A stretch of 64,000 nucleotides of DNA from NCBI RefSeq assembly GCF_013128195.2, contig NZ_CP053452.2:1116001-1180000 (forward strand), given 5' to 3'. The translations under genes were made by a program, and so were the position numbers. Under the pieces are notes generated by a model that worked only from the letters and a program-made list of their open reading frames with translations, had not been told where the DNA came from and did no database searches. This DNA comes from Frigoriglobus tundricola (GTDB lineage: Bacteria > Planctomycetota > Planctomycetia > Gemmatales > Gemmataceae). Below, piece by piece: positions 1 to 64,000 of the stretch. Numbering within the stretch: the first letter of the stretch is position 1; the number at the start of each line of letters is the position of its first letter.

Positions 1-1564
1 CCACGCGGAGCGCCGCGAGCGACTTCGGGGCCGCGCCGTCGGCCGGCGGCGGGTAGAACGGCTCGTTCCCGGCGTGGGCGAAGAGCCCCTCGAAGCCCTT
101 CGCACCGACCGTCAGGAACCGGTGGTACTGGTACAGCGCCATCAGCAGCCCCCCGCTGCCGATCGGCTCCTGCTGCACGGGAACGGCGGTCTGTGTGAGC
201 GGCTCGAGACTGGCTTCGATGTTCAGCTTCATCGAGACCCGGGACGCCTCCTTGTTCTCGACGATCTCGGCCCGCATCGGGCCGTTCCGGTCGGCCATCT
301 CGAACTTGCCCTCGACGACCCATTTGCCGGGCACGGTCGTGTAGTCGCCGTGCTTCTTGGCCGCGGCGAGCAGCTTCTCCTGCTCCCGGAGGTTGAAGTA
401 CCAGTTGGAGTAGCCCTTCTTCGCCTGGAACATCTTGGCCGTTTCGCTGTCCTTCGGCGGCGCGGGCGGGGGGGGCGCGGCGGGGGCAGACTGGGCGCCC
501 GGCACCGGCTTCTCGGTGGCGATGTTGCCCATGAGCCGCACGAGGTACTCCTGCCGAGCGTTGGCCCGGCGCACGGTCAGCGGCAGCCGCCACTCCTTCG
601 GGTAGATGCCCAGAATGTTCTTGTACTGGTTGGTGCTCGTCACCGGGCGGCCGGCGAACTCGATCAACTGGTCGCCCTCTTTCAGCCCGCGGCGGAACGC
701 GTCGCTCTCGTCGAGGATCTGCTTGACCACCATCGGCGGGAGCGGCCCGTCGTCGCCGGCGCTGACCACGGACGCCCCGAGGGTGGCGTGGTCGCTATCG
801 ATCCCGGCCCGCAGGTGGCCCATGAAGTTCTTGATCTGGTTGATCGAAATGGCGTAGCCGACGCCGGAGTTCACCCGGCCGCGCTTCTCGAACGACCCGC
901 GGCCGTTGATGCCGATCAGCTCGCCCTGCATGTTGAACAGCGGCCCGCCGGAGTTCCCGGGGTTGATCGAGGTCTCGATCTGGATGCAGTCGGTGTATTC
1001 GAGGAGCCCCTTGCCCTCCGGCGGCTGGTAGCGGTTCACGCCGCTGACCACGCCGTACGTGACGGTAGGGGTGAAGTCCATCGCCAGCGAAAACGGGTTC
1101 CCCATCGCGAGCGACCAGTCGCCGGCCCGCACCTTGTCGCTGTCGCCCAGCGGGACGAAGGGGAACGGTTTGCCCTTCTCCTTCGGCTGGAGCTTGATCA
1201 TCGCCACGTCGCCGACCTTGTCGATGCCGCACACGACGGCGTCGTACAGCACCCCGTCGGCCAGCCCGGCCTGCATCAGCGGCCCGGTCGGTTCGACGAC
1301 GTGGAAGTTGGTCAGCGCGTAGCCCTCGGGGTCGATGATGACGCCGGAGCCCACGCCCTGCCCGCCCTGCATGCACACCGCGACGATGGCCGGGTGAACC
1401 TTCTTGATGGCGGCGACGCGCTGCTGCTGCGCGTCGAGGACGACCTTGTCCACCGCGACCGGAGCGGCCGGCGCCGCGAGCGGCACGAACAGGGCCACCG
1501 CCGCGACCGCCGCGGGAACGGCGGCGGCGAGCGGGCGCCGGAGCAAACGGAGAGAACGGGTCAT
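1..1564 (-). CDS. Trypsin-like serine protease with PDZ domain (HtrA/Deg type), 3' end cut by window
   Basis: An exported endopeptidase or protease-chaperone of the HtrA/Deg type, probably acting outside the cytoplasmic membrane on misfolded proteins. The first 34 residues are a signal peptide with a basic start and an Ala/Val-rich core. The catalytic triad is visible: His88 in TNFHVV, Asp119 in VGDVAMIKL and Ser205 in NPGNSGGPLF. A PDZ-like domain follows at about residues 255-345, then a Pro/Ala-rich linker near residue 360 and a C-terminal part that matches nothing I recognise. The frame stays open to base 1, so at least 521 residues are encoded and the stop lies outside. It is the last visible gene of the minus-strand series that includes MoxR and the VWA proteins, which suggests an envelope quality-control role (inference). 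The family call is firm; the substrate is unknown. Confidence 0.9.
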   Translation of the reverse strand, partial: MTRSLRLLRRPLAAAVPAAVAAVALFVPLAAPAAPVAVDKVVLDAQQQRVAAIKKVHPAIVAVCMQGGQGVGSGVIIDPEGYALTNFHVVEPTGPLMQAGLADGVLYDAVVCGIDKVGDVAMIKLQPKEKGKPFPFVPLGDSDKVRAGDWSLAMGNPFSLAMDFTPTVTYGVVSGVNRYQPPEGKGLLEYTDCIQIETSINPGNSGGPLFNMQGELIGINGRGSFEKRGRVNSGVGYAISINQIKNFMGHLRAGIDSDHATLGASVVSAGDDGPLPPMVVKQILDESDAFRRGLKEGDQLIEFAGRPVTSTNQYKNILGIYPKEWRLPLTVRRANARQEYLVRLMGNIATEKPVPGAQSAPAAPPPPAPPKDSETAKMFQAKKGYSNWYFNLREQEKLLAAAKKHGDYTTVPGKWVVEGKFEMADRNGPMRAEIVENKEASRVSMKLNIEASLEPLTQTAVPVQQEPIGSGGLLMALYQYHRFLTVGAKGFEGLFAHAGNEPFYPPPADGAAPKSLAALRV

Positions 1565-1586
1565 GGGGTGAGTCCCAGGGGGTCTT

Positions 1587-1673
1587 GAGAGTAGGCGACT
1601 CGCGCCGCGAGCCGCGCCCTCAGCGATACGGATCGGTGTCTCGCGTCACTCGCGGAGCGAGTGACCTACTTTC
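1587..1673. repeat. Imperfect palindrome in the spacer between the NPCBM and protease genes
   Basis: Two 25-base arms (1587-1611 and 1649-1673) are reverse complements at 21 of 25 positions. The right arm itself holds a perfect 9-bp hairpin, GTCACTCGC/GCGAGTGAC with a GGA loop. It fills most of the 113-bp spacer. It could be a transcription attenuator, an mRNA processing site or a dispersed REP-like element. The sequence does not decide which. Confidence 0.6.
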
Positions 1674-1677
1674 CCGC

Positions 1678-2925
1678 CTACTTCTGCACGCGGGCCTCGG
1701 CCAGCGTGACGTAGTTGCCGTTGAGCGGCGTGTCGGCTTCCACGATCAGGCGCAGTTGCTTCACGCCCTTCACGGTGAGCACCACGGGCTTCGCCTTGTC
1801 CTTGCGCTTGAGCAGCTCGCTGAACAGCACCTGCCCGTCGGCCTCGATGGTGATTTTGGCGGCGCTGGTCGCGTTCGCGCCGTTCTCGTCGATCCCGACG
1901 GTCGCTTTGAACTGGGCGTAGTCGCCGCCCAGGTTGAACGTCAGCACCGTGTCCGGCGCGACGCACAGGCCCTTCGGGAAGGTCGTGTTGTCGAGCTTGA
2001 TGGCCTCGTTGGAGAGCGACCGGTCCCTGAGGAAGGGCGCGGCCGGGTTCAGCTTCTTCTCCTCCGCGGGCAGTTCGGGGGCCTCGATCTGCGGGTCCAG
2101 GTCCGACAGGTACGCCACGTTGCCCTGCGCGTAATCGAGCTTGGACAGCGCCGCCGTGGAGGCGTACTTCACGGTCGCGCCGGCCACGGTCGTGACGACC
2201 ACGCCGTCCGGTGTGATCGCGACCGCGGCGGCCGTGAGCGTGTTGCCGAACACGTCGATGACGCGGCAGAGCGTCGCCGGCACGCTCGCCGGTTGCGGCT
2301 GGGCGAACACGAGCCCCGCGGCGCGGGACTGGAGCAGTTCGTCCGGCTTGCCGCCGCTGTCCTTTTCGAAATTCACGGTGCGCCCGTCCGCGCTGCCCTC
2401 CTGAACGGTGCCCTGTTGGTACGTGTACCCCGTTTCCTTCTGGGTCACGTACAGGTCGCGCTTGCCGCGCGTGGCGAGCATCTTCTTCCACGCCTCACGG
2501 AGCTTTACGTCGTCCGCCCGTTTCATGGCGGAGAACACCGTGCCCATCGGGACCTCGAGCGCCGGAGAGGTCTTTTCCGCGGCCCCGAAAAGCGGCTCCG
2601 TCACGAACGCCTTGCCCTTCAAGGCGTACTTCGCCACGCGGAGCGTCGAACCGTCGGTCAGCTCGATTTCCGAATACGTCGCGCCTTTGGGCACGGGCCG
2701 AACGGGGCGACCGAAATCGACCAGTGCGATCTCGCGGCCCGAGAGAGGCACCTTCGCGTCTGCCGAGGCGAAGGTGATGCCCTGAGCGTCCACCGCGACG
2801 AGTTCGCCTTTGAGCTTCTTGCCCGTGGTCGTGGTGACATCGTCCGCGAGCGACTCGGTACTCGTACCCAGGAGTGCGAGGGCAGCGACAAGAGTCGCGG
2901 CGACGGCCCGGCGGATGAATCGCAT
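1678..2925 (-). CDS. Exported protein with C-terminal NPCBM-like domain
   Basis: A 415-residue exported protein of unknown role. Residues 1-27 are a signal peptide ending near SLADD. The middle holds short beta-rich stretches (for example KKLKGELVAVDAQGITF) that resemble SH3-like or LSM-like strands. The last 125 residues have the layout of an NPCBM/NEW2 domain: a start near residue 290 (FLRDRSLSNEAI), the FPKGLCVAPDTVLTFNLGG stretch, GIDENG, then a final strand with NGNYVTLAEA. NPCBM domains are believed to bind carbohydrate or to form jelly-roll adhesion modules. The gene sits between the protease and an exported Gly/Cys protein in the same direction. The domain call rests on motif recognition; ligand binding is inferred. 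Confidence 0.72.
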   Translation of the reverse strand: MRFIRRAVAATLVAALALLGTSTESLADDVTTTTGKKLKGELVAVDAQGITFASADAKVPLSGREIALVDFGRPVRPVPKGATYSEIELTDGSTLRVAKYALKGKAFVTEPLFGAAEKTSPALEVPMGTVFSAMKRADDVKLREAWKKMLATRGKRDLYVTQKETGYTYQQGTVQEGSADGRTVNFEKDSGGKPDELLQSRAAGLVFAQPQPASVPATLCRVIDVFGNTLTAAAVAITPDGVVVTTVAGATVKYASTAALSKLDYAQGNVAYLSDLDPQIEAPELPAEEKKLNPAAPFLRDRSLSNEAIKLDNTTFPKGLCVAPDTVLTFNLGGDYAQFKATVGIDENGANATSAAKITIEADGQVLFSELLKRKDKAKPVVLTVKGVKQLRLIVEADTPLNGNYVTLAEARVQK

Positions 2926-3067
2926 GGTGCGCCTCGGGGAGCGACAGTGGCGGAAATGGTCGGGTGCTGTAATTCTACAACCGCGAACGCAAAAGCGGTG
3001 GCCGGGGTTAGCGCGGCCACCGCCCCAAATTACGCAGTCGTCACAGGCTCCAGGGTCACGAGGCCGC

Positions 3068-4153
3068 TCACTTCTTGAAGCCGTGCATCTTGTCGAGGGC
3101 TTCGAAGTAGTTCTTGATCATCGGCTCGAACTTCGGCGGCAGGTCGCGGGTCAGTTCCTGAACGACTTTGGCCCGCTTCTCGGCCGGCATGGTGCCCCAC
3201 TGCTCGGCGACCTGGCGGAGGACCTTCTCGTCCACCTTACCGGCGCCGCTGCCGCCCATGATCTTGCTGTCCTGGGCCGGGCTGCTCGGGTTGATGCTGC
3301 CACCCCCGGTCCCGTTGCCCGAGCCGCCGCCGGGGCAGTTGCCGCCGTTGCACTGGCCGCCCTTGCACTTCGACTCCAGCTCCTTGATCAGCTCGTCGAG
3401 CCGGAAGACGATCTTCTTCTGGATGTCCTGGGTCTTCTCGCCGCCGCGGGCGAGGTCGAGCCGGCGGCCGCTGTTGTCCATCAGCCGCTCGATGTTGGAC
3501 AGGTCCTTCGGGTCGGCCGCCCAGTTCTGCATGTCGAAGAACATGAGGGTGGCGACCATCGTGTAGCGCGACGGCGAATCGGCCACGTCGTCGAGTAGCT
3601 TGACGATCGAGGTGGTCGCGGCGTCCTTCTTCATGGTGGCGTGTTCGGACACGGCCTTGAAGAAGAAGTAGCTGGCGGGGTCAACGGCGAAGTCCGGGTT
3701 GACGCTCTTGAGGGCCTCAAGGGCCTCTTCGTACACCTTCTTGCCGGCCGCGGCCTTGGCGAAGGCGAGGGCGACGTTGGTGCGGAAGAAGGGGTCCTGC
3801 TTCTCGTCCTTCAGGAGCGAGGGAACTTCGGCCGGCGCCACGGCGTCGATCTTGCGGACGCTGGCGAGCAGCGCGGCGGCCTCGGTGTTACCCAGAGCGA
3901 GGGCGTCGGCGGTGCGGTCGAGAACGGTCCGCTTCTCGTCGGCCCAAACCTTATTGAAGGCGGCCTCATCGAACTGGCCGACCGACTTCAGCCACGCCGC
4001 GGCCTTGGCCTTCGCGACCTCGGCGCTGGTGCCCCGCATCGTGCTGAAACCGAAGGCCGGCTTCTTGGCCGGCTCGGCAGCGAACGCGGGGGTCGCGGCC
4101 ACGGCCAGCCCCGCGGAGACCGCGGCGGCCGCAAACAGCTTACGAATCTTCAC
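3068..4153 (-). CDS. Exported protein of unknown function with a Gly/Cys-rich segment
   Basis: I do not recognise a family. I chose the GTG at 4153, which gives 361 residues, because it is preceded by GGAG and begins a clean signal peptide (KIRKLFAAAAVSAGLAVA, cleavage near AFA/AEP). The longer ATG frame from 4249 would put 32 unlikely residues in front of it. The mature protein is mainly helical and Ala/Lys-rich. Near residue 250 a run CKGGQCNGGNC leads into a Gly/Ser/Thr-rich linker, and the C-terminal 75 residues are helical and charged (VDEKVLRQVAEQWG). The spaced cysteines could bind metal or form disulfides. It is co-directional with the MoxR/VWA series. Confidence 0.7.
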   Translation of the reverse strand: MKIRKLFAAAAVSAGLAVAATPAFAAEPAKKPAFGFSTMRGTSAEVAKAKAAAWLKSVGQFDEAAFNKVWADEKRTVLDRTADALALGNTEAAALLASVRKIDAVAPAEVPSLLKDEKQDPFFRTNVALAFAKAAAGKKVYEEALEALKSVNPDFAVDPASYFFFKAVSEHATMKKDAATTSIVKLLDDVADSPSRYTMVATLMFFDMQNWAADPKDLSNIERLMDNSGRRLDLARGGEKTQDIQKKIVFRLDELIKELESKCKGGQCNGGNCPGGGSGNGTGGGSINPSSPAQDSKIMGGSGAGKVDEKVLRQVAEQWGTMPAEKRAKVVQELTRDLPPKFEPMIKNYFEALDKMHGFKK

Positions 4154-4326
4154 GGTACAGCTCCTTCGGTTCGGGTGAGCGGAACAAAGAGTCTCAGTGA
4201 ACGCGTCTCGATCGAACGGCCCGTCCGGGAGGGCGGGCCGCGTCAACATTCACAGCCGGAGTCTACCTTCGAGTGCGGCCGGGCACAACAGATCGGGGTC
4301 CGGACGCTCGGTTCCTCATCGCGTAC

Positions 4327-6279
4327 TCATTGATTCGCCTGCGTCGCGATCTTGTGCAACATCTCCTGGAGCACCTTCTGGTTGGCCGCCAACCGCGCCA
4401 GCTCCGTCTGCACGAGCGCGTCCCGGGCCTGTTCGCCGGGGTCCTGCTTGTTGTGCATGATGGTGCGCCGGTTCAGCGTCTCCTGCTGGAACTTGATCAG
4501 CTTGAGTTCGGCGAGGAGTTCCAGCAGCTTGTTGTCCGGCTTCTTGGCGTTCGGGTCGTTCGGCTTCGGCTCGCTCGGCTTGTTTTCGAGGTCCTGCTTG
4601 GCCTTCTTGAGGGCCTCGAGCATCATCTTGAGCTGGTCGATCACGTCCTGCTCGATCTGCTGCGTGTCCTCGCCGACGCGGGCCTCGTTCAGTCGCTTCT
4701 GAATGGCCTCCATGTCGCCCTTGACCTGGCTGAGCACGCCGGCGAAGACGACCGCCGTCCCCTCGCCCTCCATCAGCTTCAAGGTCTTCTCGGCCTCGGC
4801 GATGATCGCGTTCTCCCGGTCGGCCTGGGCCTGGCTCTTCTGAATCTCCGCGACGGCCGGCTTGCCACCAAGGGCCTTGACCGTCTTGTCGATCCCTTCG
4901 GTGGACGCCTTCACGTCCATCTGCATCCGGAGCATCCGGCTGACGCGCTCTTCGAGGTTCTGGAGGAGTTTGGCCAGCTCCTTCTCGCGGAGCTGCTTGA
5001 GGCGCTTTTCCAGTTCGGCGAGAGCCTTTTCGAGCTGATCGATCGCCTTGTCCTGCTTCTTGGACGCCTCCTTCGGGTCGCCTTTCTTAATGTCTTCCTC
5101 GGCCCCCTGCTGTTGCGGAACGGCTTGCTGCACTTCTTGCGCCGCCGGGTCCTTCGGCTTGTTCTGCGAGCCGCCTGAAGAGGGCGAGCCGCCACCCTTC
5201 GAGCCGCCGGGGCTGGGCATCCCGCCGCCCTCCATTGGCGCCCCGTCGCCGCCCATCGGCTTGCCCTCGCCGCCCGGCATCCCGGCCGACGGCTTGCTCT
5301 CGCCCTTACCGCTCCCCTGCGACTTGCTGTCGCCGCTCATCGGCTTCGGTTCGCCGCTATCCATCGGCGCCTTCGGCTCGCCCGACGGTTTCGGTTCGCC
5401 GGCCTTCGCGTCACCGGCCCCCTCTTTCGGGGAGGGCTTGTCGGCTCCGGCCGGCATGCCGCCCATCGGCGAGCCGGGCTTCGGGTCGCCGGGCTTCGAA
5501 TCGCCGCCCATCGGCATCCCGTCGCCCTTACCGTCGGCCTTGTTCTCTTTGGTTTCGGGCTTGGCTTCGGCGGTGTTGTCGCCGGGTTTCGACTCGGCCT
5601 TGGTTTCGGCCTTCGGGTCCGGCTTGTCGCCGCCCGCGTTCGGGTTGCCCTTGTTGTCCTTGTTTCCCTTATCGAGGGCGTTCGCCGTGTCTTGCGTCTT
5701 CGCGGCGAGATCCTTCTGGTCCTTGGCGAGCTTGTCCGGGTCGCCCCTCTTGCTGTCGGTCCGGGCGCGGACGTTTTCCTGCTTCCGCTTCAGCTCCTGG
5801 ATCGCCGCAATCGCCTTCTTGAGATCGGCAATCTCCCGCTGGATGCGGGCCAACTCGTCCTCGGTGTTCAGAACGTCCAGAATCTCTTCCAGAGCGGCGA
5901 TCAGCTTCTTGTCATCGCCGAGCAGCCGGCCGAAGTCGCTGCCCTCCAGGCTCCTGGAGTTCAGACCTTCGACGAGCCCTTTGAAGAGCTTTTCGACGCC
6001 CTTCTCTTCGATGACCTTGAGCGCCGCGCGGAGGGACTTGGCCCGTTCCTTCTCCTCGTTGTTGTCGCTCTTCTCCCACTTCTGCGCGAGCCGCAGGACC
6101 TCTTCAGAAAACCGCTTGAAAAGTTTGAGGTTTTCTTCCTGGTTCCGCTTCACCCCCGGGCCGTCTCCGGGCGTCGTGGCCGAAGGAGCCGGCTGGGCCG
6201 TCAGATGTGTGGTCAGAGCGAAGAGGCCGACGGTCGCGACGAACGCCAGCGACAGGAATGTCGGCAGCCGGCGGAACAT
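4327..6279 (-). CDS. Large exported coiled-coil protein with a low-complexity Gly/Pro/Lys/Met domain
   Basis: A 650-residue exported or membrane-anchored protein. The ATG at 6279 is preferred over 6333 because GGAGG lies just upstream and a signal or anchor segment (RRLPTFLSLAFVATVGLFA) follows at once. Residues about 45-195 are charged heptad-like helices. Residues about 200-376 are low complexity, built from short Pro-Lys-Gly-Ser-Asp-Met motifs such as GEPKPSGEPK and GGDGAPMEGGGMP. Residues about 400-640 are again long charged helices (KKQDKAIDQLEKALAELEKR). This suggests two coiled-coil rods joined by a flexible linker. Its place directly after the DUF4175-like gene suggests a partner of that membrane protein (inference). 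No enzymatic motif is seen. Confidence 0.75.
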   Translation of the reverse strand: MFRRLPTFLSLAFVATVGLFALTTHLTAQPAPSATTPGDGPGVKRNQEENLKLFKRFSEEVLRLAQKWEKSDNNEEKERAKSLRAALKVIEEKGVEKLFKGLVEGLNSRSLEGSDFGRLLGDDKKLIAALEEILDVLNTEDELARIQREIADLKKAIAAIQELKRKQENVRARTDSKRGDPDKLAKDQKDLAAKTQDTANALDKGNKDNKGNPNAGGDKPDPKAETKAESKPGDNTAEAKPETKENKADGKGDGMPMGGDSKPGDPKPGSPMGGMPAGADKPSPKEGAGDAKAGEPKPSGEPKAPMDSGEPKPMSGDSKSQGSGKGESKPSAGMPGGEGKPMGGDGAPMEGGGMPSPGGSKGGGSPSSGGSQNKPKDPAAQEVQQAVPQQQGAEEDIKKGDPKEASKKQDKAIDQLEKALAELEKRLKQLREKELAKLLQNLEERVSRMLRMQMDVKASTEGIDKTVKALGGKPAVAEIQKSQAQADRENAIIAEAEKTLKLMEGEGTAVVFAGVLSQVKGDMEAIQKRLNEARVGEDTQQIEQDVIDQLKMMLEALKKAKQDLENKPSEPKPNDPNAKKPDNKLLELLAELKLIKFQQETLNRRTIMHNKQDPGEQARDALVQTELARLAANQKVLQEMLHKIATQANQ

Positions 6280-6516
6280 GGGAGCCTCCCTCCGAGGGTG
6301 CGACGTGGATAATCCGCGTCGCCGAGTGGTCATTCATCTACCATTGTGACGAACCAAAAAGGGCCGCCCAACAGCCAACCGGGAAAAAACCGTGTGTCGA
6401 AGGCCAATTGTTACAGAGAGTTACGCCTTCAACGCACCTTTCGCTGCAACTCAAAGCTTTTACCGCCCGCTCCTTGAGCATTTTCGCTCAGGAACAACGC
6501 GGTCGCTCGGGGCTGC

Positions 6517-9500
6517 TCAATTCACGATAAGTTTGACCTCAACTGGTTTCCCAGCCGCCGGGGTGACGGTCACTGTGTGCGTCCCTTCTTTATTGCCCGC
6601 CTTGATCTCATATTCAAAATAGAACTGGTCTTTTTCGAAGTTCAGAGTGATCTGCGGGGCAACCGTTACGGACGGATCAGACGCCTTCAGCTTCACGACG
6701 AGATCATCTTCCTTGTACTGGTTCCACGCGATCGAGTGCCGAACCTTCTTCGTTTCACCTTTTGCCAAAGACAGCACACCGACCTCACCGATCTTCGGAT
6801 TCGGATCGTTCAGGGTGTGCCGCCACTCGTCCTCCATCTTCCGAATTTCGTTATCGATGCGTTGCTGCTGTTCTTTGATCGCGACCAGATCGCGCTTGAG
6901 TCGGTCGCGGCTCTGGGACTCGCCGATGAGCGCCCGGATCACCTGGACGCGGCGCTCGAGGGCGAAGAGCGAGTTCTCGGCGTCGCTGACCGCGGCGAGC
7001 GGCGCCCACCGGCTGTTGTTCAACACGTTCTGAACGACGGTCAACAGCGCTTGCGTCTTGGAGAAGCTCGTCGGCCCTTCGGCGGGGAACTGCGGGTTCT
7101 CACTGAGAACGTCTTCGATCTGCGCGGTGACGAAGCGGTACCGTTCGAGCGCCTTGTCGTTCAGGCGGTTGACCTCGCACTCGCGGGCGAGGCGGCGGTA
7201 CTCGCGGGCGACCGACTGGACCACGTCGCGGGCCTTCTCGATGTCCCCGAACGCGTCCTGGGAGCGCACCTTCACCGCGTCCACCTGCTCGGGCGACTCC
7301 TCCTTGTACCCGTTGGAGTTGCGGACGAACTCGTACTTCCGCTTGGCCCCGGCGATTTTGACCAGTGCCTCGTCGAGCCGGAGGGCGAGCTGCTCCTCCT
7401 CGCGGCCGATCTCGATGAGCAGGTCGCCCTCGGAGATGATCCGCAGGCGGATGGGCTCGGCGTTCCGGGTCACCTTCGGCCCCCCGTCGCCGTCCACGTT
7501 GTTGTCGGTCGCCTGCACGTTCAGGTCCATGCGGTAGATGGGCTGCACGTCGGTGTCCTTGGCGGCGATCGCGAGCAGCCCCTCGTCGTGCAGGAACTTC
7601 AGGTCGAAGAAGTCGCGCTCGGCGTCCTTCAGTTCGATCTTCTTGACCACCCGCTGGTCCGCCTCGGTGCTCGTCTCCTCGGCCTTCGGTCGGGACAACT
7701 GCGCCTCAAACTCCTGGCGGGTGCTGCGGTGCAACTTGCCGCCCTGGATGCTGAAGGCGCTGACGAACACGGACGAGTTGAGCCGGTCATCGACCCGGTC
7801 GTGCAGCTTGAAGTTCTCGGCGTGCAGCCGCGGCAGGACGGCGCCGGCCGTCGTGCCGGGGAGCGGCAGGTCGAGCAGGGAGCGGAGCGCGAGCCGGGTG
7901 CGCATGCCGCGCACCACCTCGGAGTCCTCGGCGTAGTAGCTGAACGTGTACTCCACCTTGCTCAGCCCGTGGTCGTCCTTGACGAAGCTGTCCGGGTTGA
8001 ACGGGATGCGGGCCTTCGGTGTGACGAGGTACACGTTGCCCGACTTGCGGATCACGTCCACCGCGACCTCGACCACCGGCGCCTGGTCCTGCTTCACCTG
8101 GATCAGGAACGACCGCGTGGTGCTCACGTTGTACTTGTTGGTGAACACCACTTTGAACTCGACGTTTTCCGTCAGCCGGGAGTCGGTGTACTTGTGGACC
8201 GCGTCGACCACGTGCCCGAACGCCGCCCCGGCGAAGCCGGCACCGGGCGCCGGCTTCGCCGGGAGCGGTACGGTCTCCTTGAAGGCGACGCTGAAGCCGG
8301 CCCCGTCGGCCGCGAGGGCGAGCGGGACGGGCGCCTGCGTGGGCTTGCCCGTGTCGTCGTAGACCGTGCCCGGGAAGCGGCCGGTTACGGGGACCGCGTA
8401 AGCGGACACGAGGCGATCGGTGTCCGAGAGGGTGCCGTTGTCGGCCGTGTACGCCTCGGCGATGAGCGTCAGTTCGGTCCCGGCGGGGACGACGAACACG
8501 GTGCGGTCGCCGGTGAGCGAGAGGTCCTTGGCGGCGACCTTCTGGAGCCGCCCCTCAAGGGCGCCGTACCCCTCGCCCTGGGGCGGGGCGTGGTGCAGGT
8601 ACGCGGGCTCCGCCTGGTCGAGGGCGAGCCGCTTGAGCGTGGGCGGCGGGATGAGCCGGATGCGCCGGGCGGCGCTGACGAAATCGGACCCGCGGACGAC
8701 GAACGCCACGTCCTCTTTGAGGCCGCCGATCTCGCCCGTGAACTCGTTGTTCTGCTGCGGGTTGAGGGTGCCGGTGCCGGTGGTCCGGCGTCCGGTGAAC
8801 TTGTACGTCACCTCGGTCGGGATCTCGAGCCGCCGGAGCGTGCGGCCCATGCTCGGCCGGTCGGCCTTCTCCGCGAGCGCCCGGAACACCTCCTGGAGCT
8901 GCTCGTACCCCTGCGGGGACTGCGCGTTCATCTGCTCCCGGAGCGCGGTGCGGACCCTGGTCGTCTCGGGCGTCGGCGCCTCGTCGCCCTCGGAGGCGAG
9001 GCGCTCGACGGCGTCCACCGTCCGCTCGGCGTCATCGGCGGCGGGCGCGAGTACGGCCGCGGGCAGCGGCGGCACCGGCCGGCCGACGAACGCGTCGGTC
9101 AGGTCGGCCCACACGAGCGGGCGCCACCCCTCCGGGGCCGTCCGGTCGGCGATCACCCAACGGTACGCGCGGGCGGTGACGCGCGGGGGCGGGGCGTCGC
9201 GGCCGATGGCGAGTTCCCCGTCGGCCGGGAACCCGACGAGGTCGATGTGCGCCCGGCGCGGCCAGGGCGTGTCGAGGAGCGCGACGTTCCGCTCGGCGAA
9301 GATGCCGGCGACGTGTGCGAACTTCCACCCGAACCGGTAGGGGTCGGAGGAGCCGGCGGCGATCGCGTAACTGGCGAAGGCGAACGCCAGGGTGCCGACG
9401 AGCAGGCCGGCGGCGAGCAGGCCCAGCGCCCACAGCCGCTTCCAGTCGAACACGTCCCGGACCGGCACCTTCGCGACCCGCTCGCGGGCCTCGGCGATGG

Positions 9501-9951
9501 TCGCGTGGATCATCTCCTTCGAGTACCCGAACCGGCCCATCGCCTCCACGTCGGCCATCTCGACGGCGGTGATGAGCCGGTCGCCTAGGACCGCCGGGAA
9601 CTTCCGCTCGAGCACCAGCGCGAGCGCGGGGTACGAGAACTCCTTCGTCACCCGGCGGGCGATGCGGGCCACGAGGATCGCGGCGAACAGGGCGAGCGCG
9701 ACGACCAGCGCGAGGACCCGCACCCACCGCGCGCCGTCCAGCGCCCAGTCCCAGCCGGTCACCTTGAACACGCCGTAGTCGAGGACCAGCCCGACCGTGA
9801 ACCACAGCGCGAGGAACAGCAGGGCGGACAGCGCGCCCTCGATGACGACGTACCGGCGGATGATCCCGCGGAGCTGGTCCAGCGGGTGGTACACCTGCGC
9901 GTCGCGCTCGGCGGGGCGATGGGTCGGTCGCATCGGTTCCACGTTCGCCAT
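6517..9951 (-). CDS. DUF4175-like large membrane protein
   Basis: A 1144-residue envelope protein. Hydrophobic segments lie near residues 38-58, 78-96 and 172-195. The long remainder is probably extracytoplasmic and rich in beta strands, with Pro/Arg-rich segments such as RLIPPPTLKRLA. Toward the C-terminus (about 880-1060) comes a charged helical part, and the last 80 residues look like an Ig/beta-sandwich (AKGETKKVRHSI to EGTHTVTVTPAAGKP). Layout, size and position downstream of MoxR, DUF58, BatA and VWA genes match the DUF4175-type proteins of such clusters; the domain name is assigned from this resemblance. The ATG at 9951 has no strong ribosome site, and the next Met (codon 7) is an alternative. 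Function unknown. Confidence 0.75.
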   Translation of the reverse strand: MANVEPMRPTHRPAERDAQVYHPLDQLRGIIRRYVVIEGALSALLFLALWFTVGLVLDYGVFKVTGWDWALDGARWVRVLALVVALALFAAILVARIARRVTKEFSYPALALVLERKFPAVLGDRLITAVEMADVEAMGRFGYSKEMIHATIAEARERVAKVPVRDVFDWKRLWALGLLAAGLLVGTLAFAFASYAIAAGSSDPYRFGWKFAHVAGIFAERNVALLDTPWPRRAHIDLVGFPADGELAIGRDAPPPRVTARAYRWVIADRTAPEGWRPLVWADLTDAFVGRPVPPLPAAVLAPAADDAERTVDAVERLASEGDEAPTPETTRVRTALREQMNAQSPQGYEQLQEVFRALAEKADRPSMGRTLRRLEIPTEVTYKFTGRRTTGTGTLNPQQNNEFTGEIGGLKEDVAFVVRGSDFVSAARRIRLIPPPTLKRLALDQAEPAYLHHAPPQGEGYGALEGRLQKVAAKDLSLTGDRTVFVVPAGTELTLIAEAYTADNGTLSDTDRLVSAYAVPVTGRFPGTVYDDTGKPTQAPVPLALAADGAGFSVAFKETVPLPAKPAPGAGFAGAAFGHVVDAVHKYTDSRLTENVEFKVVFTNKYNVSTTRSFLIQVKQDQAPVVEVAVDVIRKSGNVYLVTPKARIPFNPDSFVKDDHGLSKVEYTFSYYAEDSEVVRGMRTRLALRSLLDLPLPGTTAGAVLPRLHAENFKLHDRVDDRLNSSVFVSAFSIQGGKLHRSTRQEFEAQLSRPKAEETSTEADQRVVKKIELKDAERDFFDLKFLHDEGLLAIAAKDTDVQPIYRMDLNVQATDNNVDGDGGPKVTRNAEPIRLRIISEGDLLIEIGREEEQLALRLDEALVKIAGAKRKYEFVRNSNGYKEESPEQVDAVKVRSQDAFGDIEKARDVVQSVAREYRRLARECEVNRLNDKALERYRFVTAQIEDVLSENPQFPAEGPTSFSKTQALLTVVQNVLNNSRWAPLAAVSDAENSLFALERRVQVIRALIGESQSRDRLKRDLVAIKEQQQRIDNEIRKMEDEWRHTLNDPNPKIGEVGVLSLAKGETKKVRHSIAWNQYKEDDLVVKLKASDPSVTVAPQITLNFEKDQFYFEYEIKAGNKEGTHTVTVTPAAGKPVEVKLIVN

Positions 9952-10051
9952 GATGGTATTTCGCGTTGAGTAATCTGTGTTTCGTGTCGTAGCGGAGAGC
10001 TACTGGACAGAACCCCTCACGGTACACGCCCCGGTCCTGTTGGCGGTTCTT

Positions 10052-10074
10052 CCCCTTCCCACTTAGGGAAGGGG
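10052..10074. repeat. Short perfect hairpin in a spacer
   Basis: CCCCTTCCC and GGGAAGGGG form a perfect 9-bp stem around the 5-base loop ACTTA, followed on the plus strand by a G-rich run. It lies in the 161-bp spacer between the VWA and DUF4175-like genes. It has no T-tract in the direction of transcription, so it is not a classic intrinsic terminator. It may modulate downstream expression or belong to a dispersed repeat. Confidence 0.5.
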
Positions 10075-10112
10075 GGCGGGGGGTGCGGTTCTTGCCGGTC
10101 GCACGCCCGGCG

Positions 10113-13100
10113 TCAGGCGAGCCGCAACAGCTTGCGGCCGAGCCATTCCACTGAGAGCAGGAAGACCACGGCCAACAGGACGACCGAGAGCCGCTGGCCC
10201 GACCACCACGAGACGAGGTACTTGCGGGCCTCGGGGGACAGCTCCTCGTCATAGGTCGGGAACGTCACGCCCTTGTCCCACAGGTCCTCGACCGGGCCGC
10301 GGTTTTGCCGGTTCTCGGTCTTCGTCTGCATGCACTCGGGGATCAGCTTTAGCGCCTCGCGGTCGGTGATCTTGAACGCGAGCCGGGGCATCCCCGCTTC
10401 CTTGGGCAGAACCTTCTCCAGGTCGAGTTGCACCTTGTCCGGCACCCGGGCGCGCAAGTCCTTGTCGAAATCGCTCGCCATCCGGAGCAGCGCGGCGTAG
10501 TCGGGCTTGGTGTTGTCCGTCTCCGGGTTCGACCGGCGGATGCGGAACTCGCCGGTCAGCGTCTCACCGGACGATTCCGGCACGTCCACCACGACGCGGT
10601 AGATGTAATCGCCCGGCGGGTACAGCTTGGGGTCCAGAAGCACCTGGCCGGCGTAGTACCCGTCGAACGCGCCGGCGGCCGACTGTTTGGGCGTGAGGTC
10701 CCACGGGCCGAACGCGCGCGGCTCGCCGTTGGGGGCCTCGCGGACGATCTTGAACTTCGGGTCGAGACCGCGGCCCGGCTCGAACGGCTTGGCGTTCTCG
10801 TTGAGGACGCGGGCCTGGACCCGGAGCGGGGTGCCCGAGATCGCTTCGCGGCTCACCAGCACGCGCCCGCGCGGCGCCTTCACGTTGCGCTTGGACGCCA
10901 TGTACTTGATCATCTTCATCCAGAACCGCTCGAAGAACTCGCGCCCGGTCCCCTCGGACGGCTCGAACGCCCGCATCTTGTGCAGCTCGCCGGAGGCGAG
11001 GAACGCGGTGCGGTACGCGGCCGACGGGTTGTTGGTCACGATCCACGGCTGGAGGACGGTTTCGGCCGCGTCGCCGACGTCCACGAAATCGGCCAGCACC
11101 GCGCTACCCGGCTTCAGGGCCTGGACCGGATAGCAGGAGAAGAAGCCGCGCTCGGGGTTCTGTTCCTTCTTCGAGTCGGGGTCCGGGGCGTACTTCTCGC
11201 GGTCGGTGAAGAACCGCTCCCACCCGGCCTTGGGGTCGTCCGCCACCTTGTCGTCGAGCTTGAGCAGGTCCGAGCCCAGGATCCGCTCGGGGTGGAGGTA
11301 CAGGCGCCGCGGCGTCTTCGGGATCGCCTTGATCCGCTGGGCGACGATGTCCGCGGGGACCACGGGCAGGGCGTCCAGCAGCGGGGTGAGTCGGCTGTTC
11401 GGTTCGACGCGGGCGAGCTGGAACGTGTTGATCGGGCCGGCCACGTAGATCAGGCCGCCGCCGCCCTCGCGGACCCACCGCCCGAGGTCCTCGCACTGCT
11501 GCTGGGACAGTTCGGTCCAGTCCGCGTCGAAGGCCAGGATCACGTCGTACTCGTTCAGGTTGTACGGCTTCTCGGCCGGATCGACCTTCTTGTTCCCGAG
11601 GTCGAACCGGTCCGGGAACCGGAGCAGCACCGTTTCGTCCTGTTCCGGCGTGAGCTTGCCGCTCGTGCCCGCCTCGTTCTGCACGAACGTGGTGAGCGCG
11701 GCCCGCTTGTCCTGCACCTCGCGCACGAGCAGGGTGCGGAGGAACGAGAACTCGCGCGACGGCGCACCGGCGACGAGCAGCACGCGGAGCTTCTGCTGCA
11801 CGACGTTGATGTCCGGCCGGGCGAGGACGTGGAACGGGTCGGCGAACACCTCCTCCGGGTGCTTGGCGATCACGGCCACCGCGGCCCACTTGCCCTCGAG
11901 CAGCACCCGCTTCTTGATGGCGGCGTCCTTGGACTCGGTCGTCAGGTGCTCCGGCAGCTTGGCCGGGTCGATGACGAACTCGGTCTGGCCGTGCGGCGGG
12001 TCGCCGGGCGCGAACACGAGCTTCTCGGTCAGCTTGTGGTCGCCCTTGGGCCGGCCGTCGAGGTCCAGTAACTTGATGTCCGACCCGGGCTTGAACAGGT
12101 GGAGTTCGACCTCGACCTCCTTGTTCGCCAGGTTCACGCCGTTGGCCTCGACGATGACCTTCCACGCCTCGTCGATGGGGGCGCTGTCCGGGGCCTGGAC
12201 GTCGGTGATCGAGACGGCCGCCGTCTGCCGGTCCTCGCCCACGCCGACGGTGAAGATCGGGATCTTCTCGCGCCCGGCCCGGTCGCGGAGCGCCGTGTAA
12301 CCGGAGTCGGTGCCCAGATTGCTGCGGCCGTCGGAGAACACGATGATGCCCTGCACCATGTTCGCCGACTCGCGGTTGACCGCGTCGGCGACCGAGTCGG
12401 GCACGTTGGTGCCGGCCAGGATGGTGCGGGCCACCTCGATCCGCTTGTCGAGCCGCTCGAGGTTCTTCCGCAGCCGGTCCGCGTCGGCGGGCGCGGACAG
12501 ACCGAACGCCGTTTGCAGCTCGGGGTCCTCGCGGCGGGCGGCCAGCGACGCCGCCCAGTCGGAGGAGCCCGCGTTGGGGGCCTCCCACTCCGACCGCTTC
12601 TTCAGTTCCTCCTTGCCCTCGTCGGACAGGCCGCGGAGCACGTGGGGCCGGAAGTCGTACTTGGCGAACGCCTGCCATTCGGCCCGCGACCACCCGGGTG
12701 CGCCCCGGTCGATCAGTTCCGCCGATTCGTCGAGCCGGGTGCCGAACGCGTACACCGCGACGGGGTTCTTGTCGAGCAGGTTCTTGATGAACGCGACGTC
12801 CGAGTCGGTCAGGAAGTCGATGATGACGTCGATGCGCTTCTTGCCCTTGCCCCCCTTGGCGGTGAGCTCGTCGGTCTCATCGGTCACGCTCGGCGTGATG
12901 TCGAGCAGGACGACCACGCGCGACTGCCGGTTGGTCTCCTCCCACGCCTGCCGGGCGGGCAGGAGGAAGACGAAGCAGAGGATCGCGTACACGGTCATGC
13001 GCAGGAGGGCGAGCGGGGCCGCCCAGTACCACCGCACGGACTTGGTGTCCTTGACGTACATGAGCGCGACGAACACGCACCCGAGCACGAACAGGCCGAT

Positions 13101-13457
13101 CGTGAAGGTGTACCAGCTCGCGACGTTGGCCGGCCCGAGTGCGGTGACGGCCTCGGCCGCGCCTTTCGCGGGCTCGGCGTCCCGGGTGTAAAAGGCGACC
13201 AGCACCCACCCGACCAGCGCGAGCAGGGACAGCCACATCGCGGTCTTGAGCCAGTACGCGCCGGCGTCCCTGGACCCCGCGGCCCGGGACGCGGGGTTCG
13301 CGGACCGGTACACGACCCGCGCCACGATCAGCAGCACGACGAGCGCCAGCAGCCAGAGGGGGACCGCGCCCCACAGGTCGCCGGTGAACTGGTCGAACGA
13401 GTCCGACAGGCGCCGGAACACGAACTCGGTCTTCTTGGTGGTCGTTGGCTCGTTCAT
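10113..13457 (-). CDS. VWA-domain membrane protein with glutamine amidotransferase-like domain
   Basis: A 1114-residue membrane protein. Start at 13457 (MNEPTTTKK); the longer ATG at 13508 adds 17 residues with no better signal. Four transmembrane segments lie near residues 31-49, 69-90, 113-134 and 143-168. They are followed by a VWA domain with metal-site residues in VVVLLDITPS (Asp186, DxTxS variant) and a later strand GIIVFSDGRSNLG. A Rossmann-like region near residues 600-680 (NEYDVILAFDADW, WVREGGGGLIYVAGP) resembles the class I glutamine amidotransferase-like fold usual in large planctomycete BatA-like proteins. I see no clear catalytic Cys. A last transmembrane helix lies in the final 25 residues. 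It likely works with the MoxR ATPase as a metal-dependent adhesion or assembly partner. Confidence 0.85.
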   Translation of the reverse strand: MNEPTTTKKTEFVFRRLSDSFDQFTGDLWGAVPLWLLALVVLLIVARVVYRSANPASRAAGSRDAGAYWLKTAMWLSLLALVGWVLVAFYTRDAEPAKGAAEAVTALGPANVASWYTFTIGLFVLGCVFVALMYVKDTKSVRWYWAAPLALLRMTVYAILCFVFLLPARQAWEETNRQSRVVVLLDITPSVTDETDELTAKGGKGKKRIDVIIDFLTDSDVAFIKNLLDKNPVAVYAFGTRLDESAELIDRGAPGWSRAEWQAFAKYDFRPHVLRGLSDEGKEELKKRSEWEAPNAGSSDWAASLAARREDPELQTAFGLSAPADADRLRKNLERLDKRIEVARTILAGTNVPDSVADAVNRESANMVQGIIVFSDGRSNLGTDSGYTALRDRAGREKIPIFTVGVGEDRQTAAVSITDVQAPDSAPIDEAWKVIVEANGVNLANKEVEVELHLFKPGSDIKLLDLDGRPKGDHKLTEKLVFAPGDPPHGQTEFVIDPAKLPEHLTTESKDAAIKKRVLLEGKWAAVAVIAKHPEEVFADPFHVLARPDINVVQQKLRVLLVAGAPSREFSFLRTLLVREVQDKRAALTTFVQNEAGTSGKLTPEQDETVLLRFPDRFDLGNKKVDPAEKPYNLNEYDVILAFDADWTELSQQQCEDLGRWVREGGGGLIYVAGPINTFQLARVEPNSRLTPLLDALPVVPADIVAQRIKAIPKTPRRLYLHPERILGSDLLKLDDKVADDPKAGWERFFTDREKYAPDPDSKKEQNPERGFFSCYPVQALKPGSAVLADFVDVGDAAETVLQPWIVTNNPSAAYRTAFLASGELHKMRAFEPSEGTGREFFERFWMKMIKYMASKRNVKAPRGRVLVSREAISGTPLRVQARVLNENAKPFEPGRGLDPKFKIVREAPNGEPRAFGPWDLTPKQSAAGAFDGYYAGQVLLDPKLYPPGDYIYRVVVDVPESSGETLTGEFRIRRSNPETDNTKPDYAALLRMASDFDKDLRARVPDKVQLDLEKVLPKEAGMPRLAFKITDREALKLIPECMQTKTENRQNRGPVEDLWDKGVTFPTYDEELSPEARKYLVSWWSGQRLSVVLLAVVFLLSVEWLGRKLLRLA

Positions 13458-13569
13458 CGGGATTCGTATTTCGTGGTTCGTCTGTGGTGTTTCGGGGCGC
13501 CGCGGCACTTCGCGGTCCGCGGGCCCGCCAGCTCGAACGGGCCGCGCGATTTTACGACCGTCCGGCCCC

Positions 13570-16512
13570 TCAGGGGGCCGGCTCGCCCGCGACCGGGGTC
13601 GGGGGCGTGTGGTGGGTGTAGGCCGCCGCGGCCGACGGCGCCAGCGCCTCCAGGTCTTCGGGCCGGGAGTGGTAACTGGTCCGCACCGCCCACGCCTGTT
13701 CGGCGACCAGCACGAGCAAGATGAGCAGGTAAAGCCAGCGCCCGCTGGACAGGTCCGACGGCTTCTGTTTGAGGTCGTCGATCCAGCCCAGGTCCTCGGC
13801 GTTGTGGAGCGGCACCTTACCCGTTTGCCCCGCGACGTCGTCGGTATTGGCCCGGCGCAGGTCGCCCTCGTTGAGGGCGTCCACGTTGAACGCGGCGCCG
13901 ACGAAATCGGAGGTGCCGAGGGGATCGGGCGCGCCGATCGGCCCCTCCGCCTTCTTCCGCGTGAGGGTGAACAGGTACGCGCCGGGCACCTTGGTGTCGG
14001 AGAACTTCAACTTGAACGGCGGCGGGGGCGCGTCCGGCGGGGTCCCGGCCGGCGGCGCGGGCGCGTCCAGAGTCACTTTACCCAGGTCCTTGCGCTCGAG
14101 CGTCAGCTTGCGATCGGTCGAGGGCCGGGTCGGGTCGCTCGAGGTGAGCAGGCTGGCGCTCACGACCGGCTCGTAGCGGGTGGCATCGAACTCGGCGATG
14201 AACTCGCTCCCCACGGCGCGGTTGGAATCGTCGCCGCCGCCGGACAGGTACTTCTGCATCTCCGCCACAACGACGGTCCACCCGGGCGCGCCCTTCCCCG
14301 ACGGCCAGTCGCTCCACTGTTTCTTGCCGGTGTAGGTGCCCCCCGCATCGGTGGTTATCACCGCCACCCGGCCGAACCCGTACCGCTTGACCACGTACAA
14401 CGGGTCGCCGTACTTGACCGCGTCGCGGAGTTCGGACGCCAGCTTCTTCGTTTCGGCCATCTCGGGTTGGTTCCAGAACTCGCGCAGCACCGGCTCGCTC
14501 TCGTGCCCGTCGTTGATCTGGTCGCAGAGCACCTGGTCGAGGTACCGGGCCAGGACCGAGAGCGGCTCCGTGCTGACGACGCTCTTGCGGACGTTGTCCA
14601 TGAGCGGCCCGAGGTACTTGCGGGCGGCCTCGAACTTGGGCTCGTTCCACCGCTTCTTGATTTCGCTCACGAGTGTATCGGCCCGCTGGTCAAAGGTCCC
14701 GTTCGTCGCCTCGTTCGGCAGGCAGTACAGTTCCTTCACGCGCGGGTCGTCGCGCCACTCGCTGCGGCGCACCGGCCAGTGCACGTCGATGTTGGCGAAG
14801 AGGAAGAACTTTTCGACGCCGTCGTCCTTCACCAGCTCACCGCGGTCGTTGGTGTAGATGCGCTTGAGGGCCGCGTGGAAGCGGTTGCCCGGCTCCCGGA
14901 GGAGGAGGCGCTTGCCGAACGCCAGCTCGCGGGCGAGCTTTTGCTCCAGCGTCAGTTCGGGGCTCGGCGCCGATTGCAGTTGGACGGGGAAAAAGCCCGT
15001 CGAGCCCTTATAGAGGCGGGCGTTGTACTCGTCGGCCTTCACGTCCGGCCCGAGAAAGAAACCGACGCCGCCGCCCTCGCGCACGAACCGCTCGACGTTC
15101 GCCGCCGCCGCCTCGCTGAGGGTGGGTACGTTCATGAAGTAGACGGTGGAGAACGGCCGCAGGTCGATCTTGTCCAGTTTGCTGAACTCCGCCGACTCGA
15201 CTTCGAGGTTGCCGAGGTCGTCCGCCTTAGTTTGGAACAGTTTGCGGAGGTAGAGGCTGTCCCCCTCCGGCTTGTCCCGCAGGTCGATGCCGTTCTCAAC
15301 GGTGCGGCCGTCCACGACGAGCACCTTCAGGGCGTCGCGGACCTCGACGATGGTGTGCCGCGCGTTATCGATCGCCAGCCCGTTCGCTTCCTGAATCACC
15401 GCCGTGACGAGGTTGAACCGGTCGAGCGGCTTGTCCTTGGTGCCGGTCTGCGTGAAGGTGACCGTCACGCTCTGCGTCTCTTCCTGGTTCGCCGGGATGT
15501 TCGGGATCTGGGCCGAAGCGATGATGTTCCCCTGCCCGTTCAGGTAGAACGACACCCCGACGTCCTTCAGATCCGTTTTACCGTTGTTGCGCACCCGCAG
15601 CTCGATTTCAGTCTTCTGGTTGGCCGACACGACGCGGTTGCGCGGTTTGAACTCCACGATCGACACGTTGTCGCCGAAATCCGGCGTCTTGCGGTCCGGC
15701 TTGCGGGCCGGGTGGGCCACGTCGATCAGGTGGACGGCGACCCCTTCGTCCTTCAGTTCCTTGAGCTGGGTATAGATCGCCGGGCCGTCCGCGGCCCAGT
15801 CCGAGGCGCGGAGGTCGGAGATGATGTGGAGCACCTGGGCGTTGTTGGCGCCGGTGCGCTCTTCGAGCACCTTCCGGGCCTTCTTGATGCCATCGACGAG
15901 GCTCCGGCGCACGACCGCCGGCTGGAGCGGTTTGAGGTAGTCCCCCATCGCCACGATGCTCTTGGCCTGGACCCGCGCCTCCTCGCGGACCTCGTCCGCG
16001 TTCCGGGCGACCTCCTTCCCGTCGACCCACTTCGTACCGGTTGGGAACGGGTTCTCGAGGTCCGACAACCGGACGAGGTGGAGGGTCTGGCCGGTGGTGG
16101 CCTCGGCGGCGGCCGGCATGAGCTTTTCGTACACCAGCCGCTTCGCCTCATCGAACGCCGTGGTCGGCGCGCCGTCGCCGCGGCGCGAGATCTCGGCCAT
16201 GCTCGGCGTGTCGTCGAGGATCACGACGTGCGTCGTCGGCCGCGTCTCCTGGGGGCCGCTGCCGCACCCGCCGATGTAGCGGGCGAACAGGGCGCCAACC
16301 AGGAAGACGAGGATGCACCGCAACAGGAGCAGCAGGAGCTGCTCCAGAATCTTGCGGCGGCGCATCCGCTTCTGCGCCTTGAGCAGGAACTCCATCGCCG
16401 CCCACTTTACCCGCCGGAACCGGATCCGGTTGATGAGGTGGATGATGATGGGGGTGAGAACCAGCGCCGAGCCGGCGATGATCGTGAACGGGTTCAGGAA
16501 CGCGGCAAGCAT
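13570..16512 (-). CDS. BatA-type membrane protein with VWA domain
   Basis: A 980-residue membrane protein. It starts with the BatA N-terminal module: a hydrophobic helix (residues 7-27), the basic turn RIRFRRVKWAAMEFL, a very basic stretch (KRMRRRK) and a second helix at about 56-80. The VWA domain begins at residue 95 with metal-site Asp100 in VVILDDTPS (DxTxS variant). Later come a CARDB-like beta domain (about 290-390) and an amidotransferase-like Rossmann domain (about 395-500; VREGGGVGFFLGPDV). One C-terminal helix (WLYLLILLVLVAEQAWA) anchors the end. The frame is open upstream to 17364, but that part is the shadow of the DUF58 gene. MoxR and DUF58 genes lie directly upstream, the usual Bat order. 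Confidence 0.88.
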   Translation of the reverse strand: MLAAFLNPFTIIAGSALVLTPIIIHLINRIRFRRVKWAAMEFLLKAQKRMRRRKILEQLLLLLLRCILVFLVGALFARYIGGCGSGPQETRPTTHVVILDDTPSMAEISRRGDGAPTTAFDEAKRLVYEKLMPAAAEATTGQTLHLVRLSDLENPFPTGTKWVDGKEVARNADEVREEARVQAKSIVAMGDYLKPLQPAVVRRSLVDGIKKARKVLEERTGANNAQVLHIISDLRASDWAADGPAIYTQLKELKDEGVAVHLIDVAHPARKPDRKTPDFGDNVSIVEFKPRNRVVSANQKTEIELRVRNNGKTDLKDVGVSFYLNGQGNIIASAQIPNIPANQEETQSVTVTFTQTGTKDKPLDRFNLVTAVIQEANGLAIDNARHTIVEVRDALKVLVVDGRTVENGIDLRDKPEGDSLYLRKLFQTKADDLGNLEVESAEFSKLDKIDLRPFSTVYFMNVPTLSEAAAANVERFVREGGGVGFFLGPDVKADEYNARLYKGSTGFFPVQLQSAPSPELTLEQKLARELAFGKRLLLREPGNRFHAALKRIYTNDRGELVKDDGVEKFFLFANIDVHWPVRRSEWRDDPRVKELYCLPNEATNGTFDQRADTLVSEIKKRWNEPKFEAARKYLGPLMDNVRKSVVSTEPLSVLARYLDQVLCDQINDGHESEPVLREFWNQPEMAETKKLASELRDAVKYGDPLYVVKRYGFGRVAVITTDAGGTYTGKKQWSDWPSGKGAPGWTVVVAEMQKYLSGGGDDSNRAVGSEFIAEFDATRYEPVVSASLLTSSDPTRPSTDRKLTLERKDLGKVTLDAPAPPAGTPPDAPPPPFKLKFSDTKVPGAYLFTLTRKKAEGPIGAPDPLGTSDFVGAAFNVDALNEGDLRRANTDDVAGQTGKVPLHNAEDLGWIDDLKQKPSDLSSGRWLYLLILLVLVAEQAWAVRTSYHSRPEDLEALAPSAAAAYTHHTPPTPVAGEPAP

Positions 16513-16539
16513 CGGTGCGGGTCTCTCGGCGGTGCGGAA

Positions 16540-16621
16540 CGCGGAGCGCGGAGTGAAAAGCGGGGAGCGCTTTTGCGCCGGGTGCGCCCGAACCGGCGCG
16601 GCTCCCGCTCCGCGCTCCGCG
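16540..16621. repeat. Imperfect palindrome between the DUF58 and BatA genes
   Basis: GCGGAGCGCGGAG (16541-16553) and CTCCGCGCTCCGC (16608-16620) are perfect reverse complements, extended by one C-G pair outside. Further inside, AGCGGGGAGC and GCTCCCGCT can also pair. The element fills most of the 116-bp spacer. No T-tract follows on the minus strand. Possible attenuator or dispersed palindromic element. Confidence 0.55.
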
Positions 16622-16628
16622 GTATTTG

Positions 16629-17576
16629 CTAGCGGCGGGCCGGGTTGGCCCGCGTGGACATCCGCTGGAACAGGAACTTCGACAGGACCGCGTCCATGTA
16701 GTCGCTGGTGCGGAGCAGCGTGTAATCGATCCCGATCTTGGTGCACCCGCGGCGCACCTCGGTGAGGTACAGTTCGAGTTCTTCGAGATACCCGTCGCGG
16801 AGCGAGCGCGGGTCGCACAGCAGGTCCGGCTGCGCCTCGAGGCCCTCGAACTTGGTCATCCCGGAGAACGGGAACGTGAGCTCGTCGTCGTCGAGGATGT
16901 GGAACATCATCACGTCGTGCCGCCGGTGCCGGAGCATCTCCAGCCCCTTGAACAGGGGCTCGCGGTCGCACAGCAGGTCGGAGAAGATGAGCACGAGCCC
17001 GCGGCTGGGCATGCTCTCGGCGACCTGCCGCATGATCTTGAGGGGGTCGGTCTTCTCGCGCGGGTTGGACACGTGGAGCGCCTTGGTCACGGCGTCCATG
17101 TGCCGCTGCGAGCTGCGCGGCGGGATCGACTCGCGCACCTCCGAGTCGAAGGTGACGAGCCCGCACGAGTCCTGCTGCTTGATCGTGAGGTACGCGAGGC
17201 ACGCCGCGGCCGTGGCGACGTAGTCGTACTTGTACAGGCCGCCGAGCCGCCGGTGCTTGTCCTTGCCGTAGAGCATGGACTCGCTGGCGTCCACGACCAC
17301 GTAGGACCGCAGGTTGGTCTCGGCCTCGTACTGCTTGATCACGAACTTGTCGGACCGCTGCCACACCTTCCAGTCGATGCGGCGGAGGTCGTCGCCGGGC
17401 ATGTACTCCCGGTGCTGCACGAACTCCACGCTCTGCCCGTACACGGGGCTCTTGTGCATGCCGGACAGGAAGCCCTCGACGACCTGCCGCGCCCGCAGGT
17501 CGAGCTGCGAGATCCGCGCGACCACCTTCGGGTCGAGGAACCGGCGCGGGTTGTCGAAGTCGGATTTCTTAGCCAT
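16629..17576 (-). CDS. DUF58 domain protein (VWA-like partner of MoxR)
   Basis: A 315-residue cytoplasmic protein. It carries the DUF58 signature EYMPGDDLRRIDWK at residues 58-71, and right after it a VWA-type metal site with the canonical DxSxS in VVDASES (Asp96, Ser98, Ser100). Proteins of this family are encoded next to MoxR ATPases and are thought to link the ATPase to membrane VWA proteins. The start at 17576 gives the usual family length of about 300. The longer frame to 18578 is out-of-frame translation of the MoxR gene. The MoxR gene ends 158 bp upstream and the BatA gene begins 116 bp downstream. Confidence 0.9.
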   Translation of the reverse strand: MAKKSDFDNPRRFLDPKVVARISQLDLRARQVVEGFLSGMHKSPVYGQSVEFVQHREYMPGDDLRRIDWKVWQRSDKFVIKQYEAETNLRSYVVVDASESMLYGKDKHRRLGGLYKYDYVATAAACLAYLTIKQQDSCGLVTFDSEVRESIPPRSSQRHMDAVTKALHVSNPREKTDPLKIMRQVAESMPSRGLVLIFSDLLCDREPLFKGLEMLRHRRHDVMMFHILDDDELTFPFSGMTKFEGLEAQPDLLCDPRSLRDGYLEELELYLTEVRRGCTKIGIDYTLLRTSDYMDAVLSKFLFQRMSTRANPARR

Positions 17577-17581
17577 CGGGG

Positions 17582-17729
17582 GAGTTCCAGGTTCCAGAGT
17601 TCCAGAGTTCCAAGTTGAAGACCGCACCCATTCCGCCAGCCCCACAGCCCAGGCCCAAGTTGAACGCACAAGACGCACCGGTCTTCTGCTTTCAACTTGT
17701 AACGCTGGAACTTCGGGAACCTGGAACTC
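17582..17729. repeat. Long inverted repeat filling the MoxR-DUF58 spacer
   Basis: GAGTTCCAGGTTCC (17582-17595) and GGAACCTGGAACTC (17716-17729) are perfect 14-bp reverse complements. Just inside, CAAGTTGAA and TTCAACTTG also pair, as do ACCGG-like stretches near the centre. The left arm has short direct repeats of GTTCCAGA. The whole 148-bp spacer can therefore fold as one long imperfect stem, like a small non-coding repeat or MITE-like element. A role in differential expression of MoxR and DUF58 is possible but not shown. Confidence 0.6.
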
Positions 17730-17734
17730 AAAGG

Positions 17735-18793
17735 TTAAGACGCGAAGATCTTCTGGAACCGCGGGTCGCCCAGGAGCGCGCCTTCCTTTTCCGGCGTCTC
17801 CTCGACCAGCTTCTTCACCACCATGTCGGTGTTCACGCCCTCGGAGGCGGCGGTGAAGTTGGTCAGGATGCGGTGCCGCAGGACCGGCATGGCGAGCGCC
17901 TTGATGTCCTCGGTGGTGACGTGGGCGCGGCCGTAGAGCAGCGCGCGGGCCTTGCCGCCGAGGATCAGGTTCTGCACGGCGCGGGGGCCGGCGCCCCAGC
18001 TCAGCCAGTCCTTGATGAACTTCGGCGTGCCGGGCTCGCCCACGCGGGTCTGGCGCACCAGCGCGAGGCAGTAGTGGATGACGTGGTCGGTCACGGGGAC
18101 CTTGCGGACGAGCGTCTGGATCTCCTGGATCTGCTCGCCGGAGAGCACCGGGGTGATCTCGTCGGCCGCGACGCCGGTGGTGCGGCGGGCGATCTCGAAC
18201 TCCTCGTTGAACGACGGGTACTTCACGTACACCTTGAACATGAACCGGTCCTGCTGCGCCTCGGGCAGCGGGTAGGTCCCTTCCTGTTCGATCGGGTTCT
18301 GCGTCGCCAGCACGAAGAACGGGTTGGCGAGCTTGTGCCGCACGCGGCCGACCGACACCTGGCGCTCCTGCATGGCCTCGAGGAGGGCCGCCTGGGTCCG
18401 GGGCGGGGTCCGGTTGATTTCGTCGGCGAGCACCATGTTCGAGAACAGCGGACCCGGCCGGAACAGCAGCTCGAAGGAGCCGGTCGCAGGGTTCTTCTCG
18501 ATGAAGTCGGTGCCGGTGATGTCGGCCGGCATCAGGTCGGGGGTGAACTGGATGCGGCTGAACTCCAGCGAGAGGCACCGCGACAGGGTGGCGATCATGA
18601 GCGTCTTCGCGAGCCCCGGCACGCCCTCGAGCATGCAGTGCCCCTTGCTGAAGAGCGCGATCAGCAGCTCCTCGATCACCTGGTCCTGACCGACAATCAC
18701 GCGGGTCAGTTGCTTCTTGATGTTGTCGAACGCCGACTTCAGCTTCTGGATGGCGTCGATGTCGGTCTGTGCCAACTGGCCCGGAGTGCTCAT
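17735..18793 (-). CDS. MoxR-family AAA+ ATPase
   Basis: A 352-residue cytoplasmic AAA+ ATPase of the MoxR group, which remodels or assembles protein complexes together with VWA-domain partners. Walker A is GVPGLAKT (57-64), Walker B is VLADEIN (122-128) and sensor 1 is [13 protein letters not shown]. These match the family closely. The start at 18793 ([10 protein letters not shown]) gives the family length; the frame open to 18904 adds residues without homology. The next genes encode DUF58 and VWA proteins, the typical partners. It is the most readily identified enzyme of the 1-25 kb series. Confidence 0.95.
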
Positions 18794-18958
18794 CGGGGGT
18801 CTAGCTCTCGGAAGGTGGGTAAGTGGGGTCGAGTTTAAGGATACAGGTACACATTGCCGGGCCGGTGCGCCGCCCCGAAACTGCGGAAACGGGCCGTCGG
18901 GCAACGCGGACCGGCAGGCCGGGTCACTACAACCCCGCCCGCCGGTCCGGCGGCGCAG

Positions 18959-20131
18959 TTACTTCTGGTAGATGGGCAGAATGCCCTTGTCCAACTGAAG
19001 GATGGTCAGGTTCACGCTGGTGGTGAACACCGGCCCGATGTAGCCCTGGCTCCAGCCGCCGCTGCCCTTGTCCTGGCTCTCGAGGATGCCGGGGATGCTG
19101 GACTCTTTGAACTTGCTCCACGTCAGCCAGGTGTCTTTGGCGTCGTTGGGGAACATCTGGCCGTACTTGTCGTCGCCCAGCGCGTACACGGCCTGCGAGA
19201 AGTAGTACGTCTGGTACTCGTCGTGGTTCTGGCGGCCCTTGCCGATGGGGATGCTGTCCTTGCAGAACTTGATCCACTTCTTCGGCAGCTCGCTCTTGTA
19301 CTGGCCCGCGCTGAACCCGCAGCAGATCGCGGCGGCGGTGAGCGGCGGGCGCTCCTGGCCGTTCAGCGCAGCGCCGCTGCCGCCGGCGTAGCTGTAGATG
19401 ATGCCGCCCTTGGGCGTGGTGCAGGCTTCCAGGTAGGCGACCGCCTTGTCGATCGCCTCCTTGGGGACCGGGATGCCCGCGTTCTTCGCGGCCCGCAGCC
19501 CCTGGAGCGCGGTGATCGTGACCGAGCCCTCGTCGAAGTTCCCGCCGTCGGCCGCGCTCACGTAGCCCCAGCCGCCGATCTCGACCTCCTTGCCCTCCGC
19601 CTTCTTGTGCTTCTTCGAGGTCTGCGCCTTGCAGATGAACTCGACCGACTTCTTCAGGAGCTTTTCGAGCTTCTGCCGCTGCTCCTTGTCCTCCTCCTCG
19701 CCGTAGACGCTGGCGAGGAACAGGGTGCCGAAGCCCTGGCCGTACATGTAGCGGACCGACTCGGACGGGTTCCGCACGTCCCCGATCTTCCCCTCCGCCG
19801 ACAGGCGCGCCGGGGACAGGAACCACTTCACCGCCTTGGTGACCTGGTCGGAGTACTTGCCCTCCTTGAGCGTGCTCCCTTCCATCAGGAAGCTCATCCC
19901 CGCCAGGGCGGTCATCGTGGTCGGGTACTGGCCACCCTGGGCCTCCCAGTGGCCGTCCTGTTGCTGCTGCTTCTTCAGGAACTCTAGCCCGTTGGTGATC
20001 GCCTTTTCGACGTCCTTCTTTTGGTAACTGTGCTTCTCCTCGGCGGCCCGGACGGACGGGGCCGCGGGGACCGCGAGGACACCGGCCACCACAGCGGTCG
20101 CGAGAACCGCGAGCAACCAACTTCGGGGCAT
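18959..20131 (-). CDS. Exported alpha/alpha-toroid protein (squalene-cyclase/prenyltransferase-like repeats)
   Basis: A 390-residue exported protein. A signal peptide covers residues 1-30 (PRSWLLAVLATAVVAGVLAV). The mature part holds repeated helical units of the terpenoid-cyclase/protein-prenyltransferase type, each with a QxDGxW-like turn: QQQQDGHWEAQGGQYPTTM, IGGWGYVSAADGGNFDEGS and QDKGSGGWSQGYIGPVFTT. Such planctomycete proteins keep the toroid fold but I see no DxDD cyclase acid motif, so terpene cyclisation is unlikely. The start at 20131 has GGAGA upstream; the frame from 20158 is longer by nine residues. It lies between the PQQ-propeller gene and the MoxR gene, in the same direction. 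A scaffold or binding role is inferred. Confidence 0.8.
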   Translation of the reverse strand: MPRSWLLAVLATAVVAGVLAVPAAPSVRAAEEKHSYQKKDVEKAITNGLEFLKKQQQQDGHWEAQGGQYPTTMTALAGMSFLMEGSTLKEGKYSDQVTKAVKWFLSPARLSAEGKIGDVRNPSESVRYMYGQGFGTLFLASVYGEEEDKEQRQKLEKLLKKSVEFICKAQTSKKHKKAEGKEVEIGGWGYVSAADGGNFDEGSVTITALQGLRAAKNAGIPVPKEAIDKAVAYLEACTTPKGGIIYSYAGGSGAALNGQERPPLTAAAICCGFSAGQYKSELPKKWIKFCKDSIPIGKGRQNHDEYQTYYFSQAVYALGDDKYGQMFPNDAKDTWLTWSKFKESSIPGILESQDKGSGGWSQGYIGPVFTTSVNLTILQLDKGILPIYQK

Positions 20132-20375
20132 GGGACTCTCCACTGGGATGCCTCGCACACCCGGTTCGGTCGAGACCGGGTATGAATGGGATGTAGAAAC
20201 AGACGACCGGCGAGCAAAACGTTAACACCCGTGGTCACCGAATGACCTTTCGGGCGGGAGAGGGGTTCGGAACAGCGAGGACCGGGCGTTCCGAAACGGG
20301 GCACGGGAGGGTGCGCCTGTTGGCGAGTCGCGTGCGGGTCCGCGGCGCCCGCGGCCCCCACACGACCGCTCCGGG

Positions 20376-23300
20376 TCACTTCTTCGCTTCGTCGGGGTGG
20401 ATGTAGATCCGCATGTCCGGCCGGTTCATGTTGATCGTGCCGTTCTTGTAGTCCACCGTCAGGTTGTAGAAGAACTGGCCGTTATAAATCACCGGCTTGT
20501 CGAACACCAGGCGGCCGCGCTCTTTTTCGATCACGACGACCGAGTGAACGACCTGGTTGTTCTCGCGCTGGACCGCGGCGTTCGCGATCAGCACCGGCAT
20601 GTCGTTGAACTGCTCCAGCGCGAGCCACTGGTTCTCCAGCACGTCGGCGTACGTCCACAGCCGCTTGCCGCTGCCGCGGTCGAAGGCGTAGATCGGGCCG
20701 TTCACCCGCTGCGAGCGGAGCATGTAGTAGTTGTACATGTGGACGGGCCGGGTGCCGTTGGTGGACCCGGCGACCGGGTCGCGGTCCAGGATCAGGTAGA
20801 AGCGCTCGGCGTCGGCCAGCACCTGCGCCCCGACGCACGCCTTCATCTGGGCCGCGACGTTCTTCTCGTCGATCTTCAGCCTCGTGACCAGTTCGCCGGT
20901 CTTGACCGCGTACACCTCGGCGGTGCCGTCGGGCTTCACGAACCCGGTCCACTCGGGGTTGAGCGGCGCGGTGACGGGCACGGCCTTCGCGTCGAACTCC
21001 TTCTTCCACACGTCCGTGCCGGTCGCGAGGTCGTACAGGCGCAGCACCCGCGGCTGGTCGCCGGTGCCCGAGGTGAGTAGCGCGGTGCGGCCGTACAGCT
21101 TGTACGACCGGGCCTCGGCGAGCACCTTGGCCGAGTCGGGGGCGTTCTCGACCAGCATCCCGTCCACCGCGCGGAGCAGTTTCGCCGACACGGGCTTGTG
21201 CTTGTCGTCGGTCTCGAGGAGCACGATGTACCGCGCGTCGCCGTGGATCTGGGTGCGGTCGGCGATCCCCTTGCGGGTCCACAGCACCCGCCGGGTGAGC
21301 GGCTCGACGCACTCGATGCCGTCGCGGGTGAGCAGGGCGATGTGGCCGGGCTGAACGACGGTGGAGTGCCCGAGCGTGAGGATGAACCCGTCCACGAACC
21401 GCACGACGCAGGTGCCGTCGGCCGTGACCTCGACCTGCGGGTTCGGGTTGATGCCGGGCTGGAACTGGGCCGGCTGGCCGTCCCCGAGCAGGTTCTTCTG
21501 CCACAGTTCCTTCTTCTCGGCCAGGTCGAAACAGTACACCCACATGCCCAGCTGCACGAGCACGATGTGCCCGGTGCCCTGCACGAACTTCGAGTACGGG
21601 ATCGGGTTGGGGGTGCTCGGGTACAGGTTCGGCGCGACCATGTTCGAGAGCCGGATGCGCTCGGCCCCGGTGACGCGGTCGAACCCGAGGAGGCTCCAGC
21701 TGCCGTTGCCCGACACGAACTGGTCGAGGGCGAACCGGTACCGGCGGAACATGGGGAACAGGTCGGCCGGCGCCTCGACCTCGAACCGGCTGCCCATGTT
21801 GGAGTTGTTCTGCGGCTCGCGCTGCTCGGCCCGGACGCGGGTCGGCAGCGGGTAGCGGCCGGGCTCCAGGAACGGGAGGAGCCGCTTGTCGGTGAGCAGG
21901 GCGGTGAGGAAGTCGGCGCCCGTCTTGCCGTCGCGGACGACGACGTCGGGGTACTCCTTGCCGAGCTGGAGGAACAGGCCGACGGCGTCCTCCATCATCC
22001 GGCCCTTCACCATGAGCTGCGCGAGCGCCTCGGTGGCGCGGGCGCGGACGACCGGGTCCTCGGCGCCCACGCGGAGCTGGGACAGGTGGGTCTGGGCCTC
22101 GCGGGCGTCGGCCTCGTTGTTGGTCGCCACGAGCGCGTCGGCGAGCTTGAACTGGGCCTCGCGGCCGTCGTCGAAGTACGGGCCGAACACGGCGACGAAC
22201 TCGCGGAGCTTCTTCAGGTCGTTCCCGCCCTTGACCTGCTCCCACTCCTTGTGGACCCGGGCCTCGAGCGAGCGCCGGGCCTCGGCCGTGGCGGCGCGGC
22301 GGATCATCGCCTCGATGCGGCCGCGCGCCCACACGTCCGGCCGCATGTTCACGTTCGGCTCGTCGGGCATGGGCAGCAGCTGCTTGCCCTCGCCGAGGTT
22401 GGCGAGCGCGAGGTAGTGGTCGAACGCCTCGCCGAGCCGCCCCTGCGTCTCGCGGCCCCGGGCGAGCAGGTAGTAGTGGAGCCGCTTGCGGCGCTTGGTC
22501 TCGTCGTCGCGGCGGACCGCGTCCTCCGGGGTCTCGGCCGCGTCGGCGGGCACCTCGCACAGCGCCTGGTACTCGGTCAGGAAGGGCTCGGCCGCGGCGA
22601 AGTCGGAGCGGAGCAGCTCGGTGTACGCGATGTAGAGCTTCTCGCGCAGGAGCGGGCGCTTCTCCTGGGGCAGGTTGTTCCGCTCGGCCTCCTTGAAGTC
22701 GGCGATCGCCTCTTTGAGCTTGCCGTCGTCGAGGCGCAGCTCGCCACGGGCGAGCAGCCCGACGGGGTCCTTGGGGTTCGCCGCGAGCCGCTTGTCCATT
22801 TCCGCAATCTTGAGCTCGAGCTGCGGGTAGCAGGCCACCTCCCACGGCGACTGCGAGTACACCATGCCGTCCTGGAACACGAGGTTCCCGATGCCGTACT
22901 TGGCGATCTCGCTGGTGTCGTTCCGCTTCCGGGCGGCGGTCTTGGCGCCGATCTGGCCGGTCTCGACGTTGAGGGCCCAGATCTCACCGGCCGGGACCGT
23001 GTCGCGCCCGGCGGCCTCCTGGCGCACGGGGACGAAGAGCGTGTTGCGGCCGATGGCCCCGTGCCCGGTCGGGGTCGGGATGGTGACCGGGTCCCACGCC
23101 ACCTTGGGCTTCTGCGTGGCCTTGTCCTCGCCGGACAGGTGGTACGCCTTGACCGAGTTCTTGCCGACGACGAGGACGCGGTCGTTCACCACACCGGCAA
23201 CGTACAGGTCGCTGGGGTCGCGCGGCACGCTCCACGCCACCTTGCCGGTGCGCAGGTCGAGGCACTGGAGCGTGTCCGAATCGTAGGCCGTGACGATGAC

Positions 23301-25412
23301 GCGCCCGTTGCTGATGATCGGCCCGGCCGCGCGCCACCGGTCGTCGGGCAACTGCCGGGGCATGATCGGCATGCCCGTCTGCCGGTCGAACTCGGCGCGC
23401 GCGGGCGGCCCCACAAACCGGTAGGCGTGCGCCCAGAGCAGGCTCCGGGACATGATGTCCACCGCGACGAGGACGCCGGAGTTGGTCGGGCACACGATGA
23501 TGCCCTCGCTGGCGGCGAGGGTCGCGCCCTGGTAGCGGCGGATCGAGTCCTGCGGCAGCGCGCTGTTCGGCTTGCCGAGCTTCTGGCTCCACAGCAGGGC
23601 CGGCTTCCGGGTCTGGCCGGGCACCGGGACGAGGTTCTTGGGGTCCAGGCACAGCAGGCGGACGCACGAAGCCTGTTCGACCAGGACGTAGAGCCGGCCG
23701 TTAATCGGCATCGGCGGGCTGAGGAAGATGGCGTCGAGGCAGAGCCGGAACGCGTCGGTCGTCTTGTCGGCCTCTTCCTCGGTCAGGAACGGCGGCAGCG
23801 GCGGGGGCGGCGGCAGGGGCGAGTTCGCGTCCGTGCTCATCGGCTCCACCCGGCCGAGTTCCCACTTCAGGCTGCCGCTCTTCAGGTCCACCGCGGCGAG
23901 GCGGCCGGCGCGAACCATGTTGGCCAGCGCGCCGCTGTTGCGGAACTGCGGCCCGGCCTGGATGCCGAAGTTCGGGTTGGAGAACACGGGCGGCGGGGGG
24001 ATCGCGAGGTCGTCCACGAAGTACACGTTCTGCCCGTCGTGCGCCAGGGAGCCGATGAGCGGGTTCTCGTACAGGAGGCTGGACACGTTCGCCGTGCGGC
24101 TCGAGTACGTGGCCCACCAGTTCTTGACGTCGCGCGCCATGTCGATGTCGCTGGGCTGGTCCTTCTCGACGAGCTGGTGCAGCCCGGCGGTGGTCTTCGA
24201 CCGCCAGCGGACGTCGCCGGCCCGCACCACGTGCTCGCCCACCACCCGGTCGCGCGTGGCGACGCCGTACACGCCGTCGTAGCCGCGGAACACGAGCAGG
24301 TCGCCGGTGGTGACGGGGAACGCGCCGGGGAGCATCACGCTCCGGGCCGACGGGGACTTGCCGTCGCGGGCGAACAGCTTCTCGAGTTCGCCCTTGATCC
24401 AGAGGTTCGCCTCGTCGTCGCCGGAGTAGAACTGCGAGGTCTTGAAGACCGCGTCGAGGAACGGCGGCCCGCCGTCCACGACCGCGGCGCGGGCCGGGTT
24501 GCCGCTCCGCATGGCCCACTCGCCGACCAGCGCGGACGCGCGGATCAGGTCCACCGGGCGCTCCAGTTCCGCCCGCACCTTCTCGGAAGTGTAGGTCGTC
24601 CGGCGGACCTGGAAGCCGCCCTTCGCGACCTTGTCGAGCTTCTCCAGGGTCGCCTTGTACAGTTCCGCGTGCCGCGCGTCGCCGCTCCGCTTGAACGCGA
24701 TACACGCCTTGAACAGCGTGAGCGGCGTGAGCAGGTCCTCCACGTCCTTGCGCGGCAGGAGCCGCTCGAAGGCGTAGGCGGCTTCGACGTAATTGCCGCG
24801 CTCGAGGTAAATGGTGGCGATGAGGACGGTGCCCTCGGCCCCGGCCCGCGTGTGGAAGTACCGCTGCGAGAGGTCGGCGAGGATCGCGATGTCGTAGTTC
24901 GCTTTGACGGCGTCGTCGAGCAGCGCGGCGGCGTTGGCCCCTTGCGACTGCTGGTAGAACTGGAGCCCTTCGGGCGGGAAGGTGGCGATGATGCGGTTCG
25001 CCTCCGTCTTCACGCTGATGCGGTTGACGTGCGTTTTGCCGCCGGCGGTGTACTTCACGTCAAAAAACGAGTCGCTCTTGGAGTCGAGGATCTGTTGCAG
25101 GAACCCGCAGACCTCGCCCCACTTGATGTTCGCGGGGTCCTTGACGTTGAGGTAGTCGCGGGCGGCCTCGAGGCGGCGCCGGGCGTCGCGCTCGTAGGGC
25201 GGCGCGAAGGGGAGGTTCTCGTCCTCGGGGGAGCGGTCGTCTTTCGCCTTCTTGTCGTCCTTGCCCGCCGGCCCGCCCGGCTTGGCGGGCTGGGCGGCCA
25301 CCGGCTGCCCGTTCACCGCGTGCCCGCCCCAGGTCACGGCCCACGCAACGAGCGCCGCGAGCAGACCGCAGGACATCAGCCGCACTTTGAAGCCACGCAT
25401 GGCGGTTCCCAT
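20376..25412 (-). CDS. Giant exported PQQ-propeller/TPR protein
   Basis: A 1678-residue exported protein. A signal peptide lies at about residues 9-35, followed by a Lys/Asp-rich linker (PAKPGGPAGKDDKKAKDD). Helical, TPR-like segments flank the propellers (about 165-290 and 860-1150; for example GLLARGELRLDDGKLKEAI). Beta-propeller blades of the PQQ type recur at about 500-840 and 1190-1660: strands ending in DLRTGKVAWSV, NVETGQIGAK, DLATGTDVWKK and DRGSGKRLWTY, the Trp-docking pattern. I see no haem site or calcium-binding dehydrogenase signature, so it is probably a structural or sensing propeller rather than a quinoprotein dehydrogenase. The start at 25412 has AAGGA upstream; Met5 is an alternative. 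It is the first gene of the minus-strand series. Confidence 0.85.
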   Translation of the reverse strand: MGTAMRGFKVRLMSCGLLAALVAWAVTWGGHAVNGQPVAAQPAKPGGPAGKDDKKAKDDRSPEDENLPFAPPYERDARRRLEAARDYLNVKDPANIKWGEVCGFLQQILDSKSDSFFDVKYTAGGKTHVNRISVKTEANRIIATFPPEGLQFYQQSQGANAAALLDDAVKANYDIAILADLSQRYFHTRAGAEGTVLIATIYLERGNYVEAAYAFERLLPRKDVEDLLTPLTLFKACIAFKRSGDARHAELYKATLEKLDKVAKGGFQVRRTTYTSEKVRAELERPVDLIRASALVGEWAMRSGNPARAAVVDGGPPFLDAVFKTSQFYSGDDEANLWIKGELEKLFARDGKSPSARSVMLPGAFPVTTGDLLVFRGYDGVYGVATRDRVVGEHVVRAGDVRWRSKTTAGLHQLVEKDQPSDIDMARDVKNWWATYSSRTANVSSLLYENPLIGSLAHDGQNVYFVDDLAIPPPPVFSNPNFGIQAGPQFRNSGALANMVRAGRLAAVDLKSGSLKWELGRVEPMSTDANSPLPPPPPLPPFLTEEEADKTTDAFRLCLDAIFLSPPMPINGRLYVLVEQASCVRLLCLDPKNLVPVPGQTRKPALLWSQKLGKPNSALPQDSIRRYQGATLAASEGIIVCPTNSGVLVAVDIMSRSLLWAHAYRFVGPPARAEFDRQTGMPIMPRQLPDDRWRAAGPIISNGRVIVTAYDSDTLQCLDLRTGKVAWSVPRDPSDLYVAGVVNDRVLVVGKNSVKAYHLSGEDKATQKPKVAWDPVTIPTPTGHGAIGRNTLFVPVRQEAAGRDTVPAGEIWALNVETGQIGAKTAARKRNDTSEIAKYGIGNLVFQDGMVYSQSPWEVACYPQLELKIAEMDKRLAANPKDPVGLLARGELRLDDGKLKEAIADFKEAERNNLPQEKRPLLREKLYIAYTELLRSDFAAAEPFLTEYQALCEVPADAAETPEDAVRRDDETKRRKRLHYYLLARGRETQGRLGEAFDHYLALANLGEGKQLLPMPDEPNVNMRPDVWARGRIEAMIRRAATAEARRSLEARVHKEWEQVKGGNDLKKLREFVAVFGPYFDDGREAQFKLADALVATNNEADAREAQTHLSQLRVGAEDPVVRARATEALAQLMVKGRMMEDAVGLFLQLGKEYPDVVVRDGKTGADFLTALLTDKRLLPFLEPGRYPLPTRVRAEQREPQNNSNMGSRFEVEAPADLFPMFRRYRFALDQFVSGNGSWSLLGFDRVTGAERIRLSNMVAPNLYPSTPNPIPYSKFVQGTGHIVLVQLGMWVYCFDLAEKKELWQKNLLGDGQPAQFQPGINPNPQVEVTADGTCVVRFVDGFILTLGHSTVVQPGHIALLTRDGIECVEPLTRRVLWTRKGIADRTQIHGDARYIVLLETDDKHKPVSAKLLRAVDGMLVENAPDSAKVLAEARSYKLYGRTALLTSGTGDQPRVLRLYDLATGTDVWKKEFDAKAVPVTAPLNPEWTGFVKPDGTAEVYAVKTGELVTRLKIDEKNVAAQMKACVGAQVLADAERFYLILDRDPVAGSTNGTRPVHMYNYYMLRSQRVNGPIYAFDRGSGKRLWTYADVLENQWLALEQFNDMPVLIANAAVQRENNQVVHSVVVIEKERGRLVFDKPVIYNGQFFYNLTVDYKNGTINMNRPDMRIYIHPDEAKK

Positions 25413-26206
25413 GTTCCTTGAGCGACGTCGGTCCCTGTACCAGCCCGCGCCTCACAACCTCACAGATTGTGTCACCTGCGCGAACTGCCCACAAGGAGAA
25501 ATCTACACGCGGCGGATGGGACGAGGAAAGGCGGTCCGCACAACCCGTTACAGGGCACAGTGCTCCGGATACTGTACGACGACTGACTTCCGCATCCCTA
25601 ACCGGGCACTCCGTTCCTGTTGGGGCCGGAGGTCGTCAGCCCGAACGGGTATCACTGTGGCCGCGGAAGCCGCCAGCGTGCGGTCCATCACCGTCATCGA
25701 CCACGTGCCGGTGTTCACACTCACGACGATGGACGAGAAGGGTGTGGCAGGTCAACGGGCAGGAGGCACCCGCTTCCAAACAAGCCGGTTCTTTTCTGAG
25801 CCGCACGCGTGTCTCGTTCAGCGAGAAGGCGAGTATTGCGAACCCGCCTGCCACTGCCATTTGCAATGGTTATGCTCAGAACGCGCTCCCACCGGACCAG
25901 CGCTCGTACCATCCATCTCCGCTGAAATCCCGAGTAGTAATGCGAAAAGCGCCTTGTGAATTGTGGCGTGTGTTACTTCCTGGGTCACTCGCGCCACATG
26001 GAAGGAAGGCGCAAGCTGCCCATGTGCGTACAACGAGGCGAGCCGGGAATCGCTCCCGACCCGTTAACGTTGGTGACGTGCACCCGTTCGTAGATCGCGT
26101 TCGGTGGCAACCCGGCGATCGAGGTGTGAAACGGAAATTACCCAGGTCGGATCGCGCGCCTGCAACTCGACAGCGCAACTCGCCCGCTTCAAAAATTCCC
26201 CGCTGC
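25413..26206. other. Intergenic region, no gene supported
   Basis: The 794 bases between the PQQ-propeller start and the end of the DUF4118-PAS gene have lower G+C than their neighbours. They contain overlapping open frames on both strands, none with codon bias, a ribosome site or a recognisable domain. It must hold the promoter of the 1-25 kb series. I see no clear hexamer pair. Confidence 0.5.
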
Positions 26207-27010
26207 TCACACGTCCGGGTTCAGGAGAATCAGATATCCCCCCAGTTCGACCGCCCCCATGTCTTCGACCTCGGGCGATCCCAGGAAAACGCTGAGTGCT
26301 GCGGCTTGCCAAAGTGGAAAGACGTGGGCACGAATGATCGGGCAGGTTCGGTCCGCGCGCCGCACAGCCAGCGAGACCTCTGCGCGCTCCTCGTCGCGAA
26401 CCGCCGCGTCCAGGCGCGCCACGACCTGTTGCGCGTCAGCGGTCGGGAGGTAGACGGCCGCGAGCGTTTTCCCCACCACAGCCTGGGTCGAAACCCCCGT
26501 ATATTCCTCCGCGCCCAACGACCATTGCGTGATCCGGCCGCCGGCGTCTAAGGTGAACGCCGCAACCCGTTTGGTGTTGGCGAGGAGGGCGTCGAGGCAC
26601 TGGGCGCTTCGTTCCAGTTTCTGTGCGAACGGGAGTGGGTACAGAAGTCGTTCCCGCTCGACGCCGGACGCGCCGCTGGTCTCTCGTGCTACGAGCCAGC
26701 AGATTGCCACGGCGATGAGGGCGAAGACACAGAGCCCGCGCAGATCGACATCGGAATCGATCTGCAGGGAATGGATCGGGGCCAGGAAGTAATAGTCGAT
26801 CACGCCCGCGCTGAGGACGGTCGCCACAAGCGCGTAGCGGAATCCGTACTCCCGGCCGATCAGGCCGATGAACAAAATGAATAGCGGGAAACCCACTCCA
26901 GCGAAGAAGGGGAGGTGGGCGAGAACCGTTGCGGCGGAGACCGCGGCCAGAACGATCAGTCCGGGTGTCGCCTGTTCAACCCACGGGCGAACGACCGCTG
27001 CGGAAGGCAT
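26207..27010 (-). CDS. DUF4118 membrane sensor with PAS domain, no kinase domain
   Basis: A 267-residue membrane protein. Residues about 15-110 hold four closely packed hydrophobic helices (GLIVLAAVSAATVLAHL, FPLFILFIGLIGREYGF, YALVATVLSAGVIDYYFL, LCVFALIAVAICWLVA), the DUF4118 layout of KdpD-type sensor kinases. A PAS domain follows at about 128-245 (LANTKRVAAFTLDAGGRITQWSLGAEEYTG). The protein stops after the PAS domain, so the HisKA and ATPase parts of KdpD are absent. It may be a one-domain sensor acting on a partner kinase, or a shortened derivative of one. Flanks on both sides are intergenic, so it is probably monocistronic. Confidence 0.8.
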   Translation of the reverse strand: MPSAAVVRPWVEQATPGLIVLAAVSAATVLAHLPFFAGVGFPLFILFIGLIGREYGFRYALVATVLSAGVIDYYFLAPIHSLQIDSDVDLRGLCVFALIAVAICWLVARETSGASGVERERLLYPLPFAQKLERSAQCLDALLANTKRVAAFTLDAGGRITQWSLGAEEYTGVSTQAVVGKTLAAVYLPTADAQQVVARLDAAVRDEERAEVSLAVRRADRTCPIIRAHVFPLWQAAALSVFLGSPEVEDMGAVELGGYLILLNPDV

Positions 27011-27305
27011 GACTGTGCCTCATAGGTCGACGATCGGTTACGTCGGCATTCGAGTTTGCGAGAGACGCCAACGTGCGTTCAAGATCTGTTCAGACTTTTT
27101 TACATGGGCACGTTGTTTGCGTCAAGGAAGACACGGCCAAGTCGGATTACGACCTGTGTTGCGAGGGGAAGTAATGGCCACTGACGCGGCCGACAAATTC
27201 GTTTACGCCCTATTCCCTGAGCTGGTACGATGCGCGAAGGCTACACGGCCCGCGTGGCGACAGAGGTGTCAAGCCGGTCGCGCTTATGTGCAGGAGACAG
27301 GGGTA

Positions 27306-27770
27306 ATGGGCAACGACTTCGACCAGACGCATTTCTACATTGCCGGGTTGATTTGGGCGGTGGTCACCATTGTCGCAACGGTCGCGGTTGCACGAATGGC
27401 GAGGTCCGACGCTCCGGCGCCATCCCCTGTGCTGGCCTCAATCTTCTGGCTTCCCGTAGCCGTCGCCACCCTTACGCTCGGTGCGGGTTTTTTCATAGGA
27501 GTGTTAGGGTCGATGCTCGATGATGAGCTGATTAGCCGCCCCGGCAAGCGAGTCTTTGTGGTTGATGCGAGCTGGTACCTGTGGGCTGCCGTTACGGACC
27601 CCACCGGGTATCTGAATCCGCGGAAGGAGCCGGGGCCAAACCCCGCCTGTCCCGGTTGGCTGGCTTGGTTTACCGTGAGCGGAATCGTCACCTTGGTGAT
27701 GTTCTCTCTCGGCTGGCGTTGGACCTTGGAACATAGCTTCGACCGAATGTCGAACCTTCTTCGGCGTTAA
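27306..27770 (+). CDS. Small membrane protein of unknown function
   Basis: A 154-residue protein with three hydrophobic helices near residues 7-26, 38-62 and 120-140. Between the last two is a soluble loop with Trp and Asp/Pro-rich motifs (ELISRPGKRVFVVDASWY). No family recognised. The ATG at 27306 has AGGAGA eight bases upstream; an in-frame ATG at 27174, behind GAGGGGA, would add 44 basic residues and is possible. Codon use fits the neighbourhood. The radical SAM gene follows 135 bp later in the same direction. Confidence 0.6.
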   Translation: MGNDFDQTHFYIAGLIWAVVTIVATVAVARMARSDAPAPSPVLASIFWLPVAVATLTLGAGFFIGVLGSMLDDELISRPGKRVFVVDASWYLWAAVTDPTGYLNPRKEPGPNPACPGWLAWFTVSGIVTLVMFSLGWRWTLEHSFDRMSNLLRR

Positions 27771-27905
27771 GCCTAACCCGCTGCGTTCGCTCCGACCTCT
27801 GCCCGCGCCGGCCAAGCACAAGTGGGCGACCGCGGCCGGTGTTCCACTTCTCAGCCGAGTAAACTTCACTTCTGCTAGAATTCCTCTCCTTGAGAGGATT
27901 GACCC

Positions 27906-28988
27906 GTGAATCCACGCATCAAACGGCCGCAACGCACCGGTCTTCCCCGGACGTTCCGCCCGAATTATCTCTCGTTCGCAGGTACGTACCAGTGCAACCT
28001 GTCCTGCCCGCACTGTTGCGTGCCCATTGAATGGCTCGACCGCTTGGACATCTCCACGGCAGTCCGTTTTCTCGAACAGGCGCACGCGGCGGGCATCGAC
28101 ACCCTCGGGTTCACGGGCGGCGAACCGTTCCTGTACTCCGAATTCCTGGAGGCACTGACGGCGCGGGCCGCGCAGCTCGGGTTCCGGTTCGACAAGCTGA
28201 TGACCAACGGCGTCTGGCACCGGGACGCGGGCCACGCCGAACACGTCCTCTCGCGGCTCCGCGACGCCGGGTTCACCGGCAAGATCGGCCTCTCGGTGGA
28301 CAAGTTCCACGGCATGGACATCGAGAAGCTCGCGGAGTTCTGCCGCGTGACGCGCCGCGTGTTCGACCGCGACACGGTGCTCTCACTCAGTTACGCGAGC
28401 CGCAGTCCGGAGAAGGGTCTGGAACCGATCCGGCGGCTGGCCGAAGCGCTGGACGGCGTGGTCGCGTGGTCGGACGTGCTGGGCCGGTACATGCTGGTGA
28501 GCGACGAGCTGACCATGACGGCGTGCTGGAACCACCTCGCGACCGTGGAGCGCGCGGAGGGCTTACCAGGTAACCCCTGGGACGGGACGTGGTTCGAGGA
28601 GGATTATTGCGAGGGGCCGGGCCAGGCTCTCATCGTGAACCCGAGGGGCGAGGTGAAGCCGTGTTGCGGGTTCGCCTCGGACCTCGACCAGCTCACGATT
28701 GGTAACATTCACACGGATAGCGTGGAAGACATCATCGCGTTCGCGAAGCGGCACCCGGTGGTGGGCACGATCTTCAGCAAGGGGCTGAGTGCGCTCCGCG
28801 ACGAGATCCTGGCGCGCGACCCGAACGCGCTGCCCGGTGCCACGAGCAACCACTGTTTCTTCTGCTGGTACGCGCTGACCCGCGGGCTCGCTAGTGGGGT
28901 GAGCGGCGGTGGCGGGAAGGTGGGCGACTGGACGGGCACGAAAGCGAACTACGCCGGCGAGGTCATTCAACTCGGCGTCCGGCGGTAA
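27906..28988 (+). CDS. Radical SAM enzyme with C-terminal cysteine cluster
   Basis: A 360-residue radical SAM protein. The cluster motif CxxxCxxC is CNLSCPHC with Cys30, Cys34 and Cys37, followed by GFTGGEP (about 68-74), the SAM-binding GGE motif. The C-terminal third has further cysteines: CEGPGQALIVNPRGEVKPCCGF and CFFCWY, the kind of pattern that binds an auxiliary Fe-S cluster (SPASM-like). The start is GTG at 27906 behind AGAGGA. The stop is 12 bp before the next gene, so the two are likely co-translated. SPASM-like enzymes often modify peptides or proteins or serve as anaerobic sulfatase maturases. No small precursor peptide is visible nearby. The substrate is unknown. Confidence 0.88.
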   Translation: MNPRIKRPQRTGLPRTFRPNYLSFAGTYQCNLSCPHCCVPIEWLDRLDISTAVRFLEQAHAAGIDTLGFTGGEPFLYSEFLEALTARAAQLGFRFDKLMTNGVWHRDAGHAEHVLSRLRDAGFTGKIGLSVDKFHGMDIEKLAEFCRVTRRVFDRDTVLSLSYASRSPEKGLEPIRRLAEALDGVVAWSDVLGRYMLVSDELTMTACWNHLATVERAEGLPGNPWDGTWFEEDYCEGPGQALIVNPRGEVKPCCGFASDLDQLTIGNIHTDSVEDIIAFAKRHPVVGTIFSKGLSALRDEILARDPNALPGATSNHCFFCWYALTRGLASGVSGGGGKVGDWTGTKANYAGEVIQLGVRR

Positions 28989-29000
28989 GAGGAGATACAC

Positions 29001-29765
29001 ATGGGCGAATACGCGCCGCCCGTCGATCAGTTACCTAAACGCGGCCGCCCCGGCGGCGCGAACGACGCGATCGACTTCACGGCCCTGGGCATCGGCCCGC
29101 AGCACGTTCCCGATTTGCTCCGGATGCTGACGGATGAGGAGCTGTTCGGGACCGAACCCGAGTGGTACTCCCAGATTTACGCCTGGCGCGCGCTCGGCCA
29201 GCTCCGCGCACCGGAAGCGATCGGCCCGCTGCTCGATCTGCTCGGCGAGAACGCGGACGCGGACGCCTGGAGCGACTGGATCATGGAGGACCTGCCCGCG
29301 ACACTCGGCCGGTTCGGCCCGAGTCTGATCCCGCTCGTCGTCGAGCGCATGGACCAGAGGAAGGGCGAGTACCGAAACACTCATTATGCGAACGTCCTTG
29401 TTCAGATCGGCGAGCAGTACCCGGAGGCACGCGGGGAGGCAATACGCCAGTTGTGCCGGGTTCTCGAATCTGCCACCACCAACGACCCCGCTCTGAACGG
29501 CTTCATCATGTCCGATCTCATCGACCTGAAAGCCGTCGAGGCCTGGGGCGACATCGAACGCGCGTTCGCGACCGGGCACGTGGACGAATCCATCACCGGC
29601 GGCACTGACGACGTCAAGCACTACCTCGGCCTCGGACCGAAGCCCGCGCCGCTTTACCCGGTCTCGGGGGGTGAGCCCCGAACGGGCCTGAACGCGAAGC
29701 AACGGTTCAACGAGCGCCAGCGGAAGAAGAAGCTCGAAAAAAAGAACAAGAAGAAGCGGAAGTAG
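29001..29765 (+). CDS. HEAT-like repeat protein with Lys-rich tail, paired with the radical SAM gene
   Basis: A 254-residue protein with helical repeats at about residues 35-200 (IYAWRALGQLRAPEAIGPLL; a similar unit in DLPATLGRFGPSLIPLVVER), as in HEAT/PBS-lyase-type or DUF1186-like scaffolds. The final 25 residues are almost all Lys, Arg and Glu, a tail that could bind nucleic acid or another acidic surface. GAGGAGA lies before the ATG. The 12-bp gap to the radical SAM gene suggests one functional unit: the HEAT protein could be the substrate, an adaptor or a carrier. That link is inference from position only. Confidence 0.75.
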   Translation: MGEYAPPVDQLPKRGRPGGANDAIDFTALGIGPQHVPDLLRMLTDEELFGTEPEWYSQIYAWRALGQLRAPEAIGPLLDLLGENADADAWSDWIMEDLPATLGRFGPSLIPLVVERMDQRKGEYRNTHYANVLVQIGEQYPEARGEAIRQLCRVLESATTNDPALNGFIMSDLIDLKAVEAWGDIERAFATGHVDESITGGTDDVKHYLGLGPKPAPLYPVSGGEPRTGLNAKQRFNERQRKKKLEKKNKKKRK

Positions 29766-29832
29766 CCATCTCACTGCGGCACGAGAGCTGCACACCGACG
29801 CGAGAGTTTCTTCCTCTCACGAGGGTCGTTAT

Positions 29833-30714
29833 ATGGCCGTAGTTCTGGAGTACGCCGGGAAAACGGACATCGGCCGCGTCCGGAAAAACAACGAAGATCA
29901 GTTCCTGATTGCGGATCTCACCAAGCAACTCCGCATCGTCCAAACCAGCGTCAGCGGATCGCAGTTCGGCGAATGGACCACCAATTCCACCGCCCACCTG
30001 CTGGCCGTGGCCGACGGCATGGGCGGGACCGCCGGCGGCGAGATCGCCAGCGGGCTCGCGATCGAAACGCTGTCCTGGTACGTCGCCCGGACGATGCCCT
30101 GGTTCTACCGCTACCAGGACGGCCGCGAAGAGGACCTCGAATGCGAACTCGTGAAAGCGGTCCAGGCGTGCCAGGAGACGGTCGCGGAGACCGCGGCCGG
30201 ATCGCACTTTCGGCGGATGAGCACGACCCTCACCATCGCCTACGTGCTGTGGCCGCGGGTGTACGTCGTCCACGCGGGCGACAGCCGGTGCTACCTGCAC
30301 CGCGGCGGCCGACTCATGCAAATGACCAAAGACCACACGGTCGCCCAGCGGTCTCTCGAACAGGGCATCATGACCGCCGAACAGGCACGGGCGTCCGTAC
30401 TCAATAACACTCTCTGGAACTGCATCGGCGGGGGCGGCGAAGGCGTCTCCCCCGACGTCTACCACGCCACGCTGCAACCGAGCGACGAACTCCTCCTCTG
30501 TACGGACGGCCTGACCCGGCGCCTGTCGGACGACGCCATCGGCTCGATTCTGAAGCGCGCCAGTACACCCGAAGTCGCGGCCGGGGCGCTCGTCGGTGCC
30601 GCGAACGAAGCGGGCGGCGAGGACAACATCACGGTCGTCGTCGCCCGCCTGCGGGCGGCGCTCCAGAGTGCCGTCACCCCGCCGGACGGTGTCGCGGTGC
30701 TGCAAGCGGTGTAG
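29833..30714 (+). CDS. PP2C-type Ser/Thr protein phosphatase
   Basis: A 293-residue metal-dependent phosphatase. The PP2C signatures appear in order: GKTDIGRVRKNNED near the N-terminus, AVADGMGGTAGGE at about 56-68, HAGDSRCYL at about 151-159, CTDGLTRRLSD at about 219-229 and GGEDNITVVVARL at about 261-273. The aspartates of the ADGMGG, TDG and GED motifs are the metal ligands of the family. There are no transmembrane segments, so it is cytoplasmic. GAGGG lies before the ATG. It stands alone, 207 bp before the transporter gene. It likely counters Ser/Thr kinases encoded elsewhere. Confidence 0.95.
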   Translation: MAVVLEYAGKTDIGRVRKNNEDQFLIADLTKQLRIVQTSVSGSQFGEWTTNSTAHLLAVADGMGGTAGGEIASGLAIETLSWYVARTMPWFYRYQDGREEDLECELVKAVQACQETVAETAAGSHFRRMSTTLTIAYVLWPRVYVVHAGDSRCYLHRGGRLMQMTKDHTVAQRSLEQGIMTAEQARASVLNNTLWNCIGGGGEGVSPDVYHATLQPSDELLLCTDGLTRRLSDDAIGSILKRASTPEVAAGALVGAANEAGGEDNITVVVARLRAALQSAVTPPDGVAVLQAV

Positions 30715-30921
30715 TGCTATTGCGGGACGAACCTTTCGGAAACTGGGCAACGCCGACCGCCACAGACCAGCGCGGAGAACGCGGCCGCACGGACGGGTGG
30801 GACCGAAGCGCGCGTCGCGGCACGCGGACACGCGTTTCCGTCTGTCCCCGAAAGCCCTCGGGAATATACACTCAGTTTCATACCGCACGTCCGCACTCTC
30901 GATCCGAACACCAGAGGCCGA

Positions 30922-32838
30922 ATGGCACTCTATGACTGGCTCTTCGGCCGCCCGCTCGCGACCGCGGAGGAAGAGGGCGAGCGGGTCGGCGCCGCGGCCG
31001 GCATCCCGATGCTCGGCCTCGACGCGCTCTCGTCCGCCGCGTACGGACCGGAAGCCGCGCTCACCATCCTCATCGTCCTCGGCGCCGGCGGCACCACGTA
31101 CGCGAACCCGATCACGCTCCTGATCGTGATCCTGCTCGCCCTGGTGTACTTCTCGTACCGGCAGACGATCGCGGCGTACCCGAACGGCGGCGGATCGTAC
31201 ACGGTGGCCAAGGAGAACCTCGGCGTCGGCCCCGGCCTGCTGGCCGCGGCGGCGCTCATGATCGACTACGTGCTGGTGGTCGCGGTGGGCGTCTCCGCGG
31301 GCGTGGGCGCGCTGGTGTCCGCGGCCCCCGAACTCCAGCCGTACACGCTCACGCTCTGCCTCGTCATCCTGGGCCTGATCGCGGCCATGAACCTGCGCGG
31401 CGCGCGGGAGTCCGGCGTCGCGCTGGCGGTCCCCACGTACCTGTTCATCGCGTCCCTGTTCGGCGTGATCGCGGTCGGCCTGGGGAAGGCGCTCGCGTCC
31501 GGCGGGCAGCCGTCCCCGGTCGTTCCGCCGCCGGTGGTCCCGGCCGCGACCGAGGCGGCCACCTGGTGGCTGCTCGCGAAGGCGTTCGCCAGCGGGTGCA
31601 CCGCGATGACGGGCGTCGAGGCCGTGAGCAACGGCGTGGCCGCGTTCCGCGAGCCGCGGGTGAAGAACGCCCAGCGGACGCTGACCGCGATCATCGTCAT
31701 CCTCGCGGTGCTGCTGCTCGGCATCGCGTACCTGTGCAAGGCGTACGGGATCGGGGCGACCGAGCCGGGGGCGGCCGGCTACGAGAGCACGCTGTCGCAA
31801 CTCGTCGGCGCCGTCGCCGGCCGCGGGGCGGTCTACTACGTCACCATCGCCTCCGTCCTCGCGGTGCTGTGCCTGTCGGCGAACACGGGGTTCGCGGACT
31901 TCCCGCGCCTCTGTCGGGCGGTCGCCCTCGACGGGTTCCTCCCGAACGGCTTCGCGCACCGCGGCCGGCGGCTGGTGTACACGGAGGGCATTCTTGTCAT
32001 CACGGTGCTGTCCGCCGTGCTGCTGGTCGCGTTCGACGGCGTCACGGACCACTTGATCCCGCTGTTCGCGGTCGGCGCGTTCCTCGCGTTCACGCTGTCG
32101 CAGATCGGGATGGTGGTCCACTGGCTGAAGCACCGGCCCGAGGGCCAGTCGCGCGCCGCGGCGAAGTGGGCGGCGGTCGTGAACGGGCTCGGCGCGCTGG
32201 GCACCGGGGTCGCGCTCGTGGTGGTGCTGGTCGCGAAGTTCGTCGAAGGCGCGTGGGTCACGGTCGCCCTGGTCGCGACACTGGTCGCCCTGTTCGTCTG
32301 GGTCCGGCGGCACTACCGGTCGGTCGCGCGCGAGGTCGCGAGTACCACGCCGCTCGCCGCCACGAACCTCAACCCGCCGCTCGTGGTGGTGCTGGTGCGC
32401 GGGTGGTCGCGGGTGACGCGCAAGGCGCTGCGGATGGCGATGCGGCTGTCGCCGAACGTGTACGCGCTCCACATCGCGGCCGACGAACAGCGGCTCCTGG
32501 CGCTCGAAGAAGAGTGGGAGAAGTACGTGACCGCGCCGTGCCTCGCCGCGGGCGTGGCCGCCCCGCAGTTGGCGGTGGTCACCTCGCCGTACCGGCGGCT
32601 CTACGGCCCGCTGATGGAGTTCATCGGCGACATGGTGAAGACGCACCCGAACCGGCACATCGCGGTCGTCGTCCCGGAACTGGTGGAGCGGAAGTGGTAC
32701 CACTTCCTGCTCCACAACCAGACCGCGGCGCTCATCAAGGGCTACCTGTACTTCAGCGGGCTGGAGCGCGTCGTGGTGGTCAACGTGCCGTGGTACCTCA
32801 AAGGTGACGAAGGAGCGGGGGAGAAGGCGCCGGCGTGA
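30922..32838 (+). CDS. APC-superfamily permease, KimA (YdaO)-like potassium transporter
   Basis: A 638-residue inner-membrane transporter with about 12 hydrophobic helices in the first 470 residues and a soluble C-terminal domain of about 150 residues. Motifs LGLDALSSAAYGPEA (near residues 30-44) and SYRQTIAAYPNGGGSY resemble the KimA/YdaO group of proton-coupled potassium importers, whose C-terminal domain is a USP-like regulatory module. The size (KimA is about 600) fits. An amino-acid permease of the same superfamily is the alternative. I see no c-di-AMP riboswitch in the 207-bp leader. It converges with the kinase gene, whose stop is 22 bp away. Confidence 0.8.
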   Translation: MALYDWLFGRPLATAEEEGERVGAAAGIPMLGLDALSSAAYGPEAALTILIVLGAGGTTYANPITLLIVILLALVYFSYRQTIAAYPNGGGSYTVAKENLGVGPGLLAAAALMIDYVLVVAVGVSAGVGALVSAAPELQPYTLTLCLVILGLIAAMNLRGARESGVALAVPTYLFIASLFGVIAVGLGKALASGGQPSPVVPPPVVPAATEAATWWLLAKAFASGCTAMTGVEAVSNGVAAFREPRVKNAQRTLTAIIVILAVLLLGIAYLCKAYGIGATEPGAAGYESTLSQLVGAVAGRGAVYYVTIASVLAVLCLSANTGFADFPRLCRAVALDGFLPNGFAHRGRRLVYTEGILVITVLSAVLLVAFDGVTDHLIPLFAVGAFLAFTLSQIGMVVHWLKHRPEGQSRAAAKWAAVVNGLGALGTGVALVVVLVAKFVEGAWVTVALVATLVALFVWVRRHYRSVAREVASTTPLAATNLNPPLVVVLVRGWSRVTRKALRMAMRLSPNVYALHIAADEQRLLALEEEWEKYVTAPCLAAGVAAPQLAVVTSPYRRLYGPLMEFIGDMVKTHPNRHIAVVVPELVERKWYHFLLHNQTAALIKGYLYFSGLERVVVVNVPWYLKGDEGAGEKAPA

Positions 32839-32860
32839 CCAGCGAGCGGGCCGGTCGAGG

Positions 32861-34564
32861 TCACCGCGCGCCCGCGAGCAGTTTCTCCAGCGCGTCCGGT
32901 GCGACCGGCTTGGTGAAGTGGCGGTCGAAGCCGGCCTCCGCCGCCCGCCGCTTGTCCTCTTCCTGGCCCCATCCCGTCAGTGCCACCAGGAGCACGCTCT
33001 TGCCCCCGACTTGCTCGCGGATCCGCCGGGCGGCCTCGTAGCCGTTCAGGCGCGGCATGCCGATATCGAGCAGGATCACCTCGGGTCGGAAGGCGCCGGC
33101 CGACTCCACGGCCGCGAGCCCGTCGTGAACGGTAACCACCTCGTGCCCCATGAGGGCCAGCATTTCGGCCAGGCTCAGGGCCGCATCGACGTTGTCGTCT
33201 GCGATCAGCACCCGGCGCTTGCGGAAGGCCCCGCGCCCCTCCGCCGCCGCGGGCTCCGGGCCGCTCGGCGCGGGGGGCGCCGCGCCCGACACCGGCAACC
33301 GAACGGTGAACTCGCTCCCCCGGCCCTCGCCCTCGCTGCGCGCCTCCACGGTCCCGCCGTGCAACTCGACCAGCCCCTTCACGAGCGACAGCCCGATCCC
33401 GAGCCCGCCCTGCGTCCGCTCCAGCGCGGAGTCCACCTGCGAGAACATCTCGAACAGTTTCGGCAGGTGGTCGGCCGGGATGCCGATCCCGTTGTCCGCG
33501 ACCGACACCGCCACGCCGCCCGGCTCCCGACGGGCCGCCAGCCGAATGTGCCCGCCCGCGTCCGTGTACTTGGCCGCGTTCACCAGGATGTTGCCGAACA
33601 CCTGCACCAGCCGGGTCATGTCCCCGATCAGGAACACCGGGTCGGGGGGCAGCGTGACGAGCAGTTCGTGCCCGGCCGCCTCGATCACCGGGCGGCTGGC
33701 CTCAACGGCGCTCGCCAGAACGGCGTCGAGCCCGACGAGCGCGGTCTGGAGGGTGATCTTCCCGCGCGTGATCCGCGACACGTCGAGCAGGTCGTCCACG
33801 AGACGGGACAGGTGCGCGGCCTGCCGCTCGATCACGTCGCGGGCGTTGCGCATGATCGGGTCGGTGAGCCCTTTGAGCTTCAGGAGCTGGGCGGCGTTCC
33901 GGATGGGCGCGAGCGGGTTCCGGAGCTCGTGGGCGAGGACGGCGAGGAACTCGTCCTTCTTCCGGTCCGTTTCCTGCGCCTGCCGGGCGAGCCGCTCGGC
34001 CGCCGCCCGCGCCGCCTCCTCGCTCACCAGGCGGCGGGCCGTTTCCTCCTGGTTCTTGCGCTCGGTCAGGTCGGTCACCACCAGCCCGAGGGCCACCGCG
34101 CCCGACAGCGGCAGGGCGTTGAGCGCGAGGTGGACCGGTACGGGCGCGCCCTCGACCGGCTGGAGCCGGAGTTCCCCGTGGCTCTGGGTCGCCTGAGCCT
34201 CCTTCAAGATGCCCCGCCACTCGGACCGATCGGCCGCGGCGACGAACTCCTCGAACGGCCGCCCGCCCGCCCGCTCCTGGGACACCTTCAGCAGCGCCGC
34301 GAACGAGCGGTTGCAGTAGAGCACGGTGCCGTCGGCGCTCAGGCTGGCCGCCCCCTGCCCCGGCTGCATGGCCTCGATCAGCACGCGGTAGAACTGGTCG
34401 GCGCCTTCCAGCGTGTACACGCGGTGCCCGTCCACGCCCGCCACGACCACGGCGTCCACTTCGCCCTTGCGGATCGCGTCCAGGGTGGCCTCGGCCTCCT
34501 CCAGCCGCACGCGCAGTTCCTCGTTCTCGGCCAGGAGCCACTCGTCGGTCGAACCGTCTGGCAT
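32861..34564 (-). CDS. Hybrid sensor histidine kinase (PAS-HisKA-HATPase-REC) of the kai operon
   Basis: A 567-residue soluble hybrid kinase. An N-terminal helix leads into a PAS domain (about 55-168). A coiled linker ends in the HisKA motif FLAVLAHELRNPL with His212. The HATPase domain shows the N box (NILVNAAKYT), G1 (DNGIGIP) and G2 (GGLGIGLSL). A receiver domain covers the last 120 residues, with acidic pocket LIADDN, phospho-acceptor Asp in VILLDIGMP and a conserved Lys in FTKP. The start at 34564 has GGAGG upstream; the frame open to 34783 adds residues that translate the kaiB gene out of frame. It is the last gene of the operon, 20 bp after the second kaiB, so it is the probable output or input kinase of the Kai proteins. 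Confidence 0.92.
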   Translation of the reverse strand: MPDGSTDEWLLAENEELRVRLEEAEATLDAIRKGEVDAVVVAGVDGHRVYTLEGADQFYRVLIEAMQPGQGAASLSADGTVLYCNRSFAALLKVSQERAGGRPFEEFVAAADRSEWRGILKEAQATQSHGELRLQPVEGAPVPVHLALNALPLSGAVALGLVVTDLTERKNQEETARRLVSEEAARAAAERLARQAQETDRKKDEFLAVLAHELRNPLAPIRNAAQLLKLKGLTDPIMRNARDVIERQAAHLSRLVDDLLDVSRITRGKITLQTALVGLDAVLASAVEASRPVIEAAGHELLVTLPPDPVFLIGDMTRLVQVFGNILVNAAKYTDAGGHIRLAARREPGGVAVSVADNGIGIPADHLPKLFEMFSQVDSALERTQGGLGIGLSLVKGLVELHGGTVEARSEGEGRGSEFTVRLPVSGAAPPAPSGPEPAAAEGRGAFRKRRVLIADDNVDAALSLAEMLALMGHEVVTVHDGLAAVESAGAFRPEVILLDIGMPRLNGYEAARRIREQVGGKSVLLVALTGWGQEEDKRRAAEAGFDRHFTKPVAPDALEKLLAGAR

Positions 34565-34584
34565 AGCGTCCGCCTCCGCGGCCC

Positions 34585-34920
34585 TCAGCCCGGCCGCCGG
34601 AGGTTGAGCCCCCGGAGGACGTGCTCCGTTTCCAACAGGTCGCCGACCAGGCGCCGGACCGGCAGCGGGAGCACCTTGACGAGCGTCGGGGTCACGACGA
34701 TCTGGTGCTCCACGGCCAGCCCGGGGTGCTGGTAGATGTCCACGACCTCGAGATCGTACCGCCCGGGCAGGTGCTCCTCGCACAGCGCCCGGACGCGCGC
34801 GAGCGCGCCGCTCCCGCGCGGGGTCACCCCGGCGACGAACAGGCGCAACAGGTAGCGCTCTCGTGCGGCCTCGGCAGCCCGCCGCTCAAACGCCTCGGCC
34901 CCGTCCGTGCCGGCGCCCAT
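34585..34920 (-). CDS. kaiB: KaiB-like protein, second copy
   Basis: A 111-residue protein with the KaiB fold pattern: strand LLRLFVAG, helix with LCEEHLPGRYDLEVVDIY, then VTPTLVKVLPLPVRRLVGDL and a tail with LRGLNLR. KaiB binds KaiC and in cyanobacteria switches folds. This copy deviates in the fold-switch region (GDLLETEHVL where KaiB has GDLSDxEKVL), so it may have a different partner or a locked fold. The first 20 residues are an extra charged helix. It starts 9 bp after the first kaiB behind GAGGGCGG and ends 20 bp before the kinase gene. Confidence 0.9.
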   Translation of the reverse strand: MGAGTDGAEAFERRAAEAARERYLLRLFVAGVTPRGSGALARVRALCEEHLPGRYDLEVVDIYQHPGLAVEHQIVVTPTLVKVLPLPVRRLVGDLLETEHVLRGLNLRRPG

Positions 34921-34929
34921 GACCCGCCC

Positions 34930-35244
34930 TCACTTCGTCCGCGGTCGGAGCTGGAGCCCGACCAGCACCTTCTCCGTATCCGACAGGTCGCCGATGATCC
35001 GGCGGATCGGTTCTGGCAGCGTACGGACCAGCGTCGGGATGGCGACGATCTGATCGCCGACCGCCAGTTGCGGGTTGATCAGGAGGTCGATCACCTCGAT
35101 GCGGTACTTCCCGGCCAGGTGCTCCTCGCACAGCTTCTTCAAATTGGCGAAGGCGGCGACGGACTTGGCCGTCTGCCCGGCCACGTACAGCCGCAGCTCC
35201 CAAATGTCCGGCCGCTCCGGTTCTCCGCTCCCCTCGCTCGTCAC
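34930..35244 (-). CDS. kaiB: KaiB-like protein, first copy
   Basis: A 104-residue KaiB protein, close to the usual length of about 100. Conserved elements are [51 protein letters not shown] and [13 protein letters not shown], the last almost identical to the cyanobacterial consensus. The start is the GTG at 35244: a strong AAGGAGG lies upstream and its GTGA overlaps the kaiC stop by 4 bases, giving translational coupling. It should bind the KaiC ring. This copy is the better candidate for true KaiB function. Confidence 0.92.
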
Positions 35245-36722
35245 GGGCCACCTCCTTCGGACCGGGGCTCCGCCCGCACCGCCGACGGCACCGCTTTGCC
35301 CAACTCGATCCCGCCGTCGGTGAGCCGGAACTCCCGGACCTGCTTCGAGTGCGCCATCCCGCGGGACTTGAGCACGTACAGGACGCCGCCGCGCTCGCCG
35401 TTCCGCTCCGTGTCCCTCAACAACAACCAGGTGTCGATGATGGACGAGATGCCGGTGTCCGTCTCCTCCGCCGCGGAGCCGGCGTGCGTCAAGTTGGTGA
35501 AGAGGCTGGTGACCCCCCGCTCCTTGAGGAAATCGACCAGGCGGACCAGCATCGCCCCGGCCTCGGTCGTGGTGCCCGCGGCGATGAAGTTGCTGATGGG
35601 GTCGATGACCACCACCTGGGGGGCGAAGTCGGTCACTTCCTGGTACATCGTCGCCAGGTGCATTTCCAACCCGTACCGCGTCGGCCGGGTGGAGTGGACG
35701 CGGAGCCGGCCGGTGCTCAGCCACGGCTCCAGGTCCAGCCCGATGGACCGCAGGTTGCGGACCAGTTGGCTCTGGGCCTCCTCGAAGGAGAAGTACAGGC
35801 ACTTCTCGCCCCGCGCGCAGGCAGCGGCGGCGAAGTGGCCCGCCAGGCTGGTCTTCCCGGTCCCCGCCGTGCCGGAGACGAGCACGCTCGTGCCCCGCAG
35901 GTAGCCCTTGCCGCCGAGCATCCCGTCCACGGCCGCGACCCCGGTCGAGACCCGCTCGGTGGAGGCGGGGTGGTCCATGCCGGCCGACGTGATCGGGACG
36001 ACGGTGATGCCGTCGCCGCTGATCAGGAACGGGAACTCGTTGGTCCCGTGGGCCGAGCCGCGGTACTTCACGACCCGGAGCCGGCGGGTGGACACCTGCT
36101 CGGTGACCCGGTGGTCGAGGGCGATCACACAGTCCGAAACGTACTCCTCCAGCCCGTACCGCGTGAGCGACCCGTCCCCGCGCTCGCCGGTGATGACGAC
36201 GGTGACGCGCCGGTCCTTGAACCAGCGGAACAGCCGGCGGAGCTCGGCCCGCAGGACCGCGGCGTTGGACAGCCCGCTGAACAGGACCTCAAGGGTGTCG
36301 AGTACGACCCGCTTCGCGCCGAGCGAGTCGATGGCGTGTCCCAAGCGGACGAAGAGCCCTTCGAGGTCGTACTCGCCGGTCTCGTCGATCTCGCTCCGCT
36401 CGACGTACACGTAGTCCACCGCGAGCTTCTTCCGCGCGATCAGGTCGTTCAGATCGAACCCGAGCGACCGGACGTTCGCGGCGAGCTCCGCAGCGGTTTC
36501 TTCGAACGCCATGAACACGCCCGGCTCGTCGTACCGGGTCGCCCCCCGGACGAGGAACTCGGCCGCGAGCAGCGTCTTGCCGCACCCCGGCCCGCCGCAC
36601 ACGAGGGTGGGCCGCCCCATCGGCAGTCCGCCCCCGGTCACGTCGTCGAGCCCCGGAATCCCGGTCGGGCACTTGGGCAGGAAGTCCCCACCCGCTCGAG
36701 GTTGGTTCTTGGCTCCGATCAT
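35241..36722 (-). CDS. kaiC: KaiC-like double-RecA ATPase/kinase
   Basis: A 493-residue KaiC homologue (cyanobacterial KaiC is about 519). The N-terminal RecA domain has Walker A GGPGCGKT (43-50) and catalytic Glu74-Glu75. The C-terminal domain has Walker A GTAGTGKT (284-291) and Glu314-Glu315. The position of the cyanobacterial phosphosites Ser431/Thr432 holds Ser426-Ser427 (GISSIID), so autophosphorylation on two serines is plausible. The long C-terminal tail that binds KaiA in cyanobacteria is short here (about 20 residues, Gly/Pro-ending), and no kaiA is present. AGGGA lies before the ATG. It heads a four-gene operon with two kaiB genes and a hybrid kinase. Whether it oscillates or works as an hourglass or stress switch cannot be read from sequence. 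Confidence 0.93.
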
Positions 36723-37582
36723 CGCATTCCCTGACTAGGTCGCGTGCTCCCGTTCCGCGCCCGCGCCGCCCGAAACGGGCGGACGCGGGTGCCATCAATA
36801 CGATTATATTCTGGCGTTCGGACGGTCTCCACCGACGGACATCACACTCACAAACGCACCGCGAGTATTCACCAGAAGCCGTGGCACCAAAGTGAGTTCG
36901 CACCGCACAACGGGGCCGATTCAGCGTCGTTTCCCCTGTTCTTCGGTCGGCGTCGAACAAGCCGCCGAACCCGACAGCAACTCGCGTACCAATTTCCGCC
37001 GCCTTATCTCGTGCTCATTCAACTGCGTCCCATTCTCACCGACGGAGTGGAACGCCACTCAAGCGGCGCGAGAGTTGCACACAACTCGCGCAACAACCGG
37101 AGCATTAGGTTCAACGTGAGCGGGCCAACGGCAACGGGCTCGTTCGGGACGCAACCGCCGATGGGAATTACTCCCCTTTGGAACGCTCTCGAGAGTTACT
37201 TATTTTGGCGGCACAAGAGACCGGCCACACACCAACAATCCGACTATTGTCTCGATAGCTCAGGCCACTCACCCGCTCGGGTAAGGGGGCAACGGCGACC
37301 GGTAAAATTCCCTAAGTGGTTGTGACCGATTTCGCTGCCGCTTGACAGCCCGACGACGTCGCTTGGCCGGAACGCGGGGCGCCGCCCGCGGGTTGGGGTG
37401 GGACGAAGTGACCGGGGGTGCGGAACTCGAGCAGATGGTACGCACGATATCCGCCGAAGAACGGTCACGCGAACGGGAGAAGGCCCGAACGGAACCGCAC
37501 GGCCCCCAAAAGAATCCCCACCCAGTGCCGCTCCCGGACGATCGATTCGCGAAGGGTAGACCAACACCCAGGGTCAGTTACA
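36723..37582. other. Divergent intergenic region between kaiC and the hybrid-kinase genes
   Basis: These 860 bases are lower in G+C than the flanking genes. Short open frames on both strands lack a ribosome site, codon bias or a recognisable product, so I call no gene. The region holds the candidate kai promoter near 36803-36831 and must also hold the promoter of the plus-strand kinase genes. Confidence 0.5.
36803..36831 (-). promoter_or_regulatory. Candidate promoter of the kai operon
   Basis: On the minus strand a perfect TATAAT (36803-36808) lies 17 bp after TGGAGA (36826-36831), which matches TTGACA at four of six positions. It would start a transcript about 70-75 bases before the kaiC ATG. 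A perfect -10 box is uncommon by chance in this G+C-rich sequence. No mapped start supports it. Confidence 0.4.
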
Positions 37583-39532
37583 ATGAGCGTCTTCGAAGCC
37601 CCGGGGGACGCCCCATACGCCCGCCGCCCGGTCCCGCCCGGTTCCGGCGACCGGTCGAGCGACGGAACCCGACTCGCGATGCCCCGATCGTCTCCGCCCA
37701 ACACGTTCCCCGGCGACGGCGAGATGAGCCGCCTGATCCGGGACCACGACTGGTCGTCCACCCCGCTCGGGCCGCTGGCGACCTGGCCGCAGAGCCTCAC
37801 GGTCGCGGTCCGCATCATGCTCGACTCCCGCTACGCCATGTGGCTCGGCTGGGGGCCGTCGCTCACGTTCCTGTACAACGAAGCCTACGCCCGTGCGACT
37901 CTCGGCGCAAAACACCCGTGGGTGCTGGGCCGCCCCTTCCGCGAAGTGTGGGGCGAGATCTGGTCCGACCTGTCCCCCCGAATCGAACGGGTGGTCACCA
38001 CCGGGGAGGCCACCTGGGACGAGGGCCTGCTCCTGTTCCTCGAGCGCCGCGGGTACCCGGAAGAGACGTACCACACGTTCTCTTACAGCCCGCTCCCGGA
38101 CGACGCCGGCGGGATCGGCGGCATGTTGTGCGTGGTGACGGAGGACACCGATCGCACGATCGGCGAGCGCCGGCTGAAGACGCTCCGGGAACTGGCCGCG
38201 CGAACGACGGAGTCGATGATTTCGGCCGAGGCGGCGTGCCGCGCCGCCGCCCGCACCCTCGCCGCCAACCCGAACGATCTCCCGTTCGCTCTGCTCTACC
38301 TGATCGACGCGGACGGCCGTACCGCCCGCCTGGCCGGCACGGCCGGACTGGAGGCCGGATCACCGGCCGCGCCGACCGCCGTCGGGCTCGTGGAACCGTC
38401 CGGCGCCGACGTCTGGCACTTGCGAACCGTGGCCGACACCCGCGAATTGCAGGTCGTGTCCGACGCGGCTCCGCGCCTCGGCGCGGGACCGGTCGGCATC
38501 TATCCCGAGCCGCCGCACACGGCCGTCGTTCTACCCGTTCACAAATCGGGTCAGCACGCACTGGCCGGCTTCTTCGTGGCCGGCATCAGCCCGCGGCGCC
38601 CGCTCGACGACGGCTACCGCGGGTTCCTCGACCTCCTCGTCGGCCAGGTCGCCACGGCCGTCGCCAGCGCCCGCGCCTACGAGGAGGAGCGGAGCCGCGC
38701 CGAAGCCCTGGCCGAACTCGACCGGGCCAAGACCGCGTTCTTCTCGAACGTCAGCCACGAGTTCCGCACCCCGCTCACCCTCATGCTCGGCCCGGTCGAG
38801 GACCTCCTCACCGCCCCGTCCGGCGACGTCGGCCCGGCGGCCCGCGGGGTCCTCGCCGTCGTCCACCGCAACGGCTTGCGGCTCCAGAAACTCGTTAACA
38901 CGCTGCTCGATTTCTCCCGGATCGAGGCGGGCCGGATGCGGGCCTCGTTCGAGGCGACCGACCTCGCCGGCCTCACGGCCGATCTCGCGAGCAACTTCCG
39001 CTCGGCGTGCGAGCGGGCCGGTCTGGAGTTCGTGGTGGACTGCCCGCCGCTGGGCGAACCGGCCTTCGTGGACCGGGACATGTGGGAGAAGCTCGTTCTG
39101 AACCTCGTCTCCAACGCGTTCAAGTTCACGCTCCGGGGCCGCATCGAGGTCCGGCTGCGGCGGGCGGGCGACGGCGCCGCGCTGACCGTCCGCGACACCG
39201 GAACGGGCATCCCCGCGGACCAGATGCCGCACCTGTTCGAACGGTTCTACCGTATCGAGGGCGCGGTCGGGCGCACGCAGGAGGGCTCGGGCATCGGGCT
39301 GGCCCTGGTGCGGGAACTGGCCCGCCAGCACGGCGGCGAGGTCCGGGCCGAGAGCGCGCTCGGGACCGGCAGTACGTTCACGGTCACGATCCCGTTGGGC
39401 TCCGCGCACCTGCCGCCGGACCGCACCGCGCGCGGCACCGCCTCGCACCCGACGACGCGGGCCGCCGCCTTTGTCGAAGAGGCCCTGCGGTGGCTGCCGG
39501 CGTCGGGGGCGGGGGCGCGGGGCCGGCCGTGA
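37583..39532 (+). CDS. Sensor histidine kinase (PAS-GAF-HisKA-HATPase), probably the 5' part of a split hybrid kinase
   Basis: A 649-residue kinase segment. The ATG at 37583 is preferred; the frame is open to 37418. Residues about 45-195 are a PAS-like input domain (HDWSSTPLGPLATWPQSL, YAMWLGWGPSLTFLYNEAY) and a GAF domain follows at about 215-365. The HisKA motif is FFSNVSHEFRTPL, the N box NLVSNAFKFT, G1 DTGTGIP and G2 GSGIGLALV. It ends with EEALRWLP, ten more residues and a stop. The next frame, which begins with a receiver domain, overlaps it by 62 bp in another phase. In hybrid kinases of this layout the receiver normally continues in the same chain, so this is likely one gene interrupted by a frameshift near 39500-39600. 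Confidence 0.88.
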   Translation: MSVFEAPGDAPYARRPVPPGSGDRSSDGTRLAMPRSSPPNTFPGDGEMSRLIRDHDWSSTPLGPLATWPQSLTVAVRIMLDSRYAMWLGWGPSLTFLYNEAYARATLGAKHPWVLGRPFREVWGEIWSDLSPRIERVVTTGEATWDEGLLLFLERRGYPEETYHTFSYSPLPDDAGGIGGMLCVVTEDTDRTIGERRLKTLRELAARTTESMISAEAACRAAARTLAANPNDLPFALLYLIDADGRTARLAGTAGLEAGSPAAPTAVGLVEPSGADVWHLRTVADTRELQVVSDAAPRLGAGPVGIYPEPPHTAVVLPVHKSGQHALAGFFVAGISPRRPLDDGYRGFLDLLVGQVATAVASARAYEEERSRAEALAELDRAKTAFFSNVSHEFRTPLTLMLGPVEDLLTAPSGDVGPAARGVLAVVHRNGLRLQKLVNTLLDFSRIEAGRMRASFEATDLAGLTADLASNFRSACERAGLEFVVDCPPLGEPAFVDRDMWEKLVLNLVSNAFKFTLRGRIEVRLRRAGDGAALTVRDTGTGIPADQMPHLFERFYRIEGAVGRTQEGSGIGLALVRELARQHGGEVRAESALGTGSTFTVTIPLGSAHLPPDRTARGTASHPTTRAAAFVEEALRWLPASGAGARGRP

Positions 39533-42473
39533 GCGGCGAAGGGACCGGGCCCACGCGACGCACGCGACGCGCGCGACGAGGGGCGCGCCACCCCTCCGCC
39601 CGCGACCGAGCCCGCGCGTCCTTCTGGCGGACGACAACGCCGACATGCGCGACTACGTCCGCCGCTTGCTCGCCGAGCGGTACGACGTGGAAGTAGTCAC
39701 GAACGGGGCCGACGCGCTAGCCGCCGCCCGGCGGGCCTGCCCCGACCTCGTCCTGTCCGACGTGATGATGCCGGTCCTCGACGGGTTCGGGCTGTTGAGC
39801 GAGTTGCGGGCCGACCCCGCCACCGCCGGGGTGCCCGTCCTGCTCGTCTCGGCCCGGGCGGGCGAAGAGGCCCGCGTGGAGGGGCTCCGGGCCGGGGCCG
39901 ACGACTACCTGACCAAGCCGTTCGGCGCGCGGGAGCTGTTGGCCCGTGTCGAGGCCCACCTGGCGCTGGCCCGGCTGCGGCGCGACACCGAGCAGCGGGC
40001 GCGCACCATCCTGGAGTCGATCACCGACGCCTTCTTCGCCCTCGATCGGGAGTGGCGGTTCACCTACGTGAACCGCCACGCGGAGGCCGCCCTCGCCCGC
40101 ACCCGGGCCGACCTGGTGGGCAAAAACCTGTGGGCGGAGTACGCCCCGGCGGTGGGAACCGCGTTCCACGTCGAGCTCCTCCGCGCGGCGGCGGAACACG
40201 TGAGCGTGAGCTTCGAGGACTATTACCCGCCGCACGGCCGCTGGTACGAGGTGCGGGCGTACCCGTCCGCGGCGGGCCTGTCGGTGTACTTCCGCGACAT
40301 CTCCGAGCGGAAGCGGGTGGCCGCGGGGGAGCGGTTCCTGGCCGAAGCGGGCGCGGTGCTGGCGTCCTCCCTCGATTACGAGACGACGCTCGCCGCCGTG
40401 GTCCGGTTGGCCGTTCCGGCCCTGGCCGACTGGTGCAGCGTCTTCCTCGTGGACGCCGGGAACGGTCTCCGGCAGATCGCCGCCGCGCACCCGGACCCGG
40501 CCCTGGTGGAACGGGCCGAGGAGATGACCCGCCGCTACCCGCCGCACCCCGAGGACGCGACGGGGATCGGCGGCGTGATCCGCACCGGGGAGCCGCGCCT
40601 GGTGCCCGACCTGACCGACGCGCTGCTCGCCGCCTCGGCCCGCGACCCGGACCACCTCGCCCTGCTGCGCGAAATCGGCCCCCGGTCCGTGATGATCGTG
40701 CCGCTGACCGCCCGGGACCGGGTGCTGGGCGCGATCACGTTCGTCTACGCCGAAACCGGTCGGCGGTACGAGGCGCGGGACCTCGCGCTGGCCCAGGAAC
40801 TGGGCCGGCGCGCGGCCCTGGCGGTGGACAACGCCCGGCTGTACCACGCGAGCGCGGACGCGCTCCACCGGTTGGGCGTCCTCGTGGAGGCGTCGGGGCT
40901 GCTGACCCGGTCGCTGGAACTGCCCGCCGTTCAGGCCGCGGTCCTCGACCTGTCCCACCGCCTGATCGCCGCCGACGCCTACGCGGTGTGGCAGTTCGAC
41001 GCGGGCGCGGAGGAGTGGCGGATCGCCAGTTCCGCCAACCTGTCCGACACGTACCTGAGCGAGGCGGGCCGGATCCCGGGGACCGACCGCATGTCCGATC
41101 GGCCGATCGTAGAAGAGGACGCCCAGGGCGCCGCCCGGCTGGAGGGGCGGCGCCGGGCGTACCGGGCCGAGGGCATCGAATCGCTGTTGGCCGTACCCCT
41201 GCGGGTCCACAGCTCGGTGGCCGGCACGCTGGTCTTCTATTACAAGACGCGGCGGCGGTTCGACGACGTGACGGTGCGGGTCGCCAGCGCCCTCGCGGAC
41301 CTGTCGGGCGCGGCGCTCGGCACGGCGGAACTGTACCAGCGCGAGAGGGCGTCCCGGCACCGGGCCGAAGAGGCGGACCGCGCGAAGGACGAGTTCCTCG
41401 CCCTGCTCGGCCACGAGCTGCGCAACCCGATCGCCCCGATCAAGTACGCCCTCCAGATCCTCGAACTCAAGGGCGACGACCCGGCGGCCGCGGCGCGGGC
41501 GCGGGCGATGATCGACCGCCAGGCGACGCACCTGACGCGCCTGGTCGAAGAGCTGCTCGACGCCTCGCGGATCGCGCGGGGCAAGGTGCGGCTGACGGTC
41601 GAACGACTGGACCTCGTCGCCCTGGTGCGCACCGCCGTGGAGGACCACCGGGCCGGCGTGGAGAAAGCCGGGCTGAGTCTGGAGGTCGCCGCGCCGGCGC
41701 ACCCCCTGCGCATGCGCGGCGACTCGGCCCGGTTGACGCAGGTGGTCACCAACCTGCTCGCCAACGCGGCGAAGTTTACCCCCGCCGGTGGGAGCGTGAC
41801 CGTCCGGCTCCACGCTCTGGCGGGCGAAGCGGTCCTGACTGTCTCGGACACCGGCATCGGGCTCGCCGAGCCGGACCTGCCCGCCGTGTTCCACCCCTTC
41901 TACCAGGTGAACGCCGACCCGGCCCGGACGAAGGGCGGACTGGGGCTCGGTCTGGCCGTCGTGAGAGGGCTGATCGAGTTGCACGGCGGCCGGGTCCACG
42001 CGACGAGCCCCGGGCTCCAGAAGGGCTCGGCGTTCACCGTTTACCTGCCGCTCGACGACACGACTTCGGTGCCGGCACCCGGTCCGGCGCGCGCCAGGGC
42101 CGCCGGCGGCGGCCGGCGGCTCGTGATCGTCGAGGACAGTGTGGACTCGGCCGAGTCGCTCGCGGAAGTGCTGGGGCTGAAGGGGTTCACGGTGTCGATC
42201 GCCACCACCGGCCCGGACGGGGTCGCGCTGTGCCAGCGCGAGCGCCCGGACGGCGTCGTGTGCGACATCGGGCTGCCCGGGATGACGGGCTTCGACGTGG
42301 CCCGCGCCCTGCGGGCCGACCCGCGCACCGCCGGCGCGGTCCTGGTCGCGGTGAGCGGGTACGCCCAGGAGGAGGACCGGCGGAAGGCCGCCCAGGCCGG
42401 GTTCGACGCGCTCCTCGCCAAACCCGCCGACATCGAACACCTGGTCGGGTTACTGGCGCGGCCCCGTGGCTGA
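39471..42473 (+). CDS. Hybrid histidine kinase (REC-PAS-GAF-GAF-HisKA-HATPase-REC), probably the 3' part of a split gene
   Basis: Up to 1000 residues, but the start is doubtful. The only upstream start is TTG at 39471, and the first 47 residues are an Arg-rich, shadow-like run. The receiver domain begins at about residue 49 (RVLLADDNADMRDYV; phospho-acceptor Asp in LVLSDVMMP; Lys in LTKPFGA). A PAS domain is at about 175-290, two GAF domains at about 305-465 and 470-625, HisKA with FLALLGHELRNPI, HATPase with NLLANAAKFT, DTGIGL and GGLGLGLAV, and a second receiver (EDSVDSAES, VVCDIGLPGMTGF). It follows the previous kinase frame with a phase change. It reads either as a separately translated protein or, more likely, as the continuation of that one. 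Confidence 0.85.
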   Translation: MSKRPCGGCRRRGRGRGAGRERRRDRAHATHATRATRGAPPLRPRPSPRVLLADDNADMRDYVRRLLAERYDVEVVTNGADALAAARRACPDLVLSDVMMPVLDGFGLLSELRADPATAGVPVLLVSARAGEEARVEGLRAGADDYLTKPFGARELLARVEAHLALARLRRDTEQRARTILESITDAFFALDREWRFTYVNRHAEAALARTRADLVGKNLWAEYAPAVGTAFHVELLRAAAEHVSVSFEDYYPPHGRWYEVRAYPSAAGLSVYFRDISERKRVAAGERFLAEAGAVLASSLDYETTLAAVVRLAVPALADWCSVFLVDAGNGLRQIAAAHPDPALVERAEEMTRRYPPHPEDATGIGGVIRTGEPRLVPDLTDALLAASARDPDHLALLREIGPRSVMIVPLTARDRVLGAITFVYAETGRRYEARDLALAQELGRRAALAVDNARLYHASADALHRLGVLVEASGLLTRSLELPAVQAAVLDLSHRLIAADAYAVWQFDAGAEEWRIASSANLSDTYLSEAGRIPGTDRMSDRPIVEEDAQGAARLEGRRRAYRAEGIESLLAVPLRVHSSVAGTLVFYYKTRRRFDDVTVRVASALADLSGAALGTAELYQRERASRHRAEEADRAKDEFLALLGHELRNPIAPIKYALQILELKGDDPAAAARARAMIDRQATHLTRLVEELLDASRIARGKVRLTVERLDLVALVRTAVEDHRAGVEKAGLSLEVAAPAHPLRMRGDSARLTQVVTNLLANAAKFTPAGGSVTVRLHALAGEAVLTVSDTGIGLAEPDLPAVFHPFYQVNADPARTKGGLGLGLAVVRGLIELHGGRVHATSPGLQKGSAFTVYLPLDDTTSVPAPGPARARAAGGGRRLVIVEDSVDSAESLAEVLGLKGFTVSIATTGPDGVALCQRERPDGVVCDIGLPGMTGFDVARALRADPRTAGAVLVAVSGYAQEEDRRKAAQAGFDALLAKPADIEHLVGLLARPRG

Positions 42474-42640
42474 GCGCCCGACCGATGATCTACTGATCGC
42501 ACGTCTTTACATCAAGTCAACCACTTGGGTTATTTACAGCCGGCGCTACCGTCGCTACAATCGCTCGCACCATCATCTTTGGTGGCACCGGTGCTACTTG
42601 AGCGACGGTGACTATTCTCTTCCCCGTCTGAGGTGTCGAG

Positions 42641-43399
42641 ATGAAACGCCCACGGTTGGTCCCACTGGTGAGGGGGGTGCTCGTCGCCATCGCGACCTGC
42701 GCCGCCACCTCGTCCGCTCGGGCGGACCTCACTCTCGAATTCGGGTCCGGCTCGCAAACGTACACCGCATCTGTCGCGAACGGTACGAGCGCCACGAGCG
42801 TGACGGTCGGGGACTTTACGGTCGCCTACACCGTGCACTTCGCGGAGGTCCCGTCGTACGTGTTCGGCATTCCTGGTGGGTACGCCGATACGCTCAGTTT
42901 AGACGTGACGGCGGTCAAGGGGTCCACAAGTGGTGCATCAAACAATCTCTCGTTCGACTTGATTAACACGGGCTTGGCGACCCCGTTTCCCGAGGGGCCG
43001 GCGGGGTACACCCTTCTCACGAGTTACGTGACTGCGAACAGTGTGAGCGGGAGCAGCGGAACGCAGGTCGGAACCGATGAGATTTACTCTAGCCCGCCGA
43101 TGGCGCCGCTCCAGCTTTCGTCGGGAACGTTCACCTACGGGGCCGCTCCGAACGGAGGCGCAATCGCCTTCGACTTCCTCAATGGCATAGGCGCTCCTTT
43201 TTACTCGCTGGAGACAAGAGGCGCAGAAATCGACGCGGTGAACGGCGGCTCGGTCGGATTTACGGCCAGTGCTCAGATCATCTTCGTTCCGGAGCCGTCT
43301 GGCGTGACCGCCGCGCTGACCGGGTTCCCGTGCATGGGTCTCGTGCTCGCCCTCGGGCACCGGCTGCGTCGCGCCGGTCAGGTCGCGACCGCTGCCTAA
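42641..43399 (+). CDS. PEP-CTERM sorting-domain protein
   Basis: A 252-residue exported protein. A signal peptide covers residues 1-28 (ending SSARA). The mature part is Ser/Thr/Gly-rich and beta-like with no catalytic motif. The C-terminus has the PEP-CTERM layout: VPEPS at 216-220, a hydrophobic helix, then the basic RLRR. Such proteins are cut by an exosortase and are tied to exopolysaccharide in the bacteria that carry them. GAGGTG lies before the ATG. The convergent neighbour is a polysaccharide export lipoprotein, which fits that link. No exosortase is in the window. Confidence 0.85.
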   Translation: MKRPRLVPLVRGVLVAIATCAATSSARADLTLEFGSGSQTYTASVANGTSATSVTVGDFTVAYTVHFAEVPSYVFGIPGGYADTLSLDVTAVKGSTSGASNNLSFDLINTGLATPFPEGPAGYTLLTSYVTANSVSGSSGTQVGTDEIYSSPPMAPLQLSSGTFTYGAAPNGGAIAFDFLNGIGAPFYSLETRGAEIDAVNGGSVGFTASAQIIFVPEPSGVTAALTGFPCMGLVLALGHRLRRAGQVATAA

Positions 43400-43479
43400 T
43401 GGCCCTCTCATGACGCGCCCCGGTCCGGTGGGCCGAGGTGCGTGAACGACTCATGCTCTTGGATGGGCGGCCGCCCCCC

Positions 43480-43559
43480 GGCCGGGTTCGATGCCCATTG
43501 TGCCCTACCCCGCCGACACCGAACCCCTGGTCGGGTCACTGGCGCGGCCCCGTTGCTGA
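43480..43559 (+). pseudogene. Decayed copy of the receiver-domain tail of the upstream hybrid kinase
   Basis: The last 50 bases (43510-43559) match the end of the hybrid-kinase gene (42424-42473) at 46 of 50 positions without gaps, including the stop. A second block, GGCCGGGTTCGA, is shared at 43480 and 42395. The distance between blocks differs by one base, so the reading frame is broken. All four differences in the 50-base block change the amino acid, as expected of a non-functional copy. It overlaps the 3' end of the polysaccharide export gene on the other strand. Confidence 0.75.
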
Positions 43560-44381
43560 AGCGTCCGGCACAACGATTTGCGGTCCGCACCCGGCCGCCG
43601 TACACGCGGCACCGAAGCACGAGAGCTGCGGCCGGTTGCACGGCCCGTCCTTCTGGCACCGGGCGGGTAGCACGCCTTCGAAGGTGCCCTTGCTCGGTAC
43701 GAAGATGCGGTCGCCGGGGTGCAGTTGGTAGTTCGTCGTGGTGTCGCCGAGTTGCACGATGTTCGTGTAACACACCGGGTAGACGACCCGGCAGCCCTCG
43801 GGCGTGGTCGGGCGGGCCAGAATGATGTTCTGCGGCGACGCCCGCTTCGTCGGCCCGCCGGCCTGTGTGATCGCGGAGAGGACCGTGTCGCGGCCGGTAA
43901 TCGGGAACGCGCCCGGCGCGTTCACTTCGCCGAGGACGTAGAAGACCTTCCCGGGCCGCGTGAGTTGCCGCACCGTGATCGGAACGACGGTCTTCTCCTT
44001 CGCCTTGATCGCCTCGCGCACGATCACCTCAACGTCCACCAGTGTCTTCCCGGCCACCACCGGGCGGCCGTACTTACCGAGATCGACGGTCCCGTCCGGC
44101 TGCACCACCTGGTCCGGCGGCAGTCGCAACGGCGAGTCGAGTTCGACGGGCTGAACCAGTAACGTGTCGCCGGGTTCCACGACGTGCGTCGGCAGGAGCT
44201 CCAGCGCCAGTTCCCGCGGCACGGGGGCGGGGACCGGCGCCGTATCGCGGATCGCCTTCGCGTCCTTGCTCAACGGGTTCGCCGGCGAGGAAAAGCCGAG
44301 TGATTCACCGACCGTCGAACACCCCGCCGCAACGAGCAGGATGAGACCGGCCGGAAGCCCCAGACGGATGGACTTGCCCAT
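43536..44381 (-). CDS. Polysaccharide export outer-membrane lipoprotein (Wza-like, poly-export and SLBB domains)
   Basis: A 281-residue lipoprotein. The lipobox is VAAGC with Cys21. A polysaccharide biosynthesis/export domain begins near residue 60 (HVVEPGDTLLVQPVELDSPL) and continues with VVQPDGTVDLGKYG. An SLBB domain follows at about 140-225 (FYVLGEVNAPGAFPITG, LHPGDRIFVP). The C-terminal 50 residues are Cys-rich (CQKDGPCNR, CFGAACTAAGCG), which is unusual for Wza homologues. GGAGG lies before the ATG at 44381. The final eight codons and the stop lie inside the antisense of the receiver-tail remnant, so the gene end appears to have been reshaped by that insertion. It probably forms part of a polysaccharide export channel. 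Confidence 0.88.
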   Translation of the reverse strand: MGKSIRLGLPAGLILLVAAGCSTVGESLGFSSPANPLSKDAKAIRDTAPVPAPVPRELALELLPTHVVEPGDTLLVQPVELDSPLRLPPDQVVQPDGTVDLGKYGRPVVAGKTLVDVEVIVREAIKAKEKTVVPITVRQLTRPGKVFYVLGEVNAPGAFPITGRDTVLSAITQAGGPTKRASPQNIILARPTTPEGCRVVYPVCYTNIVQLGDTTTNYQLHPGDRIFVPSKGTFEGVLPARCQKDGPCNRPQLSCFGAACTAAGCGPQIVVPDASATGPRQ

Positions 44382-44524
44382 AACACCGATTCCTCCAACT
44401 TTACGAATTGTCGATGTTATCGGGCCGTTACGCATTTTCTCTTGAACCGTTCCAACCCTCCCTTTTGATCTTCCCCATTTTCCCGACACGATCTGCGTTC
44501 GCCTCCCGCAGAGCCCCCAATCGA

Positions 44525-47500
44525 TTACTTCGATGAACCGAACCCGCCGCTGACGCCGAGCGCGCCCGCAGCTCCCGCGGGCAGGTAGCGACTGAGGAAG
44601 AAGCGGACGGCCTCTTCAGTCAAGAGCGCGCCGACGTTGACCCGCACGATGGGGTTACTGGTTGTACCGGTGACCGACAGGCGTACGGTCCGGTTCGAGA
44701 GAAAATCGCTCACGTCCTGAATCAGACCGATCGGGACCGGCCCGACCGTCGGGAGCCGGAGCCCCAGCAACCGGAGCCCCCGGGCTTCGGGGCCGATCGT
44801 CCCGGTGTGGGCCACGACGTTCAAGTCCACGCGCCCGGCGGTCGTGATGGTCCCCTCGGCGAACACCTGAGCCGCAGGGTTGGAGAGCGCGATCCGCTGC
44901 ACCCGGACCAGTCCGCCCTTGAGAGTAGCGCGTATCTCACCGGCCTGGAACGGCTTCACCAGCCCGATCGGGTTCAAGAACGGGGTGATCCCTTGCAGCA
45001 GGGGAATCTCCTTGACCGAAGCGTTGTTGAGTGCGGCGGTGAGCGATCCGATCAGGTCGTCGGCCGAGCGCACGTTCGTGCCCGCGAGGTCGAACTGCCC
45101 CGTCAACCGACCGTTGCCCAGGAACGAGCTTTCGCTCAGTTCGGGCGAGATCGTGCGGAGCGGAACGTCCGTGAACCGGACCTGCCCGTTGACCCGCGTC
45201 TCGGTGCCCCAATCGACGGTCAAGTCGGCCCGGGCGCGGCCGGTGCCCGCGCTCGCCGCCGCGTCCCGCACCGCGAGTTGCCCGTACCCGCCCGGTACGG
45301 TCGAGAAATCGAACGGGAGCCGGAGTTCCGTCACCGCGGCGCCCGACACCTTCCCGCGGGACAACGTGAACGTGCCCGAACCGTGTGTCGCGCGGCCGAA
45401 CCGCCCGTGGACGGCCAGTGCGACCGACCCTTCGATCAGCCCCGCCGCGCCACTGATCGGTGCGAACAACTGTTTCGCTTCCGCGCCGTCCAGGGACACG
45501 GTGAACGTGTTCCGCCCGATCTCACCGGGCCGCACCTGAGCCCTGGCGCGGAGTTCGCCACCCGCGACGCGACCGCTCACGTCGGCCAGTCGCAGTATGC
45601 CGTCCTGGAGTGTCAGTTTGCCGGTCACTTCGCGTGCGAGCTGCGACTGGTTCCACCGGAGCCCGGCGACCCGCACCGTCCCCGCACCCGCCGAGAAATC
45701 GTTCTCGAAATCGAAGCTGACATCCACCTTGCCGGCGAGCGGGGCGAGCGAGCGGAGTCCCATTTCCGGAGCGATGCGGGACAGATCGACGCCGGTCAAG
45801 CGGACCGACCCGCGCGGGGCCTTAGCCGGGGCCGGCTGCGCGTCCTTCTTCTGGCCCGGATAGCGACCGTTGACCTCGAACGAGCCGCCGAGCGTCTTCC
45901 CCTCCAGTTCGTACTCGATGACCGAGTTGCGAACGGTCACCTTGCCCGTGAGGCGATCGGCGGGGATGCCCTGCACCGTGAGTTTCGGTGCGGTCACGTC
46001 CAGGTTGAGGTTCCCGACACGCGCCTGCCCGTCCTTCGCGGGGGGAATCGTTCCCGATACCGAGCCGGACACTTTGCCCGTGACCTTCACCGGAACGTCG
46101 GGCACGAGTTCCGTCGCCGCCGCGGCGTCCAGTGTTTTAAACACGACCTCGAACTTGCCGCTCTTGTCGGCTCCGAACGGAACGTCCGCTGAACCGGAAA
46201 TGGTGCCGCTGAAGATTTCGGCCTTCAGTTCCGAGACAACGAACTTCTCCGGCGTCAGTTCCCACTTCGCGTCGATATGGTTCGCCGTGGAACTCGCGAG
46301 CTTGAGCTTGGTTGCCTTGATGCTGCCCTTCGCGGTGTACGCGAGCGGCGCGAGTGCGCCCGTGACCGCCGTGTCGGTTTGCAAGACGCCCTCGACCGGG
46401 GCCGGGAGCGAGACTTCGGGTACCAGCTTCCGCAGATCGGTCACGTCGGCGCCGGTCGTCCGCACCGTCGCGCGAAAGGGATACTGACCGGACAGGCCCA
46501 GCGTGGCCCCCGCGGTGATCGGAATCCCCTCCAGCGTGACCTTTGCCTCTTTCAGCACCGCTTCGCCCTTGGCGACGGTCACTGACAACACGATGTCTTT
46601 CGCATGACGCCCCTCAATGACCAACTCCCGCGAGGACACTTCCGCCGACCCGTTCCATCCGGCCGGATCGGAGATCGTCTCATACGGGGCCCTCATCGAC
46701 ACTTTCCCGGTCACCGTTCCGCCCACAGTGACCGGGAAGCTGGGCAGCGCCTTGGCCACCTGACCGAGTGGAACGTTGTCAATGGTCAGATCGGCGGTCA
46801 CGTCACCCGGCGGCGAGGTCGCCGCGGCGAGGGTGCCGCGGAGCGTCCCCGGCGCCCCTTTATCGGGCTGATCGATCAGCCCCTTCAGTTCGGTCAGGTT
46901 GAATTTGCCGTTCTGATACGTCATGTGCGCCGAGAGCTCGCGAACGGTCAGCCCTTCGAGCGTCAGCGCCGGCGAGGACAGCGTACCCGAGAACTGGTAC
47001 GCGGCCTGACTGGTCACGCCGCCGACCGGAACGACGACCTTCGCCTCGGCCGTGACCTTTCCGCTGATCTTGTAGGCGAACTTCACGTCGAGCTTCTTCA
47101 ACAGCTCGGCAATTTCGATGTCGCGGAGCCGGATCGTGGCGTCGAGCGTCGTGGGGGCGTCTTTCTTGGGCGGGTCGGCCGGCTTCTTGTCCTGCGGGTT
47201 TCGGGCACACGCGACGGGCTCGTGCAAAGGCCGCGTCCGGCCCGAGGTCTTCTTCTCCTGGTGGAACTCGTACTGGGTCCCCGCGCGGCGCAGGTGAATG
47301 GGAATATCGTCGCTGTCGAACCCGAGAACCTTCACCCCCGTGATCGCGCCGGACCCGCCGCCGTCCGGTTCGAGGCGACCGTCCGCGTACATGCGCAGCG
47401 TCAGATCGGCGTGGCCCTTCAGCTTGCCCTCGAAATCCTTCGGCAGTTTCCACTCGGCGGGCAACTGCTTGATGTCGAGGTTCGTGGCCGAGACCTTGAG

Positions 47501-48466
47501 GTGGGCGACCGTCGGCTCGGGGCCAAAATCACAGTCCCCGTCCAGAGCGATCGACCCACCGGCCAACTCGGCGCGGGTGCCGGCCAGGGTCAATTTGCTC
47601 CCCGAAACGGTAATCGTTCCGGTCAGGTGCGTGAGGGTCGCGTTGGCGTCGGGGAGCGTGAGTGCGGCCGCGTTCGGTTTGATCTCAACGGAGTAGTGAG
47701 TCTCGGCGGCCGAATCGGTCCAGAGCCGCAGCGTCACCGCCCCGCGGCCATTCGCCTGGACGTGTTTCCACACACTGGCCGGAACAAAGGGAATGGAGCC
47801 GAGCCGGTCCATTGTCAGCGGTCCGTCACCGGTAGCGAGGCTCACCGAGCCGGACTTGCCCCTACTCGTCACGTCGCCGGTGATCGTCCACTTCGCCCAA
47901 AGCGGGTCATCGAGTGTACCGGCCACTTTGAGGCCGTCGCCGTTCGGTTCGACGCTAAGCTTCAGATGTTGGATGGCGAACTCCGGGCGCCCGTCCTGGC
48001 GGATGGTAACGCGTCCGTCGTCGAGCGTCACGCCGGGCCACTGTCCCGATCCGCCCCCCGACGGTGTTTGGGGGAGTGTGGTGAGCACCTGCCCGTCGGC
48101 CCCGACGTGGAGCGTCAGGTTCACGCCACGGAGGCTGACCTTTTGGGGCGCGACCCGCCCCGTTGCCAGATCGAACAGCGACACGTCCGCGCCCGCGTCC
48201 GTGACCGCCAAGACCTCGGCGTTCGCAGGGTCTGGGGCCGCCGCGTCGAAGACGCGAAGGCCGATGCTGCTGGTGAACAGCCCGAGCCGAACGCTCGTGA
48301 CCTCAACCGGCATCCCGATCCGATCGCGGATCTTGTCGGCGACGAGTTCCTTCCCAGCAGTCGTCCCGAAGTACACCCCCAGTCCCACACGGATCAAGAG
48401 GACGACCGCGACCACACCGCCAACGGCGTACAGCGCCCACCGCCCGACCCGACGCGTCGTGACCAT
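44525..48466 (-). CDS. Large AsmA/TamB-like envelope protein
   Basis: A 1313-residue protein. The start at 48466 has GGAGG upstream and opens with one transmembrane helix (WALYAVGGVVAVVLLIRVGLG), followed by the AsmA-type segment GKELVADKIRDRIGMPVEV. The rest is a very long run of short beta strands with repeated units such as GTVTGKVSMRAPYE, GTLAAATSPPGDVTADLTI and TGKVSGSVSGT. The C-terminal 250 residues (GSVALAVHGRFGRATHGSG to the NRTVRLSVTGTTSNPIVRVN part) are the AsmA/TamB-like end. This architecture builds bridge-like lipid or protein transport conduits between membranes. A polysaccharide export gene lies 143 bp downstream. There is a Lys/Pro-rich insert (NPQDKKPADPPKKDAPT) near residue 420. 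Confidence 0.82.
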   Translation of the reverse strand: MVTTRRVGRWALYAVGGVVAVVLLIRVGLGVYFGTTAGKELVADKIRDRIGMPVEVTSVRLGLFTSSIGLRVFDAAAPDPANAEVLAVTDAGADVSLFDLATGRVAPQKVSLRGVNLTLHVGADGQVLTTLPQTPSGGGSGQWPGVTLDDGRVTIRQDGRPEFAIQHLKLSVEPNGDGLKVAGTLDDPLWAKWTITGDVTSRGKSGSVSLATGDGPLTMDRLGSIPFVPASVWKHVQANGRGAVTLRLWTDSAAETHYSVEIKPNAAALTLPDANATLTHLTGTITVSGSKLTLAGTRAELAGGSIALDGDCDFGPEPTVAHLKVSATNLDIKQLPAEWKLPKDFEGKLKGHADLTLRMYADGRLEPDGGGSGAITGVKVLGFDSDDIPIHLRRAGTQYEFHQEKKTSGRTRPLHEPVACARNPQDKKPADPPKKDAPTTLDATIRLRDIEIAELLKKLDVKFAYKISGKVTAEAKVVVPVGGVTSQAAYQFSGTLSSPALTLEGLTVRELSAHMTYQNGKFNLTELKGLIDQPDKGAPGTLRGTLAAATSPPGDVTADLTIDNVPLGQVAKALPSFPVTVGGTVTGKVSMRAPYETISDPAGWNGSAEVSSRELVIEGRHAKDIVLSVTVAKGEAVLKEAKVTLEGIPITAGATLGLSGQYPFRATVRTTGADVTDLRKLVPEVSLPAPVEGVLQTDTAVTGALAPLAYTAKGSIKATKLKLASSTANHIDAKWELTPEKFVVSELKAEIFSGTISGSADVPFGADKSGKFEVVFKTLDAAAATELVPDVPVKVTGKVSGSVSGTIPPAKDGQARVGNLNLDVTAPKLTVQGIPADRLTGKVTVRNSVIEYELEGKTLGGSFEVNGRYPGQKKDAQPAPAKAPRGSVRLTGVDLSRIAPEMGLRSLAPLAGKVDVSFDFENDFSAGAGTVRVAGLRWNQSQLAREVTGKLTLQDGILRLADVSGRVAGGELRARAQVRPGEIGRNTFTVSLDGAEAKQLFAPISGAAGLIEGSVALAVHGRFGRATHGSGTFTLSRGKVSGAAVTELRLPFDFSTVPGGYGQLAVRDAAASAGTGRARADLTVDWGTETRVNGQVRFTDVPLRTISPELSESSFLGNGRLTGQFDLAGTNVRSADDLIGSLTAALNNASVKEIPLLQGITPFLNPIGLVKPFQAGEIRATLKGGLVRVQRIALSNPAAQVFAEGTITTAGRVDLNVVAHTGTIGPEARGLRLLGLRLPTVGPVPIGLIQDVSDFLSNRTVRLSVTGTTSNPIVRVNVGALLTEEAVRFFLSRYLPAGAAGALGVSGGFGSSK

Positions 48467-48898
48467 GCCCCAGCCTCCGGACCAGGTTTCGAGGGGACCG
48501 CCTTCCAAGCTCGCTCCATTTTTGCACATCGCGTTCCAACCTCGCCGAGGTGACCACACGACTTTCGCCCCGAGCCCGTTGCCTCCCCTTCCCGACCGGT
48601 ACAGTTCTCACCGAGTGAAGCCTTACGTCGTAAAGTCGAGAGCCTGGACCCGCTCAAAAACTCTGGCTTTATGACTTGCGACTTCGGACTTGAGACCTCG
48701 TCAGGTCCGCGAATTGACCCGCCGCCTCCCGTTCGGCCCGTGTCACCGGCCGAGGGTCACGCGGCCGCGGTGCGCCGTTTGCTCGAAGTCGTACTTAACG
48801 GAGCGGTTCAGGGCTTCGTTTGCGGCTCTCCCGTGCGAAAGGCTCATTCGCACCCCACCTCGCCTGCCCCTTGCATCGCACCAGTTGAGGAAAACACA
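48467..48898. repeat. Divergent intergenic region with imperfect palindromic repeat
   Basis: A 432-bp spacer between divergent AsmA-like and PfpI genes. Near 48623-48678 the segments CGTAAAGTCGAGAG and CTCTGGCTTTATG form an imperfect hairpin. Similar words (CTCTCTCGGGCTTTGG, GCTTTACGAC) recur near 61495-61520, so both may be members of one dispersed element. The frame at 48671 is open into the PfpI gene, but its first 76 codons look non-coding. No further gene is supported. Confidence 0.4.
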
Positions 48899-49459
48899 AT
48901 GGCCGAGTTATCTGGGTTCCGTGTCGCCGTACTCGCGACCAACGGGTTTGAAGAGTCCGAGTTGACCGAACCGGTCAAAGCGCTCAAGGCGGCCGACGCC
49001 GAAGTCAGCATTGTCTCGCTCAAAGAGGGCGAAATTCAGGGCGTGCGGCACGACGAAAAGGGGAAGAAAGTTCGCGTCGATCGCCTGATCGGCGACGTGC
49101 GTGCCGACGAGTTCGACGGGGTCGTCCTCCCCGGCGGCACCATGAACGCCGACACCATGCGGGCCGTTCCGGAGGTGCTGGCGTTTTTGAGATCGATTCA
49201 GAACACGGGCAAACCCATTGCGGCGATCTGCCACGCGCCGTGGGAGCTGATCTCCGCGGGCCTGGTCCGCGGGCGGACGCTGACCAGCTACCACACGCTC
49301 CGCGACGACATCGCGAACGCCGGCGGCACCTGGTTCGACATGGAACTCGTTGAAGACGGGAACTGGGTCACGAGCCGCCAGCCCTCCGACCTGCCGGCAT
49401 TCAACGCGGCCATGCTCCGGTTGTTCGAGCGCAGCACGGCGACCGCGGCCCGCGCGTAA
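48899..49459 (+). CDS. PfpI/DJ-1 family protein
   Basis: A 186-residue protein of the PfpI/DJ-1 superfamily, the size usual for the group. Core motifs are ATNGFEESEL (Glu18 and Glu19), VVLPGGTMNADTMR and AAICHAPWELISAG, with nucleophile Cys111 and His112 next to it. Members act as intracellular proteases, glyoxalase/deglycase-like enzymes or chaperones, so the exact reaction is open. GAGGA lies before the ATG at 48899; the frame from 48671 would add 76 unlikely residues. It is the first gene of a plus-strand run of stress-type genes. Confidence 0.92.
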   Translation: MAELSGFRVAVLATNGFEESELTEPVKALKAADAEVSIVSLKEGEIQGVRHDEKGKKVRVDRLIGDVRADEFDGVVLPGGTMNADTMRAVPEVLAFLRSIQNTGKPIAAICHAPWELISAGLVRGRTLTSYHTLRDDIANAGGTWFDMELVEDGNWVTSRQPSDLPAFNAAMLRLFERSTATAARA

Positions 49460-49694
49460 TCGGGGTGTGCATTGTGAACAGCGGCCGAAGCCGCGCGGGC
49501 GCAGGGCGGTGCCCGCGCCCGCGCACCCGTTTGCTCGTGAGATGACTGTTCGCGTCGCGTCGACTGGGACGTGCCCGTAGCCGCTGCCAGGTTAATCGGA
49601 AAACCCCGAATAGACGGGCCGCGGGCACCACCGTTGCATCTCGAACCACCCGCCCGCCTGCCCCCTCACCTTCACTCACATTCGCGGAGTTCTC

Positions 49695-50207
49695 ATGTTT
49701 CGCACGACGAAACTGTTTGCCAGTGTTGCGCTGATCGCCATTGCCCTCGGCGCTCGGGCCGATGACAAACCGGCCGCCGATCAACCGTTCGACGACGCCA
49801 CGTTCGTGAAAAAGGCCGCGATCGGCGGGATGTACGAGGTGCAGGTGGGGAAGGCGGTTGCGCCCCAAGCCAAGAACGACGACGTTAAAAAGTTCGCTGA
49901 AAAAATGGTGAAGGATCACACCACCGCGAACGAGGAACTCAAGGCCGCCGCCCTCTCCGCCGGTATCCCGGTGCCCACCAAGCTCGACGACAAGCACCAA
50001 CAGAAGTTCGAGTCCTTCAAGTCCTACAAGGGCACCAACCTGGACCAGGACTATGTGAAGGACATGGTGAAGGACCACGAAGAAGACGTGGCGCTGTTCA
50101 CCCGCGCGAGCAAGGAGGCGAAAGACGCGGCCATCAAGAACTTCGCGACCAAGACACTGCCCACGCTCCAGAAGCACCTCGAGATGGTGAAGAAGCTCGA
50201 CAAGTAA
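49695..50207 (+). CDS. DUF4142 exported protein
   Basis: A 170-residue exported four-helix protein of the DUF4142 family. The signal peptide is residues 1-22 (LFASVALIAIALGARA). The mature part has the family pattern FVKKAAIGGMYEVQVGKAVA near residue 37, HTTANEEL near residue 75 and KDHEEDVALFTRAS near residue 125. The fold is ferritin-like but lacks an obvious di-iron ligand set. Such proteins occur in stress- and envelope-related operons. The ferritin-like DUF892 gene follows 66 bp later. Confidence 0.9.
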   Translation: MFRTTKLFASVALIAIALGARADDKPAADQPFDDATFVKKAAIGGMYEVQVGKAVAPQAKNDDVKKFAEKMVKDHTTANEELKAAALSAGIPVPTKLDDKHQQKFESFKSYKGTNLDQDYVKDMVKDHEEDVALFTRASKEAKDAAIKNFATKTLPTLQKHLEMVKKLDK

Positions 50208-50273
50208 GCCCACCCGCGGCCGGGCGGCGCGGGGCCGCCCGGGCGGACGGGAATCTCAATCAGGAGGCACCCC

Positions 50274-50762
50274 ATGGCGAAGACCCTCACGGACCTGTTC
50301 TACGATCAGCTCCAAGACGCCTATAGTGCCGAGACGCAGCTCACGAAGGCGCTGCCGAAGATGGCCCGGGCCGCGGCGTCGGACGACCTGCGGGCCGGGT
50401 TCGAGCAGCACCTGAGCGAAACCAAGAACCAGGTCGCGCGGCTGGAAAAGGTGTGCCAGCAGGTCGGGTGCAAGACCGGCTCCAACACCTGCGAAGCCAT
50501 GCAGGGGCTGATCGAGGAGGGCGAGGAGATCATCGGCCTGGGGCTCGATCAAGACGCCCAGGACGCCGGCCTGATCGCCGCCGCGCAAAAGGTGGAGCAC
50601 TATGAGATCGCCCTGTACGGGTCGCTCTGCTCCTTCGCCAAGAAGCTCGGCCACCAGGACGCCGCACGGATCCTCCACGAAACGCTCGAAGAGGAGCGGA
50701 AGACCGACGAGAAGCTCACGAAGCTCGCCGAGAGCGGCGTGAACGAGAAGGCGCACAAGTGA
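50274..50762 (+). CDS. Ferritin-like DUF892 protein (YciE/YciF family)
   Basis: A 162-residue cytoplasmic four-helix protein. It opens with LTDLFYDQLQDAYSAETQLTK (the family start) and ends with HETLEEERKTDEKLTKLAE, where acidic and His residues (for example the conserved E in DAYSAE, H in VEHYEI and E in LEEE) could hold a di-iron site. AGGAGG lies before the ATG. The family is associated with osmotic and oxidative stress. It pairs with DUF4142 upstream, and a terminator-like hairpin follows it at 50791. Confidence 0.92.
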   Translation: MAKTLTDLFYDQLQDAYSAETQLTKALPKMARAAASDDLRAGFEQHLSETKNQVARLEKVCQQVGCKTGSNTCEAMQGLIEEGEEIIGLGLDQDAQDAGLIAAAQKVEHYEIALYGSLCSFAKKLGHQDAARILHETLEEERKTDEKLTKLAESGVNEKAHK

Positions 50763-50790
50763 CTCGGGCCGGCGCAAACGTTGCACCGAC

Positions 50791-50826
50791 GGGGCCGGGA
50801 GCGTGAACGCTCCCGGCCCCGCCTTT
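50791..50826 (+). terminator. Intrinsic-terminator-like hairpin after DUF892
   Basis: GGGGCCGGGAGCG and CGCTCCCGGCCCC form a perfect 13-bp stem with a TGAA loop, followed by GCCTTTT. It lies 29 bp after the DUF892 stop and before the next gene, so it should end the DUF4142-DUF892 transcript. The T-run is short but the stem is very stable. Confidence 0.75.
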
Positions 50827-50870
50827 TCGCCCGCTCGTCTCAATTCGTTCTCTGACCCCAGAGGTTCGTT

Positions 50871-51878
50871 ATGTCCGTTTCGCTGAAGCCGCTCCGCGAG
50901 CAGGTGATCGTGATTACGGGTGCCTCAAGCGGCATCGGACTGGCCACCGCGCAAGCGGCCGCACGGGGCGGGGCGCGCGTCGTCCTCGCCGCCCGCAACG
51001 AACCGGCACTGGCCGAGATCGTTCGCGACATCGCCCGAGCCGGCGGGACCGCCGTTCATGTTGAAGCGGACGTGAGCCGGCGCGAGGACGTGGAGAAGAT
51101 CGCACAGGTCGCCGTCGCGCGGTTCGGCGGCTTCGACACCTGGGTGAACAACGCCGGGCAGGGCCTGTACGGCACGCTCGAACAGGTCAGCGAGGGGGAC
51201 CAGCGGCGGCTGTTCGACGTGAACTTCTGGAGCCAGGTGTACGGCTCGCTCGTCGCCGTGAAGCACCTCAAGTCCCGCGGCGGGGCGCTCATCAACATCG
51301 GCAGCGTGGCGTCCGAGATGGCGTTCCCGCTACTCGGCATGTACGCGGCGACGAAGCACGCGGTGAAGGGCTTCACCGAATCGCTGCGGATGGAACTCGA
51401 GGCCGAACGCGCACCGATCTCGGTGACGCTCGTCAAGCCCACCGGCATCGACACCCCGTTCCCGCAACACGCGAAGAACTACATGGACCGGGAGCCGCGG
51501 CTGCCCGATCCGGTGTACCGCCCCGAAGAGGTCGCGGCGGCCGTTCTGCAAGCGGCGACACGCCCCGAGCGCGACGTGTACGTGGGCACGGCGGCGCGGG
51601 TGATGAGTACCGTGGGGCGCCAGGTGCCGCGGGCAATGGACCGCCTCGGCGAGCGCGTACTGATGGGCCAGGAGGTGCGCCCCGAGGCGCCGCGCAACCC
51701 CGAAGGCGCGTTGTACAAACCGGGAACGGGCGGCCGGGTTCGGGGCGAGCACCCCGGGCCGGTGCTGCCGGTGAGTGTTTACAACCGCGCCGACCGGCAC
51801 CCGATCCTCGGCGGCTTGTTGCTCCTGGGCGTTGCCGGCGCGGCGGTGGCCCTTCTGAGCGGAAGTTCCCGGCGCTGA
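50871..51878 (+). CDS. Short-chain dehydrogenase/reductase with C-terminal membrane helix
   Basis: A 335-residue SDR oxidoreductase, longer than the usual 250. The cofactor motif is TGASSGIG (16-23), followed by NNAG (93-96), active Ser145, Tyr158 and Lys162 (YAATK). The extra C-terminal 70 residues end in a hydrophobic helix (GLLLLGVAGAAVALLSG), suggesting membrane attachment. Preference between NADH and NADPH is not decided by the sequence; Arg residues after the second strand (AARNEP) suggest NADPH. It belongs to the stress cassette; the substrate is unknown. Confidence 0.92.
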   Translation: MSVSLKPLREQVIVITGASSGIGLATAQAAARGGARVVLAARNEPALAEIVRDIARAGGTAVHVEADVSRREDVEKIAQVAVARFGGFDTWVNNAGQGLYGTLEQVSEGDQRRLFDVNFWSQVYGSLVAVKHLKSRGGALINIGSVASEMAFPLLGMYAATKHAVKGFTESLRMELEAERAPISVTLVKPTGIDTPFPQHAKNYMDREPRLPDPVYRPEEVAAAVLQAATRPERDVYVGTAARVMSTVGRQVPRAMDRLGERVLMGQEVRPEAPRNPEGALYKPGTGGRVRGEHPGPVLPVSVYNRADRHPILGGLLLLGVAGAAVALLSGSSRR

Positions 51879-51938
51879 ACGGCACCGTGATTGCTTGTCC
51901 GGGTGGGCGCTTCGGGTTCACTCATCATGAGGTGATTC

Positions 51939-52718
51939 ATGGCGGCAACTCTACTGACCACGGCGGTAAAATCGGCCGCCGGGTCCGGCTCGCGCGTCGC
52001 GCGGGCGGTCGATCGGCTCCCACCGGCCCGCACCAACCTGAGCAGCACCGAACGGTGGCTGTCACTGGCCGCGGGCGGAACCGTCGCTGGTCTGTGCCTC
52101 ACGGGCCGCACGCCCCCGGTCCTCTCGACCATCATCGGAACCGGGCTGATCTACCGCGCCCTGACCGGCAGCTGCCCGTGCTACCGGGCGCTCGGCGTGA
52201 ACACGGCGGGCTCGACGAAGCCGCGGACCGCGGTCCCGGCCGGCCACGGTACGCGGGTGGAACACGCGGTAACGGTGAACAAGCCGGTCGCGGACGTGTA
52301 CCGGTTCTGGCGCGACTTCGAAAACCTGCCCCGCTTCATGACGCACCTGATCGACGTGGACGCGACCACCGACGGGCGTTCCCACTGGATCGCCCGCGGG
52401 CCGCTCGGGACCGCGGTCGAGTGGGACGCCGAGATCGTGACCGATGTGCCCAACCAGGTGATCGCCTGGCGGTCCCTGGACGGCGCCGACGTAGACACCG
52501 CCGGCTCGGTCCACTTCGTCGAGCTGCCGCACAACCGCGGCACGGAAGTTCGCGTCGCGCTCAAGTACGACCCGCCGGCCGGGAAAGTCGGGACCGCCCT
52601 CGCAACGCTCGTCGGTAAATCACCGGAATCACAGATCAAGGCCGATATGCGGCACTTCAGGGAACTGATGGAAGCCGGCGAGATCCCCACCATCAAGGGG
52701 CAACCGCACGGGGAGTGA
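51939..52718 (+). CDS. DUF2892-SRPBCC fusion protein
   Basis: A 259-residue protein. Residues about 35-85 are a short DUF2892-type membrane segment with two hydrophobic helices (WLSLAAGGTVAGLCL, LSTIIGTGLIYRALTG) ending in CPCYRALG. Residues about 105-250 are a SRPBCC (polyketide cyclase/START-like) domain: VEHAVTVNKPVADVYRFWRD, WIARGPLGTAVEWDAEI and DMRHFRELMEAGE. This combination occurs in stress-associated clusters. It probably binds a hydrophobic ligand at the membrane. It follows the SDR gene by 60 bp in the same direction. Confidence 0.88.
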   Translation: MAATLLTTAVKSAAGSGSRVARAVDRLPPARTNLSSTERWLSLAAGGTVAGLCLTGRTPPVLSTIIGTGLIYRALTGSCPCYRALGVNTAGSTKPRTAVPAGHGTRVEHAVTVNKPVADVYRFWRDFENLPRFMTHLIDVDATTDGRSHWIARGPLGTAVEWDAEIVTDVPNQVIAWRSLDGADVDTAGSVHFVELPHNRGTEVRVALKYDPPAGKVGTALATLVGKSPESQIKADMRHFRELMEAGEIPTIKGQPHGE

Positions 52719-52783
52719 CGACCCCCACGACCGGCGCCCGACCGGGGCGGGGCGGGCGAGCACCTGCCTGAGTGGGTGCCGGC

Positions 52784-52837
52784 TGTGGTGCAGGCGCATC
52801 GCCCGCAAAGCTAAGCACGCGAGGCGCCTGCACCACA
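52784..52837. repeat. 54-bp near-perfect palindrome
   Basis: TGTGGTGCAGGCGC (52784-52797) and GCGCCTGCACCACA (52824-52837) are perfect reverse complements, centred on AGCT. The right side continues with ATAA. A second palindrome with similar ends (TGTGG... and ...CCACAATAA) lies at 61761-61826. It sits in the 221-bp spacer before the alcohol dehydrogenase gene. It is probably a dispersed palindromic element and may also act as a weak terminator. Confidence 0.6.
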
Positions 52838-52939
52838 ATAAGAGTCACTACCTCCTGCCGGTCCTACCCATCACAGCCGGGCGCCCGTTCCACAGACTTT
52901 TACTCGCCCTTACCTCCTCTCTAATCAAGCGACACCATC

Positions 52940-54106
52940 ATGAAAGCTCTTTGCTGGCGCGGACAAAAAGACGTGGCGGTCGAGCGCGTGCCCGACCCGA
53001 AGATCATCAACCCGCGGGACGCGATCATTAAGATCACGACGACCGCGATCTGCGGGTCGGACCTGCACCTGTACGACGGCTACATCCCGACGATGAAGGC
53101 CGGCGACATCCTCGGCCACGAGTTCATGGGCGAGGTGGTCGAGACCGGGCACGCCGTCACCAACCTCAAAAAGGGCGACCGCGTGGTGGTCCCCTTCACC
53201 ATCGCGTGCGGCGGGTGCTTCTTCTGCAAGAAGCAGTTCTACTCGGCGTGCGACAACTCCAACCCGACGCCCGAGACGGCCGAGGCCGTGTACGGCGCCT
53301 CGCCGAGCGCACTGTTCGGCTATTCGCACATGTTCGGCGGGTACGCCGGCGGGCAGGCCGAGTTCGTGCGCGTCCCGTTCGCGGACGTCGGCCCGGTTAA
53401 GGTGCCCGCGCACCTCACCGACGAGCAGGTGCTGTTCCTCTCGGACATCTTCCCGACCGGCTACATGGCCGCGGAGAACTGCAACATCGAACCGGGCGAC
53501 ACGGTCGCCGTGTGGGGGTGCGGCCCGGTCGGGCTGTTCTGCATCAAGAGCGCGTTCCTGCTCGGCGCCGCCCGCGTCATCGCCATCGACGACGTCGAGG
53601 GGCGGCTGAAACGGGCCCGCGAGTGCGGGGCCGAGGCCGTGAACTTCGCGCACGTCGACCTGCTGAAGTGGCTGGAGGAGAGGACCGCCGGCCGCGGGCC
53701 GGATTCGTGCATCGACGCGGTCGGGCTGGAAGCGCACGGCACCGGCATCGCCGGCATCTACGACCGGGTGAAGGCGGCGACGTACATGGCGACCGACCGG
53801 CCGACCGCACTGCGCCAGGCGATCATGGCCTGCCGCAAGGGCGGCACGGTGTCGATCCCCGGCGTGTACGGCGGGCTGCTCGACAAGTTGCCGATGGGCG
53901 CCGCGTTCGCGAAGGGCCTGACCTTCAAGATGGGGCAGACCCACGTCCACAAGTACCTGAAACCGCTGATCGCGCGCATCGAACGCGGCGAAATCGACCC
54001 GTCGTTCGTCATCACGCACCGCTACAAACTGGCCGACGCGGCCCGGGCGTACAAGGAGTTCTCGACTATGAAGGACGAGTGCCTGAAGGTCGTTCTGAAG
54101 CCGTAG
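52940..54106 (+). CDS. Zinc-dependent alcohol dehydrogenase (MDR family)
   Basis: A 388-residue medium-chain dehydrogenase. Catalytic zinc ligands are Cys38 (ICGSDLH), His60 and Glu61 (GHEF). Four structural-zinc cysteines are visible at 90, 93, 96 and 104 (CGGCFFC, then C). The Rossmann motif is VWGCGPVG (about 190-197). The insert with DNSNPTPE and the YGG tail resemble the glutathione-independent formaldehyde or threonine-type dehydrogenase subgroup, so the substrate could be an alcohol or aldehyde. The ATG at 52940 has only a weak ribosome site. The SDR gene follows 78 bp later. It fits a detoxification role in the stress run. Confidence 0.92.
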
Positions 54107-54184
54107 TCATCATCCGAATCCGAGCCGACGCCGTGGCACGACCGTTGCAGGGATTCGTGGGAACAATTTCTGAGGGTGTTTCCC

Positions 54185-55225
54185 ATGAACCGCACGCTGC
54201 TGCTCACGGCTCTCGGGGTCGGCGGATACCTGGCGTACCGCGCATTCAAACCGCGGTACGACTTCGCCGGGAAACACGTCCTCATCACCGGCGGGTCGCG
54301 CGGGCTGGGCCTGGTGTTGGCCCGCCACCTCGCCCGTTCCGGGGCACGGTTATCAATCTGTAGCCGCGATCCGAACGAACTCCGGCGGGCCTTCGCCGAT
54401 CTCACGGAGTACGGCACTCACGTCGTCGCGATCGAATGCGACGTGACCGACCGCGACCGGGTACGGGAGTTCGTCGCGGTCGCCCGTCAGCGCAACGGCC
54501 CGATCGACGTACTCATCAACAACGCCGGTGTGATCCGCGTCGGGCCCGAAGAGGAAATGCGGACCGCTGATTACGAGCAGTCACTGCTGACGCACTTCTG
54601 GGCGCCCCTCTACACAACGCTGGAAGTCCTCCCCGAGATGAAAGCCCGGCAGTGCGGGCGGATCGTCAACATCGCGTCGATCGGTGGGAAGATCGCCGTC
54701 CCGCACCTGCTCCCGTATTCGGTGGGCAAGTTCGCACTCGTGGGGTTCTCGGACGGGCTCCGGGCCGAGGTGGTCCGGCACGGGATCACCGTGACCACCG
54801 TGTGTCCCGGCCTGATGCGCACCGGGAGCCACCTGAACGCCGAGTTCAAGGGGCGGCACGACGAGGAGTACGCCTGGTTCGCACTCGGGAACAGCCTCCC
54901 CGGCTTCTCGATGGGCGCCGACACCGCCGCGCAAAAGATCCTCGCGGCGTGCGCAAGAGGCGATGCGGAAGCGGTCCTCGGTCTGCCCGCTAAGTTCGCG
55001 GTGGCGGCGCGGGCGGTGTGCCCGAACTTCGTTGCCGACGCTCTCGCGCTCGTCAACGGTGTCCTCATGCCCCAACCCGGCGGTATCGGCCCGGACATCC
55101 GCCGCGGCCGCGACAGCCGGCGCCTCTTACCGAACTTCGTGACGACGCTCACGGACCGGGCCGCCGCCGCAAACAACGAACTGCACGCGGCCGCGGTTCC
55201 CCCGTCGCTACCGGGCAACACATAA
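54185..55225 (+). CDS. Membrane-anchored short-chain dehydrogenase/reductase
   Basis: A 346-residue SDR. The ATG at 54185 lies nine bases after GAGGG; the GTG at 54176 overlaps that site and is less likely. An N-terminal hydrophobic helix (LLLTALGVGGYLAYRA) anchors it, then the cofactor motif TGGSRGLG begins at residue 35, with NNAG, a Ser in NIASIGG and the catalytic YSVGK. The C-terminal tail (about 280-346) is extended and Arg/Ala-rich. It is the second SDR of the run but differs in having its membrane helix at the start. Substrate unknown. Confidence 0.9.
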   Translation: MNRTLLLTALGVGGYLAYRAFKPRYDFAGKHVLITGGSRGLGLVLARHLARSGARLSICSRDPNELRRAFADLTEYGTHVVAIECDVTDRDRVREFVAVARQRNGPIDVLINNAGVIRVGPEEEMRTADYEQSLLTHFWAPLYTTLEVLPEMKARQCGRIVNIASIGGKIAVPHLLPYSVGKFALVGFSDGLRAEVVRHGITVTTVCPGLMRTGSHLNAEFKGRHDEEYAWFALGNSLPGFSMGADTAAQKILAACARGDAEAVLGLPAKFAVAARAVCPNFVADALALVNGVLMPQPGGIGPDIRRGRDSRRLLPNFVTTLTDRAAAANNELHAAAVPPSLPGNT

Positions 55226-55275
55226 GCCCGCGCGGACTGATCGTGAGATTTCGTACTCTGGGAGCACGGGCGAGA

Positions 55276-55366
55276 CGCCCAATGGCACGCGGTTTCTGGC
55301 TGTAGCCGGCCTCTGTGAGGCCGGCTACAGAAGAGCCCTAAACACAAAATCCCGTGCCATTGGGCG
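55276..55366. repeat. Nested palindrome between convergent genes, possible bidirectional terminator
   Basis: Outer arms CGCCCAATGGCACG (55276-55289) and CGTGCCATTGGGCG (55353-55366) are perfect 14-bp reverse complements. Inside lies a second perfect 14-bp stem, CTGTAGCCGGCCTC/GAGGCCGGCTACAG, with a TGT loop (55300-55330). It sits between the SDR and acyltransferase genes, which point toward each other, so the inner hairpin could stop transcription from both sides. The double-arm layout also resembles a small mobile or dispersed palindromic element. Confidence 0.7.
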
Positions 55367-55454
55367 CGGCACCCACATCACTTGATGGTAAGGGGTCGCG
55401 ACACGGGTCGCGGCACCTGGATTTCAACAGGGCACAGCCACGCCCCACCGGCGC

Positions 55455-56597
55455 TCAGAGCCGCAAGAAGATCTTGCGCTGGTACAGGAACCGGCAGATC
55501 GCGAACACCATCAGCATGACGACGGTGGCGACAGCCAGGTCACCGTAGGGTTCCAGGTAGCGCTGCCTCAATTCGCCCCCGACAAATCGTTTGGCGATCG
55601 CCTCCATATCAACCAGTTTGTGAATCAAATAGATTGTGATCGGGTTCATGCCGATCCAGACGAACGGCCGCGCCCACCACTGCAGCTTCCACACGTCAAC
55701 GATCAGGTAGAACAGGCCCAACAGCACGGAACTGTACCCGACGGCCACCAGCAGGAATGACGAGGTCCAGAGCTTTTTGATCACGGGGAACTGCTCGCCC
55801 CACAGCCAGCCCGCCACCACACACACGGCGCCCCCGGCGATCAGAGTGAAAACCTTCCGGTAGTTGCCGGCCGACCCCTTCAACAGTTGACCCGCGAACA
55901 CGCCCAGCAGACAGTTCGCGATCGCCGGCAGCGTGCTGAGCAGCCCCTCCGGGTCGTAGTCCCCGTCCCACTTCCGGAGCGGCAGGTACTGCTTATCGAC
56001 CCAGTTCGCCAGGTTCTTACCCGGTTCGAAGTGTCCGGCCCCCACGTCGGGTACCGGAACGAACGTCATGAGCGCCCAGTACCCCACGAGCAGCCCGGCG
56101 CACGCCGCCACACGCCCGCCGGTGCCGAAGTAGCAAAAGATCAACCCCGAAAATAGGTACGCGAGTGCGATCCGCTGAAGGACCCCCATCAGCCGAATCT
56201 GTTCAAAGGGGGTGCCGAACCCGCCGTAGTAGAACAAGCCGAGCAGGTACAAGAGTACCCCGCGCGTCACGACCCGCGTCACCGCCGTCCCGCGCCCCTG
56301 CCGCTCGATCGTCCGGCCCAGCGAGAAGACCAGTGACACCCCGACGATGAACACGAACATTGGGAAAATCAGGTCTTCGAAGTGGAACCCCTCCCACTCG
56401 ACGTGTTCCAACTGATCGTCCACCGTCCGCATCGCGGGGGTGTCGTACAGCTTGACGAGCGCCTTGACCAGGTCGTCGGCGCCCACGATCCAGAACATGT
56501 CGAAGCCGCGCAGGGCGTCGAGCGACACCAGGCGGCCGGGCGGGTCGGTCGGAGCGGCCCCCGCGCGATCGGGCGCGGGGAGCGGGGAGTTCGACAT
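55455..56597 (-). CDS. HGSNAT/DUF5009-like membrane acyltransferase
   Basis: A 380-residue integral membrane protein with about ten hydrophobic helices. The N-terminal signature RLVSLDALRGFDMFWI and the next EDLIFPMFVFIVGVSLVF match the heparan-alpha-glucosaminide N-acetyltransferase-like family (COG4299/DUF5009; NagX-like). These proteins move acetyl groups from cytosolic acetyl-CoA to an outside sugar. The start at 56597 leaves a short Pro-rich cytoplasmic tail; the frame to 56717 adds unlikely residues. A TPR gene lies upstream, 44 bp away. The acceptor is unknown, possibly an envelope glycan. Confidence 0.85.
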   Translation of the reverse strand: MSNSPLPAPDRAGAAPTDPPGRLVSLDALRGFDMFWIVGADDLVKALVKLYDTPAMRTVDDQLEHVEWEGFHFEDLIFPMFVFIVGVSLVFSLGRTIERQGRGTAVTRVVTRGVLLYLLGLFYYGGFGTPFEQIRLMGVLQRIALAYLFSGLIFCYFGTGGRVAACAGLLVGYWALMTFVPVPDVGAGHFEPGKNLANWVDKQYLPLRKWDGDYDPEGLLSTLPAIANCLLGVFAGQLLKGSAGNYRKVFTLIAGGAVCVVAGWLWGEQFPVIKKLWTSSFLLVAVGYSSVLLGLFYLIVDVWKLQWWARPFVWIGMNPITIYLIHKLVDMEAIAKRFVGGELRQRYLEPYGDLAVATVVMLMVFAICRFLYQRKIFLRL

Positions 56598-56641
56598 AGG
56601 GGGGGGTCCGGTTGGTTGGTGGGACGGGCCGATCGGGGTCG

Positions 56642-57931
56642 TCAGGGCGGGGTCAGTGCTTGGGCCAGGAGTTTGTGGCGCTCGGCCAACTCGCGGTCCC
56701 CGCGGCGCTCGTAGCACTCGGCCAGCGCCTCGTGGGCGGGCCGGTAGCGCGGGTCGATGCGGAGGGCCGCCGCGAGCCAGCGCTCGGCCTCCTGGGGCTC
56801 ACCGAACAGGCGGAGGAGCCGTGCCACCTCGCACCGCAGGGCCGCGTCGCCGGGCGCCTGGCCCGCCCGTGCGACGAGCGCGTCCAGCTTGGCCCGCTCG
56901 GCTTTCAGGCTCTCGAAGCGCTGGCGGTAGCGGGCCGCCTCCGCGGGCCGGCCCCGGAGGTCCAGGCACCGTGCCAGTTCGTGGCACGCCGCCACCGCCG
57001 AGGGGTCCCGCTCGAGCGCCCGGCGCAGCCACGCCTCCCCCTGTTCGCACTGGTCCTCGTTCACCGCCAGTTTCCCGCGCTCGACCAGGACCGCGACGTC
57101 GTCCGGGTGGGCCGCGACGAGTTGGTCCAGAAGCGCGCGGGCCTCGTCGGCCCGGCCCAGTTGGAGCCGGCACTGAGCCAGGTTCACGCCCACCACCGTG
57201 TCGTCGGGGCTCTCGCGCCACACGGCCTCGTAATGATCGACCGCCTCGGCCGCGTTGCGAGCGACGTAAAACAGGTTATCGGCCAGCCGGCGGCGGGCCA
57301 GGAGATTGTCGGGCCGGAGGGCGGCGGCGCGGCGGTAATCGTCCCGGGCCGCATCGACCAGACCGAGCCGCTCCAGCACCCAGCCGCGGCGCACGAGCGC
57401 GTACACGTTCTCCGGTTCGTCCTCGAGCATGCGGTCCAGGCAGAACCGGGCCTCCGACAAACGGTAGGTTTTTGTATAGCCCTGACTGAGGGCCTCGAAC
57501 ACGTAGAACCGTTCGGCCGGGTCCTCGATCGCGCGGCGCAAAACGCTTTCGGCCCCGCCGCCCAAGTCGCCGTCCTGGGCGCGGAGCAGGTGCCGCTCTA
57601 ATGTGACGGCGTCTACGCTGAAACCGGCGGCCCGGCAGGCGTCGAGGTGCTCACGGGCGCGGGGCAGATGGCTCATGCGCCGGGACAAGCGGGCGAGCAG
57701 AAAGTGCCCCTCGGCGCTGGCGGGGCGGAACTCCAGGTGGCGCGTCAGTTCGGCGTCCGCCTGGTCGTAATCGCGGGCGTCCAGGGCACGTTTGGCTTGC
57801 CGGAGGTGATACTCGGCCCGCACCGCCGGCGCCCACGCGATGGCGCCGCCAACGAGCGCGAGGGCAATCACGAGCAGAACCGTGCGCCGCCGGCGGCGCA
57901 CGGCCCGTATCAATCCGCTGCAACTGATCAT
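56642..57931 (-). CDS. TPR-repeat membrane-anchored protein
   Basis: A 429-residue protein, or 431 from the GTG two codons earlier (57937). A basic N-terminus and one hydrophobic helix (TVLLVIALALVGGAIAW) anchor it, and the rest is a chain of at least nine TPR-type helix pairs (for example RRGWVLERLGLVDAARDDY and AEAVDHYEAVWRESPDDTVV). There is no catalytic domain. It probably forms a scaffold on the outer face of the cytoplasmic membrane. It lies between the DUF1559 pseudopilin gene and the acyltransferase gene in the same direction, which suggests an envelope assembly role (inference). Confidence 0.82.
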   Translation of the reverse strand: MISCSGLIRAVRRRRRTVLLVIALALVGGAIAWAPAVRAEYHLRQAKRALDARDYDQADAELTRHLEFRPASAEGHFLLARLSRRMSHLPRAREHLDACRAAGFSVDAVTLERHLLRAQDGDLGGGAESVLRRAIEDPAERFYVFEALSQGYTKTYRLSEARFCLDRMLEDEPENVYALVRRGWVLERLGLVDAARDDYRRAAALRPDNLLARRRLADNLFYVARNAAEAVDHYEAVWRESPDDTVVGVNLAQCRLQLGRADEARALLDQLVAAHPDDVAVLVERGKLAVNEDQCEQGEAWLRRALERDPSAVAACHELARCLDLRGRPAEAARYRQRFESLKAERAKLDALVARAGQAPGDAALRCEVARLLRLFGEPQEAERWLAAALRIDPRYRPAHEALAECYERRGDRELAERHKLLAQALTPP

Positions 57932-58015
57932 CCGCACGGACTCGCCACCCCCACCGAACCACTCCGGAACTACACACGTGCGGCCCGGACACGAGTTCCG
58001 GGCCGCACACGAAAC

Positions 58016-59065
58016 TCACCAGTCCGACGGCACGGGCAGCCCGTCGTTGGGCACGTTGGCCAGGAACCACGTCGTCTGGCTCATGCCCGAGGAGACCGCC
58101 CGCACGCTGCCGTCCCCCAGGCCGGCCAGGATCACCCCGGTGTGCGCACTGGACGGCCGCTGCGGGTCGCAGTTCGTGGTCCACACCGGCTGGATCTGGA
58201 AGGAGGCCGTCGCCGGGGTAATGCTGCCGTTGGGGTAGATGTTGTAGACCGGCGGGTACCAGTCCAAAAACGGGTCGCTCCAGTTGTTGCCGCCGCACTG
58301 GGCCGAGTCGCACTGGTTGCCGGCCTGATACGCCCCACTGTTGGCGCACTGGGCGAACTTCTCGGACCAGAGCACGGTGTTGCTCAACCCGTCCGGGAAG
58401 CTGGCCGGGATCCGCGGATAGTTGAACGGCCCCGTCGGGGCGCCGCCACCCAGGCTGATGAGATTCGCGTTCCCGATCACCGCCGTCGGCGGGCTCGAAC
58501 CGGAGCCGGGGATGAACGAGCACGAGTCGAACGCGAGGGCGTTACACGCGTAGCTCGTAGCAGCGGCATAGGGCGGCCCCCCGGGGTTGAGCGGGCACGA
58601 GTTGCCCGACCCGACACTCGGGTCGCTCGGGCAGATGAACGACTTGACCGGGATCGAATAGGCGTTGCCGGGATCGATCCACGCGAGACCATTGCTGGCG
58701 TTTTGTGCGTTGAGACCGTTTAGGCACTGGTTGAAGAGGTTCTGCTGTTCCACATAAGGTAAAATGAAGATGAGCGGGGTGCCGGCCGCGCCCAGGTTCG
58801 CGTTCTGGCTCGGGAACGGCCCGACGAGCGGGGGCAACAGCATGTTCGTGTCATGAACGTTGTGCGTCGCCAGGCCGATCTGCTTGAGGTTGTTGGTGCA
58901 ACTCATGCGTGCGGCGGCCTCGCGCACCTTCTGAACGGCGGGCAGCAACAGGCCGATGAGGATCGCGATGATCGCGATCACCACCAGCAGTTCGATCAGC
59001 GTGAACCCCCGGGCGCGGCGCCCGCTTCGGGCGCGCGTGGGGCCGTGAGAGACGAGCGGCTTCAC
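58016..59065 (-). CDS. DUF1559 prepilin-like (type II secretion pseudopilin) protein
   Basis: A 349-residue exported protein of the DUF1559 family, numerous in planctomycetes. The start is the GTG at 59065 behind GGGAGGT; the frame from 59299 would add 78 residues. The prepilin N-terminus [21 protein letters not shown] has Gly20 before the cleavage site, Phe21 as first mature residue and Glu25 at +5, followed by the family signature [18 protein letters not shown]. The C-terminal half carries the usual DUF1559 end ([18 protein letters not shown]). It is probably processed by a prepilin peptidase and anchored in the membrane. A lipoprotein gene lies 73 bp upstream. Confidence 0.93.
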
Positions 59066-59138
59066 TGTGACCTCCCGGATAGAACCTGAATGATGCGCGA
59101 AACAGACGAAGAGGAGAAAGTACGACCGGACGCGCGAG

Positions 59139-59630
59139 TCATTTCCTGGGGCCGTTCTTGCGGCCCTCCCGCGTGCCGTCCGCTCCTGGGCTCTCGGGGA
59201 CCAAGTCGATGTCGAAGGTCTGCCGGCCCGAAGTGACGGTGAGTTGCAGACCGGACTGTTCGGGGCGACCGTAACGGGCCGGGATCTCCACCGCGTCACT
59301 CCGCCCTTGGATGGAGACGTTCCGGGCCTTTTCGAGTGCTTTTTTTGCCTTCTCGCCCATCTGCGCGGGCGTGGTGACGGTCACCTTCACCGCGCCGAGG
59401 GGCACCCCGGTTGCGGTGTAAGTGCCGTCGGCGTCGAGAAGCGCGCTGGCCGAGCGATTGTTTTCCCCGTGGAACGTCACCGTCCCCGCCGGAACGGGCG
59501 CGTCGTTGAGGCGCACCTTGCCCGACACCCGCCCGCTGTCCGAATCGCCGCACCCCGTAGACGCGAGCGCGATTGCCAGTAGGGCCAATACCGGGCGCCA
59601 TAACGGCCAGTGAAGTCGTACCGAAAGCAT
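59139..59630 (-). CDS. Small lipoprotein with carboxypeptidase-regulatory/transthyretin-like domain
   Basis: A 163-residue lipoprotein. The lipobox is ASTGC with Cys27. Residues about 33-90 form a short beta-sandwich of the carboxypeptidase regulatory-like type ([37 protein letters not shown]). The tail is charged ([10 protein letters not shown]). Proteins like this commonly sit directly upstream of a DUF1559 gene in planctomycetes, as here, and the two are likely expressed together. Function unknown. Confidence 0.85.
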
Positions 59631-60376
59631 CGCGGCTATCCGTCAGGATTCGGCAAAAACACGGCTCCGCGGAAACCGGAGCCCCGCCCGTCATCAATTG
59701 ACCGATAAGTGCCTGTTTCCGACTCAATCGGCCGGCGCCAACTGCTGCGTTTGAAGACAATCAGGAGCCTGTGGTTGAACGCCAGAACAGGCTGACGGGC
59801 GAGCAAAACAGCAGCAACAAACCGGGCAACTCAAAGAACTTGCCAGAAAACGGCTCGGGCGATTTCCGGAATCGGTTTTTCGCAAGGATCGAGTACGCTC
59901 CACATCGATCATCCGGACTTCAGAGATGGAGAGACAAAGCGTCGGAAAGCCGAACATGAGTCGATGGGAGGTGACTAAGAAGGTACCCCGATGCGTGGTG
60001 CGTTACAAGAGGATTTTGAAAAACACGAAGGACCGATCCCGATCGGCTCGAAGTATGGATGGGTACGGGTCGCCCGGTCGATGGAAGTCGCCGGTACAGG
60101 TCGGGGATGTGACACCCTCCTCAGGTACCTCGCTTCCGACGGGCCAGTCCCTGCTTGTCCGGAAGTTGCATCTCGGTCAGAATCATTCTCGCCTCCCCTC
60201 GGAAGGGGTGCTCAACCGAATAGGTCGATCACTCTACACGGTTCCATTCCCATAACGTGCCACCATTGGAAAAGGGTGCAGCACTCTTGTGCATAGGCCC
60301 GGGCGCGGCGGACTTCGATGGAGCATTCCGTTGCACGGCCGAGTGAACCTCGTTCCCACTTTCTTCGGAGATCCCC
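59631..60376. other. Intergenic region, no gene supported
   Basis: In this 746-bp divergent spacer, overlapping open frames around 59926-60296 (for example one of 109 residues) have no ribosome site or recognised domain; a small real protein cannot be ruled out. A short hairpin, GGCTCCG/CGGAGCC with a seven-base loop (59663-59683), lies in the leader of the lipoprotein gene. The promoters of both flanking genes must be here. Confidence 0.4.
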
Positions 60377-61255
60377 ATGTGCGCCCCGTCCGTGATCGCC
60401 GCTGCTCTCGCCGGAATGAGCCGCCGCGACGCCCTGCACTTCGCCGCAGGTGTCGTGGCCGGCGTCGCGTGTGCGGCCTGTTCCGCCGGTTCATGCGCAG
60501 CGACAGACGGCCCCCCGTCCGATCCACCCCCCAAAGGGCCGCCGACCGCGAAACGAACTATCGCGGCCGATCAGGTGCAGGATCTGACTCACACCCTTTC
60601 ACCCGCGTTCCCGATCTGGCCGGGGAACGAGCCCATCAGGGTCACGAACAAGGGGACGTTCGCGAAGACCGGGTTCTACTCGAACCGCTGGGACGTGGGC
60701 GAGCACCACGGCACGCACCTCGACGCCCCGGCGCACTGCTCGGCCAGCGGTGCGACCGCTGAGCGCGTCGACGCCGGGTCACTGATCGCCCCGGCCGCGG
60801 TGATCGACATCCGCGAGCGCGTGAAGGCCAACGCCGACGCCGCAGTAACCGTCGATGACCTCATCGCCTGGGAGAAGACCCACGGGCGGTTACCCAAGGG
60901 GTGCGCGGTCGGCCTCCTTTCGGGGTGGGACGCGAAGGCCGGCGACGCGAAGGCGTTTCTGGGCACGGACGCGACCAACACGCTGCACTTCCCCGGTTTC
61001 TCGAAGGCGGCGGCCGAGTTCCTGGCGACCGAGCGCGACGTCGCCGGGTTGCTGGTGGACACGCTCTCGATCGACGTGGGGGCGACCCCCGAGTTCGCCG
61101 TCCACAAGGTCTGGCTGGGCGCGGGCAAGTGGGCGGTCGAGTGCGTGGCGAATCTCGGGAAGATCCCGCCGAGCGGGGCGACCGTGTTCGTCGGGGCACC
61201 GAAGGTACAAGGCGCGTCCGGCGGCCCGACGCGGGTGCTGGCACTGTGGGGGTGA
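60377..61255 (+). CDS. Exported metal-dependent cyclase-family hydrolase
   Basis: A 292-residue hydrolase of the cyclase family (kynurenine formamidase-like, PF04199). The metal-binding motif HHGTHLDAPAH is intact near residues 109-119, and the core resumes with LIAWEKTHGRLPKG and DTLSIDVGATPEF. The N-terminus holds a twin-arginine-like motif (SRRDAL) before a hydrophobic helix with several Cys (AGVACAACSAGSC), so Tat export with or without lipidation is possible; Met14 is an alternative start. GGAGA lies before the ATG at 60377. The reaction is probably hydrolysis of an amide or lactone; the substrate is unknown. Confidence 0.88.
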   Translation: MCAPSVIAAALAGMSRRDALHFAAGVVAGVACAACSAGSCAATDGPPSDPPPKGPPTAKRTIAADQVQDLTHTLSPAFPIWPGNEPIRVTNKGTFAKTGFYSNRWDVGEHHGTHLDAPAHCSASGATAERVDAGSLIAPAAVIDIRERVKANADAAVTVDDLIAWEKTHGRLPKGCAVGLLSGWDAKAGDAKAFLGTDATNTLHFPGFSKAAAEFLATERDVAGLLVDTLSIDVGATPEFAVHKVWLGAGKWAVECVANLGKIPPSGATVFVGAPKVQGASGGPTRVLALWG

Positions 61256-61856
61256 CGCTTCCCCACACCGGTTGCGATCGCTCTTCGGGTGTGCGGGGCT
61301 ACCGGAGTGCAGTTAGCGTCCGGAAGAGGTTTGGTTCGAGCATGAGCAACTGCAACGCCCAAGCCGTGCTCCCGACCGTTCACGAGATCAGGACGCGGAT
61401 GGATCAATACGCGGCCGTCATCCTCCCACTGTGCCGAGCAAAGTCTCGAGTCAAAAAGTCACAAATCATATAGTCGCAAACCCAAACTCTCTCGGGCTTT
61501 GGCTTTACGACAGCGCGACCCGACCGTGTAACCTGTCGTCTGCCCCGCGATTGCAGGGACCTCTGGGCGCGGCACCACAGCTTCGCCCGCCGAAACGGCT
61601 CTCTCGCCTCCCGCGTCAGGAAAGCAGCATCACACGGAAGCGGTTGGTCGGCACAGAAGTAGGGAAGTCGCGCCGACTTCGATAACACCGGCTCCGGCGC
61701 CCAGGTGTGCGGGCGAGAACAAACGACGGATACACGGTCTCGTTGGTGCGGTCCGTTTTCTGTGGTTGCGGGACAGGCTTTCCACCCTGTGCTTCAAGGC
61801 AAAAAGGCTGGAAAGCCTGTGCCACAATAATCAGACAGGCGCGACCGGATCATGAA
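61256..61856. repeat. Intergenic region with a palindromic element at 61761-61826
   Basis: In this 601-bp spacer between the convergent cyclase and exported-protein genes, a palindrome has arms TGTGG...ACAGGCTTTCCA (61761-61784) and TGGAAAGCCTGTGCCACA (61809-61826), paired with a short bulge. Its ends resemble the palindrome at 52784-52837. Words near 61440-61530 (GTCACAAATCATATAGTCGC, GGCTTTACGAC) resemble those near 48623-48678. Short open frames on both strands look like translated repeats, not genes. Confidence 0.5.
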
Positions 61857-62369
61857 TCAGGGGTGATAGACGACTTGCTCGATGTCGAACGCGAGGAGGT
61901 GGTTCACGATCTCATTGTCGGACAAGACGAACCCGACCTTCACTTCGACCTTACCCGGCTTGGTGGGGAGCAAGAAAACCGAGTAGACGTGGGGCGAGCC
62001 CGGTAGCCCCGGCACCGGGGGCCGCACGTTGTACCCCTCGTACTTGATTTCTCCCGTTCCGGCGGTCTTGATCACCTGGATCAGTCCCGTGGGCGTCAGG
62101 TGCGGCGGGGTGCCACTGGGGTCCGTGAATTCGACGATCACCCCTTTGCCGAACGGGACGGCGCGCAACGGGATGGGAGTGATGGGCTTGCCGAACAAGG
62201 GAACGGAGGGCGGGGACACCACGTACACGGGGCCAAAGTGGTGGTGCTCCCAGTAGCCGGGGCAGTGAACCGGGGCCGGGCGGTGCCGACCGAACGCGTG
62301 AGCCGGGTGGGCCGAAACGGCCAGCCCGAGGGCGGCCAGAACCGCGACCGGCGCGATGCGCGCGAACAT
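61857..62369 (-). CDS. Small exported protein of unknown function
   Basis: A 170-residue exported protein. Its signal peptide (ARIAPVAVLAALGLAVSAHP) ends near AHAFG. The mature N-terminus is His/Pro-rich (GYWEHHHFGPVYVV), which could bind metal. The rest is beta-rich with Pro-Gly turns (VRPPVPGLPGSPHVYSVFLL) and ends in the hydrophobic DIEQVVYHP. No family recognised. It is monocistronic by position, with intergenic sequence on both sides. Confidence 0.65.
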   Translation of the reverse strand: MFARIAPVAVLAALGLAVSAHPAHAFGRHRPAPVHCPGYWEHHHFGPVYVVSPPSVPLFGKPITPIPLRAVPFGKGVIVEFTDPSGTPPHLTPTGLIQVIKTAGTGEIKYEGYNVRPPVPGLPGSPHVYSVFLLPTKPGKVEVKVGFVLSDNEIVNHLLAFDIEQVVYHP

Positions 62370-62964
62370 GTGGGCCTCCGAATGGGACGGGAGCCGCGGG
62401 TCCGGGGCCGAGCCGCGGCGGGCGAACCGGTCGTCCGCGCCTCACACGAGACGCGGTCCGCACAGCCCCGTTCAGATCGACAGGCTCTTCGCGCCATTAC
62501 ATTCTGCACACTTTCGCGGGTCAAGCTAAAACGCGCTAATTTTCGCACTTTCTATAATTTAACACTCTTTGTCACTTTAATGATTGGCGCGCCAATTTGG
62601 CACGCCCCTCGTTGGCGTCGGTTCGTGCCGAAACGCCGAGCGACCAGAGTGCGGGTTGAAACAGGGGGCGCCGCCCGCGCGTGCCGCGGTCGGTGACGCG
62701 TAGCACCCTCGAACCAAAGAGATCAAATGTGCACAGATAGCACTCAGCGGCACTAATACAATCATTATTTATTGATATTACCTTTTCTTAATATTCTTAT
62801 TATTAGTGTCACTATGGTAGAAAAATTGCCAAAATTTACGTGACATCCCCACCACGAAACGCCTAACATCTGGACATTGAAAGCAGAAAACACCTCGTGT
62901 CTCGTTTCGCCGCGGTTCGTGCGATCGCCCAGTTCATCTCCACTCGGTCCGCCGGAGGGTACAC
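62370..62964. other. AT-rich intergenic region
   Basis: 595 bases, of which 62500-62890 are strikingly AT-rich for this chromosome, including a stretch at 62751-62830 made almost only of A and T. A perfect 14-bp palindrome, ATTGGCGCGCCAAT, lies at 62583-62596. The inverted words CACTAATA (62751-62758) and TATTAGTG (62801-62808) flank the most AT-rich part. A TATAAT on the plus strand (62553-62558) has no good -35 partner. It probably contains regulatory sequence for one or both divergent flanking genes. Confidence 0.5.
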
Positions 62965-64000
62965 ATGCTCTCGAGACTTGGAACGTCCGGTAGCGCCGTG
63001 CTGCTGATCTCCGCCCTCGCCTGCGTACCGGCCGGGGACGAGAAGCGGCCGGCGGGCGCGGGGGAGAAACCGGACCCGTTCGCCGCATCGTCCACGCCCC
63101 TCCCGGCCGGGTACAAGGGGCCGAAATACGCCGTCAGCCACGACTACCCGACTGAGGCGCCGCCCGCCCCGAACGACCCGCCGTGGCGCAAGGCCCTCAA
63201 CGGCGCGCCGATCGGGCCGGACACCGCCGTTGCTTACATGAGCGCCCTGAAGGAGTACGTGACCAAAGACATCAAGACACTGGTCCTCGACTACGCGAAC
63301 TGGGACGCCGGCAAGGCCCGATGGTACAACATGCCGTGGCTGTACTCCATTCAGGACCCCGTTCACGGCACCTATCCGGCGGGCGAGTTCCCCTCCTCCA
63401 TGTTCCCGCTCTCCGGGCTCAAAACGCCCGGCGACGCGACGATGAACACGTACGTGGTCGTGTACTACAACGACACGGCGGGGTACACGCTCGGCCAGAT
63501 CTGGGGCAAGGACGCGGCGGCCCCGGACCTGACGAAAGCGCAGTACCGGGAGGGCGCGATCGTCGTGAAGGTGTGCCTCTCCAGCGCCACCCGAGCCACC
63601 TGGGGGCCGATGGACGGGGCCGCCCTTTGGGACGTGTACGGGGTCCCCCCGAACGCCCCGTCGGGCGCCAAACCGGCCTTCTTTCAGGGATCGGTCTTCC
63701 AAGTGGACCTGATCGTCAAGGACTCGAAGACGGCTCCGCAGACGGGCTGGGTGTTCGGCACGCTCGTGTACGACAAGTCCGTTCCGGGGGACGCCTGGGA
63801 CAAGCTGATCCCCCTCGGGGCCATGTGGGGCAACGACCCCGACGTGAACTCGGCCGCGAACCCGAACGCGATCCTCAAGCAGAGTGTGGTGAACCCGGTG
63901 GCCCCGCTTTACGCGGTCGAGACGCTCGGGTACGGCGGGCGGTTGTCCGGTCCGAACGACGGGGCCGTCGTCCAGAACGCGATCGTGGACGGGGCGGCGG
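62965..64000 (+). CDS. Exported protein of unknown family, 3' end cut by window
   Basis: At least 345 residues, running off the right edge. GGAGGG lies before the ATG at 62965. The first 20 residues are a signal peptide (GTSGSAVLLISALACVPAG) with Cys20 after a weak lipobox. The mature part has well-formed beta-type motifs with many aromatic residues (RWYNMPWLYSIQDPVHG, YVVVYYNDTAGYTLGQIWG) and a Gly/Asp turn rich in small residues (LGYGGRLSGPNDGAVV). I do not recognise the family. Codon use matches the rest of the window. Confidence 0.7.
   Translation, partial: MLSRLGTSGSAVLLISALACVPAGDEKRPAGAGEKPDPFAASSTPLPAGYKGPKYAVSHDYPTEAPPAPNDPPWRKALNGAPIGPDTAVAYMSALKEYVTKDIKTLVLDYANWDAGKARWYNMPWLYSIQDPVHGTYPAGEFPSSMFPLSGLKTPGDATMNTYVVVYYNDTAGYTLGQIWGKDAAAPDLTKAQYREGAIVVKVCLSSATRATWGPMDGAALWDVYGVPPNAPSGAKPAFFQGSVFQVDLIVKDSKTAPQTGWVFGTLVYDKSVPGDAWDKLIPLGAMWGNDPDVNSAANPNAILKQSVVNPVAPLYAVETLGYGGRLSGPNDGAVVQNAIVDGAA

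Follow-up and report, generated by a model that had tools for sequence, protein, structure and literature searches.

Known KaiA-less operons and kinases

Operons of the general kind described here, in which kaiC and kaiB are followed by a kinase gene, are already known from papers of 2011 and 2016 (PMC3164672, PMC4794148). The KaiBC system of R. sphaeroides (RSKD131_RS21460-21470), described as being without KaiA (PMC10076222), has the order kaiC-kaiB-kinase and, as in the present locus, a KaiC with a Ser-Ser dyad. According to the same description the R. sphaeroides KaiC autophosphorylates without KaiA, also in a delta-coil form, and two Ser sites characterise the KaiC2 subgroup, with a tail longer by ∼50 residues found predominantly there (PMC10076222). 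The proto-circadian kaiC-kaiB-PAS/HK operon of R. palustris, for which the authors suggested a single promoter, likewise combines the absence of KaiA with a PAS histidine kinase but has one KaiB, the likeness being drawn from the description in the paper rather than from sequence (PMC4794148). In the Ramlibacter KaiC/Nt_HK pair, downstream of kaiC lies, as here, the gene of a specific conserved kinase, the N-terminal domain of which is conserved too, whereas the group is described as having no KaiB, and sites of the SY/TY/SF kind (PMC3164672). Cyanobacterial SasA also couples a kinase to KaiC, by means of a KaiB-like domain that is fused to the kinase and binds KaiC CI. Finally, plasmid p3 of Pararhizobium qamdonense (WP_276122320 to WP_276122321) carries, as annotated, the order kaiC-kaiB-kaiB-'response regulator'; its KaiBs are of class A and then class B, as defined below, and the N-terminal kinase segment considered here, the head, scores 114.5 bits, although the long KaiC tail is kept and the kinase core differs by eye.

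The operon and its recurrence

The window, a stretch of 64,000 nucleotides from the 9.86 Mb genome of Frigoriglobus tundricola, contains four minus-strand genes, kaiC, kaiB-A, kaiB-B and that of a hybrid kinase, the overlap and gaps of which are read directly from the open reading frames. The preliminary description, of a Kai operon lacking KaiA in which two different KaiBs accompany a kinase, was borne out by these frames and by family matches. The features are as follows.

36803..36831, minus strand: sigma-70-like promoter match (TGGAGA-17-TATAAT), ∼80 nt upstream of kaiC; consensus match only
35241..36722, minus strand: kaiC (ATG 36722, stop 35241; 493 aa), double-domain, with a Ser-Ser dyad and without a long C-terminal tail
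35991..36671, minus strand: KaiC CI domain, first PF06745 match
35298..35951, minus strand: KaiC CII domain, second PF06745 match
35442..35447, minus strand: putative phosphorylation dyad S426-S427, aligned with the R. sphaeroides KaiC Ser-Ser dyad (S413/S414 in PMC10076222)
34930..35244, minus strand: kaiB-A (GTG 35244; 104 aa), class A KaiB, R. sphaeroides-like; 4-nt overlap with kaiC
34585..34920, minus strand: kaiB-B (ATG 34920; 111 aa), class B KaiB; 9-bp gap after kaiB-A
32861..34564, minus strand: hybrid kinase (ATG 34564; 567 aa), head-PAS-HisKA-HATPase-REC; 20-bp gap after kaiB-B
34379..34525, minus strand: head, the KaiB-linked N-terminal segment (kinase residues 14-62)
34055..34393, minus strand: PAS domain (residues 58-170)
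33761..33958, minus strand: HisKA (residues 203-268), expected phosphoacceptor H212
33290..33625, minus strand: HATPase_c (residues 314-425)
32876..33211, minus strand: receiver domain (residues 452-563), expected phosphoacceptor D500

The kinase frame has an alternative upstream GTG at 34783, but a protein starting there would run into kaiB-B. Sigma-70-like promoter matches number two in 32400-37600, versus 0.1 expected in shuffles. A search of the genome for KaiA, the component that a canonical cyanobacterial KaiABC clock, a self-sustained and temperature-compensated 24-h oscillator, would include, gave no match, while the same search found KaiA in S. elongatus, used as a control; KaiB is present in the genome solely as the kaiB-A/kaiB-B pair. 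Membership of the flanking genes in the system is unsupported. Two of them were tested and neither was found with the kai block: a strong match to the amino-acid permease occurs in 1 of the 16 other genomes covered, and for the upstream kinase the best match in genome G014 lies ∼585 kb from the kai genes there.

Recurrence of the block was examined in 80 loci, the best kept of 205 encoding a relative; because short patterns taken from the window KaiC served to find the 205, the sample is biased towards close relatives. The neighbourhood proved to be conserved in other genomes, with the order kaiC-kaiB-kaiB-head kinase present at 63 of these 80 best KaiC loci and in several bacterial phyla. The expectation that it would be shared among relatives held in part: of the 99 genomes in the relatives set, 4 have the order, the window genome being one of them. 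The block is neither peculiar to Gemmataceae-like relatives nor the rule among them, KaiB being present in 1 of 18 other genomes of the same genus. The head is strongly linked to KaiB. In a test class (the Geobacter class, 195 genomes) all 13 new strong head matches lay directly behind a B-scoring KaiB, four of them at single-KaiB loci, and at locus L073 an additional KaiB is accompanied by an additional head kinase. However, the head can do without KaiB-B, since in R. sphaeroides, at L029 and in the planctomycete relatives L112, L119 and L121 the head kinase follows a single A-type KaiB; KaiB-A is dispensable too, because ten loci hold a B-type KaiB alone. In genome G056 (L122) kaiC-kaiB has no head kinase within 5 kb behind it.

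The kinase head, the two KaiB classes and a proposed switch

It is proposed, with a probability of roughly 45%, that the operon encodes a KaiA-less energy or time switch of KaiC2 type with its own two-component output, the state of which would reach the kinase through the head with KaiB-B as adaptor; we infer all the activities, as well as the way in which the signal runs, the role of adaptor and any timekeeping. With ample ATP, KaiC, predicted to be a hexamer, would autophosphorylate at S426/S427 in the absence of KaiA. KaiB-A would act as an ordinary KaiB, resting in the ground fold, then switching fold and binding the CI ring of KaiC, and so drive KaiC to an ATP-hydrolysing, dephosphorylated state. 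KaiB-B is, as judged from sequence, probably an adaptor through which the state of KaiC would be passed, by way of the head, to the kinase encoded beside it, KaiB-B and the kinase jointly doing the job that SasA does in a single chain (a 'split SasA'). The kinase would then phosphorylate H212, its own receiver at D500 and an unlinked partner.

The kinase had been described as a PAS-HisKA-HATPase-REC protein, and matches to HisKA, HATPase_c, Response_reg and PAS far beyond chance agree with this; H212, the N-box, DNGIGIP, GLGIGL and D500, the features of a hybrid histidine kinase, are all present. The head itself (∼45 residues) is matched by no Pfam or NCBIfam model. A pattern match was missing in 5 of 82 head segments, and the head alignment comprised 31 of 77 segments (<72% identical) plus that of the window, with L121 left out. 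A 42-residue head piece gave no tblastn match against plasmids at E 0.01, whereas with a profile two plasmids of the same collection proved to carry the head, indicating that a single-sequence search is too weak for it. The R. sphaeroides operon kinase, a protein of 478 aa annotated as an HWE kinase and in both respects different from that of the window, bears a window-type head (E 3.9e-24).

The kinase could instead be an input: its PAS domain would respond to redox, to oxygen or to some small molecule and so set the state of KaiBC, the head delivering this signal by docking on KaiB or KaiC. This is considered unlikely, though not far-fetched: an input role has been suggested for the operon kinases of R. 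sphaeroides and R. rubrum (PMC5520375, PMC10931921), PAS was matched in 80 of the 81 head proteins scanned (L031, with a cut head protein, and L123, with a head but no kinase match, being left out), no response regulator is linked to the window operon, and within the 80 loci a receiver gene lies ≤1.5 kb behind the head protein in 19 of 75 cases, 10 others having too little sequence left. However, what follows the head varies among HisKA, HisKA_3, HWE, HD and sigma-54 types (HisKA_3 in 55 of the 81, HisKA in 20, a receiver in 14, sigma-54 and HD in one each), the pattern that outputs would be expected to show.

The claim of two different KaiB proteins holds, both matching PF07689 (1.5e-27 and 4.5e-23; 95.5 and 81.2 bits versus a curated cut-off of 27) and both scoring below the NCBIfam KaiB equivalog cut-offs, and they represent distinct classes in fixed order. 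In a tree of KaiBs of at least 75 residues, a single branch (SH-aLRT 98) sets apart the class A sequences (66 A rows, together with five single KaiBs); the class B label does not cleanly mark out a single clade and changes 10 times on the tree. KaiB-A resembles R. sphaeroides KaiB by sequence comparison, and the single KaiB of that organism, which lacks the second KaiB of the window, has an A-type score. An origin of KaiB-B as a within-lineage duplicate of KaiB-A was rejected: the KaiBs of other genomes that lie nearest to KaiB-A are of class A, and those nearest to KaiB-B are of class B. The predicted structure of KaiB-A has the ground fold (mean pLDDT 64); the AF2 model of KaiB-B is of poor quality, with residues 90-111 below pLDDT 50 and no PDB match at E 0.001. 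Substitutions I68R, V83D and N84R turned R. sphaeroides KaiB to a thioredoxin-like fold (PMC10808063); at these positions, mapped by alignment, the window KaiB-B has V, R and G, none of them the R/D/R residues, which class B overall likewise lacks.

It is distinctly unlikely, though not without some evidence, that KaiB-B is a second timing KaiB, a hetero-oligomer partner or competitor tuning the binding of KaiB-A to KaiC, with a link to the kinase that is positional only. Both proteins belong to PF07689, are similar in length and share 41% profile identity over 91 columns; the operon survives loss of either class; and ordinary KaiBs give KaiB-B much higher scores (best 103-116 bits) than SasA does (27-28 bits). 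Against this stand the fixed order, with B adjoining the kinase, and class-specific residues, signature columns splitting the two classes (in one such column, Ile in all 66 A and Leu in 67 of 68 B). Better SasA scores are likewise confined to B: KaiB-B is nearer than class A to the SasA N-domain and to Legionella KaiB, its profiles matching the SasA domain weakly but significantly (1.4e-5 and 3.1e-5, two sets without a common locus), whereas KaiB-A profiles (two sets, with L063 in both) found no SasA up to E 0.1 in either. Moreover, among 61 of the 68 tandem loci, head distances follow those of KaiB-B (partial r 0.54, controlling for KaiC and KaiB-A; 0/300 permutations as high) more closely than those of KaiB-A (partial r 0.11; 18/300), a correlation of which shared inheritance or unequal rates may be the source. 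The likeness to SasA has its bounds, in that SasA fuses its KaiB-like domain to HisKA-HATPase, whereas KaiB-B is a separate open reading frame and the kinase begins with its own head and PAS domain.

The short KaiC tail and wider meaning

KaiC is, as first described, a full-length double-RecA protein (PF06745, 1.3e-107 in two stretches; NCBIfam PRK09302, 686 bits versus a cut-off of 408), with Walker A motifs (K49, K290) and catalytic EE pairs (E74-E75, E314-E315) in both domains. The Ser-Ser dyad of the KaiC2 subgroup is present by alignment, and the nearest relative of solved structure, with 613 bits, is the KaiC of R. sphaeroides, a protein of 570 aa with a dodecamer-forming coiled coil that the window KaiC lacks. 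The C-terminal extension, a predominant rather than universal KaiC2 trait, is absent, 19 residues following residue 474, whereas at least 52 follow the corresponding position at 79 of the 80 loci (median 108); the sole short tail among these (18 residues) is that of L098, a Thermoflexales bin. Gene decay or a frameshift was rejected as the origin of the short tail, because kaiB-A starts inside the last kaiC codons and two relatives, G014 (83% identity) and G019 (74% identity), share it. It is highly improbable that the window copy is decaying, with the coiled coil and ADP-driven dephosphorylation lost and the switch locked in the phosphorylated state: R. sphaeroides KaiC without its coil is described as keeping autophosphorylation while dephosphorylation is nearly gone (PMC10076222), and the tail is short by comparison with nearly all loci, but the four window genes are intact and closely packed, all four are open in G014 and G019, and L098 is short also.

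Returning to the proposed switch with its own output, the locus goes beyond the known kind in its wide four-gene order, two KaiB classes in fixed order, hitherto unnamed head and short KaiC tail. A broader proposal, in which KaiB-B and the head kinase would form a two-protein output module docking an exchangeable signalling protein on KaiC, general to KaiA-less systems across many phyla, with the head explaining the R. sphaeroides kinase, is offered tentatively and is somewhat doubtful. Possible clocks outside cyanobacteria have been held to require an output pathway unlike that of S. elongatus (PMC5520375). The head is a concrete, testable candidate for the link that passes on the state of a KaiA-less Kai system, and it occurs also beside the KaiBC of R. 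sphaeroides, the KaiC and KaiB of which have already been purified and structurally solved. The engineered delta-coil R. sphaeroides protein has a natural counterpart in the window KaiC, and the two KaiB classes offer a natural split between a 'timing' and a 'signalling' KaiB.

The kai operon and its surroundings

Reading of open reading frames and family scans bore out the four genes of the preliminary description, revealing a KaiC that PF06745 matches in two stretches, a pair of KaiBs and a kinase of PAS-HisKA-HATPase-REC architecture. The features of the region are as follows.

32861-36722, minus strand: operon encoding KaiC (493 aa), KaiB-A (104 aa), KaiB-B (111 aa) and a hybrid kinase (567 aa)
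37418-39532, plus strand: kinase gene upstream of the operon
39471-42473, plus strand: next frame

The claim that KaiA is missing also stood, with no KaiA match in the 9.86 Mb, two-contig genome and a positive control search. The window pair represents the only KaiBs in the whole genome, and a genome search located another double-domain KaiC-like gene, which lacks a KaiB, at C1:9691073-9692452. This KaiC-like gene (L126, L128, L161) is immediately followed by one with weak histidine-kinase similarity, and it lies ∼12 kb from a long paralogue of the kinase adjoining the window operon. A single stop-to-stop frame of 1613 residues elsewhere in the genome, C1:9673771-9678609, aligns to both plus-strand frames (its residues 1-659 in one frame, 691-863 and 1056-1605 in another), and the window copy of that kinase therefore appears to be broken by a frame change at about 39.5 kb.

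Clusters of kaiC and kaiB with a downstream kinase or GGDEF/EAL gene were described in 2011 (PMC3164672) and the kaiC-B-PAS/HK operon of R. sphaeroides and R. palustris in 2016 (PMC4794148), while the four-gene order of the window is already annotated in Pararhizobium. No description of the KaiB classes and kinase segment considered below was found in the open-licence literature, which is weak evidence of absence since subscription papers mostly fall outside it.

Two KaiB classes and the kinase head

A tree of 159 KaiB domains placed the upstream copies of tandem pairs on one side of a single branch (66 class A rows plus five single KaiBs; SH-aLRT 98), and the kinase-adjacent copies (class B) clustered strongly, although not as a single clade (10 label changes versus a shuffled mean of 51), the tree resting on 92 columns with 87 of 156 forks open. 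The classes differ at signature columns, for example Ile in 66/66 A versus Leu in 67/68 B; another column has Tyr in 60/68 B and mostly Leu in A, and another Gln in 62/68 B and mostly Lys or Glu in A. Either class is kept in loci with one KaiB between KaiC and head protein, five being A-type (L029, L112, L119, L121, L123) and ten B-type as classed from printed sequences.

A 12-row KaiB-A profile searched against the PDB matched R. sphaeroides KaiB at 135 bits, with no SasA match up to E 0.1; the KaiB-B profile scored 116 bits with R. sphaeroides KaiB and also matched the SasA N-domain, at 1.4e-5 and 7.2e-5. Repetition with 20 rows per class placed SasA at E 0.1 (A) versus 3.1e-5 and 3.4e-5 (B). 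Ordinary KaiBs, at 103-116 bits, stand far above SasA (27-28 bits) with class B profiles. Legionella KaiB, reported in excerpts of PMC10808063 to have crystallised in the fold-switched state, scored 72 bits with the A and 89 bits with the B profile. The three residues used to force that state in KaiB (PMC10808063) are absent from window KaiB-B and, as a rule, from class B. The AF2 model of KaiB-A (12 rows; mean pLDDT 64) has the ground fold, with 2qke as its best match (E 2.5e-9, TM 0.66) and TM 0.44 against fold-switched 5jyt; that of KaiB-B was uninterpretable.

The kinase begins with a segment of ∼45 residues before PAS, the head (residues 14-62; consensus LRxRLxEAEETLRAIRxGEVDAxVVxGxxGxxVFTLxGAExxYRxLIE). 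No Pfam or NCBIfam model matched the first 60 kinase residues (best E 0.025 and 0.048), and a genome search with the first 94 gave no second good match (next E 0.12). Among 99 genomes of relatives there were ten head matches, eight directly behind a KaiB, four of which (the window, G014, G029 and G088) had been used in profile building; G083 has a match away from KaiB in a KaiB-bearing genome, and the G085 match (E 6.6e-4) is in a genome where no KaiB matched. Sixteen other genomes, the sources of loci, gave 22 matches: 16 known loci, four beside or in a kai cluster (a second copy in G109, G103:C88, G113:C250 and G113:C201) and two, G113:C303 and G102:C95, not at one. The cleanest test was the class of a Geobacter bin, with 17 matches, one being the seed, spread over 16 of the 195 genomes. 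Each of the 13 new matches with E ≤4e-18 comes immediately after a KaiB, for which the B-class model scores higher in every case (nine tandem, four single, one of the latter by a narrow margin of 130 versus 126 bits), unlike the three matches with E >1e-5. The head is also present in the kinases of the R. sphaeroides operon (E 3.9e-24) and Pararhizobium (E 9.6e-37).

In 61 tandem loci, the distances of head and KaiB-B are correlated (0.54 given KaiC and KaiB-A; 0/300 permutations as high), which supports, rather than proves, contact between KaiB-B and the head; correlation with KaiB-A is slight (0.11 given KaiC and KaiB-B; 18/300 permutations). Counted against a strict need for KaiB-B are the single A-type KaiBs that precede a head kinase in R. 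sphaeroides, L029 and three planctomycete relatives. At L123 (G077; 6496-7869) an A-type KaiB is followed by the head motif in a frame that has no kinase or PAS match and a hydrophobic stretch beyond the head.

The part behind the head is variable, with HATPase_c in 75, HisKA_3 in 55, HisKA in 20, a receiver in 14, and HisKA_2, a sigma-54 activator and HD in one each of 81 head proteins scanned. A receiver gene lies ≤1.5 kb behind the head protein in 19/75 cases among the best 80 of 205 loci, ten of those with none seen having too little sequence left. L073 has a third KaiB and second head kinase after the first set, and in L030 the third KaiB has a second head kinase about 2.4 kb beyond it, which suggests duplication of a KaiB-head kinase unit.

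Distribution of the gene order

Scanning of genome contigs with window KaiC gave 205 loci encoding a relative, of which the best 80 were kept. Their orders (C, KaiC; B, KaiB; K, head protein) were CBBK 61, CBBKB 1, CBBKBK 1, CBK 11, CBB 2, CB 1 and C 3, and in the six loci without K the sequence breaks off with the final gene observed or soon afterwards. Going by record titles, the loci come from Planctomycetota (Schlesneria and others), Verrucomicrobia, Lentisphaerae, Bacteroidota (Mucilaginibacter, Segetibacter, Larkinella), Desulfuromonadales and other former deltaproteobacteria, Methylococcaceae, Fibrobacteria, Sulfotelmatobacter, Thermoflexales and one Methanoperedens bin, although single labels may be wrong because most records are metagenome bins. 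An annotated KaiC is missing within 5 kb of the KaiB of L158 (Hymenobacter sp. GOD-10R plasmid), where the gene table is incomplete.

The four-gene order, which the preliminary description proposed seeking in relatives, does recur there, but the block is patchy: KaiB matched in 22/99 genomes (above cut-off in 20), including 1/18 of the same genus, window excluded. KaiC was present in 17/18 regions fetched from relatives, ordered kaiB-kaiC without head in nine, CBK in four, CBBK in three and CB in one (G056, where the next 5 kb contain no head protein). The two flanking genes tested showed no co-occurrence with the block. A second operon type in planctomycete relatives (L110, L111, L113-L118, L120) comprises kaiB-kaiC and then a headless kinase, with a receiver in 8/9, and the KaiBs of this type group in a clade of their own (SH-aLRT 98).

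The KaiC tail and a proposed mechanism

Among solved proteins, R. sphaeroides KaiC (8db3, 8dba, 8fwi) is nearest to window KaiC at 609-613 bits, with S. elongatus KaiC far below at about 310 bits. Both P-loops, both EE pairs and the Ser-Ser dyad are present. The tail beyond residue 474, the common end, has 19 residues, whereas by the same measure it has at least 52 in 79 of the best 80 of 205 loci (median 108; the two shortest, at 52 and 57, are truncated by the contig end). It has 6 residues each in G014 (same genus, 83% identical) and G019 (74%), and G029, of the same family, retains 109. In L098 (Thermoflexales bin; KaiC at 5956-7488), where the four-gene order is kept, the tail is 18 residues, apparently a separate loss.

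On visual inspection the long tails resemble a charged coiled coil, and they align with the R. sphaeroides tail (shown for Pararhizobium). According to excerpts of PMC10076222, that tail links two hexamers to each other and favours dephosphorylation when ADP is present, and delta-coil KaiC is a hexamer retaining autophosphorylation. By analogy, window KaiC is therefore predicted to be a hexamer active independently of KaiA, and we infer that it would need another route for reset.

For the operon kinases of R. sphaeroides and R. rubrum, earlier authors have suggested an input role (PMC5520375, PMC10931921, as excerpted), and the window kinase may serve as either input or output. The leading proposal is a KaiA-less switch in which KaiB-B and the head kinase together would act like SasA: KaiC would most likely register ATP state, as in R. 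sphaeroides, with KaiB-A driving the KaiC cycle and KaiB-B and the head relaying KaiC state to the kinase.
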